Source: Vicinamibacterales bacterium
GTDB taxonomy: Bacteria; Acidobacteriota; Vicinamibacteria; Vicinamibacterales; SCN-69-37
DNA length: 64,000 nt
Direction: 5' to 3'
Assembly (NCBI GenBank): GCA_030827135.1
Contig: JAURFE010000001.1
Coordinates: forward strand, 214,569 to 278,568
The notes under the pieces are model-generated. The model had not been told where the DNA came from, searched no databases, and worked only from the letters and a program-made list of their open reading frames with translations. Positions within the stretch are counted from its first letter, which is position 1, and the number at the start of each line of letters is the position of its first letter. Below, one piece after another: positions 1 through 64,000 of the stretch. The position numbers and the translations under genes are program-made.

Positions 1-1611
1 GAGGTAGGACGTCGCCACGCCGGCCGCCTTGAGCTGGTCCCGCGTCTCGAGAATCGCCCAGTGCGTGGAGCCGAAGGCGATAATCCCGACCGAGGCGCCA
101 GGCTCAGCCGTCTCGATCGGTCCTGGCACCAGCGTCTTCGCAGTCTCGAACTTCTTCGAGAGGCGGTCGAGGTTGTTCACATAGTCGTCGGCGCGTTCGG
201 TGTACTGCGCCATCGCGTTGTGGCCGGAGCCCCGCGTGAAGAACGCCGGCGTGTTCGTGTCGGGCAACGACCGCCACGGAATGCCGTCGCCATCGATGTC
301 CTTGTAGCGGCCCCACGACGCGCCCAATTCGCGGACCTTCGCCTCGTCGAGCACCTTGCCGCGATCGAGCGGCTTGGTGGGATAGTCGAACGGGTCGGAC
401 ATCCAGGTGTTCATGCCGAGGTCGAGATCGCTCATGACATACACGAGTTGCTGAAGCCGTTCCGACAGATCAAACGCCTCGCCCGCCATGTCAAAACACT
501 CGGACATCGATGACGGCAGCAACATCGGGTGCCGTGTGTCACCGTGCGAGTTCACCGCCGTGAACAGCAGATCGCCCTGCGCCGTGCGCGTCGGCAGGCC
601 CGTGGAGGGCCCCACACGCTGAATGTCGAAGACCACGCCGGGCACTTCGGCGTAGTAGGCCAGACCGGCGAACTCGGACATCAGCGACACCCCGGGGCCT
701 GACGTGGAGGTCATGGCCCGGGCCCCGGCCCACGACGCGCCGATCACCATGCCGATGGCCGCAATCTCATCCTCCGCCTGCACGATGGCGAACGTGGCCT
801 TCCCCGTCTCCTTGTCCATGCGGTACTTCCGCATGTACCCGATCAACGACTCAGGCAGCGATGACGACGGCGTGATCGGGTACCAGGGGACCACCGTCAC
901 GCCGGCAAACATGCAGCCCATCGCCGCGGCCGCATTGCCTTCCACGAGGATCTTCCCCGCCGTCGCGTTCATCCGCTGAATCCGGTACGGATGTTTAATC
1001 TCGGTGAAGTGTTCCCTCGCATAGGCCGCACCCGCCTCGAGCGCCGCCTGATTGAGCGCCATCGCCTTCGGCTTCTTGCCGAGCTGCTTGGACAGCGCGT
1101 GGATCATCTCCTGCAGATCGATCGACAGCAGGTGCGAGAGCACGCCGTCATAGATCATGTTCTTGACGAGGCGACGCAGCTTCGCGTCCGGACAGACCTC
1201 GGCGACGATCTTGTCAAACGGCACGGAATAAAAAATCAGATCCTGCCGGAGCTCATCCAGCTTCAGCGGCGCGTCGAACACCACCGCGCGGCCCGGCTCC
1301 AGCGTCAGCACGTCCTCACGCGCCGTCTCCGCATTCATCGCCACCAGGAAGTCGACTTCCTTCTTTCGGGCGATGTAGCCCTTGTGATTGGAACGGATGG
1401 TGTACCACGTCGGCAATCCGGCAATATTCGACGGGAACATGTTCTTGCCCGACACGGGCACTCCCATCTGAAAGATGGCGCGCAGCAAAATCATGTTGGC
1501 CGTCTGGGACCCGGATCCGTTGACGGTGGCAACCTGAATGCTGAAGTCGTTGACGACGTGAGACTGGACGGAACGGTCGGCCTGATCGGCCGTGGCAAGC
1601 GGCGAGGACAT
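1..1611 (-). CDS. korA: 2-oxoacid:ferredoxin oxidoreductase, alpha subunit (gamma-alpha fusion), 3' part outside window
   Basis: The reading frame is open for 537 codons from an ATG at 1611 to the window edge, so the C-terminus is missing. The N-terminal ~200 residues look like the gamma domain of 2-oxoacid:ferredoxin oxidoreductases (glycine motif GSGSQTANM near residue 33). The alpha domain follows, with the typical WYPITPSS near residue 240 and a QAEDEIAAIGMVIGASWAGA stretch after it. The family oxidatively decarboxylates a 2-oxoacid to acyl-CoA while reducing ferredoxin; the TPP-binding beta subunit should lie further left. It reads in the same direction as sucC and sucD, which favours 2-oxoglutarate as the substrate (inference); a pyruvate or branched-chain substrate cannot be excluded. 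Confidence 0.9.
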   Translation of the reverse strand, partial: MSSPLATADQADRSVQSHVVNDFSIQVATVNGSGSQTANMILLRAIFQMGVPVSGKNMFPSNIAGLPTWYTIRSNHKGYIARKKEVDFLVAMNAETAREDVLTLEPGRAVVFDAPLKLDELRQDLIFYSVPFDKIVAEVCPDAKLRRLVKNMIYDGVLSHLLSIDLQEMIHALSKQLGKKPKAMALNQAALEAGAAYAREHFTEIKHPYRIQRMNATAGKILVEGNAAAAMGCMFAGVTVVPWYPITPSSSLPESLIGYMRKYRMDKETGKATFAIVQAEDEIAAIGMVIGASWAGARAMTSTSGPGVSLMSEFAGLAYYAEVPGVVFDIQRVGPSTGLPTRTAQGDLLFTAVNSHGDTRHPMLLPSSMSECFDMAGEAFDLSERLQQLVYVMSDLDLGMNTWMSDPFDYPTKPLDRGKVLDEAKVRELGASWGRYKDIDGDGIPWRSLPDTNTPAFFTRGSGHNAMAQYTERADDYVNNLDRLSKKFETAKTLVPGPIETAEPGASVGIIAFGSTHWAILETRDQLKAAGVATSYL

Positions 1612-1639
1612 ATCAGCACGATTATCTCGGCAAATGCAC

Positions 1640-1705
1640 AAATGGGCAACTGAGCACCTGCCCAATAGCCCACCTGCCCAACCGCCCAGCGGCTCAGTTA
1701 CCCAG
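1640..1705. repeat. Degenerate 7-8-nt tandem tract between sucD and korA
   Basis: The spacer consists of repeated words such as GCCCACC, GCCCAAC and GCCCAGC, spaced 7-9 bases apart, and lies between the sucD stop and the korA start. It is low-complexity and has no open frame. It belongs to the set of boundary tracts found across the window. Confidence 0.6.
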
Positions 1706-1708
1706 CTG

Positions 1709-2608
1709 TCAGGCGCGCAGCGCCTGCATCATCGCCGCCCCGATATCCGCGGGACTTTTGACGACGTGCACGCCGGCCGCCGTGAGGGCCGCCATCTTCT
1801 CGGCCGCGGTGCCCTTGCCCCCGGCGATGATCGCGCCGGCGTGTCCCATGCGGCGACCGGGCGGCGCCGTCTGACCGGCGATGAAGCCGACGACGGGCTT
1901 CGTGAAGTGCGCCTTGATCCAGGCCGCGGCCTCTTCTTCGGCCGATCCGCCGATCTCCCCGATCATGACGACCGCTTCGGTCTCCGTATCCTGGCCGAAG
2001 AGTTCGAGCGCATCGATGAAGGATGTGCCGATGAGCGGGTCGCCGCCGATGCCGATGCAGGTGGTCTGACCGAGGCCGTTGCGGGTCAGCTGGTGGATGG
2101 CCTCGTAGGTCAGCGTGCCCGACTTGGACACGATGCCGACCCGGCCCTCCTTGCAGATATGACCGGGGATGATGCCGGCTTTCGCGCGGCCGGCGGAAAT
2201 CAGACCCGGGCAGTTCGGGCCGATCAGCCGCATCTTTTTTCGGGGCGCCCGGGGGTCGCCCGCGAGGCTGTCCATGAACGACAACGCCTTCATCATGTCC
2301 AGCGTCGGGATGCCTTCCGTGATGCACACGGCGAGATCCAGCCCGGCGTCGGCCGCTTCCATCACGGCATCCGCACCGCCCGGAGGCGGCACAAAGATCA
2401 CAGAGGCGTTGGCGCCGGTGGCCGCCACGGCGTCGGCCACGGTGTTGAACACCGGCCACCCCTCGTGGGTGGTGCCGCCCTTGCCGGGGGTCACCCCGCC
2501 GACCACGTTCGTGCCGTAGGCCTGGGCCTGCTTGGCGTGAAAAGTGCCTTCGCGGCCGGTCAGGCCCTGCACGAGAAGACGGGTCGATTTATCGATCAAA
2601 ACAGACAT
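1709..2608 (-). CDS. sucD: Succinyl-CoA synthetase (ADP/GDP-forming), alpha subunit
   Basis: This 299-residue protein has the usual length for SucD. It shows the N-terminal CoA-binding Rossmann domain ([13 protein letters not shown] at 13-24, PGKGG at 41-45). The ligase domain carries [16 protein letters not shown], with the phosphorylated catalytic histidine at residue 256. With SucC it interconverts succinyl-CoA and succinate with substrate-level nucleotide phosphorylation in the cytoplasm. It lies directly downstream of sucC on the same strand, separated by a REP palindrome and a short tandem tract, and is followed by korA. That makes an oxidative or reductive 2-oxoglutarate-to-succinate module. 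Confidence 0.97.
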
Positions 2609-2627
2609 GAATCAGTCCCTTAGTAAT

Positions 2628-2654
2628 GGCGCGCTACAGTTCAGCGCGCCCTAC
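2628..2654 (-). repeat. REP-like palindrome downstream of sucC
   Basis: Read on the minus strand it is GTAG, then GGCGCGCT, the 7-nt loop GAACTGT, then AGCGCGCC: a perfect 8-bp stem. The same architecture recurs ten more times in the window. It lies about 50 bp after the sucC stop and just before the sucD start. Confidence 0.85.
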
Positions 2655-2661
2655 GTAATAC

Positions 2662-2702
2662 ACGCGCCCAGCCGCCCACCAGCCCAGCCGCCCAGCCGCC
2701 CA
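2662..2702. repeat. Degenerate (GCCCAGC)n tract at the sucC 3' end
   Basis: Words GCCCAGCC and GCCCACC recur about every 7-8 bases and end against the sucC stop codon. The composition resembles the tract at 1640-1705. No coding potential is seen. Confidence 0.6.
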
Positions 2703-3866
<1,164 letters not shown>

Positions 3867-3906
3867 GCGACTGGGAAGTGTATCAGGTCATCCGATGACT
3901 TCGGGC

Positions 3907-3935
3907 TTCGGAACTTCCGAACTTCGGAATACAAT
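3907..3935 (+). promoter_or_regulatory. Candidate sdhCAB promoter with start-proximal -10 box
   Basis: TACAAT at 3930-3935 lies 7 bp before the sdhC ATG at 3943. A weak -35 candidate (TTCGGA, 3907-3912) is 17 bp upstream. The region consists of repeated ACTTCGGA-like words. If the -10 is used, the message would start at or next to the ATG. This is a prediction from sequence only. Confidence 0.35.
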
Positions 3936-3942
3936 CTGCTGC

Positions 3943-4604
3943 ATGAAGGTGCTGCGTGCCCTCAGCACGACCGTCGGTTCCAAGTTCCTCGTCGCCCTCA
4001 CCGGTCTCCTGCTGGTGGGCTTCCTCATCGGCCACCTCGCCGGCAACCTCCTCATCCTGCTCGGGGGGGACAAATTCAACGCCTACGGCCATGCGCTCAT
4101 CACCAATCCGCTGGTGGTGCCCGCAGAGATCGCGCTGATGGCGCTGCTGCTCGTGCACATGGGCAAGGCCATCGGCCACGTGGTGCGTGGCCGCAGCGCC
4201 AGGCCGGACGGGTATGCGAAGAAGACCTGGGCTGGGGGCCCGAGCCGGAAGTCCTGGGCCTCCACCACGATGGCCCTCTCTGGGATTTTCCTGCTGGTCT
4301 TCCTGGTGGTCCACATCGCGACCTTCAAATACGGACCGTATTACGCATCGGCCGAAGCCGGCGTCCGTGACCTCCAGCGTCTGGTGGTCGAGGTCTTCAG
4401 GAATCCGATGTATGCCGCGGCCTACATCGTCGCCATGGGCATCGTCGGACTCCATCTGCGCCATGGCGTCTCGAGTGCGTTTCAGTCGCTCGGCCTGATG
4501 ACCAATGGCGTATGGGCGGCGCGGTTGCTGAACCTGGGCCTCATGCTGGCCGTCATCATTGCGGGCGGATTCGCGCTCATCCCGGTCTGGGTGTACCTGT
4601 TCCT

Positions 4605-4608
<4 letters not shown>
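3943..4608 (+). CDS. sdhC: Succinate dehydrogenase cytochrome b558 subunit
   Basis: This 221-residue integral membrane protein has about five hydrophobic helices. Histidines sit in the helices (H31 in IGHLAGN, then [26 protein letters not shown] and [10 protein letters not shown]) and are candidate axial ligands for two haems b, as in single-subunit-anchor (type B) succinate dehydrogenases. It anchors SdhAB and passes electrons to quinone. The ATG at 3943 was chosen because an in-frame ATG further upstream would overlap the divergent sucC start. The stop overlaps the sdhA start (ATGA), indicating translational coupling. Confidence 0.93.
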
Positions 4609-6517
<1,909 letters not shown>

Positions 6518-6518
<1 letters not shown>

Positions 6519-7258
6519 TGAAGGTGCATCTGAAAGTGTGGCGCCAGTCGGGCCCGACGGCGCAGGGCCGGCTTGTGGACTACACCGCCGACAACGTGTC
6601 CCCCGACATGTCCTTCCTCGAGATGCTCGACTCGGTCAACGAGACGCTGATCGCGAAGGGCGAGGAACCAATCGCGTTTGACTCCGACTGCCGTGAAGGG
6701 ATCTGCGGCACCTGCGGCGTGATGGTCGACGGACGTCCGCACGGACCGGATTCCTGCACCACCGTGTGCCAGCTCCACATGCGCCGCTACAAGGACGGCG
6801 ACACCATCGTCATCGAACCGTGGCGCGCCAAGGCGTTCCCGCTCATCAAGGACCTTGTGGTGGACCGTTCCGCGTTTGATCGGATCATCCAGGCCGGCGG
6901 CTACACCTCGGTCAACACCGGCGGTGCGCAGGACGCCAACGCGATTCTGATTCCGAAGACGGTGGCCGACGAGGCCTTCGAATCGGCGACGTGCATCGGG
7001 TGCGGCGCGTGTGTCGCCGCCTGCAAGAACGCATCGGCGGCGCTCTTCACCTCCGCCAAGGTCACGCACCTCGCCCTCCTGCCCCAGGGGCAGCTCGAGG
7101 CGCAGAGCCGTGTCGTCGCGATGGTGGACGCCATGGACGAGAACGGCTTCGGCGGCTGCTCGAACGAAGGCGAATGTGAAGCGGTCTGCCCCAAGGGCAT
7201 CTCGCTCAGAAGCATCGCCACGCTCAATCGCGAATACCGCCGCGCGCTGCTCTCGTAG
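6518..7258 (+). CDS. sdhB: Succinate dehydrogenase iron-sulfur subunit
   Basis: This 246-residue protein has an N-terminal [2Fe-2S] ferredoxin domain with cysteines at about 58, 63, 66 and 80 (CREGICGTC). The C-terminal bis-cluster domain has [11 protein letters not shown] near 159-169 and [14 protein letters not shown] near 213-226, which provide the [4Fe-4S] and [3Fe-4S] ligands. It carries electrons from SdhA to the cytochrome b subunit. It is the last gene of the sdhCAB operon. The stop is followed after 8 bp by the large REP-like palindrome array, a likely 3' boundary. Confidence 0.97.
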
Positions 7259-7266
7259 CGACGCAT

Positions 7267-7437
7267 GTGGGGCGCGCTGAACTCGAGCGCGCCGGCAAGG
7301 CCCGCTGCAGTTCAGCGGGCCCTACGTACGCCGAACATGTAGGGCGCGCTGAACTGGAGCGCGCCGGCAAGGCCCGCTGCAGTTCAGCGGGCCCTACGTA
7401 CGGCGAACACGTAGGGCGCGCTGAACTTTAGCGCGCC
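7267..7437. repeat. Array of five REP-like palindromes, alternating orientation, 72-bp period
   Basis: Five stem-loops fill the gap between sdhB and the next gene: 7267-7293(+), 7299-7325(-), 7339-7365(+), 7371-7397(-) and 7411-7437(+). Plus copies read GGCGCGCT-loop-AGCGCGCC. Minus copies read GGCCCGCT-loop-AGCGGGCC. Both begin with the same flank, ACGTAGGGC (first copy: ATGTGGGGC), and have loops starting GAACT. Pairs of opposite orientation repeat every 72 bp. This is the layout of bacterial interspersed mosaic elements built from REPs with a GTAG foot. Confidence 0.9.
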
Positions 7438-7445
7438 AGGACTCT

Positions 7446-8009
7446 ATGACACTGACCCGTCGCCACGGCCTGGCAATGCTCGCGATTGTGCTCGTCACCA
7501 TTGCCGTCGAATGGTGGATGGGGCGGGTTCCGCTCGCACCGGACGGCACGTTCGCGTGGGTGGAACCCGACATCTGGAGCGCCCACCAGTCACAACGTGT
7601 GCTCGATCCGTACACGGTCTCGCACATCGTGCATGGATTCCTGTTTTACGCCCTGTTGGTGCTGGTCGCGCCCCGGCAGCCGGTCGCCACGCGTCTTGTG
7701 CTGGCCGTCGCCCTTGAAGCGGTCTGGGAAGTGCTTGAGAACTCCCCGATGATCATCGACCGCTACCGCGCCGTGACCATCGCGCAAGGGTACGTCGGCG
7801 ACAGTATTCTCAACTCCGTCAGCGACATCGTCATGGCCGGTCTGGGATTCCTGATGGCCTGGCGGCTGCGGGTGCTTGCAAGCCTCGCGGCGGTGGTGGT
7901 GGCGGAACTGGTGATGCTGCTGCTGATCCGCGACAACCTGACCCTGAACATCATCATGCTCGCCTGGCCGATCGACGCCATCCGCGAGTGGCAGATGGCC
8001 GGGCGCTGA
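7446..8009 (+). CDS. DUF2585 family (UPF0314-type) integral membrane protein
   Basis: This 187-residue membrane protein matches the remembered pattern of DUF2585: N-terminal helix then EWWMGR, SQRVLDPYTVSHIVHGFLFY, WEVLENSPMIIDRYR, the GDSILNSVSD stretch and a terminal RDNLTLNIIMLAWPIDAI. About five hydrophobic segments are visible. The molecular function of the family is unknown to me. It follows the palindrome array and faces the convergent broken gene at 8016-9010, from which it is separated by only 6 bp. Confidence 0.8.
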   Translation: MTLTRRHGLAMLAIVLVTIAVEWWMGRVPLAPDGTFAWVEPDIWSAHQSQRVLDPYTVSHIVHGFLFYALLVLVAPRQPVATRLVLAVALEAVWEVLENSPMIIDRYRAVTIAQGYVGDSILNSVSDIVMAGLGFLMAWRLRVLASLAAVVVAELVMLLLIRDNLTLNIIMLAWPIDAIREWQMAGR

Positions 8010-8015
8010 CGGGGA

Positions 8016-8828
8016 TCAGCGCCGGAACCGATCCTGCCAGCGCCGGTATTCACGCCCGAGGTTGTCATCGGTGATGATGGCTTCATGGGCATGGGTCGCC
8101 GTCAACTGCGCGTGATCGAGCCAGTAGTAGGATCCAAACCCGGTCCCCTGACGATCACGCAACGCCAGCGCGTCCCGCAGTGCAGCCACCCCCTCAGGTG
8201 TGGATTGATCGAACGCCGGACGGCCGTCGATGCGATAGCCGGCGAGCACGCTGGCCCACCGATCCCAGTCCAGGTCGATCGGCGCCATGCTGCCAATCAC
8301 GAATCCCCCGAACTTCACCATGCGAGGAAACGCGCGCAGACCTGTTGCCACCACGCGCCCTGAACCGGTGGTGTTCCACATCGCAATGCCCCCGGGCTTG
8401 AGCCTCGACTTCACCAGATCCAGGAACTCGATGGAGAGAATCCCGGTGGACATCTCGCGCCAGTGGTAGGTGTTCCACATGATCACGTCGAACCGGCGCT
8501 CCGGGTGATTCCTGAGCCATCGGCGGCCGTCATCGACCTCCAGCGTCACGCGTGGATCACGCAGCAGCGACGACACCTCGGGCCGTGATGCCACCAGGTC
8601 CAGATACCCCGCGCTGATCTCGACGGCCGTCATCGTCTGGACGGTCGGATGGTTCGCCATCACATGGGTCCAGGTGCCGGATGCCAGGCCGATGACCAGG
8701 ACGTCCCTGGGCGCCGCATGCACAGCACCCAGCCAGTACGGGCGCACGTGCTCCGTCGTGGGGTTGAGACCATTGTGGATGATGCTGTCGTACACGCCGT
8801 TGTCGATCAGCATCGCGTCGGGTGGCAC
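8016..8828 (-). CDS. C-terminal fragment of a fused membrane/spermidine-synthase-like protein
   Basis: This 270-codon frame shows a class I methyltransferase/spermidine synthase fold: VLVIGLASGTWTHVM (nucleotide-binding loop), TAVEIS, VDDGRRWL, then RLKPGGIAMWNT. The acidic catalytic residue expected after FDVI in true spermidine synthases is absent (FDVIMWNTYHW), so polyamine synthesis is doubtful. It begins at a GTG and overlaps, in another frame, the end of an N-terminal membrane fragment at 8807-9010. The pair looks like one gene that lost its middle. The 3' half keeps normal codon use, so it may still be translated. Confidence 0.6.
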   Translation of the reverse strand: MPPDAMLIDNGVYDSIIHNGLNPTTEHVRPYWLGAVHAAPRDVLVIGLASGTWTHVMANHPTVQTMTAVEISAGYLDLVASRPEVSSLLRDPRVTLEVDDGRRWLRNHPERRFDVIMWNTYHWREMSTGILSIEFLDLVKSRLKPGGIAMWNTTGSGRVVATGLRAFPRMVKFGGFVIGSMAPIDLDWDRWASVLAGYRIDGRPAFDQSTPEGVAALRDALALRDRQGTGFGSYYWLDHAQLTATHAHEAIITDDNLGREYRRWQDRFRR

Positions 8829-9010
8829 CCGAGCAGACTGCCCAGGCCGAGCCCCGTCAGAAACGCCGACGACACCATGGCCACCGATTCCATATGACTG
8901 CCGTAGATGGTCATCAACGCGCGCTGCCAGGACATCTGGTAGAGCAGCGCGGAAAAGCCGGAGAGGACAAAGACCCCGAGCAACGTGACGTGGAAGACCC
9001 GATGAGTCAT
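8807..9010 (-). pseudogene. N-terminal membrane fragment of the same broken spermidine-synthase-like gene
   Basis: The 67 codons encode a start typical of fused MFS/spermidine-synthase proteins: a hydrophobic helix, then FSALLYQMSWQRALM and AMVSSAFLTGLGLGSLLG. The frame then changes abruptly to CHPTRC and stops. The remaining transmembrane helices normally found between this motif and the synthase domain are missing. The downstream synthase-like domain continues in a different frame from 8828. An internal deletion with frameshift explains this best; an assembly error at the junction near 8825 is the main alternative. Confidence 0.65.
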
Positions 9011-9020
9011 CGGCGACAGT

Positions 9021-10715
9021 CTACGATGGCTCGGAGACTTCGATCGTCGCTTCGTGCAGATTCATCGCGTGCGCACGGATGCGGCTGTAGTCGGTCAGGA
9101 TCCCGTTGAAGAGCAGACTGAGGCCGGGGTGCACGGGCTGATCGGTCATGAGCCGCAGGTGGCGGTCGCGCAGCGTCTTGACCTTGCTCAGAATCAGCGC
9201 GTTTTCACTCTGCGCCTCGGCGTCCTCCACGACGCCGCGTTCGCCGTAGGCCTCAATAACCTTCTTGAAGAGCGCGGCAACGGTGTCGTGCAGGTCCAGG
9301 AGTCCGCTCTTGAGATCCGCCGGCAGTTCGAGCCGTTCCTCGCGCAGCCGCAGGAATGCCTTCAGGACGCTGGCCAGCCGGTCACTGGCGGATTCACACT
9401 CGTGCGACATGCGCAACTGACGGCGTCCCTCCGCGGCAATCGCATGCGGCACGGTCGCGTCGAGCAGGTCGGTGAGGAACTTCACGATCTCACGATGGGA
9501 GTTGTCGAGCACTTCCTCGCGGTGGAAGGTCTGTTGAATCAGCCGCTCATCCACGGGTCCGTGAAAGCCGAGCTGACGCACGCCATCGTTCATGGCGACG
9601 ACACTCTCCCCCATCTGGACGACTTCTCCGCGGCTCTGCTCGATCCCCAGCACCGGAGCCGACACCGTGCGCGGATCGATGTGTTTCAGGCGCCCTACTT
9701 CCTTGACCCGCGGATCCGGCACGAGGCGCAACAACAACTTCGTGAACGGCCCGAAGAAGGGCAAGAAGAGAATCGTGTTCAGGACATTGAACCCGGTGTG
9801 CGTGAGGGCAATGGCCGATGTCACCACCACGGCGAAGTACTCCGGTTCCGGCGCCGAGGCAAAGGTCAGTACCATCGGGTCCGCGCCATAACCGCGCTCC
9901 ACAACCTGCGCCACGAGGCGGATGTACCACTGGAAGATCAGCGTGATCCAGAACACACCAATGACGTTGAACAGCACGTGCGCCCATGCCGCACGCTTCG
10001 CGTTCGTGGTCGCACCCACCTGGGCAATGATCACGGTGATCGTCGTGCCGATGTTTTCGCCCAGCACCAGCGCCGCCGCGGTGGTGAACGGGATCACCCC
10101 CGTGACCGCCAGGCCGATCGTGATCCCCAAGGTGGCGCTGCTGCTCTGCACAATCAGCGTCAACAGACACCCCACCACGACACATTTCATGACGCCGACA
10201 TAGCTGTCGGCCTCAAACCACGCGAACGCGTCCATGAAGAGCGGCATGTCCTTCATCGGCGCGAAACCGTCCTTCATGGTCTCGAGCCCGAAGAACACCA
10301 TGCCCAGCCCCATGATCGCCATCGCGATGAACCTGGGACGATCCTGACGGGCGAACAAATACACCAGCGCCCCGGCACCGAGCATCGGGAGGCCGTATTT
10401 CCCGATCTTCAGCACCAGAATCCACCCCGTGATGGTCGTGCCGATATTGGCGCCGATGATGACGCCGATGGCCTGATGCAACTGCATCATCCCGGCGTTG
10501 ACCAGACCGACGACGATGACGGTGGTGATGGAGGAGGACTGGACCAGCAGCGTGACGGCCGTGCCGGAGGCGGTGGCGGTCCACCGGTTGTCGGTGACCA
10601 GGCTGATCATGCGGCGCAGGGAGTTCCCGGCGACCGCCTGCATGCCTTCGGACATGTACTTCATGCCGAGCATGAAGATGCCCAGACCACCGATGACTGC
10701 GAGGACTATTGACAT
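9021..10715 (-). CDS. Na+/phosphate cotransporter family protein with PhoU-like C-terminus
   Basis: This 564-residue protein shows the duplicated core of the Na/Pi-cotransporter (NptA/YjbB) family. VQSSSITTVI with GANIGTT lies in the first half and VQSSSATLGI with GENIGTT in the second, within about nine hydrophobic segments. The C-terminal ~200 residues are soluble and helical (ending ATIEVSEPS) and resemble PhoU domains. The role would be sodium-coupled phosphate (or another anion) movement across the inner membrane. It stands between the broken gene and a convergently unrelated lipoprotein gene, with no phosphate regulon genes nearby. Confidence 0.88.
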   Translation of the reverse strand: MSIVLAVIGGLGIFMLGMKYMSEGMQAVAGNSLRRMISLVTDNRWTATASGTAVTLLVQSSSITTVIVVGLVNAGMMQLHQAIGVIIGANIGTTITGWILVLKIGKYGLPMLGAGALVYLFARQDRPRFIAMAIMGLGMVFFGLETMKDGFAPMKDMPLFMDAFAWFEADSYVGVMKCVVVGCLLTLIVQSSSATLGITIGLAVTGVIPFTTAAALVLGENIGTTITVIIAQVGATTNAKRAAWAHVLFNVIGVFWITLIFQWYIRLVAQVVERGYGADPMVLTFASAPEPEYFAVVVTSAIALTHTGFNVLNTILFLPFFGPFTKLLLRLVPDPRVKEVGRLKHIDPRTVSAPVLGIEQSRGEVVQMGESVVAMNDGVRQLGFHGPVDERLIQQTFHREEVLDNSHREIVKFLTDLLDATVPHAIAAEGRRQLRMSHECESASDRLASVLKAFLRLREERLELPADLKSGLLDLHDTVAALFKKVIEAYGERGVVEDAEAQSENALILSKVKTLRDRHLRLMTDQPVHPGLSLLFNGILTDYSRIRAHAMNLHEATIEVSEPS

Positions 10716-10777
10716 GTGGGTGTACCGGGTGCGTTACTCCGAGTTTACATCGACGCCGCCCGATGTTCGCCCTTCTG

Positions 10778-12673
10778 TTACCGGATTCCCATCGCCTCCA
10801 GCCGCCGAAGATTGTCGAGCGCCGGCGCGTGGGCGGGCTCCAGGGCGAGTGCACGACGGACCGCCGCGAGAGCCTCACGCGGCCGGCCGGCGGCCATCAG
10901 CGCCCCGCCGAGGTTGCTCTGCATGCGGGCGGAGTCCGGACGCAGATCAGCGGCGCGCGCGAAGTGTGTGAGCGCCTCGTCCACACGACGCCGCCCGAGC
11001 AGCGACACGCCGAGGTTGACGTGCGCATCCACGTAGTCCGGGTTGAGGGACAAGGCCCGGCGGAACGCGGCCTCCGCCTCAGCCGTGCGTGCCAACGCGC
11101 CAAGGGTGGTGCCGAGGTTGAACTGCATCACTTCATCGGTTGGTGCCAAAGCCGCCGCACGCCGGAAGTGCCCGAGCGCGGCATCCGCGCGCCCGAGCGC
11201 CATCAGCGCAGCGCCGAGATCGCCCTGGGTCGACGCCGTCGCATCGCCAAGCCGCACGGCCGCTTCCAGATGAGGAATCGCCTCGCCAAAGCGCTCCGCC
11301 TGCACGAGGCTTCCTCCGAGAAACGCACGGTTCTCGGCGTTTTCCGGATCAGTCTGCACGCGATATTCAGCCATCGCGATGTTCGCGCGATACTCGCGCT
11401 CCACAAACAGCTGCAGCAGGGTCGCGCTGTCGGCGGGAGACGCGGTCAGGAACTGCAGGCCCAGCTCGGCCATCTCGTCGATGGACCTGGGCCCGGCCTG
11501 CACACGCGCAGGTGGACGATTCGGATTCGACGGATTCGCCGCCGAGTTGTCGAACGTGTACCGCATGGTCAGTCGCGTACCGCGCGGGAGCGCGAGGGGC
11601 GTGACAAAACGATAGTCCTGCTGCCAGTGGAAGTCCCACCGGGGAATACGGAGCAGGGTCTTGACGGAACCATCGGGGAACGTCGCGCTCACCTGCATGT
11701 CCTTGCCGAGGAAGTGCGCATGTGGATACACGCTCATGAGTGTGAGGTCGAACGGGACTTCCCAGCTGTCGGTGACCAGGTAGTCAGACTTCCCCGCCGG
11801 AATGTCGATGAGTTTTGATCCCATCTTGACGGTCACGGGTGTGCGCGTCGGCGCCGTCTCTGAAAAATGCAGGCCCACCGTGGGGGCGATCGAAACCGTC
11901 GCGCTCCCCGGGATGACGTGCACCTCGACCACGAGGTCCGTGCCGGGATCGAGGCGCCACGCCATGCCGGCTGGTGATTCAATCACCCCTCGCCCAGGCG
12001 CCCATCCGAGAAACTGGCCGTCCGGATCGACGAGGTTCCACGACATGCCCTCGAATCCCCCCTGCCCGTCCTGCCCATCGCGACGTCGCGATGCCGATGT
12101 CGGGTCCACCCGAATCACGGCATGGTGAATCGGCGCGCCGTTGGTCCTGAACTCCATCGCGCGAATGAACCGCGCCGCCGGCACCGTCGTGCGCAACACC
12201 AGATTGCGATACACGTCGTTGGCCTGTGGCTCCAGCACATAGGGCGTCGCAGTCGTCGCGACCAGATCCGGCGTGCCGAGTTGCCAGCCGCCAGGGAATG
12301 ACTGAGGCGTCGGCCGGGCGCCAGAGTCCCCCTCAGCCATCCCCTGCTTCACCCAGCGCTGGATGGTCTCGATCTGTGCATCACTCAGACGCCGGACGCC
12401 GGCGAGCGGAAACTCGCCCGGTTCCGGCAACCACGGCGGCATCTGCCGCGCGAGTGTCTCGCGCCCGATCTCGGCCGCGTGCGCCTTCGCATCCTCGTAC
12501 GACAGCAACGAAAACGGTGCCACCTCGCCAGGCCGATGGCACGACGCACAGTTTTCGTACAGAATCGGCGCCACATGTTCGTTGAACGTGACACGACCTG
12601 GCACGTCACTGCCGCCTCCGCACGCGGCGGAGGACGCCAACAAGACAATCACCACGGTGAATCGCGACGGCAC
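10778..12673 (-). CDS. Lipoprotein with c-type haem site, copper type II monooxygenase-like domain and C-terminal TPRs
   Basis: From the GTG at 12673 the protein has 631 residues. A short lipoprotein signal (VVIVLLASSAAC, Cys18) is followed by CASCH near residue 42 and MPPW about 40 residues later, typical of a cytochrome c domain. The middle region has IHHAV near residue 180, VEVHVI near 265 and YPHAHFLGK near 320, the HH/H/HxH histidine order of peptidylglycine- and dopamine-type copper monooxygenases. The last ~200 residues are about five TPRs. An ATG at 12709 is in frame, but its first 12 codons fall in a repeat tract. Substrate unknown. Confidence 0.75.
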   Translation of the reverse strand: MPSRFTVVIVLLASSAACGGGSDVPGRVTFNEHVAPILYENCASCHRPGEVAPFSLLSYEDAKAHAAEIGRETLARQMPPWLPEPGEFPLAGVRRLSDAQIETIQRWVKQGMAEGDSGARPTPQSFPGGWQLGTPDLVATTATPYVLEPQANDVYRNLVLRTTVPAARFIRAMEFRTNGAPIHHAVIRVDPTSASRRRDGQDGQGGFEGMSWNLVDPDGQFLGWAPGRGVIESPAGMAWRLDPGTDLVVEVHVIPGSATVSIAPTVGLHFSETAPTRTPVTVKMGSKLIDIPAGKSDYLVTDSWEVPFDLTLMSVYPHAHFLGKDMQVSATFPDGSVKTLLRIPRWDFHWQQDYRFVTPLALPRGTRLTMRYTFDNSAANPSNPNRPPARVQAGPRSIDEMAELGLQFLTASPADSATLLQLFVEREYRANIAMAEYRVQTDPENAENRAFLGGSLVQAERFGEAIPHLEAAVRLGDATASTQGDLGAALMALGRADAALGHFRRAAALAPTDEVMQFNLGTTLGALARTAEAEAAFRRALSLNPDYVDAHVNLGVSLLGRRRVDEALTHFARAADLRPDSARMQSNLGGALMAAGRPREALAAVRRALALEPAHAPALDNLRRLEAMGIR

Positions 12674-12685
12674 GCCGAACAGTCT

Positions 12686-12758
12686 AGTGGTCCAGGGTCC
12701 AGGGTCCAAGGTTCGGGTCCGGATGGGTCCTCGGTCCGCGGGTCCGCTACCGCGCCGA
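12686..12758. repeat. Degenerate (GGTCCAG)n heptamer tract
   Basis: GGTCCAGGGTCCAGGGTCC is followed by decayed copies (GGTTCGG, GGTCCGG, GGTCCTC, GGTCCGC) at about 7-bp spacing. The tract lies immediately upstream of the cytochrome/TPR lipoprotein gene and overlaps its alternative ATG start. Confidence 0.75.
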
Positions 12759-12765
12759 TTGAAGA

Positions 12766-12807
12766 CCCGAAAAACAGAACGGCCTCCGGGGTTCCCCCCG
12801 GAGGCCG
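12766..12807 (-). terminator. Rho-independent terminator of mdh
   Basis: A perfect 12-bp stem (CGGCCTCCGGGG at 12780-12791 against 12796-12807) with a 4-nt loop is followed on the minus strand by TTCTGTTTTT. It lies about 55 bp downstream of the mdh stop codon and before the next leftward gene. Confidence 0.85.
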
Positions 12808-12818
12808 CGCCTGATTCC

Positions 12819-12848
12819 CGGACCCTGGACCCTGGACCTTAGGACCTT
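12819..12848. repeat. Heptamer tract (CCTGGAC)n between mdh and its terminator
   Basis: GGACCCTGGACCCTGGACC, the reverse complement of the words at 12686-12758, is followed by TTAGGACCTT. The two tracts flank the terminator hairpin in opposite orientation. Confidence 0.7.
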
Positions 12849-12860
12849 GAGTGTTTCGTC

Positions 12861-13802
12861 CTAGACTCCAATGACGGTTGTCAGTTCCTTGACCGCCGCC
12901 GCCGACTTCGCGAACGCGACCTTTTCGTCGTCGGTCAGGCGGATTTCGATGATCTCTTCCGCACCGCCCTTGCCGAGCTTCACCGGCACCCCCACGAAAA
13001 GGTCGTGCACGCCGTATTCACCCTGGAGGAACACCGAGCACGGGTGGATAGCTTTCTTGTCCTTGAGGATGCATTCCACCATCTGGGCGGCCGCCGCGCC
13101 GGGCGCGTACCACGCGGACGTGCCAACCAGCTTGGTGATCTCGGCGCCGCCGTTGGCGGTGCGCGTGCAGATCTCGTCGAGCTTGGCCTGCGACAGGCGG
13201 CCCATCGCGACCAGTTCGGTCAGCGGGATGCCGGCGACGGTCGAAAAACGCGGCAGCGGCACCATGGTGTCGCCGTGGCCGCCGAGCACAAACGCGTGGA
13301 CGTTTTCGACGGAGACGCCAAGTTCCATCGCGATGAACGTGCGCATGCGGGCGGAGTCGAGCACGCCGGCCATGCCGACCACGCGCTCACGCGGGAATCC
13401 GCTCAGGCGGTACACGGCCTGGCACATCGCGTCGAGCGGGTTGGCCACCGGCACGATAATGGTGTTGGGCGAGTACTTCACCACCTGCTCCACCACCGAC
13501 TGCATGATCTTGTAGTTCACGTTCAGCAGGTCGTCGCGGCTCATGCCCGGCTTGCGCGGCACGCCGGACGTGATGACGACGACGTCGGAGTCGGCTGTCG
13601 CGGCGTAGTCGGAGGTGCCAATCAGGCGCGTGTCCGAGCCCTCGATCGGGCACGCTTCGTAAATATCAAGCGCAATGCCCGCGGCCTTCTCCGCCGCGAT
13701 ATCCACGACCACAACATCGGCCAGTTCCTTCACCGCGATGGCCCGCGCCACCGTCGCGCCCACGTTTCCCGCGCCACCTACGACTGTTACCTTGCGATTC
13801 AT
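12861..13802 (-). CDS. mdh: Malate dehydrogenase (lactate-dehydrogenase-like)
   Basis: This 313-residue protein has a dinucleotide fold ([13 protein letters not shown], Asp34 after VVV indicating NAD). The arginine pair in [15 protein letters not shown] (residues 83 and 89) fits malate/oxaloacetate, and the active-site histidine is at 176 in GGHGDTMVP. It belongs to the LDH-like MDH group of many acidobacteria and deltaproteobacteria. It has a good ribosome-binding site (AGGAG) before the ATG. It lies 50 bp downstream of icd on the same strand and ends at a strong terminator, so icd-mdh is probably an operon. Confidence 0.96.
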
Positions 13803-13851
13803 CTGTGCTCTCCTGTCTCGGTAGCCCTGGAGGGCCGCCCTGCGTTGTGCC

Positions 13852-15069
13852 TTACAGTCTCTTGATGACCGCGTCGCCGAACGCCGAACAGCTCAACTCG
13901 GTCGAGCCCGGGATCATGCGCGCGAGGTCATATGTCACCTGTTTGTCGTCAATGGCCTGTTCCAGGCCCTTGATGACGAGGTCCGCCGCTTCGGTCCAGC
14001 CGAGGTAGCGGAACATCATCTCGCCGGACAGAATGACCGACCCGGGATTGACCTTGTCGAGATTGGCGTACTTCGGCGCGGTGCCGTGCGTCGCCTCAAA
14101 CACCGCGTGACCTGTCACGTAGTTGACGTTGCCGCCGGGCGCGATGCCGATGCCGCCAACCTGCGCCGCGAGGGCATCGGAAATGTAATCGCCGTTCAGG
14201 TTCAGCGTCGCGATGACGTCGTAGTCGGCGGGACGCGTCAGGATCTGCTGCAGAAACGCGTCCGCGATGACGTCCTTGATGACGATGCCGCTGGGGAGGG
14301 TGCACCAGGGACCGCCGTCCAGCTCCACGGCGCCGAACTCGCGCTTGGCGAGGTCGTAGCCCCAATCACGGAAGCCACCTTCGGTGAACTTCATGATGTT
14401 GCCCTTGTGCACGAGCGTCACGCTCTTGCGCCCGTTGGCGACCGCGTATTGAATCGCCGCCCGAATCAACCGCTCACTGCCCTCACGCGACACCGGCTTC
14501 ACGCCAAAGGACGAGGATCCCGGGAACCGCACCTTTTTGAAGAGTTTCGGGAACGAGGCTTCGAAGACCTGCGCGAACTTCGCCGCATCTTCGGTGCCCG
14601 CCTGGAATTCGATGCCCGCATAAATGTCTTCCGTGTTCTCGCGGAAGATAACCATGTCCACAAGATCCGGGCGTTTGACCGGCGTCTCCATTCCGCGGAA
14701 GTACCGCACGGGACGCAGACACACATACAGGTCCAGTTCCTGACGCAGCGCCACGTTGAGCGATCGGATGCCGCCGCCGACAGGGGTCGTCAGAGGGCCC
14801 TTGATACCAACGAGATACTGACGAAACGCCGCAAGCGTCTCTTCCGGCAGCCACTGTCCCGTGTGGGTGAACGCTTTTTCTCCGGCGAGCACTTCCTTCC
14901 AGGCGATCGCCTTTTTTCCGCCGTACGCTTTTGCCACGGCGGCATCAAACACGCGCACGCTCGCGCGCCAGATGTCCGGACCTGTGCCATCTCCTTCAAT
15001 AAAAGGAAGAATCGGCTGATCGGGTACGTTGAGCGTTGTCTCAGTTCGGGTAATTGCGGCTGGAGCCAT
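13852..15069 (-). CDS. icd: Isocitrate dehydrogenase (NADP+)
   Basis: This 405-residue protein matches bacterial homodimeric IDH. The substrate serine is at residue 103 ([13 protein letters not shown]), and [12 protein letters not shown] is at 143-154. The cofactor segment [16 protein letters not shown] keeps the Lys-Tyr pair that marks NADP+ use in E. coli IDH. It decarboxylates isocitrate to 2-oxoglutarate, giving substrate for the ferredoxin-dependent enzyme partly encoded at the window's left edge. A TATAAT box lies about 190 bp upstream on the minus strand. Confidence 0.96.
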
Positions 15070-15262
15070 TCGAGCAAGTCACTTTCCGAAGATTTAGGTC
15101 ATGTCCCTGCCGGGCGCGGCATGAACGTGACGAGATCTTCACAGGATCTGTTGAAAACCGTGTGGAAAAGTCGCCGCCATGCGACGTTTCTCCTCGTGTT
15201 TCCTGTCGCATCAGCGCATTGCACCACACGGGTGCGATCCGCACGGACGCGACAAACGGTTC

Positions 15263-15268
15263 ATTATA
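15263..15268 (-). promoter_or_regulatory. Candidate -10 box for icd-mdh
   Basis: On the minus strand this reads TATAAT. No convincing -35 is seen at 16-18 bp. The leader to the icd ATG would be about 190 nt. The remaining 15070-15296 spacer has no open frame with coding character. Confidence 0.4.
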
Positions 15269-15296
15269 GCGCGCACGGGCGCATGGGTGCACCGCG

Positions 15297-15815
15297 CTAG
15301 CGCAGCGTGAGTGTTTTTGTGGTGTTGGTGGGAACGTGGTGCACCTCGATCGAGGCGCCCGACACACTGACGACCCTGAAGTCCCTGTAGGAGTCGCCAG
15401 ACTTCAGGAATTCGATGGAATCCCCCAAGGCGACCACGGCTGTCAGGCCCGGGGACTCCGCCATCACTGCGGTCAAGGTCGGCCATACCAGTGCAGGTGC
15501 GGCATCCACCGTCGTCTCGATCACGGGACGATCGTCTGCGGGGGTGTCGACACGCAGGCGCGGCGATGGTCGCGGTGCGCCGAAACTGAACGGATCCCGT
15601 GTGGGCGAGGGCATCTGCGGAACGGTGGCGAGTTGCGCGCGGAGCCGATCCACTTCCTGCTCGACTTCGGCGGCGATCGGAGCCATCGCCGTGATCTCGG
15701 CCAGATCCTCCGCTGACACACGCACAGGCGGAGCGGTCGGGGCCGCCGGAGCCGACACCCAGGTCGTCACCAGCACACCGGCGCCAAGCAGCAACGCAGA
15801 GGTCAGGCGGGGCAT
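15297..15815 (-). CDS. Exported protein resembling PilP/GspC-type pilot domains
   Basis: From the ATG at 15815 the protein has 172 residues with an N-terminal hydrophobic signal or anchor (MPRLTSALLLGAG...). A short helical region follows, then TRDPFSFG, the RDPF motif typical of PilP and related secretion proteins. The C-terminus is a compact beta-rich stretch ending SVSGASIEVHHVPTNTTKTL. The family assignment is by motif only. It diverges from kdsB. It is not near the pil operon of this window, so it may serve a separate secretion or pilus apparatus. An upstream in-frame start (15884) would add a non-signal-like extension. Confidence 0.55.
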   Translation of the reverse strand: MPRLTSALLLGAGVLVTTWVSAPAAPTAPPVRVSAEDLAEITAMAPIAAEVEQEVDRLRAQLATVPQMPSPTRDPFSFGAPRPSPRLRVDTPADDRPVIETTVDAAPALVWPTLTAVMAESPGLTAVVALGDSIEFLKSGDSYRDFRVVSVSGASIEVHHVPTNTTKTLTLR

Positions 15816-15905
15816 GGCAAAAATCTTAGGGCATCGTAGCACCGCCCTGTAACAACGGCAACGCAACCGCTCGACGCGCCCCAACCGGTTGCGCTAAGAT
15901 TCCCC

Positions 15906-18372
<2,467 letters not shown>

Positions 18373-18384
18373 GCGGATGGGTAC

Positions 18385-18411
18385 GTCGGGCCGCCTGAAC
18401 TGCAGGCGGCC
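18385..18411 (+). repeat. Variant REP-like palindrome between pyrG and kdsA
   Basis: GTCG foot, GGCCGCCT stem, loop GAACTGC, AGGCGGCC stem. The loop and flank (TACGTCGGG) match the family, while the stem bases differ in a compensated way. It lies 12 bp after the pyrG stop. Confidence 0.75.
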
Positions 18412-18423
18412 GATGTCGGTTGG

Positions 18424-19260
18424 GTGAGGCTGGGTACGGTTGTGACACAAGTGCAGATTGCTGATGGCGTGGTGCTTGGGGGACGCGAACTGGTCCTGAT
18501 TGCGGGGCCGTGTGTCATCGAGAGCCCGGCGCACGTCATCGATCTTGGCCGTGCCATCGCGGAGATCGCGACGCGCGTGGGCATGCCCTACGTGTTCAAG
18601 GCGTCGTTCGACAAGGCGAACCGCACGTCGGGCACGTCCTTCCGCGGTCCAGGGCTGATGGAGGGACTCGCGGCCCTGCGTGGCGTGAAGGCCGCGCTTG
18701 GCATTCCCATCCTGACCGACATCCACGAAGCCGCGCAGGCGGCCCCGGCCGCCGACGTGGCGGACGTGCTGCAGATTCCCGCCTTCCTCTCGCGCCAGAC
18801 GGACCTGATCGTGGCCGCCGCCAGAACAGGGCGCGTCGTCAACATCAAGAAGGGCCAGTTCCTCGCGCCGCGCGACATGAAGCACGCCATCGCCAAAGTG
18901 ACCGGCGCCGGCAATTCCAGGGTGTGTCTGACCGAACGGGGCTTTGCGTTCGGGTACAACAATCTTGTCGTGGATATGCGCGCGTTTCCGATGATGCGTG
19001 AGCTCGGCGTACCCGTGATCTACGACGTCACCCACAGCCTCCAGTTGCCCGGCGGCGGCGACGGCGTCACGGCCGGCCTCGCGGAGTACATCGCGCCGAT
19101 GGCGCGTGCCGGCGTCGCGGCCGGCGTCGACGGCATCTTCCTTGAGGTCCACGAAGACCCCACGAAAGCCAGGAGCGACGCCCAGAACGCCCTGAAGCTC
19201 GATTTGCTGGAGCCACTGCTCCGCCAGCTCATCGCCATCCACAACGTGGTACGGTCGTAA
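18424..19260 (+). CDS. kdsA: 3-deoxy-8-phosphooctulonate synthase (KDO-8-phosphate synthase), metal-dependent class
   Basis: This protein has 278 residues from a GTG at 18424 (a GTG at 18439 is the alternative). It shows LIAGPCVIES, FKASFDKANRTSG, SFRGPG, TDIHEA, NIKKGQFLAP, FGYNNLVVDMR, DVTHSLQLPGG and LEVHEDP. Cys30 in AGPC is the metal ligand of class II (Aquifex-like) enzymes; class I (E. coli) has Asn there. It condenses PEP and arabinose-5-phosphate. Neighbouring genes supply the substrate (kdsD) and remove the product's phosphate (kdsC). Confidence 0.95.
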   Translation: MRLGTVVTQVQIADGVVLGGRELVLIAGPCVIESPAHVIDLGRAIAEIATRVGMPYVFKASFDKANRTSGTSFRGPGLMEGLAALRGVKAALGIPILTDIHEAAQAAPAADVADVLQIPAFLSRQTDLIVAAARTGRVVNIKKGQFLAPRDMKHAIAKVTGAGNSRVCLTERGFAFGYNNLVVDMRAFPMMRELGVPVIYDVTHSLQLPGGGDGVTAGLAEYIAPMARAGVAAGVDGIFLEVHEDPTKARSDAQNALKLDLLEPLLRQLIAIHNVVRS

Positions 19261-19275
19261 CGACACACGCCGCCC

Positions 19276-20250
19276 ATGACACCCGAACCCCAGGATTCCC
19301 TGCACATCGCCCGCCAGGTCCTCGAAACTGAGGCGCAGGCGATTCTCGGCCTCATTCCCCAGCTGTCGGAGTCGTTTGTGCGGGCCGTGGACGTCCTGCA
19401 CACCTGCCAGGGTCGCGTCATTGTGTCCGGCATGGGCAAGTCCGGCATCATCTCGCACAAGATCGCCGCGACGCTCTCCAGCACGGGCACGTCCGCCTTC
19501 TTCCTGCATCCCGCCGAGGCCATTCACGGGGACCTGGGCGCCGTGCGCGCGGAAGACGTCGTGCTCGCCCTGTCGCACAGCGGCGAGACCGCAGAACTGG
19601 TCCGTCTCGTGGAGGCGATTCGCCGCATAGGCGCCAGACTCATCGTGATCTCCGGGCATGCCGACTCCACACTGGCGCAGGCGGCGGATGTCTCCCTGAG
19701 TTGTCATGTTGCCGAAGAAGCGTGTCCGCTGAACCTCGCGCCCACCGCCAGCACCACGGCGTCACTGGCCATGGGGGATGCCCTCGCACTGGCCCTCTCC
19801 CGCCGCAAAGGATTCCGTGCCGAAGATTTCGCCAGCCTGCACCCCGGCGGCCGGCTCGGCAAGAAGTTGATGAAGGTGGAGTCGTTGATGCACGCCGGCG
19901 ACGCGCTGCCTGCGGTACTCCCACAGACAAAGATGCCGGACGTCATTCACGAAATCACCAACAAACGTCTGGGCATGACGTGCGTCGTGAGCGACACCGG
20001 TCACCTGCTCGGCCTGGTCACTGACGGCGACCTGCGCCGCCACCTGACCCAGGGCTCGGCCCTGCTCTCACAGACGGCGAACGACATCATGACGCCGCGT
20101 CCCGTCACCATTCCCCGCACGGTGCTCGCGGTGGAGGCCCTCCGCCTCATGGAAGAGCGCAAGATCACGTCCGTCATCGTCGTGGCCGCTGACGGCCGGG
20201 CGGAAGGTGTGGTGCACCTGCACGACCTGTGGCGCACCGAGATGATTTAG
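19276..20250 (+). CDS. kdsD: Arabinose-5-phosphate isomerase (KpsF/GutQ family)
   Basis: This 324-residue protein has an N-terminal SIS sugar-isomerase domain (VIVSGMGKSGIISHK, ALSHSGETAELV, residues ~50-190). Two CBS domains follow (from about 205 to the end, with VTDGDLRRHL in the first). It converts ribulose-5-phosphate to arabinose-5-phosphate, the first committed step to KDO. It is 15 bp after kdsA, and kdsC follows with no spacer. The pathway context makes KdsD a safer call than the paralogous GutQ. Confidence 0.94.
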   Translation: MTPEPQDSLHIARQVLETEAQAILGLIPQLSESFVRAVDVLHTCQGRVIVSGMGKSGIISHKIAATLSSTGTSAFFLHPAEAIHGDLGAVRAEDVVLALSHSGETAELVRLVEAIRRIGARLIVISGHADSTLAQAADVSLSCHVAEEACPLNLAPTASTTASLAMGDALALALSRRKGFRAEDFASLHPGGRLGKKLMKVESLMHAGDALPAVLPQTKMPDVIHEITNKRLGMTCVVSDTGHLLGLVTDGDLRRHLTQGSALLSQTANDIMTPRPVTIPRTVLAVEALRLMEERKITSVIVVAADGRAEGVVHLHDLWRTEMI

Positions 20251-20787
20251 ATGGCCTTATCCCAGGACCAGCTCGAAGCACGCGCACGCAACCTCCGTCT
20301 CCTGCTGCTGGACGTCGACGGTGTGCTCACTGATGGCACGATCGCCGTTGACGGTGCCGGCACCGAGTTCAAGGCGTTCTCCATCCGCGATGGCGCGGCG
20401 ATCCTCTGGGCGCAGAAGGCGGGCCTCGAAGTGGGTCTGCTGAGTGGACGCGCCTCAAAGGCGACCGCCCGGCGCGCCGCCGAGTTGCAGATCTCGCTGG
20501 TGCTTCAGGGCGTCGCCGACAAGCGCGCGGCGTATCTCCAATTGGTCACCGCGCAGGGGCTGAAGGATGAGCAGGTCGCCTACATGGGCGATGACCTGAT
20601 CGATCTGCCGGTCCTGCGGCGGGTCGGCCTGTCCGCGGCCCCACGCGATGCGTGCGAGGATGTGCGTCAACGGGTGCACTACGTGACACAGACGGTCGCC
20701 GGCCACGGGGCCGTTCGCGACTTCATCGAACTGATTCTGCGCGGACGCGGCCGCTGGGAGGCGCTCGTGCGGGCGCATCTGACCTGA
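20251..20787 (+). CDS. kdsC: 3-deoxy-manno-octulosonate-8-phosphatase (HAD family)
   Basis: This 178-residue protein has the size of KdsC, a cap-less HAD phosphatase. The nucleophile motif is LLLLDVDGVLTDG with Asp21 and Asp23; later motifs are LLSGRAS and YMGDDLIDLPVL. It dephosphorylates KDO-8-phosphate to KDO. The ATG directly follows the kdsD stop, and its own stop overlaps the lapB ATG by one base, so the three genes are probably co-translated. Confidence 0.94.
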   Translation: MALSQDQLEARARNLRLLLLDVDGVLTDGTIAVDGAGTEFKAFSIRDGAAILWAQKAGLEVGLLSGRASKATARRAAELQISLVLQGVADKRAAYLQLVTAQGLKDEQVAYMGDDLIDLPVLRRVGLSAAPRDACEDVRQRVHYVTQTVAGHGAVRDFIELILRGRGRWEALVRAHLT

Positions 20788-22022
20788 TGGACAGCGCCTA
20801 CGTGCTTCCGGCGATTCTCACCGCGTTGCTGGCCGGCATTGCCGGCGGCAAGGTGTGGGAGCGGTACAAACTCGTCCAGGGCAAGTGGGTCGATCGCCGG
20901 CGGATTCGGCAGACGCCGCACTTTATTGTCGGACTCAACTATCTGGTCGCCGGACGCGTGGATCTGGCCATCGAGCAGTTCGAAGCCGCCCTCGCACTTG
21001 ATCCGGACGCGCTTGAACTGCGGCTGATGCTGGGCAACCTGTACCGGGAGCGGGGGCAGGTCGGGCGCGCCATTCAGGAACATCAGGCGTTGCTGCAGCG
21101 GCCGCGACTCAATCCGATGGAACACGCCAACGTGCTCCTGTGCCTCGGCCTCGACTACCGGCAGGCCGGCTTTGTCGACCGCGCCTCCGAGGCATTCTCC
21201 GAGGTGCTGAAGCTCGATCCGACCAACGAGGCGGCGTTGAGCAACCTCGAGAAACTGCAGGAAGAACAGCACCAGTGGCAGGACGCCTACGTGACGCGAC
21301 AGCGCCTCGCCGCCGTGGGTTCTCCGGCCGCCCAGGCCCGTTCCAACACGATCCTGGCGTTCCTGGAACATGAACTGGGACTCGAAGCCGCCGGTCGTCA
21401 GGACTTCGTGGACGCGTCGCGTCGTTTTGAAGCGGCCATCGCCATGGACAAGGCCGTCATTCCGGCGTATCTGAGCCTTGGGGATGTTCGTCGCGCGCAG
21501 GGAGATGACAAGGGCGCCGCCGCGATCTGGGAACAGGCTGTGGACGTGTCGCCCGATCGGGCGCACCTGCCGCTCGAGCGGCTTGAGACGCTGTACGTCG
21601 CGCAGGGCCGAGCCGACCGCTTCGTCGCGCTGTGTGAGCGCCTGACGGCCGCCTCCCCGCGCGAATGGCGCGCGCGCGCCGCGCTTGCGCGCCATCTGGC
21701 GTCGCAGGGGAATCCGACCGGCGCGCTGGAACTCCTGTTCGGCGCGCTGGAACACAACCCACACGCCATTGCGATTCATCAGGCCATCTGGGGCCTCTTG
21801 TCGGCCCTGCATCTGCCCCAACCCCTCGTCGCGCGGTACATCGACACGACGCGACAATCAGTCTTCTACCTCGACCCGCACGTGTGTACCCGGTGCCGCT
21901 ACCGCAGCACCGGCCTGCTCTGGCAGTGTCCGCAGTGCCACGAATGGAACACGTTCGTGGAGGAGCGCATCACGCCGGCCAGTGACATCGACGCGGATGG
22001 ACCCGGCGGCGCAGCCGCCTGA
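20787..22022 (+). CDS. lapB: Lipopolysaccharide assembly protein B-like TPR/rubredoxin-type protein
   Basis: This 411-residue protein matches LapB (YciM) in architecture. It has an N-terminal membrane anchor (YVLPAILTALLAGIAGG), a run of TPRs (for example ALDPDALELRLMLGNLYRERG) and a C-terminal zinc ribbon CTRCRYRSTGLLWQCPQCHE. In E. coli LapB controls LpxC degradation by FtsH and balances LPS with phospholipid. Its position at the end of the KDO operon supports the same role. The start at 20787 overlaps the kdsC stop. The protein is slightly longer than E. coli LapB (389). Confidence 0.88.
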   Translation: MDSAYVLPAILTALLAGIAGGKVWERYKLVQGKWVDRRRIRQTPHFIVGLNYLVAGRVDLAIEQFEAALALDPDALELRLMLGNLYRERGQVGRAIQEHQALLQRPRLNPMEHANVLLCLGLDYRQAGFVDRASEAFSEVLKLDPTNEAALSNLEKLQEEQHQWQDAYVTRQRLAAVGSPAAQARSNTILAFLEHELGLEAAGRQDFVDASRRFEAAIAMDKAVIPAYLSLGDVRRAQGDDKGAAAIWEQAVDVSPDRAHLPLERLETLYVAQGRADRFVALCERLTAASPREWRARAALARHLASQGNPTGALELLFGALEHNPHAIAIHQAIWGLLSALHLPQPLVARYIDTTRQSVFYLDPHVCTRCRYRSTGLLWQCPQCHEWNTFVEERITPASDIDADGPGGAAA

Positions 22023-22030
22023 GACTCATA

Positions 22031-22078
22031 TGGTCCAGGGTCCAGGGTCCAGGGTCCAGAGTTCGCGGTCCGCAGGTC
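22031..22078. repeat. (GGTCCAG)n heptamer tract before coaE
   Basis: Three near-perfect GGTCCAG units are followed by decayed copies (AGTTCGCGGTCCGCAGGTCC). It is closely similar to the tract at 12686. It lies between the lapB stop and the GTG chosen for coaE. Confidence 0.75.
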
Positions 22079-22080
22079 CT

Positions 22081-22665
22081 GTGCGCGCGGCCCTCACCGG
22101 AGGGATCGCCACAGGCAAATCGCGGTGTCTGGGCGTCTGCGCGGCGATGGGCGTTCCCACGATCGATGCGGATCGCCTTGCACGCGATGCGGTCGCACCA
22201 GGCACACCAGGGCTTCAGGCCGTGATGGATCGGTTTGGCCGGACAGTCCTCAACGCTGACGGCACGCTCAACCGCGACGCACTCGGTGCGCGCGTCTTTG
22301 CGGACCCGCTCGCCCGGCACGATCTGGAAGGCATCATCCATCCGGAGGTCTACGCCGCGATCACGCAGTGGTTCCGGACGCTTGACGCGCCGCTGGGAAT
22401 CGCGGACATCCCGCTGCTCTTCGAGACACGACGCGAAGAGGACTTTGACGTCATCATCGTCGCCGCGTGCGGGCCGGATCAGCAGGTGCAGCGACTCATG
22501 GCCCGGAGCGGGCTCTCGGAGAGTGACGCGCGCGCCCGCATCGCGGCCCAGTGGCCGCTGGCCGACAAAGTCGCCCGTGCGCACTACGTCATCGATACGT
22601 CGGGCACGCTCGAGGAGACGGACCGTCGCACACGCGACGTCATCCGCGCGCTGTCGCCGCGGTGA
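22081..22665 (+). CDS. coaE: Dephospho-CoA kinase
   Basis: From the GTG at 22081 the protein has 194 residues. It opens VRAALTGGIATGKS, with the P-loop exactly where CoaE proteins have it. Further motifs are DADRLARDAV, HPEV and IPLLFE. It phosphorylates dephospho-CoA in the last step of CoA synthesis. An in-frame ATG at 22030 would prepend 17 residues encoded by the heptamer tract, which I judge non-native. The 3' end overlaps the convergent folD by 26 bp. Confidence 0.93.
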   Translation: MRAALTGGIATGKSRCLGVCAAMGVPTIDADRLARDAVAPGTPGLQAVMDRFGRTVLNADGTLNRDALGARVFADPLARHDLEGIIHPEVYAAITQWFRTLDAPLGIADIPLLFETRREEDFDVIIVAACGPDQQVQRLMARSGLSESDARARIAAQWPLADKVARAHYVIDTSGTLEETDRRTRDVIRALSPR

Positions 22666-23551
22666 GGGTGTTTTTCAGGAGCATCGCAATCGTGAGCGGG
22701 CCCACGCCGCCGGGTACAGGGGTCATCGCGCCGGCGACCTGCGCGACCGCCGGGTGCACGTCGCCCACCACCGCACTGCCCTTCTTGTCGAAGTCCGCCA
22801 CGCGCGGGTGATCGGCACCAAACCATTTCACCACCTGCTCGCGGGAGTCGACGCGGTTGATGCCGACGTCAATCACCACGGCGCCCGGCTTCACGAAGTC
22901 GGGCGTCACAAAGCCGGCGCGGCCGATGGCGGCGACGAGGATGTCGGCGCGTCGGCAGGTGTCTTTGAGATCAGGTGTTCTGGAGTGACAGATCGTGACC
23001 GTGGCATCCCGCTGGAGCAGCAGCAGCGCCATCGGTTTGCCGACGATCTCGCTGCGGCCGATGACCACCGCGTGTTTGCCGGCGATGGGATGCCCGAGCC
23101 GGTCCAGCAATTCGATGACCCCGGACGGGGTGCACGGTTTGAGGGCCGCGCGCCCCTGCACCAGCAGTCCGACGTTGTGGGGATGAAATCCGTCCACGTC
23201 CTTGCGCGGATCGATCGCGTCAAAGACACGCTCCGTCCCGTGTTTGCCGATGCTGGACGGCAGCGGCGCCTGCACCAGAATGCCGTCACACGCCGGATCC
23301 GCGTTGAGCGCCCGCACCTGATCCAGCACCTGATCGACGGTGGCGTCAGCCGGAAGGCGGTGCAGGCGCACAGTCAACCCCGCTTCCGTGCCGGCGCGCT
23401 CCTTGTTGCGGACGTAGATATGTGACGCCGGGTCATCCCCGACCAGCACAATGTGCAGCGCAGGGGATCGGCCGTGGGCGGCGGCAAACGCCGCCACCCC
23501 TGGCCTGACTTGCTCCCGGATCGCTTTCGCGACCTCCGTGCCGTTCATCAT
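22640..23551 (-). CDS. folD: Bifunctional methylenetetrahydrofolate dehydrogenase / methenyltetrahydrofolate cyclohydrolase
   Basis: This 303-residue protein has the FolD signatures: YVRNKERA (Tyr46, Lys50), QAPLP, KDVDGFHPHN, PCTPSGVIELL, GRSEIVGKPMALLL and the C-terminal TPVPGGVGPLTIAML. It interconverts 5,10-methylene-, methenyl- and 10-formyl-THF for one-carbon metabolism. The gene is convergent with coaE (overlapping stops region) and 6 bp downstream of the amino-acid permease on the same strand. Confidence 0.97.
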   Translation of the reverse strand: MMNGTEVAKAIREQVRPGVAAFAAAHGRSPALHIVLVGDDPASHIYVRNKERAGTEAGLTVRLHRLPADATVDQVLDQVRALNADPACDGILVQAPLPSSIGKHGTERVFDAIDPRKDVDGFHPHNVGLLVQGRAALKPCTPSGVIELLDRLGHPIAGKHAVVIGRSEIVGKPMALLLLQRDATVTICHSRTPDLKDTCRRADILVAAIGRAGFVTPDFVKPGAVVIDVGINRVDSREQVVKWFGADHPRVADFDKKGSAVVGDVHPAVAQVAGAMTPVPGGVGPLTIAMLLKNTLTAATARG

Positions 23552-23557
23552 ATCGAC

Positions 23558-25252
23558 CTACTTCTGTTCGCCGGACACCTTCGCCAGAATCCGGCCCACC
23601 ACAAACACCGCGACCGACACTCCGAGCACCTGCAGCCCGAACATGTCGGCTTCGTGCGCCGTCACGCCGATTTCGTGCCACTTCGCCGTGGTCTCGTTGG
23701 TAATCCCCCACTCGGTGAAGAAACCGAGGGTCGCCATCGCGAAACCGTTGAAGATCGCCAGACCGCCAAACGCGGTCGTGAAGTTGGCGAGGGCCTGCAG
23801 CATCGTGCGGCGCTGGCGCTCCTTCGGGTCCGCCAGGGTGCTGTTCACGCGGCCGTAGAGCCAGTAGATGATCAGGCCGAGGTCGAGCCACACAAGGAAC
23901 CGGACCCAGGTCAGCACCGGCAGACTCAGCATCAGCCAGAAGCACGAGATGATGCCGAGGGTCGGCAGCACCGGGCCAAACGGCACCTTGAAGGACCGCT
24001 TCGCGTCGGGACGCGTCCTGCGCAGGATGAGCACGGCGGCACAGACCACCACAAAGGCGAACAACGTGCCGATGCTCGTCATTTCACCGACCGTCTGAAT
24101 CTGCGTGAAGCCGGCCACGATGGCCACAATGACGCCGGTGATGATCGTCGTGATGTACGGCGTGCCGTACTTTGGGTGGACCACGCTGACGCTGGGGGGC
24201 AGCAGGCGATCACGGCTCATTGCAAAGAAGATACGGGGCTGGCTGAGCAACATGACGAGCAGCACGGACGTGATGCCGGCCACGGCACCCGCCGACACCA
24301 GATACGCGGCCCAGTCCTGACCGATCAAACTCAAGGCAAACGCAACCGGTGCGTTCAGGAAGCCGGCGTCCGTCTTGTAATCAACGACCGGCACAATGCC
24401 GGTCAGGACGGCGGCCACGGCCAGATACAGGATCGTGCAGACGATGAGTGATGCCAGGATGCCGATGGGCAGGTCCCGCTGCGGGTTCTTGGCCTCTTCT
24501 GCGGTCGTCGAGACCGCGTCAAACCCGATGTAGGCGAAGAAGACAACGGCCGCAGCGGCCATCATGCCCTGCCAGCCGTAGGCGTAGAACGGGCTCCAGT
24601 TCTCGGGCTTCACGAAGGTCGCGCCCGCCGCGATGAAGAACACGATCGCGACGAGTTTGATGCTGACCATGATTGCGTTGGCGCGGGCCGTGGCCTGCAC
24701 GCCAATGACGAGCAATGCGGTAATCGCCAGCACGATCAGCACTGCTGGCAGATTGATGATCGCGCCGATCTCATTGCCGCTGGCATTCAGGGTGCCCGGG
24801 GCGGCGGTCATCCAGACGGGCAGATGAATGCCCGCACCGGACAGCAGCTTCTGCATGTAGCCGCTCCAGCCGATGGCGACGGTCATCGAGCCGACGGCGT
24901 ATTCGAGGATGAGGTCCCAGCCGATCATCCAGGCGACCAGTTCGCCCAGGGTGGCATAAGCGTAGGTATACGCGCTGCCGGCGATGGGAATCATCGACGC
25001 GAACTCGGCGTAGCAGAGCGCCGCGAACCCGCAGGCGAGGCCGGCGGCCAGATACGACATCATGATGGCCGGCCCGGCCTGATTGGCCGCCGCCGTGCCG
25101 GTGAGGACGAAGATCCCGGTGCCGATGATGGCCCCGATCCCGAGCAGGGTCAGGTCCCAGGCGCCCAGACTGCGCTTCAGTGCCTTTGACCCGTGCTCGA
25201 CGTCACCAACCAGTTGTTCGATCGACTTCGTTCTAAGGAGATTTGAATCCAT
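23558..25252 (-). CDS. APC-family amino acid permease (cationic amino acid transporter type)
   Basis: This 564-residue, roughly 12-to-14-helix protein has the APC helix-1 motif GIGAIIGTGIFVLTG, followed by GPAIMMSYL and CYAEFASMIPIAGSAYTY. The cytoplasmic SQPRIFFAMSRDRLLP loop and the AEEAKNPQRDLPIGI stretch are typical of the CAT/YfnA branch. The substrate is probably a cationic or neutral amino acid, not determinable here. It is divergent from the NSS transporter, and a TATAAT box lies 39 bp upstream. Confidence 0.88.
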   Translation of the reverse strand: MDSNLLRTKSIEQLVGDVEHGSKALKRSLGAWDLTLLGIGAIIGTGIFVLTGTAAANQAGPAIMMSYLAAGLACGFAALCYAEFASMIPIAGSAYTYAYATLGELVAWMIGWDLILEYAVGSMTVAIGWSGYMQKLLSGAGIHLPVWMTAAPGTLNASGNEIGAIINLPAVLIVLAITALLVIGVQATARANAIMVSIKLVAIVFFIAAGATFVKPENWSPFYAYGWQGMMAAAAVVFFAYIGFDAVSTTAEEAKNPQRDLPIGILASLIVCTILYLAVAAVLTGIVPVVDYKTDAGFLNAPVAFALSLIGQDWAAYLVSAGAVAGITSVLLVMLLSQPRIFFAMSRDRLLPPSVSVVHPKYGTPYITTIITGVIVAIVAGFTQIQTVGEMTSIGTLFAFVVVCAAVLILRRTRPDAKRSFKVPFGPVLPTLGIISCFWLMLSLPVLTWVRFLVWLDLGLIIYWLYGRVNSTLADPKERQRRTMLQALANFTTAFGGLAIFNGFAMATLGFFTEWGITNETTAKWHEIGVTAHEADMFGLQVLGVSVAVFVVGRILAKVSGEQK

Positions 25253-25291
25253 GGGAGTCTCTGCGGAGGAAAAAGGGCGACTGGCGCCGAC

Positions 25292-25297
25292 ATTATA
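25292..25297 (-). promoter_or_regulatory. Candidate -10 box for the APC permease
   Basis: The minus strand reads TATAAT 39 bp before the ATG at 25252. The -35 region is not recognisable. The 100-bp divergent spacer also has to hold the promoter of the transporter starting at 25353. Confidence 0.4.
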
Positions 25298-25352
25298 GGT
25301 GACATATCATCCACGGACCGTTTTTGAGTCGGGCGGGGAGCAGGAGTCTTTA

Positions 25353-26714
25353 ATGGCAAGCGCACGCGGCAGCTTCGGGTCGAGGTTCGGGTTCATTCTG
25401 GCGGCCGCCGGGTCGGCCGTCGGCCTGGGCAACATCTGGGGCTTCCCCACCAAGGTGGGACAGGGCGGCGGGGCCGCGTTTGTGCTGGTGTATCTGGTCT
25501 GCGTGTTCTTGATTTGCGCCCCCATCATGATTGCTGAACTGGCCGTCGGCCGCCGCACCGGCAAGGACCCGGTCGGCGCCTTCAAGGTGCTGAGGCCGGG
25601 TAGTGCGTGGTGGCTGACCGGTGCGCTCGGTGTGCTCGCAGGTGTCGGCATTCTCTCGTTCTACTCGGTCATCGCCGGCTGGACGATGGCGTATATCTAC
25701 TACGCGGCGACCGGCGCCGTTACAGGGGACTCGACCGCCACGGGCGCATTTTTTGGGCAATTTGTCGGAAACGCCCCACTCAGTATCGGCCTGACCTTTG
25801 TCGTGCTGGCCATCACCGCCGGAACACTGCTCGGCGGTGTCAAGGGCGGCATCGAACGGATGACCAAGGCGCTCATGCCGATGCTGCTCGTCCTGCTGGG
25901 CCTGCTGGCGATCCGCGCCGTCACGCTCCCTGGCGCCGAGGCCGGGCTCGCGTACTACCTCAACCCGGATTTCTCCAAGGTTTTCGACATTCGCGTCTTT
26001 AATGCGGCCCTGGGGCAGGCGTTCTTCTCCCTCAGCCTTGGCATGGGCGCGATGATCACCTACGGCAGCTACCTCTCGAAGGACGAGAATCTGGCCAAGT
26101 CCGCGATGTGGGTCGTGGTCATTGATACCGCCGTCGCCCTGGCCGCGGGCCTGATCATCTTCCCCGCCGGCTTCAGTCTCGCCGGCTTCGACCCCAACTC
26201 CAGCGGCCCGGGCCTGATCTTTGTCGTGCTGCCACAGCTGTTCGCCACGATGCCCGGCGGCCACCTGGTCGGTCTGGCGTTTTTTGTGATGCTGACGCTG
26301 GCCGCCATCACCTCGACCATTTCCCTGCTGGAAGTCCCGACGTCCCACCTGATCGACTCCCACGGGTGGGACCGGAAGAAAGCCGTGTTGGTGTTGACCG
26401 GCATCACGCTGCTGCTGGCCATTCCGTCCGCGCTTGGCAACGGCGCCTCGGCATTCTTCTCGAACCTCCCTGGTGTCGGCATGGGCTTCCTCGATTTGAT
26501 GGCGATCGTCTGGAACGACTTTGCCCTGCCGGTCGGCGGCTTCCTGCTGTCCATCTTCGTCGGCCACGTGTGGCGCGTCGACAAGGCGCTCGAAGAACTG
26601 AACACGGGAGGGGCCATGCCCGGCGCCGCGTTGTGGGGGTTCCTGATCCGATGGGTCTGCCCCGTCGCGATCTTCATGATCATTGTGTTCACTGCGCTTG
26701 ACCTGTTGGGCTGA
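25353..26714 (+). CDS. Sodium-dependent neurotransmitter-transporter (NSS/SNF) family protein
   Basis: From the ATG at 25353, preceded by GGGGAGCAGGAG, the protein has 453 residues. The opening FGFILAAAGSAVGLGNIWGF is the NSS helix-1 signature that binds Na+ and substrate. KVGQGGGAAFVLVYL and about 11-12 helices follow. These transporters import amino acids such as tyrosine, tryptophan or leucine with sodium. An in-frame ATG at 25299 lacks a ribosome-binding site. The next gene is another sodium-coupled amino-acid transporter 33 bp downstream. Confidence 0.92.
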   Translation: MASARGSFGSRFGFILAAAGSAVGLGNIWGFPTKVGQGGGAAFVLVYLVCVFLICAPIMIAELAVGRRTGKDPVGAFKVLRPGSAWWLTGALGVLAGVGILSFYSVIAGWTMAYIYYAATGAVTGDSTATGAFFGQFVGNAPLSIGLTFVVLAITAGTLLGGVKGGIERMTKALMPMLLVLLGLLAIRAVTLPGAEAGLAYYLNPDFSKVFDIRVFNAALGQAFFSLSLGMGAMITYGSYLSKDENLAKSAMWVVVIDTAVALAAGLIIFPAGFSLAGFDPNSSGPGLIFVVLPQLFATMPGGHLVGLAFFVMLTLAAITSTISLLEVPTSHLIDSHGWDRKKAVLVLTGITLLLAIPSALGNGASAFFSNLPGVGMGFLDLMAIVWNDFALPVGGFLLSIFVGHVWRVDKALEELNTGGAMPGAALWGFLIRWVCPVAIFMIIVFTALDLLG

Positions 26715-26747
26715 CGTTCAGACCCGGCGTTTTCCTGAGGACTGTCC

Positions 26748-28181
26748 ATGGATGTTGTTGCACTGACGAAATGGTTCGAATCAATTGAGGCGGCCGTCTG
26801 GCACTGGACGTTCATGCCGCTGGTGCTGGTCGTGGTGGGAGGCATCCTGACCGTCGCGACGGGCTTCGTGCAAATCCGCCGCTTCCCCGTCGCCTTCCGG
26901 CTGGTGTTTGCCGGGGCGTTCTCGAAGGACAAATCGGCATCGAAGACGATCACGCCGTTCCAGGCACTGTCGACGGCTCTGGCCGCCACGGTCGGCAACG
27001 GCAACATCGGTGGTGTCGCCACGGCGATCCTCATCGGTGGTCCCGGCGCAGTGTTCTGGATGTGGGTCTGTGCCACGGTCGGCATGGCCACCAAATACGC
27101 CGAAGCCGTCCTCGGCGTGCACTACCGGGTGACGCGCGAAAGCGGCGAACTGGCGAGCGGTCCGATGTACTACATCAGGCGCGGGCTCGGCGACACCAGC
27201 TTTGCCAAACTCCTGGCCTGGCTGTTTGCGTTTTTTGGCATCGCCACGGCGATGTTCGGTACCGGCAACATGGCGCAGTCGAACACGGTCGCCGTCTCGT
27301 TTGTGGCTGCCGTCCAGTCCGTCACCGGCACCGTCGTGCCCATGTGGGTGCCCGGCATCATCATCACGATCTCGGTCGGTCTGGTGCTGCTCGGCGGCAT
27401 CCAGCGCATCGCACATGTCGCGGAGAAGCTCGTCCCGGCGATGATTCTGCTCTACCTCGGTGCGGCGGTCAGCTTCGTGGTCATCAACGCGGGCCAGTTG
27501 CCCCACGTCTTCGGCCTCATCTTCTCCGAGGCGTTCACCCCCACGGCGGCCATCGGCGGATTTGCCGGTGCCACGGTCGCGCAGTCCATCGCGATGGGCA
27601 TGAGCCGCGGCGTGCTCTCGAATGAAGCCGGGCTGGGCAGCGCCCCGATGGCGCACGGCATCGCCAACGTCAAGCATCCGGCCGAACAGGGTGTGGTCGG
27701 TGTCTTCGAAGTATTCATCGACACGATCGTGGTCTGCTCCATGACGGCGTTCGTCATCCTCGAGTCCGGTCTCTGGACGTCGGGTCTCTACCAGTCCTCG
27801 GCCCTGACCGCTGCCGCGATGAGCCAGACGATTCCCTATGCCGCCGTCATCGTGGCGATCTGTTCCTTCCTGTTCGGGTTCTCGACCCTGATCGGATGGT
27901 GCTACTACGGCGAGAAGTGCTTCGAATACATCTTCGGCTCGGCGTACACAAAGGTGTATCGGGTGTTGTTTGTGGCGCTCATCATGGTCGGCGCGGTCGT
28001 CTCCGTGCCGCTCGTGTGGGCCATCGGCAACCTGCTCAACGCGTTCATGGCCTTCCCGAACCTGATCGGCCTGGCGATCCTGCTGCCGATGGTGCGGAAG
28101 ATCACCAAGGACTACTTCGGCGGCACCGGCAAGGAATACTCGGTCAACCATCCCACAACCGGCGCGCGCGTCGGGAACTAG
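26748..28181 (+). CDS. Alanine/glycine:cation symporter (AGCS family)
   Basis: This 477-residue protein has family motifs TPFQALSTALAATVGNGNIGGVATAI, GPGAVFWMWVCATVGMATKYAE, NEAGLGSAPMAHG and GWCYYGEKCFEYIFG (each quoted in part). About ten to eleven helices are visible. The family moves alanine or glycine with Na+ or H+. It sits behind the NSS gene with a TGAGGA ribosome site and probably shares its transcript. The 3' end overlaps convergent thiE by 4 bp. Confidence 0.94.
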   Translation: MDVVALTKWFESIEAAVWHWTFMPLVLVVVGGILTVATGFVQIRRFPVAFRLVFAGAFSKDKSASKTITPFQALSTALAATVGNGNIGGVATAILIGGPGAVFWMWVCATVGMATKYAEAVLGVHYRVTRESGELASGPMYYIRRGLGDTSFAKLLAWLFAFFGIATAMFGTGNMAQSNTVAVSFVAAVQSVTGTVVPMWVPGIIITISVGLVLLGGIQRIAHVAEKLVPAMILLYLGAAVSFVVINAGQLPHVFGLIFSEAFTPTAAIGGFAGATVAQSIAMGMSRGVLSNEAGLGSAPMAHGIANVKHPAEQGVVGVFEVFIDTIVVCSMTAFVILESGLWTSGLYQSSALTAAAMSQTIPYAAVIVAICSFLFGFSTLIGWCYYGEKCFEYIFGSAYTKVYRVLFVALIMVGAVVSVPLVWAIGNLLNAFMAFPNLIGLAILLPMVRKITKDYFGGTGKEYSVNHPTTGARVGN

Positions 28182-28825
28182 GCGGTCGTCGTCATCCAGG
28201 CGCGGGCTCGCTCGGCGAGTCCGCGCCTGTTCTCTGTACCCACCAGGTCGGAAATCACCGCCAGACTATCCGCGCCGGCCTCGAGGACACTCGCCGCGTT
28301 GTCAAGCGTGATCCCGCCGATCGCCACCAGCGACTTCCCTGCGGCCTGCGCCATCGCCGCCGCGCGCGTCACTTGCGCGAGTCCGACAGCGTCGTACCCG
28401 GTGTCCTTGGTACGGGTGCCGAACACCGGCCCAATCGCCACATAGGACACCGGCTGCGTCACCGCCCCGGCCACCTGCGCATCCGTGTGGGTGGACAGTC
28501 CCACGATCGCCCGGGCGCCGACGACGACGCGCACATCGACCGGCGACAGGTCGTCCTGCCCCACGTGCACCCCGTCGGCGCCGCACTGGGCCGCAATATC
28601 GGCACGGTCATTAATGATGAGCGTCGCTCCGGCGGCGCGGGTGCGTGCGACGAGCGCGTCGGCCAGCGTCAGCACCGGCCCCGACGACATCGCCTTGGCG
28701 CGGAGCTGGATCAGCCGGATGCCGGCATCGAGCCACACGTCACACACAGCGAGCGGGTCCAGTCCCCGCGCGTCGAGCACGTCAGTATCAAGAATCGAGT
28801 ACAGACGAGGAAGGGGATCTTTCAC
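28178..28825 (-). CDS. thiE: Thiamine-phosphate synthase
   Basis: This 215-residue TIM barrel has canonical ThiE sites: IQLRAKAMS, INDRADIAAQCGADGVHVGQ, STHTDAQV, YVAIGPVFGTRTK and VAIGGIT. It joins hydroxymethylpyrimidine diphosphate and thiazole phosphate to thiamine phosphate. It is the last leftward gene after accC, 68 bp downstream. No TPP riboswitch is visible in that spacer, which instead holds a GGAGTCACGGAGACACGGAG repeat. A second, more divergent ThiE-like gene lies at 58387-59031. Confidence 0.92.
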   Translation of the reverse strand: MKDPLPRLYSILDTDVLDARGLDPLAVCDVWLDAGIRLIQLRAKAMSSGPVLTLADALVARTRAAGATLIINDRADIAAQCGADGVHVGQDDLSPVDVRVVVGARAIVGLSTHTDAQVAGAVTQPVSYVAIGPVFGTRTKDTGYDAVGLAQVTRAAAMAQAAGKSLVAIGGITLDNAASVLEAGADSLAVISDLVGTENRRGLAERARAWMTTTA

Positions 28826-28828
28826 AGG

Positions 28829-28888
28829 GAGTCACGGAGACACGGAGTTTTTGGATATTTCAAAACACCTCCGCGCCTCCCTGCAAAT
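28829..28888 (-). other. Inverted-repeat spacer between accC and thiE
   Basis: On the minus strand GGGAGGCGCGGAGGTGTTTT is followed by AAAACTCCGTGTCTCCGTG and CTCCC, which can fold into one long imperfect hairpin. The plus strand shows the tandem words ACGGAGAC/ACGGAG. It may attenuate readthrough from accC into thiE; no poly-T run follows. Confidence 0.35.
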
Positions 28889-28893
28889 ACGCC

Positions 28894-30264
28894 CTATGCC
28901 GACTCGGCGAGTTTTGAGGGCTTCACCGGCGGCATGAAGCGATCCATGAAGGCCGTGTTAATGCGCGCCGCCTGGAAATCGGGGTCGTTGATGATCTTCA
29001 GCTGCAGCGGGATGGACGTCTTGATGCCCTCCACCACCGTCATTTCCAGTGTGCGGCGCATGCGGGCAATGGCTTCGTTGCGGTCGCGGCCGTACGTGAT
29101 GATCTTCGCAATCATCGAGTCGTAATACGGCGACACCATGCAGTCCGAGTGCGCGAACGTATCCACACGCACCCCGGGCCCGCCCGGCACGCTGAAGGCC
29201 GTGATCAGCCCCGGGCTGGGCGCAAACGTGACGGGGTCTTCGGCATTGATCCGGCACTCCATCGCGTGACCGCGGAACTCGATGTCGCTCTGGCGGTAGG
29301 CCAGCTTCTCCCCCGCCGCCACCCGGATCTGCTCCTTGACGATATCGATGCCGGTGATGAATTCGGTGACCGGGTGTTCGACCTGCAGGCGCGTATTGAC
29401 TTCAAGAAAGTAGAAGTTCCCCTGCGCGTCGAGCAGAAACTCGAACGTGCCGGCATTGGCGTATTGCACGGCGCGCGCGGCTTCAACGACCGTCGCGCCC
29501 AGTTTCTTGCGCTGCTTGTCGGTGAGCACCGCGGATGGCGCCTCTTCGATGAGCTTCTGATGGCGGCGCTGCACCGAACACTCGCGTTCTCCCAGGTGCA
29601 CCACGTTGCCGTGGTGATCACCCATCACCTGCACTTCGATGTGGCGTGGCGCTTCGACGTACCGTTCGAGGTACACGTCGCCGTTGCCGAACGCGGCCTC
29701 GGCCTCACGCATCGCCGTCTTCACGAGTTTCGGCAGTTCGTCCTGGCTGCGCACGATGCGCATGCCGCGTCCGCCGCCACCGGCGACGGCCTTGATGATC
29801 AGCGGCAGGCCCATCTCACGGCCGATCTTGATCGCGTCTTCTTCGCCGGAGACCGGTCCGTCACTGCCGGGCAGGATCGGCACGCCGGCCTTCTTCATCG
29901 CGCGGCGCGCACGCGCCTTGTCACCCAGCAGCCGGATGACGTCGGGCGTCGGCCCGATGAACTTGATGTGGCACGCTTCGCAGACTTCCGCGAGATACGC
30001 ACTTTCGGAGAGAAACCCGTAGCCGGGGTGAATCGCGTCGGCGCCCGTGATCTCGGCGGCGCTGATGATCGCCGGCACACTCAGGTAGCTGTCGGCGCTG
30101 CGCGCGGGACCGATACACACGTCCTCGTCGGCAAACCGCACATGCAGCGAATGTTCATCGGCTTCGGAGTAGACCGCGACGGTCTTGATCCCCATTTCGC
30201 GGCACGCGCAAATCACGCGCAGCGCAATCTCCCCACGATTGGCGATCAGGATCTTCTTGAACAC
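28894..30264 (-). CDS. accC: Acetyl-CoA carboxylase, biotin carboxylase subunit
   Basis: This 456-residue protein begins [20 protein letters not shown]. It carries the ATP-grasp glycine loop [19 protein letters not shown]-type residues ([13 protein letters not shown]), [14 protein letters not shown] and the [13 protein letters not shown] stretch. It carboxylates the biotin of AccB with bicarbonate and ATP. accB ends 1 bp before its start, so the pair is tightly coupled. The carboxyltransferase subunits are not in the window. Confidence 0.97.
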
Positions 30265-30265
30265 G

Positions 30266-30754
<489 letters not shown>

Positions 30755-30764
30755 AGGTAGGGAT

Positions 30765-31862
30765 TCAGACTCGAATGAGGTCTCTGGAGGCCGTGGTCAA
30801 CTGTTCGGCGCCCTTATCGGTCACCACCACATCGTCCTCCAATCGGGCACCGCCGAGACCGGGCACGTAGGCGCCAGGTTCCACAGTGCAGACCATTCCG
30901 GCGTCGAGCACCTCGTCGGGAGGGCTCAGTCTGGACACGCGGGGCGCCTCGTGCACCTCCAAGCCCAGACCGTGGCCGGTTCCATGAACAAATGCAGCCC
31001 CAAGTCCTTCATCTTCAAGCACTTGCCTGGCTGCGGCATCTACGCGCTCTGCGGAAACTCCCGCCCTTACCGTGTCCAGAGCGGCCGCGTGGGCCCGCCG
31101 AACCGCCGCATACAGCGCCTCGGCCCCAGGAGACACCAACCCGACCGCAGCGACCCGAGTAAGGTCCACGCAGTATCCGTCCAACACCCCGCCGAAGTCC
31201 AGCACGACGAGGTCTCCTGCCCCGAGCCTCCGTTCCCCCGGATGGGCGTGTGGACGGGCACTGTTCGGCCCGGAGGCCACGATGGTGTCAAAGGCGGGCT
31301 TGGCGAATCCGGCCTGGAGAAGGGCCCGGTCGATGTCTGCAGCCACCTCACGCTCCGAGCGCCCGGCCGCAACCCACGCCGGGAGTCGGTCCGCCACCTG
31401 GGAAAGCAGGGCCCCTGCCCGCCGCAGCACACCCAATTCGTAGGCGTCCTTCCGCAGACGCCGGTCCTCCACCATTCCCGAGGCGGCCTGCCAGTCGGCC
31501 GGATACAGCCCCTGCCAGCGGGTCAAGGTGGCCACGGTGGTGTGGTCCGCCTCGAAGGCCGGCCGGCGCGTCCCCAGACGCACCAGCGTCTCCCGCAACG
31601 CGTCGTCGTACCGCCCGGCCACCGGCTCGACGGTGACCGGCCCCAGAGATCCGGTCGCGCGCAGCTCGTGCGCCACCGTGGTGTAGCGCCCGTCCAGCAG
31701 GATCCACGACTGGTCCACGCCCTGCACCAACAGCCCGGCACTCGCGTCGAGGCCTGTCAGGTAGTGGATGTTGGTGTGCGACGAAATCACGCAGGCGTCA
31801 CACCCCTGCGCCACCCACCGAGCGCGAAGCGCCTCAAGGCGCGCCTTCCAGTCCGGAATCAC
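30765..31862 (-). CDS. pepQ: M24-family Xaa-Pro peptidase
   Basis: This 365-residue protein has a creatinase-like N-domain (SSHTNIHYLTGLDASAG) and a pita-bread metallopeptidase C-domain. The metal ligands are in VVLDFGGVLDGYCVDLTR (two Asp), HGTGHGLGLEVHE (His), TVEPGAYVPG (Glu) and ARLEDDV (Glu). It cleaves peptides next to proline in the cytoplasm. It starts at GTG 31862, with TAGAAT 6 bp upstream as a possible -10. It heads the leftward pepQ-accB-accC-thiE set. Aminopeptidase versus dipeptidase activity cannot be told from sequence alone. Confidence 0.88.
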   Translation of the reverse strand: MIPDWKARLEALRARWVAQGCDACVISSHTNIHYLTGLDASAGLLVQGVDQSWILLDGRYTTVAHELRATGSLGPVTVEPVAGRYDDALRETLVRLGTRRPAFEADHTTVATLTRWQGLYPADWQAASGMVEDRRLRKDAYELGVLRRAGALLSQVADRLPAWVAAGRSEREVAADIDRALLQAGFAKPAFDTIVASGPNSARPHAHPGERRLGAGDLVVLDFGGVLDGYCVDLTRVAAVGLVSPGAEALYAAVRRAHAAALDTVRAGVSAERVDAAARQVLEDEGLGAAFVHGTGHGLGLEVHEAPRVSRLSPPDEVLDAGMVCTVEPGAYVPGLGGARLEDDVVVTDKGAEQLTTASRDLIRV

Positions 31863-31911
31863 CTGCGAATTCTAATGGAGACGGGCTACGGCCCGCTGCC
31901 GATCAGGGGTC

Positions 31912-31938
31912 GGCCCGCTACAGTTCAGCGGGCCCTAC
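31912..31938 (-). repeat. REP-like palindrome downstream of the PKD lipoprotein gene
   Basis: The minus strand reads GTAG, GGCCCGCT, loop GAACTGT, AGCGGGCC. It is the same as the minus-strand copies in the 7267-7437 array apart from the last two loop bases. It lies about 50 bp after the stop at 31988. Confidence 0.85.
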
Positions 31939-31949
31939 GTACGTCGGAC

Positions 31950-31986
31950 CAGCGGCCCCCAGCCCCCGGCCCCTGGCCCCTGGACC
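31950..31986. repeat. Degenerate (CCCCTGG)n tract
   Basis: Words GCCCCCA, GCCCCCG, GCCCCTG, GCCCCTG and GACCCTT succeed one another at about 7-bp spacing, ending against the stop of the PKD lipoprotein gene. Confidence 0.65.
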
Positions 31987-31987
31987 C

Positions 31988-33004
31988 TTAGGGTGTCACC
32001 ACCAACGTTCTGGTTGCGACGGCCTTGCGTCCAGTGCTGTCGGTCACTGTAAGCACGATGGTGTAGGAGCCGGCCACGGTGTAGACATGGCTGGCCGATT
32101 GTCCGGTGCCCTGAGGCGTGCCGTCGCCGAAGTCCCACACGTAGCTGTCGATTGTGCGGCCCGTCGGCACGGTCGAACCCGAGGCGTTCATGACGACGGT
32201 GCGGCCGATCCTGGGGTCGGTCGGTGACACCGTGAACGCGGCCACCGGCGCTGCCAGGGCGGTGATCGTGACGGCCCTCGGGGCGGACGTCACCGTGATG
32301 CCGCGGTTGTCGGTCACACTGAGCGTCACCTGATAGACGCCGGCGAGTCGATAGACGTGCCACTGCGTGCGGCCGTCGCGCACGGTACCGTCGCCGAAGG
32401 ACCATCGGTATTCGACAATCTGCCCGTCGTCGGTCGACCCGGACCCATCAAACAGGAGCCACTCGTCCTCGCGTGCGGTCGTTGGCGACACGAAGAAGGC
32501 CGGCACCGGTGCGCCGTTGGGCGGCAGGATGACGCCCGGACGCACCAGCCGAATCTCTGCGGTGCGGGCAAGCGTGTTCTGGTAGTTGCTGCCGACCATC
32601 ATCGCGCGGATGGTGATCACCGTATCGTTCTCGACGGTCGGCGGCGGCGCGGCCGGCGACTGATACATCGTGGACGCCTTGCCATCAGCGCCGGTCGTGA
32701 GCGACTTGCTGAGGATGGTGCCATGATCCACCGTGGTCTGGCCCAGCAGGACATCGAGCCGCACCTGCACTCCCTGGATCGGCTGGCCGACCGCATCACG
32801 CGCGTGCACAAGGATGGTCGACGTCGACGACCCATCCTGCCGCAGGATGTCCGGCGTCACCGACAAACCGAGCGACACCGACAATTCGGACGGCCCCGTC
32901 GGGACAGGCGCGGTGACGGAATCAACCGCGCACCCCGCCGCACCAAGCACCATGAACCCGAGCACCCAGCACCTGAGCACGCTGAACCGGGCACCATGCA
33001 CCAT
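31988..33004 (-). CDS. PKD-domain lipoprotein following the pil operon
   Basis: From the ATG at 33004 the protein has 338 residues. A lipoprotein signal (hydrophobic from residue 7, Cys25 after VLGAAG) is followed by an Ig-like domain (about 30-150). Two PKD domains follow, with YRWSFGDGT and YVWDFGDGT motifs and YQVTLSVTDN / YTIVLTVTD strands. PKD domains usually mediate protein or glycan contacts outside the membrane. The signal peptide is encoded by a tandem-repeat tract in which ATGs occur every 7 bases; only the one at 33004 (and 32953) is in frame. It is probably a pilus-associated surface lipoprotein, by context only. Confidence 0.75.
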   Translation of the reverse strand: MVHGARFSVLRCWVLGFMVLGAAGCAVDSVTAPVPTGPSELSVSLGLSVTPDILRQDGSSTSTILVHARDAVGQPIQGVQVRLDVLLGQTTVDHGTILSKSLTTGADGKASTMYQSPAAPPPTVENDTVITIRAMMVGSNYQNTLARTAEIRLVRPGVILPPNGAPVPAFFVSPTTAREDEWLLFDGSGSTDDGQIVEYRWSFGDGTVRDGRTQWHVYRLAGVYQVTLSVTDNRGITVTSAPRAVTITALAAPVAAFTVSPTDPRIGRTVVMNASGSTVPTGRTIDSYVWDFGDGTPQGTGQSASHVYTVAGSYTIVLTVTDSTGRKAVATRTLVVTP

Positions 33005-33022
33005 GAACCATGAACCATGAAC
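32940..33022. repeat. (CATGAAC)n heptamer tract spanning a start codon and signal peptide
   Basis: Near-perfect units at 33000-33020 (ACCATGAACCATGAACCATG) continue as decayed copies down to about 32940 (CATGAACC, GAGCACCC, AGCACCTG). The minus strand therefore has ATGs at 33018, 33011, 33004 and 32997. It lies 3 bp after the stop of the upstream lipoprotein gene. Confidence 0.8.
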
Positions 33023-33024
33023 CG

Positions 33025-33627
33025 TCACTCGGGATCTCCCCAATCGGCAAAGGTGATGCTGATGTTGGCGGTCGCCACGACGTCGCGACCCGCCTGGTCG
33101 GTGCCATAAAACGTGATTTCCGCGAGCGTCGTGATGGCGCGTGCGCCTCCCCCGCCAATCAGCGCGAGCAGCGGCGATTCCGACTTGGACTGAATGCGCA
33201 CAAGCGTGAAGCCAGCCGAGACGGGTTCTGCTCCCACCGTCACGGTCATCGCCCCGTCGTAGCCGAACGGCACATCGACGCCGGGTGTATTGCGGCCGTC
33301 GGTACGCCGGAACACCACGCGGAACCGGTTGACGGTGATGAAGTTGGCCGGCGACGTCGCCGACGCGGGATTTTTCATCGCCAGCTTGAAGCGCACCTGT
33401 CCGACATCCTCGAACACGGTCGGCACGCGCACCTGCGCCCCGTTCACCGTGGCCTTGACGAGGGTCTGCACGTCGGACGCGAGAGTGCCGCCGAACGTGT
33501 CGGGCCGCGCGCCGGAGGCGGCGGTGAACGATTCGACAATCAGGTAACTGCTGGCTTCGCCGGGACGTCCGGCCGCCGCACACCCCAGGGACGCGGCGAC
33601 ACACGCCGCGGCGATCACACGTTTCAT
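33025..33627 (-). CDS. Putative lipoprotein encoded with pilQ, function unknown
   Basis: This 200-residue protein has a lipoprotein-type signal (RVIAAACVAASLGC, Cys16). The mature part is predicted beta-rich, with VRFKLAMKNPAS, FGYDGAMTVTV and FTLVRIQSKS. I do not recognise the family. The start overlaps the pilQ stop by 4 bp (ATGA), so it is translationally coupled to the secretin. A pilotin-like or PilQ-accessory role is an inference from that coupling. Codon use matches its neighbours. Confidence 0.7.
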   Translation of the reverse strand: MKRVIAAACVAASLGCAAAGRPGEASSYLIVESFTAASGARPDTFGGTLASDVQTLVKATVNGAQVRVPTVFEDVGQVRFKLAMKNPASATSPANFITVNRFRVVFRRTDGRNTPGVDVPFGYDGAMTVTVGAEPVSAGFTLVRIQSKSESPLLALIGGGGARAITTLAEITFYGTDQAGRDVVATANISITFADWGDPE

Positions 33628-34955
33628 AGTCCGCTCCGCAGAATGCGCGGCGTGATGAAGATCAGCAGCTCGCGCGACTCATCCGTGCTCATGTCCCGTC
33701 TGAACAACCAGCCGAGCAGCGGAATCTTGTGCAGGCCTGGGGTCCGATCCTGCGTGGCCTGTTCGCGGCTGACATAGATCCCGCCGATGACCGTCGTCGC
33801 CCCGTCACTGACCTGCACCGAGGTCTTGGCGCGCTGGGTATCAATGGGGGGAATGTTGTTGACCTGTCGCGTGAAGTCCGGTGTGGCGTTCTCGAGTTCC
33901 ACGTCCATGATCACGGTGTTCGCGGCCGTGATGCGGGGCGTGACCAGCAGCTTGAGCGCGGCGTCCTTGAACGTGACCGTCACGGTGTTGTTCGCGACCG
34001 TCTGAATCGGAATCTGCACGCCCTGCGTCATCTCCGCCTGTTTGTTGTTCTGCGTCGTCACCTTCGGACGCGACAGGATGCGGCCATTGCCGGACCGCTC
34101 AAGCGCCGTCAAGGCCACATCGAGGTTCAGGGCGCCGGTAATCGAGCCCAGCGACATGCCCACGGCCGAATTCGGCGCAGGCACCGGCAGATTCACGGCC
34201 GCACCCGAGTCTGTGGCGCGACCCGACACGGATCCCGTATTGGGAAACGAGAGTCCGGTGGTATTGCCGAGCTCCGGCGACACACGCCCGGCCCCCCCCC
34301 ACTGCACGCCGAGCGCACGCGCCGAGTCCGTATTCGTCTGGACGATGCGCGCTTCGATCTCCACCTGCGGTTCGGGGCGATCCAGCACCGCAATGAGCGT
34401 CGCGGCGGCCTCCAGATAGTCCGGCAGGTCGCGGATGATCATCGTATTGGTGCGCGCGTCGAACCGCGTATCGCCGTGTTTCGACAGCACGGCCGCCTTC
34501 AGCAGCGGATCAAGGTCAGCCGCCTGCGCGTAGTTGAGGGGAAACGTGCGCACCATCACTGCCGCCGGAGCCTGCGCATCAATCAGCTTCTGCCGGGCAT
34601 CCTCCTCGGTGGTGAGCACGCTCAGCGGCACGACCCGCACCACGGTGCCCTCGACGATGTAGCCGAGTTTGGCGGTCTTGAGAATCACGTCAAGCGCCTG
34701 GTCCCACGGCACCTGCGTCAGCTTGATGTCGATGGTGCCGGTCACGCCCGGATCGATCACCAGATTGAGGCCACCCAGTTCCGCGAAGGACCGCAGCACC
34801 ATCCGCAGGTCGGCGCCCTGAAAGTCAAAATCGGCGGGTGCGCCTGTGTACCGCCTGGGCTGGCCCTGCGGCGTCGTAAGACTGGACGGCACCTGGCCCG
34901 AGAGCACCAACCCGAGCGCGAACCACAGCACCACGCAGTGCCGGAGTCCCCTCAC
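33624..34955 (-). CDS. pilQ: Type IV pilus secretin PilQ (short form)
   Basis: This 443-residue protein has a signal sequence, a secretin/TonB short N-terminal (STN) domain (FDFQGADLRMVLRSFAELGGLNLVID), an N1 domain and the secretin core. The core includes VEIEARIVQTN, GNGRILSRPKVTTQNN, VTPRI and the terminal VIGGIYVSREQ...LLGWLFRRD (short excerpts). It forms the outer-membrane pore for the pilus. It lacks the N-terminal AMIN domains of proteobacterial PilQ and is shorter than usual. It overlaps pilP and the following lipoprotein gene by 4 bp each. Confidence 0.93.
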   Translation of the reverse strand: MRGLRHCVVLWFALGLVLSGQVPSSLTTPQGQPRRYTGAPADFDFQGADLRMVLRSFAELGGLNLVIDPGVTGTIDIKLTQVPWDQALDVILKTAKLGYIVEGTVVRVVPLSVLTTEEDARQKLIDAQAPAAVMVRTFPLNYAQAADLDPLLKAAVLSKHGDTRFDARTNTMIIRDLPDYLEAAATLIAVLDRPEPQVEIEARIVQTNTDSARALGVQWGGAGRVSPELGNTTGLSFPNTGSVSGRATDSGAAVNLPVPAPNSAVGMSLGSITGALNLDVALTALERSGNGRILSRPKVTTQNNKQAEMTQGVQIPIQTVANNTVTVTFKDAALKLLVTPRITAANTVIMDVELENATPDFTRQVNNIPPIDTQRAKTSVQVSDGATTVIGGIYVSREQATQDRTPGLHKIPLLGWLFRRDMSTDESRELLIFITPRILRSGL

Positions 34956-35407
34956 TGGCCACCCCCATCCGCCTTCGGACGGAGGGGCTTTCGCAGTTCA
35001 CGGCTGCCCCCGGGTGGCGCGGTGTTGGTGAACAGCACCACCGCGTCGGCGTCGATACGGCGCACGACGGCATCCTGCAGTTTGTCCTGCACGCGGGCGA
35101 GGTATGTCTTGCCGTCGGCCCCTTCAAGCAACGCCAGCCGAGTCGACCCGCTTGAGATGACCCCCTTCAGCACCACATCGGCCGCCGCCATCCCGGCCAG
35201 ACCCGGCGCCCGGCGCGCCGGCGTGGCCGTCGTCGGGGTCGCCGACGGGGGGGCCACCAGGGGCGCAAACGGATCGCGCCGACCAAAACCCTGATAGCCG
35301 GTCTCCGGCATGCCCACCCGCGTCCCGATCCCGACCGTCTCCTGCGCAGCAGCAGGCGCCGCCCACACCAGACACACCGCCATGATCACACCCACTCCCC
35401 GGGTCAT
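34952..35407 (-). CDS. pilP: Type IV pilus assembly lipoprotein/periplasmic protein PilP
   Basis: From the ATG at 35407, which overlaps the pilO stop (ATGA), the protein has 151 residues. It has an N-terminal signal (MTRGVGVIMAVCLVWAAPAAA), a linker with GRRDPFAPLV, and a small beta domain with VVLKGVISSGSTRLALLEG. PilP links the PilMNO inner-membrane complex to PilQ. The usual lipid-modified cysteine is not evident: signal cleavage appears to follow AAPAAA. The ORF extends upstream to 35650, but that part overlaps pilO and is not native. Confidence 0.88.
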   Translation of the reverse strand: MTRGVGVIMAVCLVWAAPAAAQETVGIGTRVGMPETGYQGFGRRDPFAPLVAPPSATPTTATPARRAPGLAGMAAADVVLKGVISSGSTRLALLEGADGKTYLARVQDKLQDAVVRRIDADAVVLFTNTAPPGGSRELRKPLRPKADGGGQ

Positions 35408-36024
35408 CGTCCTGCTCCAATCCCGATCGCCGCGCCTGGTCCCGCCGCCTGAGCCGCCGTCTGCGAGGCAAACACGAAGGTCGTCGCCAGGCACGTCGCC
35501 GCCACCAGTCCGCGACGACCGCTCGCAGACGCCGGGTTCGTGCGCAGATGGAGGTTGGCGACCGAAATCAGTCGCGACTCGGTGGCGACGCGATCGAAGA
35601 AGACGCCAAGATCGTGAAACCCGCCCTCGAGCCCCAGTTCGATTGGCCATTCCGTGTACTGCTCCTTGTCGGCGGCTGGTTTCGGCGTGAAGCTGTTGAT
35701 GCTGAGGTTGGATTCACTGGCGATCTGATGCAGGCCGCGGAGCACTTCCTGCGCGTCCTTTTCGTCAGGCAACACCGCCGTTGTGCGCGCGAGCGCCGCC
35801 TCAAGCGATGCCACTTCGGCTTTGACCTGCGGCAGACGACGCGCCGTCTGCGCCGCTCGTGCGACGTCCGCCGTGACGATGGCCAGTCGCTCCTGACGCT
35901 GCGCGACTTCGATCCGCTCGGGGGACAACAATGTCTGCCATGCCGCGCCGGCGGCCATCGCCGACACCGCGACACAAATCAGCGCCTGCGCCTGGGGTGA
36001 GTACTGGTGAAAACTGCGCGCCAT
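35404..36024 (-). CDS. pilO: Type IV pilus inner-membrane protein PilO
   Basis: This 206-residue protein has one N-terminal membrane helix (ALICVAVSAMAAGAAW), a coiled-coil segment (about residues 38-80) and a ferredoxin-like periplasmic domain (LEGGFHDLGVFFDRVATESR). PilO pairs with PilN and aligns the assembly machinery. The C-terminal ~35 residues are hydrophobic and Ala-rich (ATCLATTFVFASQTAAQAAG), an unusual tail for PilO. It lies 2 bp after pilN. Confidence 0.88.
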   Translation of the reverse strand: MARSFHQYSPQAQALICVAVSAMAAGAAWQTLLSPERIEVAQRQERLAIVTADVARAAQTARRLPQVKAEVASLEAALARTTAVLPDEKDAQEVLRGLHQIASESNLSINSFTPKPAADKEQYTEWPIELGLEGGFHDLGVFFDRVATESRLISVANLHLRTNPASASGRRGLVAATCLATTFVFASQTAAQAAGPGAAIGIGAGR

Positions 36025-36026
36025 GA

Positions 36027-36602
36027 TCAGGCTCCTGTCCGCACATCGCCGCGAATGGCGAACCGCACCACGGAGGTCTCACCAATTGCTTCCATGTTGG
36101 TGGTGACAATGTCGAGAGCCTGGACAAACCGCCCCGAGTTCTGCAGACGGTCAACAAAATCCGTGAGCGCGGTCAGTGATTCCGCGCGCCCTTCGATCCG
36201 CACGGACGCGCCCGTCTGTTTCAGTTCCAGCAACCAGAGGCCATCCGGCAGACTGAGGCTCACCGCCTCGAGGAGGGCCACCGGCGCCCGCTGGGCGGCG
36301 CGCAGGCGTTCAATCAAATCAACGCGTTGCCGCAGGTCTTTTTCGCGGGCCTCGGCGGCCAGCACCAGGCGCGACGCGGCCTGCAACTGCACAAGCTGCG
36401 CGTCCTGCGCTGCGATGTCGGCGTCGAGTGCCCGCCGAGTCTGGTCGAGCGCCCACCAGTACCCGGCGACCGCGACGGCCGTCGCCATGATGACGGCCAC
36501 GCCGAACAACGCGGCGCGCTGCTCGGGCGGCACCGAGAAAAAACGCGCGAATCCCGACGCGCGGCGCCCTTCTGCGCCTCCGATGAGATTGACGCGAATC
36601 AT
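36027..36602 (-). CDS. pilN: Type IV pilus inner-membrane protein PilN
   Basis: This 191-residue protein starts with the conserved cytoplasmic peptide MIRVNLIGG, which binds PilM in this family (INLLP in most). One transmembrane helix near 37-50, a helical region and a periplasmic alpha/beta domain (LLELKQTGASVRIEGRAES) follow. The start overlaps the pilM stop by 4 bp. Confidence 0.9.
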   Translation of the reverse strand: MIRVNLIGGAEGRRASGFARFFSVPPEQRAALFGVAVIMATAVAVAGYWWALDQTRRALDADIAAQDAQLVQLQAASRLVLAAEAREKDLRQRVDLIERLRAAQRAPVALLEAVSLSLPDGLWLLELKQTGASVRIEGRAESLTALTDFVDRLQNSGRFVQALDIVTTNMEAIGETSVVRFAIRGDVRTGA

Positions 36603-37624
36603 CGGTCCCCCTCGCGCCGCAACGCCAGACCGACGGCCACGGCGAACGCCGGTCCATCAACGTCTGATCCCGGCGGCCGCGTGATCTGCCGGAAGGGGTC
36701 AAACACCTCCACGTCCGTTTCAAGCTCCGTGGCCAGCAGGCCGCGCAGGCCGTCGATCTGGCACGCCCCACCCGACAGCACCACCCGGTTCACGTGGTCG
36801 ATCGTGGATGAGGCGCGGTGGAAGTCGAGCGTCTTGCGAATCTCCAGCATCAGGTGCTGGTGCAGGTCGCGCACCACCCCCACCGCCGCATCGTCGGTCA
36901 GCCGCGCCTGACGAAGCAGACGCTCGGCGTCCGCGGTGGAGATTCCGAGATCCCGCTCGAGCGCGTCGAGGTACGCCCCCCCGCCGAGGTTGATATCGCG
37001 GGTGAAGGCGACCTGGCCATGTTCCAGCAGGCACACAATCGAACCACGCCGGCCGATATGCACGAGGACGACCAGAGCCTCGGCGCGGTCGGAGTAGTTC
37101 GCTTCGTAGGCGTTGGCCAGCGCGAAGGCCTCGACGTCGAGCACCACCGGCGCCCGGCCCGTGGCGGTCATGGCCGCCAGCCGCTCGGCAATGCGATCCC
37201 GGCGGGCGGCCACCAGCAAGACGTCAAGCGCGGCGGCCGGCAGCGCCCGGGCGCTGTCGAGGACCTCATAGTCGAGTTGGACCTCGGACAGCGGATACGG
37301 GATGTACTGTTCGGCCTCCACTGGCACGGCTTCGTCCAGTTCCTGGGCGCTCATCGGCGGCAGGGTCAGACGTTTCACGATGACCGCGTGGCCCGCCACG
37401 GCGGCGGCCACCTGAGCCCTCCGAAGCCCCAGGGAGTCGAGCAGGGTCGCGGCGGTCTCAGCCATGGCGGTCTGGGTCGCATCTTCCCCAAGTGGCATGG
37501 GGGCTTCCCCGGCGGCCGTGAGCGTCCAGCCCTTCCGTTGGCGCCGCAAGGCCACGGCGCGAATGGCGTGGGTGCCCATATCGAGCCCGACAAGGGGTGG
37601 TTTGAAGGCCGACACAAGTCCCAT
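36599..37624 (-). CDS. pilM: Type IV pilus actin-like ATPase PilM
   Basis: From the ATG at 37624 the protein has 341 residues. It begins with the actin-like phosphate loop PLVGLDMGTHAIRAVAL and has EAEQYIPYPLSEVQLDYEVL, the second phosphate region VHIGRRGSIVCLL, and the adenosine motif VVLSGGACQIDGL. PilM sits on the inner face of the membrane and binds the PilN tail. An in-frame ATG at 37693 would add a 23-residue extension lacking similarity to PilM. It heads the pilMNOPQ operon and diverges from rplM. Confidence 0.92.
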   Translation of the reverse strand: MGLVSAFKPPLVGLDMGTHAIRAVALRRQRKGWTLTAAGEAPMPLGEDATQTAMAETAATLLDSLGLRRAQVAAAVAGHAVIVKRLTLPPMSAQELDEAVPVEAEQYIPYPLSEVQLDYEVLDSARALPAAALDVLLVAARRDRIAERLAAMTATGRAPVVLDVEAFALANAYEANYSDRAEALVVLVHIGRRGSIVCLLEHGQVAFTRDINLGGGAYLDALERDLGISTADAERLLRQARLTDDAAVGVVRDLHQHLMLEIRKTLDFHRASSTIDHVNRVVLSGGACQIDGLRGLLATELETDVEVFDPFRQITRPPGSDVDGPAFAVAVGLALRREGDR

Positions 37625-37823
37625 ATCGGTCGATACAAGGGCAAACCTGATGCCAACGCAACAAGATTGGCTGGCGCCAATGGGCCGGGCCATGCACGGA
37701 TCAAGGGTCCGGCGCCCGGGTCAGCCTCGACCCACCTCCTTTGTGAGCGTGGATGCCAGTTTTGTAAGTGGCACCAGTGCCGTCAGGGACGCCCGGACGA
37801 GCTCCTGTTTCCCGTTGTCTTCT

Positions 37824-37852
37824 TTGACTTTTTCGGCTTCCGTGACTATCAT
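37824..37852 (+). promoter_or_regulatory. Sigma-70-type promoter of rplM-rpsI
   Basis: TTGACT (37824-37829), a 17-bp spacer, then TATCAT (37847-37852). This is the closest match to the housekeeping consensus I found in the window. The transcript would begin near 37859 and have a leader of about 48 nt. Confidence 0.75.
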
Positions 37853-37865
37853 TTCGGTTTGCCGT

Positions 37866-37887
37866 CCCTTCGGATTTCTCCGGAGGG
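37866..37887 (+). promoter_or_regulatory. Leader hairpin of rplM-rpsI
   Basis: CCCTTCGGA pairs with TCCGGAGGG (9 bp, one G-U wobble) around the loop TTTC, between the promoter and the ribosome-binding site GAGAGGA (37892-37898). In E. coli L13 represses its own operon through the leader; a similar role here is a guess. Confidence 0.4.
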
Positions 37888-37906
37888 TGATGAGAGGACG
37901 ACTTAG

Positions 37907-38338
37907 ATGGGCACGTTTACCCCCTCTGCCAACAAGGTGGACCGGCAGTGGCACGTAATTGACGCGGACGGCCAGGTGTTGGGTCGCATTGCGACCGACG
38001 CGGCACGTCTGCTGCAGGGCAAGCACAAGGCGGAATGGACGCCATTCCTTGATCGTGGTGACTTCATCGTGGTGGTCAACGCAGCCAAGGTGAAGCTGAC
38101 GGGCAACAAGGAAGAACAGAAGATCTATCGCCAGCACTCCGGATACGAAGGCGGACTGAAGGAAACGCGCGCGAAGGTTGTGCGGCAGCGTCATCCGATT
38201 CGCCTCGTGGAGGAAGCCGTGCGCGGCATGCTGCCGAAGACCAAGCTCGGTGCGGCGATGTACCGGAAGTTGAAGGTGTACGCAGGGAGCGAACACCCGC
38301 ATGCGGCTCAACAGCCCAAAAAGCGCGAGGTAGCGTAA
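37907..38338 (+). CDS. rplM: 50S ribosomal protein L13
   Basis: This 143-residue protein has the L13 core: [77 protein letters not shown] and EHPHAAQQP (short excerpts). It binds 23S rRNA early in 50S assembly. It is followed after 1 bp by rpsI, the standard bacterial pair. Confidence 0.98.
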
Positions 38339-38339
38339 C

Positions 38340-38738
38340 GTGACAGCAGCAAGCACTCAGTTCTATGGCACGGGGCGCCGCAAGACCTCGACCGCTCGTG
38401 TCTTCCTTCGTCCCGGCACCGGGGCCATCACGGTCAACAGCAAGCCTGTGGACGTCGCCTTCCCCACCGAAACCCTCCGTCTGGTGATTCGTCGCCCGCT
38501 CGTGACGACCCAGACCACCGAACAGTTTGACGTCGTGGCCACCACCGCCGGTGGCGGCGTGGCCGGCCAGGCCGGCGCGCTGCGCCTCGGCATTGCCCGC
38601 GCGCTCCTCGAGTTCAATGCGGAACTCCGCTCAGCGCTGCGTGGCGACGGGCTGCTGACGCGCGACCCGCGCGCCAAGGAACGCAAGAAGTACGGCCAGA
38701 AGGGCGCGCGCAAGCGCTTCCAGTTCAGCAAGCGCTAG
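38340..38738 (+). CDS. rpsI: 30S ribosomal protein S9
   Basis: This 132-residue protein is read from a GTG at 38340. It has [38 protein letters not shown] and the C-terminal [24 protein letters not shown] tail (quoted in part) that ends in the invariant Ser-Lys-Arg reaching the P-site tRNA. Confidence 0.98.
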
Positions 38739-38753
38739 TTTTAGGAGACTTGA

Positions 38754-39509
<756 letters not shown>

Positions 39510-39534
39510 AACTTCAGCAAGTAGCCAATGAGGC

Positions 39535-39571
39535 AATGGGGCAATGAGCCAATAGGCCTCATTGCCCCATT
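39535..39571 (+). terminator. Perfect 14-bp hairpin between rpsB and tsf (possible attenuator)
   Basis: AATGGGGCAATGAG (39535-39548) pairs exactly with CTCATTGCCCCATT (39558-39571) across a 9-nt loop. A moderately T-rich TTGTCCGTTT follows. The hairpin is made of degenerate CAATGAGG/CAATGGGG units at 8-bp spacing. It could lower tsf expression relative to rpsB or end part of the transcripts; the weak T-run makes full termination uncertain. Confidence 0.55.
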
Positions 39572-39604
39572 TGTCCGTTTACGTGTGTATTCAAGGAACC
39601 AACA

Positions 39605-40207
39605 ATGGCCGAAATCACCGCTCAACTCGTTAAACAACTTCGCGACGCTACCGGCGCCGGCATGATGGAATGCAAGGCCGCGCTGGTCGAGTCCAACGGC
39701 GACCTGGACGCCGCCACCACCGTCCTGCGGAAGCGTGGTCTCGCGCAGGCCGCGAAGAAGTCCGGCCGCTCCACCTCGGAAGGCGTCATCGGGTCGTACA
39801 TCCACCTGGGCGGCAAGATCGGCGTGCTCGTGGAAGTCAACTGCGAGACCGACTTCGTGGCGCGCACCGAGGACTTCCAGAACCTCGTGAAGGAACTCGG
39901 CATGCATATCGCCGCCGCGTCACCGCTGTACGCGCGTCGTGAAGACGTGCCGGCCGAGGTCATTGAAAAGGAAAAGGCGATCTACCGCGCGCAGCTCGAA
40001 AGCGCCGGCAAGCCCGCCAACGTGATCGACAAGATCCTCGAAGGCAAGATCAACAGCTACTACGAACAGTTCGTGTTGCTCGATCAGCCGTCGATTCGCG
40101 ACCCCAAGGTCACGATCGGCCAGCTGGTGACGGCCGCGATCGCCAAGCTCGGCGAGAACGTGTCCATCCCCCGCTTCGCGCGGTTCAAGGTCGGCGACAA
40201 CAGCTAG
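39605..40207 (+). CDS. tsf: Elongation factor Ts (short form)
   Basis: This 200-residue protein has the N-terminal UBA-like helix bundle ([20 protein letters not shown]) and the core with [16 protein letters not shown], ending [17 protein letters not shown]-Ts exchanges GDP on EF-Tu. Its length resembles the short Thermus-type protein, which has a single core subdomain, rather than the ~283-residue E. coli form. Ribosome site AAGGAA. The stop overlaps the convergent gene by 4 bp. Confidence 0.97.
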
Positions 40208-41205
40208 GCCAGCGCGGCCCGGCAATACTCAACGCACTTCTTCGTCTCCGCGACGGCATCGGACCCTTCGGGTATCGGATACTCGAGTTCGACCGTCGCG
40301 GGGAACTTCCAGGCACGCGCCTTCATCGCCTGCAGAATCTCGCGAATCGGGGTGTCCCCCGTTCCCCACGCGACATTCGCCCCGCCGTTCTCCTTCGACT
40401 TCCGATCCTTGATGTGCACACTCGAGATGCGCGCGTGGTGCTTCTGCAGAAACTCCACCGGCGTGCCGCCGATGTTCCCAGCCGCCACGTAGTGGCCGAG
40501 GTCGACGTTCGCCATGTTGCCGGGTGACAACTCAAACGCCCGGTCAAACGCCGTCATCGTCCCCTGCAGATGCGTGTGATACGCCGCGTAGATCTTCCGC
40601 TTCATGGCGAACTCGCCGATGCGCTTCAACTGCGCCTCGTCGTTCGGCAGCTCCAGAGTGGTGTGTGAACACCCCAGCGCCTCGGCGACATCAAACACGT
40701 ACTCGAACTCCTCATCCGACATGTTCGGACTGAGAATCTTGACGGCGTAGATCGACACGCCGGCGTTGTTGTACATCGTGCGCAACGCCTTGAACCTATC
40801 CATGGAGGCCGACAGCCGCCAGGCCCTGAGCTCCGCCTGGGCGGCCTGCTGTGCAGCGCGTTGTGCGGCGAGTTCTTCCGGTGTGCGCTGTGCACCGCGG
40901 CCGCCGCGGCCACCTCCGCCGCCGCCGCGGCCCGCGGCCGGTCGGCCTGCAAAGGACTCGGCCGGGTCTCCCATCAATTCGATGGCGCTGATACCCGAGT
41001 CGATCACGTACTTGAGCGTGGCTTCCGCGCTCTGGTCGGCCATGCTGCGGTAGCTGTAGGTAATCGCGCCGATCTGGACGCCATTGATGTGAGAACCGGG
41101 CATGACCTGCGAAACGCCGGCCGCCGATAACGGCGATCCGAGCAGGCCCAGTGCAGGCGTGGCGGTCAGGGCCAGTTTGGTGAACTCGCGGCGCGTGTAC
41201 GGCAT
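40204..41205 (-). CDS. Tat-exported sugar phosphate isomerase/epimerase-like protein (xylose isomerase-like TIM barrel)
   Basis: This 333-residue protein has a twin-arginine signal ([20 protein letters not shown]) and an AP-endonuclease-2/xylose-isomerase-like barrel: [64 protein letters not shown] and [11 protein letters not shown]. Acidic and histidine residues in these motifs fit a metal site. The substrate is unknown; secreted members are common in acidobacteria and often act on plant sugars (inference). A Gly/Arg-rich insert (about residues 89-107) followed by an Ala/Gln helix is unusual. Confidence 0.8.
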
Positions 41206-41242
41206 GGTCGCGTGATTCTACGCCGGACTGCGGACGGCGAAC

Positions 41243-41973
<731 letters not shown>

Positions 41974-41998
41974 CCCTCCCCTGCTGGAACCCACAACC

Positions 41999-42568
41999 AT
42001 GGACGTCAAGGATCTCAAAGAGCTTTCGGCCGAAGTCTCCAAACGGATGAGTGGCGCGCTTGAACATGTGCGCAAGGAACTGAGCGGCGTGCGGACGGGC
42101 CGCGCGTCAGTATCGATCCTGGACCCGGTCCAGGTCGAAGCGTACGGCGGCCTCATGCCACTCAATCAGGTCGCGCAGCTCTCCATCCCCGAACCTTCAC
42201 TGATCGTCGCGCAGCCGTTTGACCCGCAGTTGACCGGCGCGATCGAACGCGCGATCCAGAAGAGCAACCTCGGCCTCAATCCGGCATCCGACGGCAAGGT
42301 GCTGCGCATTCCGCTGCCGTCGCTCACCGAGGAACGGCGCAAGGAACTGTCGCGCCTCGTCCACAAGTACGCCGAAGATGGCCGCAACGCGATGCGCCAG
42401 GTGCGCCGCGACGCCAACGACCGCCTGAAGAAAATGCTCAAGGACCACGCGATCTCCGAAGATGATGAACGGCGCGGGCTCGAAGACGTGCAGAAGATCA
42501 CGGACCAGCACGTGGCCATGATCGACGACATGCAGAAGAAAAAAGACGTCGAGCTCCTCGGCAAATAG
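41999..42568 (+). CDS. frr: Ribosome recycling factor
   Basis: This 189-residue protein has domain I helices with GALEHVRKELSGVRTGRASV, then the domain II segment LDPVQVEAYGGLMPLNQVAQ, and PSLTEERRKELSRLVHKYAEDGRNAMRQVRRDAND (quoted in part). With EF-G it splits post-termination ribosomes. It lies 25 bp after pyrH, and thrC follows 2 bp later. Confidence 0.98.
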   Translation: MDVKDLKELSAEVSKRMSGALEHVRKELSGVRTGRASVSILDPVQVEAYGGLMPLNQVAQLSIPEPSLIVAQPFDPQLTGAIERAIQKSNLGLNPASDGKVLRIPLPSLTEERRKELSRLVHKYAEDGRNAMRQVRRDANDRLKKMLKDHAISEDDERRGLEDVQKITDQHVAMIDDMQKKKDVELLGK

Positions 42569-42570
42569 CC

Positions 42571-43743
42571 GTGGCCACCTACTTCAGTCATCTCGAATGT
42601 TCGGTGCCCTGTGGGGCGCCAGCCTACGACGCCCGCACGACGCAGCATCTCTGCACGTGCGGTGCGCCGCTTCTCGCACGGTATGACATGGAGGCCGCCA
42701 AGGCGTGGTCGCGCGACTCCCTGGCCGCCCGGGAGCCCTCGATGTGGCGATATCGCGAGTTGATGCCGCTGTTCGACGGCGAGGCGCCGGTGACGCTTGG
42801 AGAAGGCTGGACGCCGCTGCCCCATGCGAAGCGTCTGGGTGCCGCCGTCGGTCTCTCGCAGCTGTACATCAAGGACGAATCGCTCAACCCCACGAACTCC
42901 TTCAAGGCGCGGGGCCTCTCGGCAGCCGTGACGCGCGCGCACCATCTGGGCGCGAAGGTGCTGTCGATCCCGACGGCCGGCAACGCAGGCAATGCGATGG
43001 CCGCGTACGCCGCCCTGGCCGGAATCACCGCGAAGGTGTTCATGCCCAAGGACGTCAAGACGCCGTTCATTCGTGAATGTGAACTGTACGGCGCCGACGT
43101 TACGCTGGTGGACGGCCTGATCACCGACGCCGGTCGCATCGCCGCCGAAACGGGCAAACCGCTCGACTGGTACGACGTCTCCACGCTCAAGGAGCCCTAC
43201 CGCATCGAAGGCAAGAAGACGATGGGGTATGAGCTGGCGGAGCAGTTCAACTGGGAGCTGCCCGACTGGATCATCTACCCGACCGGCGGCGGCACGGGCA
43301 TGGTCGGCATGTGGAAGGCCTTCGCGGAGATGAGCGAACTGGGCTGGATCGATCCGGTGAAGCGCCCGAAGATGGTGACGGTGCAGGCCGCCGGGTGCGC
43401 CCCGATCATCAAGGCCTACGATGAAGGCGCCGAACGGTCGGTGCTGTGGCCGAATGCCCATACCGCGGCAGACGGGCTGCGTGTGCCGAAGGCCATCGGC
43501 GACTTCCTCGTCCTGCGCGCCGTACGCGAAAGCGGCGGCGGTGCCGTGGCCGTGACCGACGCCGACATGATCGCGTGTATGCGCGAGATCGGGCGCCTGG
43601 AAGGCGTCAGCGCTGCGCCCGAAGGCGGCGCCGCCCTGCACGCCATCAAGGTGCTCATCGCCCAGGGCCGCATCCAGCCGCACGAAAAGGTCGTGCTGTT
43701 CAACACCGGCGGCGCGCTCAAGTATCTGGACGTCCTCGGATGA
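42571..43743 (+). CDS. thrC: Threonine synthase
   Basis: This 390-residue PLP enzyme is read from a GTG 2 bp after frr. The N-terminus carries a CxC-type zinc-ribbon remnant (HLECSVPCGAP...HLCTCGAPL). The PLP lysine lies in NPTNSFKARGL, the phosphate loop is PTAGNAGNAMAAYAA, and the C-terminal motif is GGTGMVGMW. It converts O-phosphohomoserine to threonine. The family also contains threonine dehydratases, but the N-terminal extension and length fit threonine synthase. Confidence 0.88.
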   Translation: MATYFSHLECSVPCGAPAYDARTTQHLCTCGAPLLARYDMEAAKAWSRDSLAAREPSMWRYRELMPLFDGEAPVTLGEGWTPLPHAKRLGAAVGLSQLYIKDESLNPTNSFKARGLSAAVTRAHHLGAKVLSIPTAGNAGNAMAAYAALAGITAKVFMPKDVKTPFIRECELYGADVTLVDGLITDAGRIAAETGKPLDWYDVSTLKEPYRIEGKKTMGYELAEQFNWELPDWIIYPTGGGTGMVGMWKAFAEMSELGWIDPVKRPKMVTVQAAGCAPIIKAYDEGAERSVLWPNAHTAADGLRVPKAIGDFLVLRAVRESGGGAVAVTDADMIACMREIGRLEGVSAAPEGGAALHAIKVLIAQGRIQPHEKVVLFNTGGALKYLDVLG

Positions 43744-43744
43744 C

Positions 43745-44758
43745 ATGTCGATAGGCATCCTCTTCACCGGCGGCACCATCGCGATGCGCGTGGATCCGGT
43801 GTCCGGAGCGGCGGCGCCCTCCATGTCCGCCGCCGACATCGTCGCAGAGATTCCCACGCTGGGACAGGTTGCCGACTTCGAGATTGAAGAATTCTCGCGC
43901 CTGCCTGGACCGCACGTCACGCCAGAACAGATGTGGCGGCTCGCCTGCCGTGCGGCCGCGTGGCTCGATCGGCCGGACATCGACGGCCTCGTCATCACAC
44001 ACGGCACCGACACGATCGAAGAGACGGCGTTTCTGCTCGACCTAGTGCTGACATCCGACAAACCCGTCGTCCTGGTCGGCGCCATGCGCACGGTGTCCGA
44101 TCCGAGTTGGGACGGCCCGGCGAATCTGATCGCCGCCGTCCGCGTGGCGGCCACGGACGGCGCGCGCGGGCTCGGCGTGCTGGTGGTCATGGATGACCAC
44201 GTGTTCCCTGCGCGCGAAGTGCGGAAACTCCACACCGAATCGTCCGGGTCCTTCTCGACGCCTGAGTTCGGGCCCCTGGGCGTCGTGGACTCCGGACGCG
44301 TGGTGCTTCGTCGCCGCACCGTCGCGCGTCCGCAGTGGCAGGATCCAGGCGCCGAGCCGGGCTTGCGTGTCCAGCGGCTCGATCCACGCGTCGCCCTCAT
44401 CCAGGCGTACACAGGCATGGACGACTTCCTGATTCGATCGCTGATCGGTCACGACACGCGCGGCCTCGCCATTGTCGCGTTCGGGCGAGGCAACGTCCCG
44501 CCGTCCATCGTGCCGGTGATCGCGGATGCCGTGTCATCGGGCATGCTCGTGACGGTGTCGTCCCGGTCGATGGCCGGCCGCGTCGAAGCACGCTACGGCT
44601 ACGACGGCGGCGGGCTGCAGCTGAAGAACGCCGGTGCCGTGCTTGCCGGCGACTTGTCGGCGTCACAGGCCAGACTGCTGCAGATGGTCGCCCTCGGACT
44701 GTACGGCGACGTACCGCGAGCCGCCGAGTTGATCCGTCATTTCGCCGACTGCGATTGA
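43745..44758 (+). CDS. Asparaginase/glutaminase family protein (type I-like)
   Basis: This 337-residue protein has both catalytic threonine motifs: FTGGTIAMR near residue 8 and VITHGTDTIEETAF near residue 83. VVLVGAMR and GLAIVAFGRGNVPP also match the family. It has no signal peptide, so it is cytoplasmic, hydrolysing L-asparagine or a related amide. It starts 1 bp after the thrC stop, consistent with an aspartate-family amino-acid operon. The 3' end overlaps the convergent PepSY gene by 22 bp. Confidence 0.88.
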   Translation: MSIGILFTGGTIAMRVDPVSGAAAPSMSAADIVAEIPTLGQVADFEIEEFSRLPGPHVTPEQMWRLACRAAAWLDRPDIDGLVITHGTDTIEETAFLLDLVLTSDKPVVLVGAMRTVSDPSWDGPANLIAAVRVAATDGARGLGVLVVMDDHVFPAREVRKLHTESSGSFSTPEFGPLGVVDSGRVVLRRRTVARPQWQDPGAEPGLRVQRLDPRVALIQAYTGMDDFLIRSLIGHDTRGLAIVAFGRGNVPPSIVPVIADAVSSGMLVTVSSRSMAGRVEARYGYDGGGLQLKNAGAVLAGDLSASQARLLQMVALGLYGDVPRAAELIRHFADCD

Positions 44759-45282
44759 GCGGCGGCCTTGCGCGCCTTCACGCGCCGTTTGTTGAGGAAC
44801 GGCCAGAGCCACATCCACATGCCGCTGCCCCACAGAAACAGCAGGACAATCGCGGATGGGAAGACGATCCACATCTTGTAGGTGTCGCTGACGATCGACC
44901 CGTCGTGCAGGGCTTCGAGCCAGTCACTGCGGCGGTAGGCCACCTGCATGACACGACCGTCGGTGGTGTCGATCTGCACTTCCCAGTCGTTCGTCAGCGT
45001 GGCCTTGGCCACGCCGCGATCGGGACGCACGTCCAGACGTTTCACATCCTCCCACCCGGCGACCTTCACCTCGGGATGCTGATACGTCTTGAGCGCCGTG
45101 AGGATATCCGTGAGCTCGATGTGCGGCGCCTTTTCGCGCCCGCGATGCTCGACCGGCTGCACCCACGACCAGTGCTTCTTCAACTGGAGGACTATGCCGC
45201 TGCCGATCACCACGAGCAGGGGGATCGCGATCAGCGCGCTGCCCCAGTAGTGGAGCCTTCGGTTCAAGACATTGCCGGACAT
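44737..45282 (-). CDS. PepSY-associated transmembrane protein
   Basis: This 181-residue protein has an N-terminal helix (SALIAIPLLVVIGSGIVLQL), a periplasmic PepSY-like domain of about 100 residues (VAKATLTNDWEVQIDTTDGRVM) and a C-terminal helix with a tryptophan-rich end (LLFLWGSGMWMWLWPFL). The RLHYWGSALIAIP opening is typical of PepSY-TM proteins linked to iron uptake or haem/flavin reductases. No receptor or transporter gene adjoins it here, so the role is open. It lies 47 bp after pfkA. Confidence 0.75.
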   Translation of the reverse strand: MSGNVLNRRLHYWGSALIAIPLLVVIGSGIVLQLKKHWSWVQPVEHRGREKAPHIELTDILTALKTYQHPEVKVAGWEDVKRLDVRPDRGVAKATLTNDWEVQIDTTDGRVMQVAYRRSDWLEALHDGSIVSDTYKMWIVFPSAIVLLFLWGSGMWMWLWPFLNKRRVKARKAAAQSQSAK

Positions 45283-45329
45283 GGAGTTAGCCGAATGATC
45301 GTAGGAGGCCTGGCTGTGTACTACCAGCC

Positions 45330-46409
45330 CTAGTCACCAAAGCAGATGCCGACGTGTCGCGCGGACCGCACGATGTCCGACCCGAGAGGCACCGCGCGGG
45401 TGCGCCCGACAATGTCCTCAATGGGAATCGGCACGACATCGGGCGGATGCAGGGCCGTCATCACGCCGAACGTGCCCTGCTGCATCAGCTCGAAGGCGTA
45501 CGTCCCGAAGCGCGTGGCGAGCATCCGGTCATACGCCGTCGGCGAACCACCGCGCTGGAGGTGACCAAGCACCACATGCCGGCATTCCTTGCCGGTGAGC
45601 GGCTCCAGCTGACGCGCGACCTGCTCGGCGATGCCGCCGAGGCGCTCCATTTTTTCGACCGTGCCGGCGGCCTGCAGCACGCGGCCGCCCCCAACGGCCG
45701 TCGCCCCTTCGGCCGCGACCACAATACTGAAGCGCGCGCCCCATCGCTCGCGCGCGCGGATGTGTTCGGCGACCTTCTCGAGGCTGTAGGGAATCTCCGG
45801 GATCAACACCACGTCCGCCCCGCCGGCGATGCCGGAGTGCAGCGCGATCCACCCGGCATACCGGCCCATCACTTCGACCACCATCACGCGATGATGCGCC
45901 TCGGCCGTCGAATGCAGTCGATCGATCGCATCGGTTGCGCACTCGACCGCCGTCTCAAACCCGAATGTCATCGTCGTCCCGACGATGTCGTTGTCGATGG
46001 TCTTGGGCACGCCGACCATGGGCACGCCGCGCTTCTGCAGTTCGTAAGCGATGGCGAGCGTGCCGTCGCCCCCGATCACCACGAGCCCGTCCAGCCCCAG
46101 TTTGTGGAAGTTCTCAACGCAGCGCGCGGAGTAGTCCACCGGCCCGGCGTCGGTGCTGAGGGGATACGCAAATGGATTGCCGCGATTGGTCGTACCGAGG
46201 ATCGTACCGCCAAACCGCAGGATGCCGGTCACATCACGCGGTGTCAGCACACGCGACCGTTCCGGATAAATCAGACCGTCAAAGCTGTCTTCCAGGCCAA
46301 GGCACTCGACGCCGGCGTTGGCCGCAGACTTCACCACCGCGCGGATGACCGCGTTCAGCCCCGGGGCATCACCGCCGCCCGTCAGGACGCCAATACGCTT
46401 CAATTTCAT
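45330..46409 (-). CDS. pfkA: 6-phosphofructokinase
   Basis: This 359-residue protein has GVLTGGGDAPGLNAVIRA, the nucleotide motif GGDGT (113-117), the substrate motif PKTIDND (135-141), EVMGRYAGWIAL and a C-terminal GHLQRGGSPTAYDR. Gly116 at the phosphate-discriminating position is the ATP-type residue, while Lys136 (PKTIDND rather than PGTIDND) is the residue of PPi-type and mixed clades. ATP use is therefore likely but not certain. It phosphorylates fructose-6-phosphate, in glycolysis or reversibly if PPi-dependent. Confidence 0.9.
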   Translation of the reverse strand: MKLKRIGVLTGGGDAPGLNAVIRAVVKSAANAGVECLGLEDSFDGLIYPERSRVLTPRDVTGILRFGGTILGTTNRGNPFAYPLSTDAGPVDYSARCVENFHKLGLDGLVVIGGDGTLAIAYELQKRGVPMVGVPKTIDNDIVGTTMTFGFETAVECATDAIDRLHSTAEAHHRVMVVEVMGRYAGWIALHSGIAGGADVVLIPEIPYSLEKVAEHIRARERWGARFSIVVAAEGATAVGGGRVLQAAGTVEKMERLGGIAEQVARQLEPLTGKECRHVVLGHLQRGGSPTAYDRMLATRFGTYAFELMQQGTFGVMTALHPPDVVPIPIEDIVGRTRAVPLGSDIVRSARHVGICFGD

Positions 46410-46431
46410 CGGTACAGTGTAAGGGCATCAG

Positions 46432-46463
46432 TCCGTGGTCCGCAGTCCGCAGCCCGGCACCTG
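46432..46463. repeat. (GTCCGCA)n tract upstream of a small ORF
   Basis: GTCCGTGGTCCGCAGTCCGC shows 7-bp spaced copies. Its 13-mer GGTCCGCAGTCCG (46437-46449) recurs exactly in inverted orientation at 46903-46915, beyond the tRNA. Confidence 0.65.
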
Positions 46464-46491
46464 ATACCCTTGTCTGCGAAGGAGCTTGTCG

Positions 46492-46728
46492 ATGTCGCGT
46501 GATGAAGCGAATGCGCTGCTGGCGCTGAAGAATGCCTGGTTGGGCGTGGCGGATACGGCCGGGGCCCTGCAGGGGGCCTTGCCGGGGATCGAGGCACTGG
46601 CCGGGGACACACCGCTGAAAAGTCTCGACCTTGAGACCTATCATCGGCTGGCCTCGGCCCACGCAACCTCCGTGATGGCGCTCAAGGGCCTCATCGACGA
46701 ATTGCAGCGTCAGGCCGCTCGGGACTGA
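46492..46728 (+). CDS. Small hypothetical protein
   Basis: This 78-residue, mostly helical protein (ALLALKNAWLGVADTAGALQ, then a hydrophilic C-terminal helix) is read from the ATG at 46492, which has a strong AAGGAG 7 bp upstream. I do not recognise the family. Codon use (GC-rich third positions) looks coding. A TTG at 46486 is in frame but would lie too close to the ribosome site. It is divergent from pfkA and precedes the tRNA gene. Confidence 0.6.
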   Translation: MSRDEANALLALKNAWLGVADTAGALQGALPGIEALAGDTPLKSLDLETYHRLASAHATSVMALKGLIDELQRQAARD

Positions 46729-46783
46729 TGGGCAGCTCTGTGTTAAGATTTTGGTTCGCCGCACCCGCGGCGAGCCTGTCTGT

Positions 46784-46859
46784 GGGCCGCTAGCTCAGCT
46801 GGGAGAGCGCTACGTTCGCATCGTAGAGGTCGCGAGTTCGATCCTCGCGCGGTCCACCA
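46784..46859 (+). tRNA. tRNA-Ala (anticodon CGC)
   Basis: A full cloverleaf is present: 7-bp acceptor stem GGGCCGC/GCGGTCC (one G-U), D arm with AGCTCAGCTGGGAGAGC, and a 5-bp anticodon stem CTACG/CGTAG around loop TTCGCAT with anticodon CGC (46817-46819). The T arm is GCGAG TTCGATC CTCGC, and the discriminator A is followed by an encoded CCA. It reads GCG alanine codons, frequent in this GC-rich genome. Confidence 0.97.
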
Positions 46860-46882
46860 AACTTCACACACGGTTGACCTTG

Positions 46883-46920
46883 AATCGGGACTGCTGACCA
46901 CCGGACTGCGGACCGATGGG
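46883..46920. repeat. (GGACTGC)n tract between tRNA-Ala and lolA
   Basis: GGGACTGCTGACCACCGGACTGCGGACC is built of decayed 7-bp words (given here in one short run of the tract: CGGACTGCGGACC). It is the inverse of the tract at 46432-46463. The lolA ribosome site follows. Confidence 0.55.
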
Positions 46921-46926
46921 AGTAAC

Positions 46927-47625
46927 ATGGCCCCTATGCCTGTGCGCATGCCGTCCAGAGCCGCCTTCGGGTGGGCCGTGCTTGGCCTGTGGCTGGCCGC
47001 CTGGCCCGGCTCGGGGCCCCTTGCCCAGCCCCCCACGCCGGAGGACCTGCAGCGGTCGCTCCAGAAGCGGTATGCCACCATCAAGGACTTCCGGGCGGAC
47101 TTCACCCAGACCGCCAAGGGCGGCGTGCTTCGGACGGTGGTGAATGAACAGCGCGGCGAGGTCAAGATCAAGAAGCCGGGCCGGATGCGCTGGACGTATG
47201 GGCCACCCGATCGGCACATCTTCGTCGCCGACGGCGCACGCATCTACTTCTACAACCCTGCCGATCGGACGGGACACACCAGCCCCATCCCCACCGGCGA
47301 CAACCTGTCGGCGCCGGCGCTTTTCCTGACCGGGCGCGGCGACCTGGAGCGCGATTTCACCGCCGCCATGCCCGCCACCCAGCCGGCGGCCGAGTGGCAA
47401 CTCGTCCTGACGCCCAAACGCAAGCAGGAGGACTTCACGTCCCTCGCGGTCTTCGTGGATCGCGCCTCCCTCGCCTACAGGGGCTTCGCGTGGACCGACC
47501 ACCAGGGCGCCGCACACACCATCCGCTTTTCGAACCTGCGTGAAAACGTCGGCCTCTCGGACACGGAGTTCGCGTACTCCTTCCCACGGGGCACCCACAT
47601 CACGACATCCGGTGGAGGCCTGTAA
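46927..47625 (+). CDS. lolA: Outer-membrane lipoprotein carrier protein LolA
   Basis: This 232-residue protein has a signal peptide (AAFGWAVLGLWLAAWPGSG...LAQ). The LolA fold includes LQKRYATIKDFRADFTQTA, KIKKPGRMRWTYGPPDRHIFVADG and a later VLTPKRKQEDF. It ferries lipoproteins from LolCDE to the outer membrane. The ATG at 46927 follows GGGAG; in-frame ATGs at 46936 and 46948 are possible. It stands 3 bp before a lipoprotein secretin gene, which itself would be a Lol client. Confidence 0.88.
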   Translation: MAPMPVRMPSRAAFGWAVLGLWLAAWPGSGPLAQPPTPEDLQRSLQKRYATIKDFRADFTQTAKGGVLRTVVNEQRGEVKIKKPGRMRWTYGPPDRHIFVADGARIYFYNPADRTGHTSPIPTGDNLSAPALFLTGRGDLERDFTAAMPATQPAAEWQLVLTPKRKQEDFTSLAVFVDRASLAYRGFAWTDHQGAAHTIRFSNLRENVGLSDTEFAYSFPRGTHITTSGGGL

Positions 47626-47628
47626 CCC

Positions 47629-49347
47629 ATGCGCGCTCTGACCCTCGTCGTCGCGCTCGGACTCGCCGCCGGCTGCGCGACCACCAGCACCCTGAAATTG
47701 GCCCAGCGAGCGGAAGCCGCCGAAGACTTCGACCTCGCCGTCGTGCAATACAGCCGGCTCGTGCGCGAGGCCCCCGACAGCAATGAGGCCCGCCTTGGGC
47801 TCGAACGTGCACGGCTGCGTGCCGCGCAACACCACGTGGGCCGGGGGCGGCGGCTCTTCTCGCAGGGACAGTTTGACGATGCGGTGGCGGAACTGCAGCT
47901 GGCAAATGAGCTGAACCCGTCGGATGCGGTCATTGAGTCCGACCTGCGCGCCGCACGCGCGGCACAGCGCGCGCGCCTGGCGTCGCCCGAGGGCGGCCCG
48001 ACCACGCTCGAGAGCCTGATCGCCCGGACGCGGAATCTTCCACCCGCCGGTCTCGACCTGCCCGACGTCGCACTGCCGGCGACGATCGACACGGCCGCCC
48101 AGGCGACCAGCCGCCAGCTGTATCTGATGCTGGCGAGACTCGGTGCGCTGAGTGTGGTCTTTGATCCCACGTTCCGTGAATCGCCCGCTGAAGTGAGCCT
48201 CCGCAACATGACGCTCCGGCAGGGCCTCGATGCGGTCGCCGGGGTGAGCCAGACGTTCTACAAAGTGACGGCCCCCAGGACCATCACGGTGATCCCCGAC
48301 ACGCCGGCGAAACGTCGCGAGTACATCGACGAACACGTCCGCACGTTCTACGTGAGCAACCTCGACATGAAGGAGGTCGTCGATCTGCTGCGCGTCGCCG
48401 GCGATGTGCGCAAACTGCAGGCAACCAGCACGAACACGCTGACCGTAGCTGACACGCCGGAACGCCTTGACACCGTCGCCAAGATTCTTGCGGCGATCGA
48501 CAAGGCCCGGCCCGAAGTCATCATCAACGTCGAGATTCTCGAAATCGATCGCACCAACCTGCGCGAATACGGCCTGCAGCTCGCATCGACCGGCTCATCG
48601 GGCCTTGATGGCGCCATCGGACCGGGCGCCAACCAGACGCTGGAGAGCCTGCGCAACCTCAGCCAGGCCAACATTCTCGTGTCCGGGGTCCCGTCGTTGT
48701 ATTACCGCCTGCTGAAGACCGACACGAACACCCGTACCCTGGCCAACCCCCATCTCCGATCGGTCGACAGCACCCTCGCGCAGGCCAAATTCGGGGAGCG
48801 TGTGCCGATTCCGACCTCCCGCGTGGTGCCCCTCTTCCAGGGCGGCGCGGATCAGCAGGTCATCGAGAACGTCACGTACGAAAACATCGGCGTCAACATT
48901 GACATCACGCCGCGTGTCCACGCCAACAACGACGTCACGCTGCAGGTGAAGGTGTCGCTCAGCAGCGTCTCCGGCACCGGTTTCTCCGGTTATCCCACCT
49001 TCGGCAACCGCGAGATCACGACCACCCTGCGGCTGCGCGATGGCGAAACCAACATCATGGCGGGCCTCATCCGCGACAACGAACGGACGGTGGCCAGCGG
49101 CATCCCCGGGTTCTCCGACCTGCCCGTCATCGGCCGCCTGTTCGCCCGCAACAAACGCGAAACCCAGGAAACCGACATCGTCCTCACCCTGACCCCGCAC
49201 ATCGTCCGGGTGCTCGACCTGACCGAGGAGGACCTGCGCCCGTTCCGGATCCCCAGAGACGGCTCGGGCGTGCTCCCCGTGGAACTGACGCCCATCGTTC
49301 CCCCGCCGCCCAGGGACCCGGTCAAAGGCGGAGGCGGAGGCGGGTAA
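47629..49347 (+). CDS. Lipoprotein secretin with N-terminal TPR region (GspD/PilQ superfamily)
   Basis: This 572-residue protein has a lipoprotein signal (VVALGLAAGC, Cys16), a TPR-like region (about 20-110) and an STN-like domain (SVVFDPTFRESPAEVSLRNM). N-domains with RTFYVSNLDMKEVVDLLR follow, then a secretin core (VEILEIDRTNLREYGLQL, VNIDITPRVHANNDVTL, GLIRDNERTVASGIPG). The C-terminus is Pro- and Gly-rich. Secretins form outer-membrane channels for type II secretion, pili or related systems. It differs from the PilQ at 33624 and has no T2SS genes beside it, so its apparatus is unassigned. Confidence 0.85.
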   Translation: MRALTLVVALGLAAGCATTSTLKLAQRAEAAEDFDLAVVQYSRLVREAPDSNEARLGLERARLRAAQHHVGRGRRLFSQGQFDDAVAELQLANELNPSDAVIESDLRAARAAQRARLASPEGGPTTLESLIARTRNLPPAGLDLPDVALPATIDTAAQATSRQLYLMLARLGALSVVFDPTFRESPAEVSLRNMTLRQGLDAVAGVSQTFYKVTAPRTITVIPDTPAKRREYIDEHVRTFYVSNLDMKEVVDLLRVAGDVRKLQATSTNTLTVADTPERLDTVAKILAAIDKARPEVIINVEILEIDRTNLREYGLQLASTGSSGLDGAIGPGANQTLESLRNLSQANILVSGVPSLYYRLLKTDTNTRTLANPHLRSVDSTLAQAKFGERVPIPTSRVVPLFQGGADQQVIENVTYENIGVNIDITPRVHANNDVTLQVKVSLSSVSGTGFSGYPTFGNREITTTLRLRDGETNIMAGLIRDNERTVASGIPGFSDLPVIGRLFARNKRETQETDIVLTLTPHIVRVLDLTEEDLRPFRIPRDGSGVLPVELTPIVPPPPRDPVKGGGGGG

Positions 49348-49349
49348 TT

Positions 49350-49376
49350 GGCGCGCTCAACCCCAGCGCGCCCTGC
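49350..49376 (-). repeat. REP-like palindrome 2 bp after the secretin stop
   Basis: The minus strand reads GCAG, GGCGCGCT, loop GGGGTTG, AGCGCGCC. The stem matches the family exactly; the foot is GCAG and the loop has diverged. Confidence 0.75.
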
Positions 49377-49377
49377 A

Positions 49378-49424
49378 TTTCCCCATCTCCTCCCCACCCG
49401 CCCATCTGCTAATCTGCTCACCGT
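49378..49424. repeat. Pyrimidine-rich degenerate tandem tract before the MacB-type permease
   Basis: Words CCCCATC, TCCCCAC, GCCCATC, GCTAATC and GCTCACC follow each other at 7-9-bp spacing between the REP-like palindrome and the ATG at 49428. No Shine-Dalgarno sequence is evident there. Confidence 0.5.
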
Positions 49425-49427
49425 CAT

Positions 49428-50645
49428 ATGTCGATTTTCATGGTCGTCCGCATCGCTCTGAAGGCCCTGAGTCGCAACAAGCTGCGCACGTCGCTGACAA
49501 TGCTCGGGATGATCATCGGCGTCGGCGCGGTGATCACGATGATCGCGCTGGGCAACGGGGCGCAGGCGGCGATTGAAGAACAAATTCGCGGCGCCGGCAC
49601 GAACATGATCACGATCTTCCCGGGCTCGGTCACGACCGGCGCGGTGCGCATGGGTGAGGGTCAGTCGATCCGCCTGATGCCGGCTGATGCGGCTGCCCTC
49701 CGGCAGGCGCCTGGCGTCGCGTTCGTGGCGGAAGGCGTGACGGCGCGCCAGCAGATTGTCGCGGGCGCGGCCAACTGGAACGCATCGATCGTCGGCACCC
49801 ATGTGGACTTCACGCAGGTGAAGTCGTGGCCGATGAAGTATGGGGCGTTCTTCTCCGAGCAGGATGTGCAGAGCGCGGCGAAGGTGGTCGCCCTCGGCGT
49901 GAACGTGGCGGAGGTGCTCTTTGGCGCGGATGTGGATCCGACGGGCCAGAACGTGCGGGTGCGCAATCACGTGGTCAGGGTCGTCGGCGTCATGGCGCCC
50001 AAGGGCGCCTCATCATCGGGCCAGAACCAGGACGACCAGGTGTTCATGCCGTACACCACGGTGCTCAAGAAGATCAGCGGCCAGCAGAATCTGTCCTACA
50101 TCCTTGTCTCGGCTTCGTCCGGTGACAACATCGCCCAGACGGCTGAATCGGTGAAGGCGGCGCTGCGGGTGGCCCATGAGATTCCGCCCGGTGGCGAAGA
50201 TGACTTCCGCGTCCAGACGCAGGACGACATGGTCGCAATGCGGACGGAGCAGGCAAACACGATGACGTCGCTGCTGGCCGGCATCGCGGCCGTATCCCTG
50301 ATGGTCGGCGGCATCGGCATCATGAACATCATGCTCGTTTCGGTGACCGAGCGTACGCGGGAGATCGGGCTGCGCCTCGCGATCGGCGCACGCGGCAGCG
50401 ACGTGCTGAGCCAGTTCCTGGTTGAAGCGCTGGTGATTTCGATTGTCGGGGGTGGCCTCGGGATTGCCTTCGGCTATGGCGCCGCCGAGTTCATCAAGTG
50501 GTACCGCGCGTGGCCCGCAGTCATTCCGATGGACTCGATTCTTCTCTCGTTCGGCGTCGCCGCAGGCATCGGCGTGTTCTTCGGCTTCTACCCCGCCCGC
50601 AAGGCGTCAGCGCTGGATCCGATCGAAGCACTCAGATTCGAGTAG
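49428..50645 (+). CDS. ABC transporter permease, MacB/FtsX family
   Basis: This 405-residue protein has the MacB topology. An N-terminal helix preceded by ALKALSRNKLRTSLTMLGMIIGV leads to a large periplasmic domain (about 50-270). Three C-terminal helices follow, with GGIGIMNIMLVSVTERTREIG and the terminal FGFYPARKASALDPIEALR. Such permeases work with a MacB-type ATPase and often a periplasmic adaptor in export or mechanotransmission. Neither partner is encoded in the window, so this is an orphan permease gene. It ends 22 bp before a REP-like palindrome shared with convergent murA. Confidence 0.87.
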   Translation: MSIFMVVRIALKALSRNKLRTSLTMLGMIIGVGAVITMIALGNGAQAAIEEQIRGAGTNMITIFPGSVTTGAVRMGEGQSIRLMPADAAALRQAPGVAFVAEGVTARQQIVAGAANWNASIVGTHVDFTQVKSWPMKYGAFFSEQDVQSAAKVVALGVNVAEVLFGADVDPTGQNVRVRNHVVRVVGVMAPKGASSSGQNQDDQVFMPYTTVLKKISGQQNLSYILVSASSGDNIAQTAESVKAALRVAHEIPPGGEDDFRVQTQDDMVAMRTEQANTMTSLLAGIAAVSLMVGGIGIMNIMLVSVTERTREIGLRLAIGARGSDVLSQFLVEALVISIVGGGLGIAFGYGAAEFIKWYRAWPAVIPMDSILLSFGVAAGIGVFFGFYPARKASALDPIEALRFE

Positions 50646-50667
50646 ACGGAGCCGTCCGCGATCCGCA

Positions 50668-50694
50668 GTCGGGCGCGCTGGGTTGTAGCGCGCC
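50668..50694 (+). repeat. REP-like palindrome between convergent permease and murA genes
   Basis: GTCG foot, GGCGCGCT, loop GGGTTGT, AGCGCGCC. It lies between the two stop codons (50645 and 50697), where it could end transcripts from both sides. Confidence 0.75.
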
Positions 50695-50696
50695 AA

Positions 50697-51956
50697 TCAC
50701 TCCATCCGTTCCACATCAGCCCCAAGCGCGGTCAGGCGATTGACCAGGTCCGCGTAGCCACGTTCAACGGTCTCGATCTCAAGCACACGGCTCTCGCCAT
50801 CCGCGACCAGCGCGGCGGCGACCAGCGCCATGCCCGACCGGATGTCGCGGCTGTCGAGCACGCGCCCCCGGAGCCGGGATGGGCCGGTGACGATGATGCG
50901 ATGGGAGTCGCAGAGAAAGAGATCAGCGCCCATGGCGCTCAGTTGTTCAAGCGCGAAGAGGCGCAGTTCATACATCCAGTCGTGCAGCAGCGTACGCCCT
51001 TCGGCCTGGGTCGCCAGCACCGTCACGAGCGACACGATGTCGGACGGAAATGCCGGCCAGAGTCCGGTGGTCACCCGTTTGGCCGCGCGCAGCTGGGACC
51101 GGCGCACGACGAACCCGTCGTCGCTCAGATCAAATGACAGCCCCATTTCGGCAAGGACGGCCGTCGTCGGCTCAAGGTCAACCGCGTGGCAGCCGGTGAT
51201 GGTGAGTTCGCTGCCGGTGACGGCACCGACGACGCCCCAACTCGCGGCCTCGATATAGTCGCCGCGCAGCGTGTGCGTGGCGCCCCGACGGGTCTTCGTG
51301 CCGGTCACCCGCAGGGTCGATGTGCCCGCCCCGTCGACCTCGACGCCCATCGCGCGGAGGAACTGACACAGCTCCACCACGTGTGGTTCGCAGGCGGCAT
51401 GGCGAATCTCGGTCACGCCATCCGCCGCAGCGGCCGCCAGCAGCGCAGTCTCGGTGCCCGTGACGCTGGCTTCAAGCAGATACATCGACGCGCCCTGCAA
51501 TCCGGACGACGCGTCAAGCCGATGGCCCGAGGCCCCTTCGGTCACGTGCGCTCCCAGCGCCCCGAGCGCCTTCAGATGGGTGGTGATCGTGCGGCGGGCT
51601 GGAAAGTCCCCTCCGGGCGGCGCCAGGCTCGCCCAGCCCACGCGCGCCACGAGCGCGCCCATGAGCATCACCGACCCACGCAGCCGGCCCACAAGCGCAG
51701 GGTCTGGCGCGCCCGAGGTGATATCCGTGCACGTCACGCGAAGCGTCGAGGTGCCCTCGCCCTCAACGGTCGCGCCCAGCGACCGCAGCAGCGCAATCAT
51801 GACGGCGACGTCGCGAATCTGGGGCACGTTGCGCAGCTCGCACGTATCCGGCGTCAGCACGCACGCGGCCAGCAGCGGCAACGCGGCATTTTTGTTGCCG
51901 TCCACCGCAATTCGACCGGCCAGCCGGCGCCCCCCCCGCACCACTAATGAAGCCAT
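50697..51956 (-). CDS. murA: UDP-N-acetylglucosamine 1-carboxyvinyltransferase with Asp in place of catalytic Cys
   Basis: This 419-residue protein has full length for MurA. Lys22 lies in DGNKNAALPLLA, and the domain end has DSRDIRSGMALVAAALVADG. The loop that in E. coli reads PGGCTIGARPVD reads PGGDFPARRTIT here, so the catalytic cysteine is Asp117; Arg122 and His127 at the following conserved sites are kept. Asp at this position occurs in mycobacterial and chlamydial MurA and makes the enzyme insensitive to fosfomycin. It transfers enolpyruvate to UDP-GlcNAc. It is the last gene of nagZ-ldcA-mpl-murB-murA and shares one base with the murB stop. Confidence 0.93.
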   Translation of the reverse strand: MASLVVRGGRRLAGRIAVDGNKNAALPLLAACVLTPDTCELRNVPQIRDVAVMIALLRSLGATVEGEGTSTLRVTCTDITSGAPDPALVGRLRGSVMLMGALVARVGWASLAPPGGDFPARRTITTHLKALGALGAHVTEGASGHRLDASSGLQGASMYLLEASVTGTETALLAAAAADGVTEIRHAACEPHVVELCQFLRAMGVEVDGAGTSTLRVTGTKTRRGATHTLRGDYIEAASWGVVGAVTGSELTITGCHAVDLEPTTAVLAEMGLSFDLSDDGFVVRRSQLRAAKRVTTGLWPAFPSDIVSLVTVLATQAEGRTLLHDWMYELRLFALEQLSAMGADLFLCDSHRIIVTGPSRLRGRVLDSRDIRSGMALVAAALVADGESRVLEIETVERGYADLVNRLTALGADVERME

Positions 51957-52882
51957 CAGACATCTCCCAGGTACACGATCTCTTCTCTCAGTTGGACACC
52001 GAATTGCTCACCGACGGCCCGCTTCGCCAGGTCGATCAAGGCCCGAATTTCCGACGCGGTCGCGGCACCATTGGTCACGATGAAGTTGGCGTGCACGGGC
52101 GAGATCTGCGCCCCGCCGACGCGCGCCCCCTTCAGGCCGGCCCGGTCAACCAGTGCACCCGACGACCACGGGATTCCGGCGGGCACCACGTCACGCCCGG
52201 GCAGCGGATTCTGAAACACACACCCGGCGCTCGGCAAATGCAGGGGTTGCGTGCGCTTGCGATGCGCCAGCGACGCCTTCGCCACCGCGCGAAGCGCTTC
52301 CGGCGCTCCAGGCGCGGCGAAAAAATCCGCCCACACCACGACCTCGCGAGTCTCGAACAACCGGCTGGTGTCGTAGCCAAATCCCATGGCCGACGCGGGC
52401 TCCTCGCGCCACTCCCCGTGCGGTGTGATCACCGCCACCGTGGACACAAGTTCGCTGATGTCATGGCCACCGTAGTGCGCGTTCCCGTGGATGGCCCCGC
52501 CCACTGTGCCGGGCGTCCCGGCCCAGGCTTCGAGCCCCGCGAGCCCGCGGCCGATCATCCACCGCACCAACCCGTTCATCGTGAGACCGGCCTCCGCGCG
52601 CACGCGATCCCGCGAAGGCTGGCTCACACCGGTGAGTTTCAGCCGGAGGACGATGCCGCGCACACCACGGTCCGACACGAGGACGTTGGACCCGCCCCCA
52701 AGCACGTGCACCGGTTGTCCGGCCGCAGCCGAGGCCTCGATGACCGCGCACAGTTCGCTGACCGACCGCACCTCGACGAGCCAGTCCGCCGGACCGCCCA
52801 CGCCAAACGTCGTCAACGGCGCAAGCGGCGCGTTCGCTCTTGCGCGGGCCTCCCCGACGATCGACGTCAACGTGGTCAGCAC
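51956..52882 (-). CDS. murB: UDP-N-acetylenolpyruvoylglucosamine reductase
   Basis: This 308-residue FAD enzyme has LTTFGVGGPADWLVEV, VLGGGSNVLVSD, AWAGTPGTVGGAIHGNAHYGG and the C-terminal HANFIVTNGAATASEIRALI. It reduces the MurA product to UDP-MurNAc. The catalytic serine region reads PSAGCVFQNP, with Cys where E. coli has Ser229; this variant is found in a fraction of MurB proteins. It follows mpl by 4 bp and overlaps murA by one base. Confidence 0.94.
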   Translation of the reverse strand: MLTTLTSIVGEARARANAPLAPLTTFGVGGPADWLVEVRSVSELCAVIEASAAAGQPVHVLGGGSNVLVSDRGVRGIVLRLKLTGVSQPSRDRVRAEAGLTMNGLVRWMIGRGLAGLEAWAGTPGTVGGAIHGNAHYGGHDISELVSTVAVITPHGEWREEPASAMGFGYDTSRLFETREVVVWADFFAAPGAPEALRAVAKASLAHRKRTQPLHLPSAGCVFQNPLPGRDVVPAGIPWSSGALVDRAGLKGARVGGAQISPVHANFIVTNGAATASEIRALIDLAKRAVGEQFGVQLREEIVYLGDV

Positions 52883-52886
52883 AGCA

Positions 52887-54284
52887 TCAGCCCGCGAGCG
52901 CGGTCAGCAACTTGTCGTGAATGCCGTCGAAGCCGCCGTTGGACATCAGCAGGACGATGTCTCCGGGACCGGCTTCGGCCGCAATGACCTGCACGATGGT
53001 CGCGACATCGGGCAGGTGCCGCGCCTTCCGGCCGCGCTGGTGCAGGGTGTTCACGATGGCATCGACGTCCAGACGCTGATCGTCGGGCAGCGTCGCCCTG
53101 AAGACGGACGCCAGAATCACCTCGTCGGCGCCGGACTCTTCGAACGCGCGCAGAAAGTCGTCCTGAAAAATGCGACGACACGACGTGGCTGACCGGGGTT
53201 CAAAGACGGCCCACAGCCGGCGGTCGGGATGAGTCGACTTGACCGCACGAATTGTCTCGAGGATCGCCGTCGGGTGGTGCGCAAAGTCGTCGTACACGGA
53301 CACCCCGCGCACTTCGCCGCGCTTCTCAAGCCGGCGACGCACCCCCTTGAACCCGCGCAGGCCCTTGCGCAGTGTCTCGGTCGAGAGTCCCACGATGTGC
53401 CCGACCACAAGCGCCGCCAGCGCATTCCGCACGTTGTGTTGCCCGTAGAGCGGGACCTCGAAGTGCCCCAGCGGTTGGCCGAGCTGCGTGACCTCGAAGC
53501 GCGTGAAGTCGCCGCTCGCCGCCAGTTCGCTCGCGCGCCAGTCGGCGTTCGGGGCAAACCCGAATGTCACCACGGGTGAACGGGCCAGCGTCGCCAGCCG
53601 GGTGGCCTCGGGGCAGTCGGCCCCAAGGATGAGGCGGCCATTCTGCGGAATCAGGTTCACAAAACGGCGGAATGCGGTGCGCAGCGACTCCATGTCCGGA
53701 TAGATATCGGCGTGGTCGTATTCGATGTTCCCCACGACTGCGATATCCGGCAGGTACTTCAGAAACTTGGCCGTCTTGTCGAAGAAGGCGCTGTCGTATT
53801 CGTCGCCTTCGATCACGAAGTCGCGGCCGCTCCCCAGGCGGTAGCTGCCATCAAAGTTGTTGGCAATGCCGCCGACCAGCAGACTGGGATCTTCACCACC
53901 AGCCGCCAGCACCCACGCCGCCAGCGACGTGGTGGTCGTCTTCCCGTGTGTACCCGCGATCACAATGGACCGCCGGTCCCACAGAAAGTGCTCGCGAATG
54001 GTCTCGGGCAGCGACAGATACCGCACCTTGCGGTCGAGCACGGCTTCGAGCTCAGCGTTGCCGCGCGAGATGGCGTTGCCCACGACGACCGTATCGATGT
54101 CGCCCGTGATCTGCTCAGCCCGATAGCCGTCGAACACACGAATGCCTTCGCGCGCCAGGAAGTCGCTCATCGGCGGATACACGCCATGGTCCGACCCCTG
54201 CACGTCGAGACCACGCGCCTTGAGCATGGCCGCGAGCGTCGCCATCGCGGTACCGCACACGCCGATAAAATGCACTCGTTTCAC
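52887..54284 (-). CDS. mpl: UDP-N-acetylmuramate:L-alanyl-gamma-D-glutamyl-meso-diaminopimelate ligase (Mpl)
   Basis: This 465-residue Mur ligase has HFIGVCGTAMATLAAML, GSDHGVYPPMSDFL, VVGNAISRGNAELE, the ATP loop GTHGKTTTTS, VIEGDEYDSAFFDK, NIEYDHADIYPDMESL and DDFAHHPTA. YPPMS, NAxSRGN and EYDHADI-type signatures distinguish Mpl from MurC. Mpl attaches recycled tripeptide to UDP-MurNAc. It lies between the recycling genes ldcA/nagZ and the synthesis genes murB/murA, fitting recycling. A dual or MurC-like role cannot be excluded, since murC is not in the window. Confidence 0.85.
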   Translation of the reverse strand: MKRVHFIGVCGTAMATLAAMLKARGLDVQGSDHGVYPPMSDFLAREGIRVFDGYRAEQITGDIDTVVVGNAISRGNAELEAVLDRKVRYLSLPETIREHFLWDRRSIVIAGTHGKTTTTSLAAWVLAAGGEDPSLLVGGIANNFDGSYRLGSGRDFVIEGDEYDSAFFDKTAKFLKYLPDIAVVGNIEYDHADIYPDMESLRTAFRRFVNLIPQNGRLILGADCPEATRLATLARSPVVTFGFAPNADWRASELAASGDFTRFEVTQLGQPLGHFEVPLYGQHNVRNALAALVVGHIVGLSTETLRKGLRGFKGVRRRLEKRGEVRGVSVYDDFAHHPTAILETIRAVKSTHPDRRLWAVFEPRSATSCRRIFQDDFLRAFEESGADEVILASVFRATLPDDQRLDVDAIVNTLHQRGRKARHLPDVATIVQVIAAEAGPGDIVLLMSNGGFDGIHDKLLTALAG

Positions 54285-54296
54285 TGCGCTACCGCC

Positions 54297-55247
54297 TCAT
54301 CCGACAACACACGATTCTTCGATGATCACACGGGGCCGCGCACCGCTCACCACACGCGTGTGCACACCGAGGGGGAGGGTCACCAGCGGCGTCGTGGTGT
54401 GTCCCGACGGAAATCCGATCAACACAGGCCCGGGAAAGGCCTCCAGCGCCTCAGCGACCACCGCGCGTCCCGTCACCGCGCCACCCGGTTCATCACACAT
54501 CGGCAGTTGGCCGACGATGACGGCGGCGGCGCGAGCGAGAAGGCCGGCCTGTGCCAGCTGCACAAACATGCGGTCCAGGCGATACGGCCGTTCCCCCACC
54601 TCGTCGAGGAACAACACACATCCGGCAGGCGGAGAAAACGCCCAGGGTGTGCCGAGCGAACCGAGCAGCTGGCTGATGGTGCCGCCAAACAATGGTCCAT
54701 CGGCCTCACCCGGCCGCACGGATTCAATACCGTCAGGCGCCAGTTCCCCGAGCGGCGCCGGTGTGAGGCTGCCCAGAAAGGTCGCCTGGTCGTAGGCGGA
54801 CGGACCGGCCGAGATTCGTCGATCCAGCATCGGCCCGTGAATCGAGACCATGCCGGCCTGGCACCCCAACCAGCTGTGAAGCGTGGTCAGGTCGCTGTAT
54901 CCGACAAACGCCGCGGGAGGACGTCCAGCGAGATCAGGTGGCGACAGAAACGGCAACATCTGCACACTGCCATAACCGCCACGCACCGCGAGGATGACGT
55001 CCACCGACGCGTCCGCCCAGGCGTCGCTCAGTTGCGCCACGCGCGACTCGGCGCTGCCGGCCACATACGTCTGTCGCTCAAACACGCGATCGTCGTAGAC
55101 CGGCACAAATCCCAGGCGTTCAAGCTCACGAACGCCTGCCTCGAAATCCGCGCGATCAAACGGACTCGCCGGCGCGAGCAGGCGCACGCGGCTGCCCGGC
55201 GCTGCAGCGCGAACCTTCATCAGTCCGCAGCGCGTGCGTTCACTCAC
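54297..55247 (-). CDS. ldcA: LD-carboxypeptidase (peptidase family S66)
   Basis: The protein has 316 residues from the ATG at 55247, which overlaps the nagZ stop by 4 bp; an ATG at 55220 would fit the family start equally well. Family S66 residues are present: the nucleophile Ser in FVGYSDLTTL, Glu in LFLDEVGERPYRLDRM and His in GFPSGHTTTP. It trims the terminal D-Ala from tetrapeptides in cytoplasmic muropeptide recycling, giving the tripeptide used by Mpl. It has no signal peptide, as expected. Confidence 0.9.
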   Translation of the reverse strand: MSERTRCGLMKVRAAAPGSRVRLLAPASPFDRADFEAGVRELERLGFVPVYDDRVFERQTYVAGSAESRVAQLSDAWADASVDVILAVRGGYGSVQMLPFLSPPDLAGRPPAAFVGYSDLTTLHSWLGCQAGMVSIHGPMLDRRISAGPSAYDQATFLGSLTPAPLGELAPDGIESVRPGEADGPLFGGTISQLLGSLGTPWAFSPPAGCVLFLDEVGERPYRLDRMFVQLAQAGLLARAAAVIVGQLPMCDEPGGAVTGRAVVAEALEAFPGPVLIGFPSGHTTTPLVTLPLGVHTRVVSGARPRVIIEESCVVG

Positions 55248-56326
55248 AGGAAAGCCGCCATCCGGGCCGCGACGGCGTGGTGCGCATCACGCCCGATACT
55301 CTCGAGATCGGTGGTCGGAGGCTGCATCAGATGGGCAAAGCGGGTCTTCACACGCGACTGGCGCATCATCGCATCCTCGACACGCGCGAGCGGCAGCCGT
55401 CCCTGTTCCACCGCGTGGATGACGGCTTCAAGCGCTTCGACCTGCTCGTCGAGGGTCGAGTTGCAGAGCAACACGGCATCACAGCCTGCCGCCAACGCCA
55501 TCACCATGGCCTCCGGCAGCGGCCACGTCGCAGCCACAGCCTTCATCCCGAGGTCATCACTGATGACGAGTCCGTCAAACCCCAACTGCCCCTTGAGCAC
55601 GTCGGTGACGACGGTGCGCGACAACGTCGCGGGCAGATCGTCGTCGAGTGATGGCACCAGCACATGCGCAGTCATGATCGTACCAAGGCCCTCGGCGATC
55701 GCCGCCCTGAACGGCGCAAACTCGATCGCGTTGAGTCTGTCGGGGGGATGTTCCACGAGCGGCAGTTCAAGGTGTGAGTCCGTGCTCGTGTCGCCATGGC
55801 CTGGGAAGTGTTTGCCGCAGGCGACGATGCCGGCCTCGTGCAGCGCGCGCACCATGGCGGCGCCGATTCGCGCCACCACGTCCGCGGTCTCGCCAAACGC
55901 ACGGTCCCCGATGATCGGATTCTTCGGGTTCGTGTGAATATCGAGCACCGGCGTGTAATCGAGATTGATCCCGACGCCGCGCAGTTCCGCAGCCAGCGCC
56001 GCCGCGAACTCGCCGACCAACCGCTCGTCGCCGCTGCGGCCCAGCGTGATCATGGGCGGCCATTCGGTGAACGGGCGCCGCAGCCGCGCGACGCGTCCGC
56101 CTTCCTGGTCCACACTGACCCACAAGGGCCAGTCCTGGGCAAGGTCGGCCGACTCGCGCGACAGTTCCGCGACCTGCGCCGGCTCCGCGATGTTGCGCGC
56201 GAAATAGATGACGCCACCGAGATCAAACTGGGCGGCCACACGTTTCAGATCTGCAGGAACGGCGTGTCCTGAGAAACCGACGATCGCCAGTTGTCCCACG
56301 TGACGCCGAAGATCGCGAAGCGACAT
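55244..56326 (-). CDS. nagZ: Beta-N-acetylhexosaminidase (glycoside hydrolase family 3, NagZ-like)
   Basis: This 360-residue single-domain GH3 protein has GGVIYFARNI, VSVDQEGGRVARL, LDYTPVLDIHTNP, KHFPGHGDTSTDSHLELP (the catalytic His/Asp dyad loop) and the nucleophile in LVISDDLGMKAV. It has no signal peptide, fitting cytoplasmic removal of GlcNAc from anhydro-muropeptides. It is the first gene of the leftward operon; TATACT lies 8 bp before its ATG. It diverges from a GHMP kinase gene that could act on a released sugar. Confidence 0.92.
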   Translation of the reverse strand: MSLRDLRRHVGQLAIVGFSGHAVPADLKRVAAQFDLGGVIYFARNIAEPAQVAELSRESADLAQDWPLWVSVDQEGGRVARLRRPFTEWPPMITLGRSGDERLVGEFAAALAAELRGVGINLDYTPVLDIHTNPKNPIIGDRAFGETADVVARIGAAMVRALHEAGIVACGKHFPGHGDTSTDSHLELPLVEHPPDRLNAIEFAPFRAAIAEGLGTIMTAHVLVPSLDDDLPATLSRTVVTDVLKGQLGFDGLVISDDLGMKAVAATWPLPEAMVMALAAGCDAVLLCNSTLDEQVEALEAVIHAVEQGRLPLARVEDAMMRQSRVKTRFAHLMQPPTTDLESIGRDAHHAVAARMAAFL

Positions 56327-56334
56327 ACCGCCAC

Positions 56335-56340
56335 AGTATA
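56335..56340 (-). promoter_or_regulatory. Candidate -10 box for the nagZ operon, start-proximal
   Basis: The minus strand reads TATACT, 8 bp before the nagZ ATG at 56326. The 26-bp divergent spacer leaves little room, so both promoters must extend into the opposite gene. No -35 is recognisable. Confidence 0.35.
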
Positions 56341-56352
56341 AACGGGGGGATA

Positions 56353-57363
56353 ATGTCTGCCGTGCGTATTACAGCTTCTGCGCCGACGCGCATTGACCTT
56401 GCCGGCGGCACGTTCGACATCTGGCCCCTCTATCTCTTCCACGACCGCGCACAGACGATCAACGCGGCGCTCAGCCTGCGCGCCACCGGCGTCCTCCAGT
56501 CGCGCACCGACAGCCGCATCGTCCTCCGGTCGGAAGATACCGGCGATGTCGTGGAGGCCGCGTCCGTCAGGGATCTTGATCTCGACCGGCTGCCTCTTGT
56601 CGCGCGCCTGGTGCACCTGTTCCTCGAGGGCACCGGCACAGGCATCGAGGTGACCACGCGTTCCGAGTCCCCTGTCGGTGCCGGTATCGCCGGCTCGTCG
56701 GCGATGAACGTCGCGTTGACCGGCGGACTGGCGGCCTTCACCGGGCGGACGTTGAGCGACGACGAACTGCTGGCGATTGCGATGAACGTCGAAGCGCAGG
56801 TCATCCGCGTGCCGACGGGTGCGCAGGATTACCGGCCGGCGCTGTATGGCGGTGTCTCCGCGGTGGAACTCACGGCCACCGGCATCCGCCGCGTGGCGCT
56901 TCCGGTGGAAGCCGACGCTCTCGCCGCCCGGATTGTTGTGGCATACACGGGCGCGTCCCGAAACTCGGGGATCAACAACTGGGATGTCATGAAGCGCCGC
57001 ATCGACGGCGACCCGGCCGTGATCGCCGCGTTTGACGGCATCCGAGACGCGGCGGTGAGCATGCGTGACGCGTTGACCGCAGGCAACTGGGCCGCGGCGG
57101 GCCGCTCCCTCGCGGCCGAGTGGGCCTGCCGCTCGACGTTGGCGCCGGGCGTCACCACACCCGACATCAGTGCCCTGCTGGCGGCGGCGACGGCTGCGGG
57201 TGCCTGGTCGGGCAAAGTCTGCGGTGCGGGTGGCGGCGGTTGCCTCTTCTGCCTCGTGCCCCCCGAACGCAAGCCCGGGGTGGCCGATGCGCTCCGGCTC
57301 GGTGGCGCGCGGGTGCTTGACTGTACGATTGAGGCCGACGGCTTGCAGATTTCGAGGGACTGA
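56353..57363 (+). CDS. GHMP-family sugar kinase, substrate unassigned
   Basis: This 336-residue protein has the three GHMP regions: substrate/N-terminal SAPTRIDLAGGTFDIWP, the ATP loop SPVGAGIAGSSAMNVAL (near 108-124), and the C-terminal GKVCGAGGGGCLFCLV. It resembles heptose-7-phosphate and related 1-kinases more than galactokinase. It probably phosphorylates a sugar at the anomeric or another hydroxyl. Divergence from nagZ by 26 bp makes an amino sugar from peptidoglycan turnover a candidate substrate (inference). HddA-like heptose kinase or fucokinase-like activity are alternatives. Confidence 0.8.
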   Translation: MSAVRITASAPTRIDLAGGTFDIWPLYLFHDRAQTINAALSLRATGVLQSRTDSRIVLRSEDTGDVVEAASVRDLDLDRLPLVARLVHLFLEGTGTGIEVTTRSESPVGAGIAGSSAMNVALTGGLAAFTGRTLSDDELLAIAMNVEAQVIRVPTGAQDYRPALYGGVSAVELTATGIRRVALPVEADALAARIVVAYTGASRNSGINNWDVMKRRIDGDPAVIAAFDGIRDAAVSMRDALTAGNWAAAGRSLAAEWACRSTLAPGVTTPDISALLAAATAAGAWSGKVCGAGGGGCLFCLVPPERKPGVADALRLGGARVLDCTIEADGLQISRD

Positions 57364-57366
57364 ATT

Positions 57367-57393
57367 GGCGCGCTCAAGACCAGCGCGCCCTGC
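57367..57393 (-). repeat. REP-like palindrome 3 bp after the GHMP kinase stop
   Basis: The minus strand reads GCAG, GGCGCGCT, loop GGTCTTG, AGCGCGCC. It is nearly the twin of the copy at 49350-49376, including the GCAG foot and the 2-3-bp distance from the stop codon. Confidence 0.75.
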
Positions 57394-57410
57394 GTGTTGA
57401 GGGGACAGCT

Positions 57411-57638
57411 ATGGCGAAAACGCTCGATGTGATCCGGAAGCTTTACTTCAACACGACCAGGTCCACGGTCCAGAAGGACCTCGACAAGGCGATTGATTTG
57501 TTCAAGACGTTGAAGACCGACGAGGACCGAGAAAAGGCCGCGGTGTTTATGGACGGCCTGTCCCAGATGCGTTCGGAGTGGGGGGTGCGTCCCGGTAAAA
57601 CTCCGACACGTTTGCCGAAGAAATCGTCACAGTCCTGA
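57411..57638 (+). CDS. Small hypothetical protein
   Basis: This 75-residue, Lys-rich, helical protein (VIRKLYFNTTRSTVQKDLDK, then LKTDEDREKAAVFMDGLSQM) has an ATG preceded by GGGGACAG. I do not recognise the family. The first two-thirds show strong GC3 codon bias, supporting translation. Its last 92 bp overlap the 3' end of the convergent rodZ-like gene, so one of the two C-termini may be shorter in vivo. Confidence 0.55.
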   Translation: MAKTLDVIRKLYFNTTRSTVQKDLDKAIDLFKTLKTDEDREKAAVFMDGLSQMRSEWGVRPGKTPTRLPKKSSQS

Positions 57639-58374
57639 CGTCGCCCGCGCGGCCAAGCGACCGCCCCGGCTTTCCGTTCACGGTCAGTGACACGGCACCG
57701 GCGTTGCCGACCTGCAACACAATTTCCCTGGTGGCCTCGAACCGCTGACGTTCGCCGCTCGCCATCACGCGCGCGGGAATCAGCGTGCCATCCGTCGTCA
57801 CCTGCACCCAGCAGTTGTCCGACGTGACCAACTCAATCCACAGCGGACTCGATGACTGGGAAGTCGCAGCAGGCGCCGGCCCCGGCACGACGGGCGCCGG
57901 CGGAGAAACAGGGACCGGCGCCGGAGCACTTGCGACCTGTGGCGCCGTGGCGGCCGCATCGAATCCTGTCGGGCCCCCAAATGTCATCTGCCACCACACC
58001 ACCGCGCCGATAATCAGCAGCACCAGCACCACGACGCCGATGCGCAGCGCGACACCCGCGCGGCGCTGCAACTCGAGAAACGCGCGATCGTCGGCCGTCA
58101 CTTCCGGCCGGGCTTCGTCCGTGTTGCGGCGGCTGTCGTATTCACCAAGTTCCACCAGGAACTGCGCGATGACTTCGTCCGGATCAAGCCCCACTTCGAG
58201 CGCATAGGCCTTCACGAACGCGCGACTGAAGATGCCGCCGGGCAACTTCGACAGATCCCCCCGCTCCAACGCCTCGAGTGCCGCGGCGGAAATCTTGGTG
58301 GACGTGGCGATCTGTCGCAGCGAGATGCCGCGGCTTTCGCGCGCGTGTTTCAGTTGGGCTCCGAACTCACTCAT
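57547..58374 (-). CDS. rodZ: RodZ-like helix-turn-helix membrane protein
   Basis: This 275-residue protein has an N-terminal Xre-type HTH (LKHARESRGISLRQIATSTK...LEALERGDLSKLPGG, residues ~8-55) and the SRAFVKAYALEVGLDPDEV stretch. One membrane helix lies near 113-130. A Pro/Ala-rich linker leads to a C-terminal DUF4115-type domain (LWIELVTSDNCWVQVTTDG). RodZ binds MreB and shapes the cell. It is the last gene of the long ffh operon, 12 bp after thiE2. The extreme C-terminus overlaps a convergent small ORF. Confidence 0.85.
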   Translation of the reverse strand: MSEFGAQLKHARESRGISLRQIATSTKISAAALEALERGDLSKLPGGIFSRAFVKAYALEVGLDPDEVIAQFLVELGEYDSRRNTDEARPEVTADDRAFLELQRRAGVALRIGVVVLVLLIIGAVVWWQMTFGGPTGFDAAATAPQVASAPAPVPVSPPAPVVPGPAPAATSQSSSPLWIELVTSDNCWVQVTTDGTLIPARVMASGERQRFEATREIVLQVGNAGAVSLTVNGKPGRSLGRAGDVRTVTISSANVSEFYRDAPPTPNASGTGRP

Positions 58375-58386
58375 GGGATCGTCTCG

Positions 58387-59031
58387 CTACTGTATCGGAA
58401 AACCTGCGGCCCCACGCAAATCTCTGATGGCTCCACGTGGTCCACGTGCCCCCGCCGCGCGGCCAATCGGCAGGAACAGACTGATCGCTGCGAGCCCTGC
58501 CGCCCCGGCCGCCATGCACGCGGCCGCCGTCTCGACGGTAATCCCGCCGACGGCCACGACCGGCCTGCCACTGCGGGCGACCACGGCCCGCACCACCTCC
58601 AGTCCCCGCACAGGCTTGGTCCCGGACGCAAAGACGGCCCCAACGAGGAGGTAGTCCACTCCCGCCACATCCCGCAGCGATGCATCGTGCACCGATCGGC
58701 CAACCACCCAGGAGGTCGTCGCCAGCACGCGCACACGCGCTGCCGGCCAGCCATCGTCGCGCACATGGACCCCATCGGCACCGGCGATCACAGCCACGTC
58801 CGCCCGATCGTTGACCAGGACGCGGGTGGATGTGCCCCGGGTATCGGCCACAACACCCCGCGCCAGATCACACAGTGTCGCCGCAGACAGGGCGCGTTCC
58901 CGAAGTTGAATGACATCAATGCCGGCGTCAATGGCCTCGGCCAGCCAGCGCCTGACGCCGGTCACCAGATCGCGATCGGTGCGCGCCTCCGGGCACGCGC
59001 GACGACTGTCAGTGATGAGCGTCAGCGTCAT
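58387..59031 (-). CDS. Divergent ThiE/TenI-like thiamine phosphate synthase family protein
   Basis: From the ATG at 59031 the protein has 214 residues. Barrel motifs are IQLRERALS, VNDRADVAVIAGADGVHV, YLLVGAVFASGTKP and VAVGGIT. Compared with the canonical copy at 28178, the Gln after GVHV is replaced and GPVFGTRTK becomes GAVFASGTKP, so catalysis may differ. It could be a second thiamine phosphate synthase or a TenI-like aminothiazole tautomerase. It sits in the ffh-rplS operon between rnhB and rodZ, with no other thi genes. Confidence 0.75.
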   Translation of the reverse strand: MTLTLITDSRRACPEARTDRDLVTGVRRWLAEAIDAGIDVIQLRERALSAATLCDLARGVVADTRGTSTRVLVNDRADVAVIAGADGVHVRDDGWPAARVRVLATTSWVVGRSVHDASLRDVAGVDYLLVGAVFASGTKPVRGLEVVRAVVARSGRPVVAVGGITVETAAACMAAGAAGLAAISLFLPIGRAAGARGPRGAIRDLRGAAGFPIQ

Positions 59032-59212
59032 CGGCGGGCTTCGCCCATCGGCTGCAGATGGCGGCAGACAGATCGCGGATGCCGGACCACGCCGTGATGA
59101 GTCCCACGCCGGACACCGCGCCCCGCGCATACAGGTTTTCCATCACCACGTCGAGCCACGGCCAGAGGTCGCCAAAGTAGTTGCGGTCCCACAGCCGGGA
59201 CCACGGCGCCAT
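59009..59212 (-). CDS. Small hypothetical protein, possible membrane-associated
   Basis: This 67-codon frame from the ATG at 59212 encodes MAPWSRLWDRNYFGDLWPWL and then GAVSGVGLITAWSGIRDL. The frame stays open upstream and encodes a hydrophobic LLIAAYLIEAGLLLI before the ATG, but no ATG, GTG or TTG is present there. The real start may therefore be non-standard, or the N-terminus is as given. The 3' end overlaps thiE2 by 23 bp on the same strand. Family not recognised. Confidence 0.45.
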   Translation of the reverse strand: MAPWSRLWDRNYFGDLWPWLDVVMENLYARGAVSGVGLITAWSGIRDLSAAICSRWAKPADDADAHH

Positions 59213-59292
59213 GATCAGCAGGAGCCCCGCCTCGATGAGGTAGGCCGCGATGAGGAGTCGACTGAAGAAGTGAATGGGTAAACTCCGGCTTG

Positions 59293-59928
59293 TCAGTCTG
59301 CGATGGTATCAGAGAGGTCGAACAGCGTCGGGGGCCGGAACGTCCGGCGATGCGCCGCGGAGTACCCGTATCTGGCGACCGCCGCAAGGTGGTCAGCCGT
59401 CGCGTAGCCCTTGTGCCGGTCAAATCCGTACCGCGGATCATCGTCATGCAGACGGCACATCAAGGCGTCCCGTTCCACTTTTGCGATGATTGAGGCGGCC
59501 GCGATGGCGGCGACCCTGGCATCCCCACCGATGACGGCCCGTTGCGCCACCGGCAGCCCGGGAATCGGAAAGCCGTCCACCAGCACAAACGCGGGCAGGG
59601 GCACGAGGCTGAGGGCCGCCTGTCGCATGGCGGTCAGTGACGCACGGTGAATGTTCAGGCGATCGATCTCGGACGGCGACAGGATGGCCGTTGCACACGC
59701 CACTGCGGACGCGCGAATCCTGACGGCCAGGGCCTCACGCTCTTCAGCGCGCAGCACCTTGGAGTCGGCCAGACCCGGAATGTGGCGATCGGGATGCAGA
59801 ATGACGGCGCCGGCGACGACGGGCCCGGCGAGACAGCCTCGCCCGACCTCATCGACGCCGGCCACGTACACAAACCCGAGCCGGCGCACGGCGTTTTCCA
59901 ACGCACGCGAGGCCCGGGGCCGCGGCAT
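59293..59928 (-). CDS. rnhB: Ribonuclease HII
   Basis: This 211-residue protein has the catalytic DEVGRG at 26-31, DSKVL, VDGFPIPGL, GGDARVAAIAAASIIAKVERD and the YGFDRHKGYAT motif. It cleaves RNA of RNA-DNA hybrids and excises single misincorporated ribonucleotides. Its start directly adjoins the rplS stop, the common rplS-rnhB order. Confidence 0.96.
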   Translation of the reverse strand: MPRPRASRALENAVRRLGFVYVAGVDEVGRGCLAGPVVAGAVILHPDRHIPGLADSKVLRAEEREALAVRIRASAVACATAILSPSEIDRLNIHRASLTAMRQAALSLVPLPAFVLVDGFPIPGLPVAQRAVIGGDARVAAIAAASIIAKVERDALMCRLHDDDPRYGFDRHKGYATADHLAAVARYGYSAAHRRTFRPPTLFDLSDTIAD

Positions 59929-60273
59929 TTACGTCCGCTTCTTTTCCTTCATGCGGGCTGCCTTGCCGCGCAGGTCGCGCAGGTAGTACAGCTTCGCGCG
60001 GCGCACCTTGGCGCTGCGAACCACTTCGATCTTGTCGATCGTCGGCGAGTGCAGCGGGAAGATACGCTCGACCCCCTGGCCGAAGGACACCTTCCGCACC
60101 GTGAACGTGGCGCGCACGCCACCGCGGTGCTGGCCGATGACCAGGCCTTCGAACACCTGGATTCGTTCCTTGTCGCCTTCGCGCACTTTCACGTGCACTT
60201 TGACGGTGTCGCCGGACCGCATCGCGGGCCGGGCCACCAGGTGGGGCTGTTCAATCATCTCTAGCGCGTTCAT
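59929..60273 (-). CDS. rplS: 50S ribosomal protein L19
   Basis: This 114-residue protein has [51 protein letters not shown] and [21 protein letters not shown] (quoted in part). It lies at the 30S-50S interface. It overlaps the trmD stop by 4 bp. Confidence 0.98.
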
Positions 60274-61040
60274 GACCGTCTCCTCTTTGCCGACGCTGAC
60301 GCGTCGGCTTCCAACAACTCACGTGCCTTGCGTTCCTCACCCGTGAGGTCCGCGGCGTCCAACAACTCCGGACGACGGTCCCGTGTGCGCTCGACGCGCT
60401 GGCGGGCCCGCCATCGTTCAATTTCGCCGTGGTGCCCGGACAACAACACCTCCGGCACCGCCCGATCCCGAAACACCGCCGGGCGCGTGTAGTGCGGATG
60501 ATCGAGCAATCCCCGCACAAACGAATCACCCGCCACCGACGACTCGTCGCCGACCACACCCGGCACCAGTCGCACCACCGCGTCCATCAGCACCAGGGCG
60601 GGCAGTTCCCCGCCCGTCAGCACGTAGTCCCCGATGGACACTTCATCGGTGACAAACGCGTCGGTCACGCGTTCGTCAATCCCTTCGTACCGGCCGCACA
60701 GCAGGACCAACCGCTCCATCCCTGCAAACCTCGCCGCCATCGCGTGCGTCAGCGGCTTCCCCTGCGGCGTCAGCAGCACCACCGCTGAGGGAGCGCCCCG
60801 TTCCGCGGTGATCGCCTCGACCGCCCGGAACAGCGGCTCGGGCTTGAGCACCATGCCCGGTCCACCGCCAAACGGCACATCGTCAACCACCCGATGTTTG
60901 TCGTCTGTGTAGTCGCGTAAATCCCGCGCCTGCACATCGACCAATCCCTTCGTCCGCGCCCTGGCCACCACCCCATCGACCAGCACCGCTTCCACCATCG
61001 CGGGGAAGATGGTCACGACATCAATCGTGAGCATGGTCAC
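60270..61040 (-). CDS. trmD: tRNA (guanine-N1)-methyltransferase
   Basis: This 256-residue SPOUT enzyme begins [15 protein letters not shown] and has [27 protein letters not shown] and the knotted SAM site ([29 protein letters not shown]). The catalytic Asp is in [18 protein letters not shown]. It makes m1G37 in tRNAs and prevents frameshifting. The start overlaps the rimM 3' end by 20 bp. Confidence 0.97.
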
Positions 61041-61551
61041 CCTCGCGCGTCGGCCGATTGACGTCCAGCAGCCCCTCAGGGGGCGCGATCACAATCCGCC
61101 GCGCCGCGACGTCCACCTCGCGGCAAATGTCACCGGCCATCGGCACCAGGACTTCGCCTGCCGGCGCGTCGATCCCGAGCACCGCCTGCGCGGCCCCGGT
61201 ATACACAATGGCGACCGGGCCAACAACCTGACCATCCACCGTCTCCACCGTGCATCCCACCAGATCGTGCAGGTAATACTGCCCCGCCGGCAGCGCACCA
61301 AGCGCCTCCGGCTCAATCTGCAGCTCCGTATTCCGGAGCCCCTCCGCCGCCTCGATCGACTCGAGTCCGGTGAAACGAACCACCCACCGATCGCCGTGCG
61401 GCCGGCTCGCGGTGATCGTCAACTCCCGGCCGCCGCTGGTGCGGACCCTGGCGCCCTTGCGGAACCGGGTCTCGGCGAAGTCCGTGGCCGACTCGACCAC
61501 CACATCACCCTTCAGCCCATGCGGCCGAACGATCCGCCCCACCGTCACCAC
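61021..61551 (-). CDS. rimM: 16S rRNA processing protein RimM
   Basis: This 176-residue protein has an N-terminal beta-barrel (VTVGRIVRPHGLKGDVVVES, FTGLESIEAAEGLRN) and a C-terminal PRC-barrel (QYYLHDLVGCTVETVDGQVV, APAGEVLVPM). It binds S19 during 30S head assembly. It sits 2 bp after khpA and overlaps trmD, as in most bacteria. Confidence 0.95.
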   Translation of the reverse strand: MVTVGRIVRPHGLKGDVVVESATDFAETRFRKGARVRTSGGRELTITASRPHGDRWVVRFTGLESIEAAEGLRNTELQIEPEALGALPAGQYYLHDLVGCTVETVDGQVVGPVAIVYTGAAQAVLGIDAPAGEVLVPMAGDICREVDVAARRIVIAPPEGLLDVNRPTREGDHAHD

Positions 61552-61553
61552 GG

Positions 61554-61796
61554 CTAGTCGTCGCGAAAGTCGACCGTGACGCGTTCACCGTCGAGTTCCC
61601 CGGCGGCCGCCGCCAGTGTGCGCACCGCCGAGGCCGTGCGGCCCTGGCGTCCGATCACCCGACCGAGGTCGCCCGGGGCCATCGTGAGTTCGATGATCGT
61701 GGTCCCGCGCCGCGGCACCTCGATCACATCGACCTCGTCCGGCTGGCTCGCCAGCGCCCGCGCGACGACTTCGACGACGTCGCGTGCGCGGCTCAC
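61554..61796 (-). CDS. khpA: KH-domain RNA-binding protein (KhpA/YlqC)
   Basis: This 80-residue single KH domain has the GxxG loop in GRVIGRQGRTASAVRTL (near 44-60), preceded by VVARALASQPDEVDV. KhpA binds RNA, often with KhpB/Jag, and affects cell division and translation. The position between rpsP and rimM is conserved in many Gram-positive bacteria and deeply branching diderms. The start overlaps the rpsP stop by 4 bp. Confidence 0.93.
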   Translation of the reverse strand: MSRARDVVEVVARALASQPDEVDVIEVPRRGTTIIELTMAPGDLGRVIGRQGRTASAVRTLAAAAGELDGERVTVDFRDD

Positions 61797-62065
61797 TGGG
61801 CCGCCGGTGCCGCCGCGTCCGCGGCCACGGGCACCGGTGCGCGCGCAATCAACGTGCGCAGCGTGTCGGACGGCTGCGCGCCCTTGCCCACCCAGTGCGC
61901 CAGGCGCTCACGGTCGAGCGTCAGCGTCTCGGGCTTCGTCCGCGGGTTGTAATGCCCGATGATCTCGATGAAACGGCCTTCGCGTGCCGCCGCCGATTCC
62001 GTCACCACAATGCGGAAAAACGGCCGGTTCTTCGAACCCGCGCGCCGCATACGAATCACTACCAT
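61793..62065 (-). CDS. rpsP: 30S ribosomal protein S16
   Basis: This 90-residue protein begins VVIRMRRAGSKNRPFFRIVV. It has GRFIEIIGHYNPRTKPE, RERLAHWVGKGAQPSDTLRTL and a short Ala/Pro tail. It is needed for 30S assembly. It lies 15 bp after ffh. Confidence 0.98.
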   Translation of the reverse strand: MVVIRMRRAGSKNRPFFRIVVTESAAAREGRFIEIIGHYNPRTKPETLTLDRERLAHWVGKGAQPSDTLRTLIARAPVPVAADAAAPAAQ

Positions 62066-62080
62066 GTCTGTCTCTCCCTG

Positions 62081-63433
62081 CTATCTGCCACGCATCATCT
62101 GCATCATGCGCTGCTGGCCTTTGCGGCCACCACCTGCGCCACTCATCGTCTTGAGCATCTTGCGCATCTCGACGAACTGCTTGAGCAGCCGATTCACGTC
62201 TTCCACCGTCGTGCCGCTGCCGCGCGCGATGCGCTTGCGGCGGCTGCCGTTGAGCAGCTGGTGATCGGCCCGCTCTTCCAGCGTCATCGAGCTGATGATC
62301 GCCTGCACGCGGGCCAACTGCTTCTCATCCACCTGGGCGCCGGCTTTCGCCGCCTGCTTCATCGCCCCCAGGCCCGGAATCATCCCGAGCACCTGTTCGA
62401 GCGGCCCCATCTTCTTCAACGTCTTCAACTGGTCCGCAAAATCCTCCAGCGTGAAGTCATCGAGCCGCGTCTTCTTCTCGAGCTTCTCGCGGGTGTCGTC
62501 ATCAAGCGCCGCTTCCGCACGCTCAATGAGCGTGAGGACGTCGCCCATCCCCAACATCCGCGAGACGAGCCGGTCCGCGTGGAACGGCTCCAAATCCTGC
62601 GGGCGCTCGCCGACGCCCACAAAGGCAATCGGCACGCCCACGACACCCACCACCGACAACGCCGCGCCACCGCGCTGGTCGCCGTCGAGCTTCGTCAGCA
62701 CGACGCCGGTGACGCCCGTGCGCGCGTTGAACTCGCCCGCGCTCCGGATCGCGTCCTGCCCGGTCATCGCATCAGCGACGTAGAGGCGGTCGGTCGGGTC
62801 CACCGCTTTCGCGATCGCATCCAACTCCGCCATCAACTCGTCGTCGATGTGCAGACGGCCCGCGGTATCGACAATCAACGTGTCGAACCCGAGCTGCTTC
62901 GTCATCGCGAGCGCACCCGCCGCGCGCGCGACCGGATCCATCTCCCCCACGGGATCGTGGACCCGCACGCCGACCTGCTTCGCCAGCACCGAGAGTTGCT
63001 GGATGGCCGCCGGCCGCCGCACGTCGGTGGACACCACCAGGGGATGTTTTCCCTGCTGCGTCAGCCAGCGTGCCAACTTCGCCGTCGTGGTCGTCTTGCC
63101 CGACCCCTGCAGGCCCAGCATCAACACCACGCGCGGTTTACGTGCGGTCTCCGTCAGCCCGCCGGTGACGTCGCCAAACAGGGCGAGCAGTTCGTCGCGC
63201 ACAATGCGCACGACCTGCTGGTCCGGCGTCAGGCTCCGCAACACCTCGTCGCCAATCGCCTTCGCCCGCACGCGGTCGATGAACGCCTTGACGACGCGGA
63301 AGTTGACGTCGGCCTCGAGCAGCGCCAGGCGGATTTCCCGCAGGGCCGCATCCACCGACGCTTCGGTCAGGCGCGATTCGCCCCGAAGCGTCTTGAAGAC
63401 GTCCTGCAGCCTGGTACTTAACGAGTACAACAT
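62081..63433 (-). CDS. ffh: Signal recognition particle protein Ffh
   Basis: From the ATG at 63433 the protein has 450 residues. It has an N domain (FKTLRGESRLTEASVDAALR), a G domain with GLQGSGKTTTTAKLA, DVRRPAAIQQL, VDTAGRLHIDDELM, VLTKLDGDQRGGAALS, and a Met-rich M domain ending RKGQQRMMQMMRGR. It binds signal sequences and 4.5S RNA. A TTG at 63475 opens the frame earlier, but the added residues contain a leader hairpin and no family similarity. It heads the operon that runs to rodZ. Confidence 0.96.
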   Translation of the reverse strand: MLYSLSTRLQDVFKTLRGESRLTEASVDAALREIRLALLEADVNFRVVKAFIDRVRAKAIGDEVLRSLTPDQQVVRIVRDELLALFGDVTGGLTETARKPRVVLMLGLQGSGKTTTTAKLARWLTQQGKHPLVVSTDVRRPAAIQQLSVLAKQVGVRVHDPVGEMDPVARAAGALAMTKQLGFDTLIVDTAGRLHIDDELMAELDAIAKAVDPTDRLYVADAMTGQDAIRSAGEFNARTGVTGVVLTKLDGDQRGGAALSVVGVVGVPIAFVGVGERPQDLEPFHADRLVSRMLGMGDVLTLIERAEAALDDDTREKLEKKTRLDDFTLEDFADQLKTLKKMGPLEQVLGMIPGLGAMKQAAKAGAQVDEKQLARVQAIISSMTLEERADHQLLNGSRRKRIARGSGTTVEDVNRLLKQFVEMRKMLKTMSGAGGGRKGQQRMMQMMRGR

Positions 63434-63449
63434 AACAGCGCACATGCAC

Positions 63450-63487
63450 TCCGGGCACACTTCGCCCGGACGCAAACCGCTATCTTA
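63450..63487 (-). promoter_or_regulatory. Candidate ffh -10 box and leader hairpin
   Basis: On the minus strand TAAGAT (63482-63487, within TGTAAGAT, an extended -10) precedes a perfect 7-bp stem TCCGGGC/GCCCGGA (63450-63470, 7-nt loop) in the short leader before the ATG at 63433. The -35 falls in the tandem tract and is not recognisable. Confidence 0.4.
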
Positions 63488-63489
63488 CA

Positions 63490-63545
63490 ACAGGTTCATG
63501 GTTCATCGGTTCATGGTTCAGGGTGCTGGTTCCGGGTTCCCGCCC
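63490..63545. repeat. (GGTTCAT)n heptamer tract at the 3' end of the BNR-protein gene
   Basis: GGTTCATGGTTCATCGGTTC continues as decayed copies GGTTCAG, GGTGCTG, GGTTCCG, GGTTCCC. It runs through the stop codon at 63511-63513 and encodes the last residues of the neighbouring gene. It is the same word family as the tract at 32940-33022. Confidence 0.75.
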
Positions 63546-64000
63546 CGGAGATCCGGGGCAGGGATACGGCTGGTTTGACCGTGGCCGGCTGGGTCTGGGT
63601 CTGTCCGCCCGCTTCCAGGGTCACCCGGTAGGTGCCCGCCTGGACCAGCGCCCCGCCGCCGCCCCGGCCGCCCCGGCCGCCACCACCGACGCCACCTGAA
63701 GACCTGAGATTCCAGAGCACCCGCCGAATCCCTGTCCCGGCGGCCACCTGCTGGGTAAACACGGGCTGACCGTCGGCCCCCAACACCCGGACCGTGACGG
63801 GGCCGGTCGAGGCATCCCGCTGCCAGAACACGATCGACATCCCATTTGGCTCGTTCGGCGTCTCCAGCACATCGTCACCATAGAGCCGGTAGTTGCCCCA
63901 GTCGGATTCAAGGCGGAAGCCCTTGGGTTCGGGCGCGAACAGGTGGATCGGCTTGGCCAGTACGTCGGCCGACAGTTGCTGCAGCGGGGTGATGTCGGTC
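63511..64000 (-). CDS. C-terminal part of an exported BNR/sortilin-type glycosyl-hydrolase-like protein
   Basis: The frame is open to the window edge (163 codons in the window; start outside). It reads DITPLQQLSADVLAKPIHLF, then FRLESDWGNYRLYGDD, SIVFWQRDASTGPVTVRVLG and RRVLWNLRSS. This matches the C-terminal Ig-like part of BNR-repeat proteins annotated as glycosyl hydrolase or sortilin family. A Gly/Arg-rich run ([14 protein letters not shown]) interrupts the final domain. The last ~9 residues (GTRNQHPEP) come from the heptamer tract. The enzymatic function is unproven for this family. Confidence 0.7.
   Translation of the reverse strand, partial: TDITPLQQLSADVLAKPIHLFAPEPKGFRLESDWGNYRLYGDDVLETPNEPNGMSIVFWQRDASTGPVTVRVLGADGQPVFTQQVAAGTGIRRVLWNLRSSGGVGGGGRGGRGGGGALVQAGTYRVTLEAGGQTQTQPATVKPAVSLPRISGAGTRNQHPEP

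Follow-up and report, generated by a model that had tools for sequence, protein, structure and literature searches.

The array of five stem-loops in the gap between sdhB and a DUF2585 protein gene, within the 64,000-nucleotide stretch of Vicinamibacterales DNA that was analysed (the window), is very probably a BIME of a lineage-specific REP family that is generated and sustained by one RAYT gene, RAYT-1, present in single copy elsewhere in the genome. The category of REP/BIME with a cognate RAYT is known; the family, the lineage and the strictness of the rule by which its REPs are paired appear to be new. The pairing of REP and RAYT is thereby extended to a little-studied lineage. An earlier note on this DNA had read the array as a REP/BIME whose family possesses a RAYT of its own, and the copy number, the REPs that flank the transposase gene and the co-occurrence of gene and repeat among congeners all agree with that reading.

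Direct reading of the sequence confirmed the arrangement reported in the earlier note: five stem-loops in alternating orientation (+ - + - +), each with a perfect 8-bp stem and a 7-nt loop that opens with GAACT, recurring with a 72-bp period. Each stem-loop spans 27 nt. In both minus-strand copies an extra G-C closure produces a 9-bp stem and a 5-nt loop. The stem subtype follows the strand, as the plus copies are G-type (stem GGCGCGCT) and the minus copies are C-type (GGCCCGCT). Identity between the two complete 72-nt units is 96%, and the array consists of alternating REPs at regular spacing in modules, as is characteristic of a BIME. The GTAG foot ascribed to the hairpins is present in four of the copies, with GTGG in the first, and the conserved 5′ flank ascribed to them is exact (ACGTAGGGC) in three of the five, the other two reading ATGTGGGGC and ATGTAGGGC. 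A search of the window with the hairpin pattern, allowing up to three mismatches, returned 14 matches compared to 0.04 expected in shuffled sequences (shuffle maximum 1), which excludes chance. When folded as single-stranded DNA, one G/C pair is predicted to form a single hairpin that is long and imperfect (z -8.5); individual REP copies yielded z values of -4.0 and -5.5.

The abundance of the family was assessed across the source genome (G000; 3.24 Mb in 80 contigs). Matches to the left arm with at most one mismatch numbered 111, compared to none for the reversed control. The strict 27-nt full pattern identified 126 copies and a covariance model (E up to 0.01) at least 166, in keeping with the forecast that copies would not number below about 20 genome-wide. 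The repeats share with REPs of the GTAG super-family a 27-nt palindrome, a GTAG or GTGG foot, high copy number and extragenic placement. Among the unique copies found with a GTAG/GCAG pattern, the foot read GTAG in 72 of 77 and in 60 of 62. Using a simple home-made ORF caller by which the DNA is ~80–87% coding, 70 of 81 clusters were intergenic, and 26 were located between convergent genes compared to six between divergent genes. Covariation was examined in ~1 Mb of stretches of the source genome and of G004, a sister species in the same genus. As hairpins picked partly for pairing would bias the count, hairpins were selected on the foot and left arm only. Right arms were perfectly complementary in 93 of 114 hairpins selected in this way, and stem pairs 2, 4, 5 and 6 changed on both sides, which constitutes covariation.

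Table. Features of the array, its flanking genes and other REP copies, in window coordinates.
Feature	Position	Strand	Remarks
sdhB, succinate dehydrogenase iron-sulfur subunit	6518..7258	+	Upstream gene, outside the element; named from sequence and operon order
Two tandem 72-bp modules	7264..7407	.	Each a G-type(+)/C-type(-) inverted pair, spacer GGCAA
REP copy 1	7267..7293	+	G-type stem GGCGCGCT/AGCGCGCC, foot GTGG
REP copy 2	7299..7325	-	C-type stem GGCCCGCT/AGCGGGCC, foot GTAG
REP copy 3	7339..7365	+	G-type, foot GTAG
REP copy 4	7371..7397	-	C-type, foot GTAG
REP copy 5	7411..7437	+	G-type, foot GTAG
DUF2585 protein gene	7446..8009	+	Downstream gene, other flank of the insertion site
Single REP copy, G-type	2628..2654	-	G004 occupied at same site
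REP variant, GTCG foot, stem GGCCGCCT/AGGCGGCC	18385..18411	+	G004 occupied at same site
Single REP copy, C-type	31912..31938	-	Corresponding G004 gap without a copy
REP variant, GCAG foot	49350..49376	-	G004 occupied at same site
REP variant, GTCG foot	50668..50694	+	Corresponding G004 site without a copy
REP variant, GCAG foot	57367..57393	-	G004 occupied at same site

The source genome possesses two clear Y1_Tnp genes. One of these, RAYT-1 (C51:143091-143597, with a likely start at an in-frame ATG, L032:1456), is encoded beyond the window, with the same palindromes on both of its sides, as had been anticipated for the family's own RAYT. The protein scored 105.1 bits against the NCBI model for REP-associated transposases (NF047646), above the cutoff of 80, and its closest solved structure is TnpAREP (4er8, E 1.5e-7). 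The HUH residues His-63 and His-65, Tyr-122 with NPVRAG, and Trp-101 and Gln-102 are invariant in six aligned RAYTs; in Escherichia coli TnpAREP, Trp-94, Gln-95 and Arg-104 are well conserved among the GTAG-interacting residues of the WQ region (PMC6006769). Three family hairpins are located upstream of RAYT-1 and five downstream, within ~200 bp on each side and all with a GTAG foot, and one of the downstream hairpins overlaps the RAYT-1 stop codon. RAYT-1 is present in single copy and its locus is the same in the sister species, where the RAYT likewise is bracketed by the same REPs. That orthologous RAYTs of related species occupy a common locus has been published (PMC2817692). A clean empty RAYT-1 site also was sought in the other congeners, where the flanks are syntenic only in part, and none is claimed. 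One point stands against the model: among the hairpins that flank RAYT-1 (L032:1332-2082) most loops read GGGTT and some of the stems GACGCGCT, whereas in the rest of the genome the loop is predominantly GAACT and the stem predominantly GGCGCGCT or GGCCCGCT.

The second RAYT-like gene (C11:1080320-1081045; L031:1240-1964) lies just 3′ of rho, scored 70.6 bits with NF047646, which is below the cutoff of 80, and has inverted pairs of a different palindrome, AAAAAGACGTCGGGTGTCTTTTT, on both sides. With at most one mismatch allowed, this palindrome was present in 27 copies in the source genome, 46 in G001, 41 in G002, 26 in G006, four in G005 and one in G004, and was absent from G003 and from seven further members of the family. 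Homologs of the gene in G002 and G006 are bracketed by the same palindrome, and T-runs at the AAAAAGACGTCGGGTGTCTTTTT palindromes suggest terminator activity. Gene and palindrome resemble the TIRtrons of PMC3733652. A third Y1-like match (G000:C33:2808-3284) was weak and is situated in an open frame of 411 amino acids.

The distribution of the strict pattern was examined in 80 genomes, comprising the source genome and 79 relatives. Only the source genome (126 copies) and the sister species (148 copies) contained it, and none was detected in the 78 other relatives searched, including five congeners. Similarly, a close homolog of RAYT-1 was found only in the sister species (76% identity), with the next best match at 47%. 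Thus, RAYT-1 and the strict REP co-occur in two of the seven congeneric genomes and the other five are without both, although a few weak covariance-model matches were noted in congeners without a close RAYT-1 (two in G001 and three in G006). This within-genus contrast, with two species possessing the RAYT and 126–148 strict repeats and five possessing neither, is correlative in what it says of the link between RAYT and REP and may go back to a single independent event of gain or loss in the genus. A scan of the genomes of 84,980 species for the exact 27-mers, from which the source genome itself possibly was left out, matched only the sister species. Two markers that bear on the host phylum were noted without settling it: LptD was not found in the source genome, and a LapB-type zinc ribbon is encoded in the window. 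Elsewhere in the order, RAYTs are flanked on both sides by hairpins of their own, with GTAG, GGAG or GTGG feet and unrelated stems. For example, the hairpin of the G013 RAYT (GTAGGCCGGAGCTTYAGCTCCGGC) is present in 20 copies in that genome and in none of 13 others. Another RAYT of the order (L067:873-2289) is bracketed by ~20 GGAG-foot hairpins with stem AGCGACGG which, on the upstream side, form a long tandem run with a 37-bp period. As the exact 27-mers matched just one other genome, the family under study is likely undescribed, although it could yet coincide with one of the 24 published GTAG families, which were compared from the text of PMC3733652.

The history of the array site was assessed by synteny with the sister species. 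Among 12 testable sites of this region that are filled in the source genome, nine also are occupied in the sister and three are empty, the array among them. The array therefore is a lineage-specific presence, yet most REP sites are old; the proportion in common implies that movement is slow or past. At some of the common sites the two species differ by paired changes that preserve the stem. At the sdhB/DUF2585 junction of the sister the genes overlap without an array, the sdhB stop codon sharing the sequence GTGA with the GTG start of the DUF2585 gene (L112, G004:C9 near 138780), so that the window array lies between two genes that in the sister share bases. The array instead could be ancestral and have been lost in the sister, a history that does not conflict with the identity of the element. 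Two features seen in G002 and in the window, a short spacer and the ATGACNNTGACCC start, are missing from the sister junction, which renders a deletion there possible and even probable. However, G002 is more distant and has a 22-nt spacer only at this junction, without an array. Thus, G002 favors gain in the lineage of the window, and ancestral presence followed by loss is the less likely course, at perhaps a quarter of the weight.

The repeats also might be regarded as ordinary host terminators, or as stabilizers of mRNA 3′ ends, that are under selection and have no relationship to a transposase. REP copies are positioned a few bases 3′ of stop codons, in many cases where two genes converge, and both the nine sites in common with the sister and the stem-preserving changes at some of these could be read in this way. 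The earlier note had held that copies conserved at orthologous sites as ordinary terminators would speak against its reading: the conservation was found, albeit in a sister that itself possesses a RAYT, whereas three sites differ and no hairpin in the array sequence is followed by the T-run that marks an intrinsic terminator. This missing T-run and the absence of strict copies from five congeners led to the rejection of the ordinary-terminator reading. Moreover, uniform sequence, tandem and paired arrays, and clustering at a RAYT gene are not expected of terminators. A role solely as terminators or stabilizers is very improbable, and host use of some copies by exaptation is possible. Finally, that the repeats are MITE-like elements of another transposon family to which RAYT-1 is adjacent by coincidence is scarcely credible since, although short palindromes in general can be MITEs and direct tandem copies exist here, eight copies bracket RAYT-1 within ~200 bp on each side and the sister shows the same arrangement, RAYT and REP co-occur, and the GTAG foot is a published recognition feature of RAYTs (PMC8266576).

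The pairing of REPs in this family is markedly regular. Tight inward pairs, with a spacer of ≤10 nt that nearly always is 4–7 nt, combined different stem subtypes in 59 of 60 cases. Tight pairs with the same stem numbered zero and one in the two genomes compared to ~8.4 and 12.5 expected from stem shuffling (P ~5e-5 each), although the two counts are not fully independent as many sites are in common, and copies outside the contiguous stretches were picked by pattern matches. In the contiguous stretches alone, none of 22 tight pairs had the same stem compared to 4.9 expected (P 0.001). In contrast, direct neighbors had the same stem in 32 of 44 cases. Tight +- pairs made up 15 of 26 two-copy clusters, singletons accounted for 42 of 83 clusters, and direct tandem REP copies also were present. 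It is conceivable, but on balance somewhat doubtful, that this heterotypic pattern arises because a founder pair of two subtypes is mobilized whole by the RAYT or because the cell purges the perfect long palindromes that identical REPs would form. If true, the pattern provides a specific, testable rule for BIME formation. A two-subtype REP system with nearly strict pairing also is useful for testing which unit is moved by a RAYT and why REP doublets are built as they are.

TnpAREP cleaves and rejoins single-stranded REP with GTAG as the guide (PMC8266576). We infer from this published work, rather than from an observed transposition event, that RAYT-1 may mobilize the REPs of the family, and the following scheme of single-stranded recognition, cleavage, mobilization and the order of events at the array is proposed on the same footing. 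The HUH/Tyr nuclease would bind the 27-nt hairpin and the GTAG at its foot when these are exposed on single-stranded DNA, for example during replication. The enzyme then would cut close to the hairpin, at a dinucleotide specified by the GTAG guide, and rejoin the DNA, and in this way REPs may spread, singly or in pairs, into intergenic regions. An inverted pair of one G-type and one C-type copy would have entered the sdhB-DUF2585 gap in the lineage of the window, after which the 72-bp module would have been duplicated in tandem.

The closest parallels to the system of RAYT-1 and its REPs are with previously described REP families. GTAG REPs with a cognate RAYT, the REPtrons, are known for example in Stenotrophomonas (Nunvar 2010, PMC2817692) and likewise possess a GT(A/G)G foot, a perfect GC-rich palindrome and >100 copies, with a single RAYT bracketed by its own REPs at a locus that is stable in related species, and with paired stem changes. 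The family described here differs in stem sequence, in a loop of 7 nt (5 nt with the G-C closure) instead of 2–4 nt, and in its bacterial lineage. The 24 GTAG REP families reported in >80 species (Di Nocera 2013, PMC3733652) are, in the available text of that work, similar in the GTAG tag, in stems of 6–13 bp and in a location downstream of genes, between convergent or co-oriented genes; the phyla named for GTAG families in this text are Proteobacteria, Cyanobacteria, Chloroflexi and PVC. The y/z BIMEs of E. coli (PMC8266576, PMC6006769) also comprise two related REP subtypes in inverted orientation and tandem modules, whereas in the present family the stem is without a conserved bulge, the spacer is 4–7 nt in nearly all inward pairs, and a single covarying stem pair accounts for most of the difference between the subtypes. 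REPINs of Pseudomonas fluorescens SBW25 (PMC3116915) similarly are inverted REP doublets that can be folded into one long hairpin, with a RAYT nearby, and singlets and ordered tandem clusters occur in both systems. However, REPIN doublets form within one REP group at a spacing of 71 or 110 bp, whereas the pairs in the family described here are heterotypic and tight.
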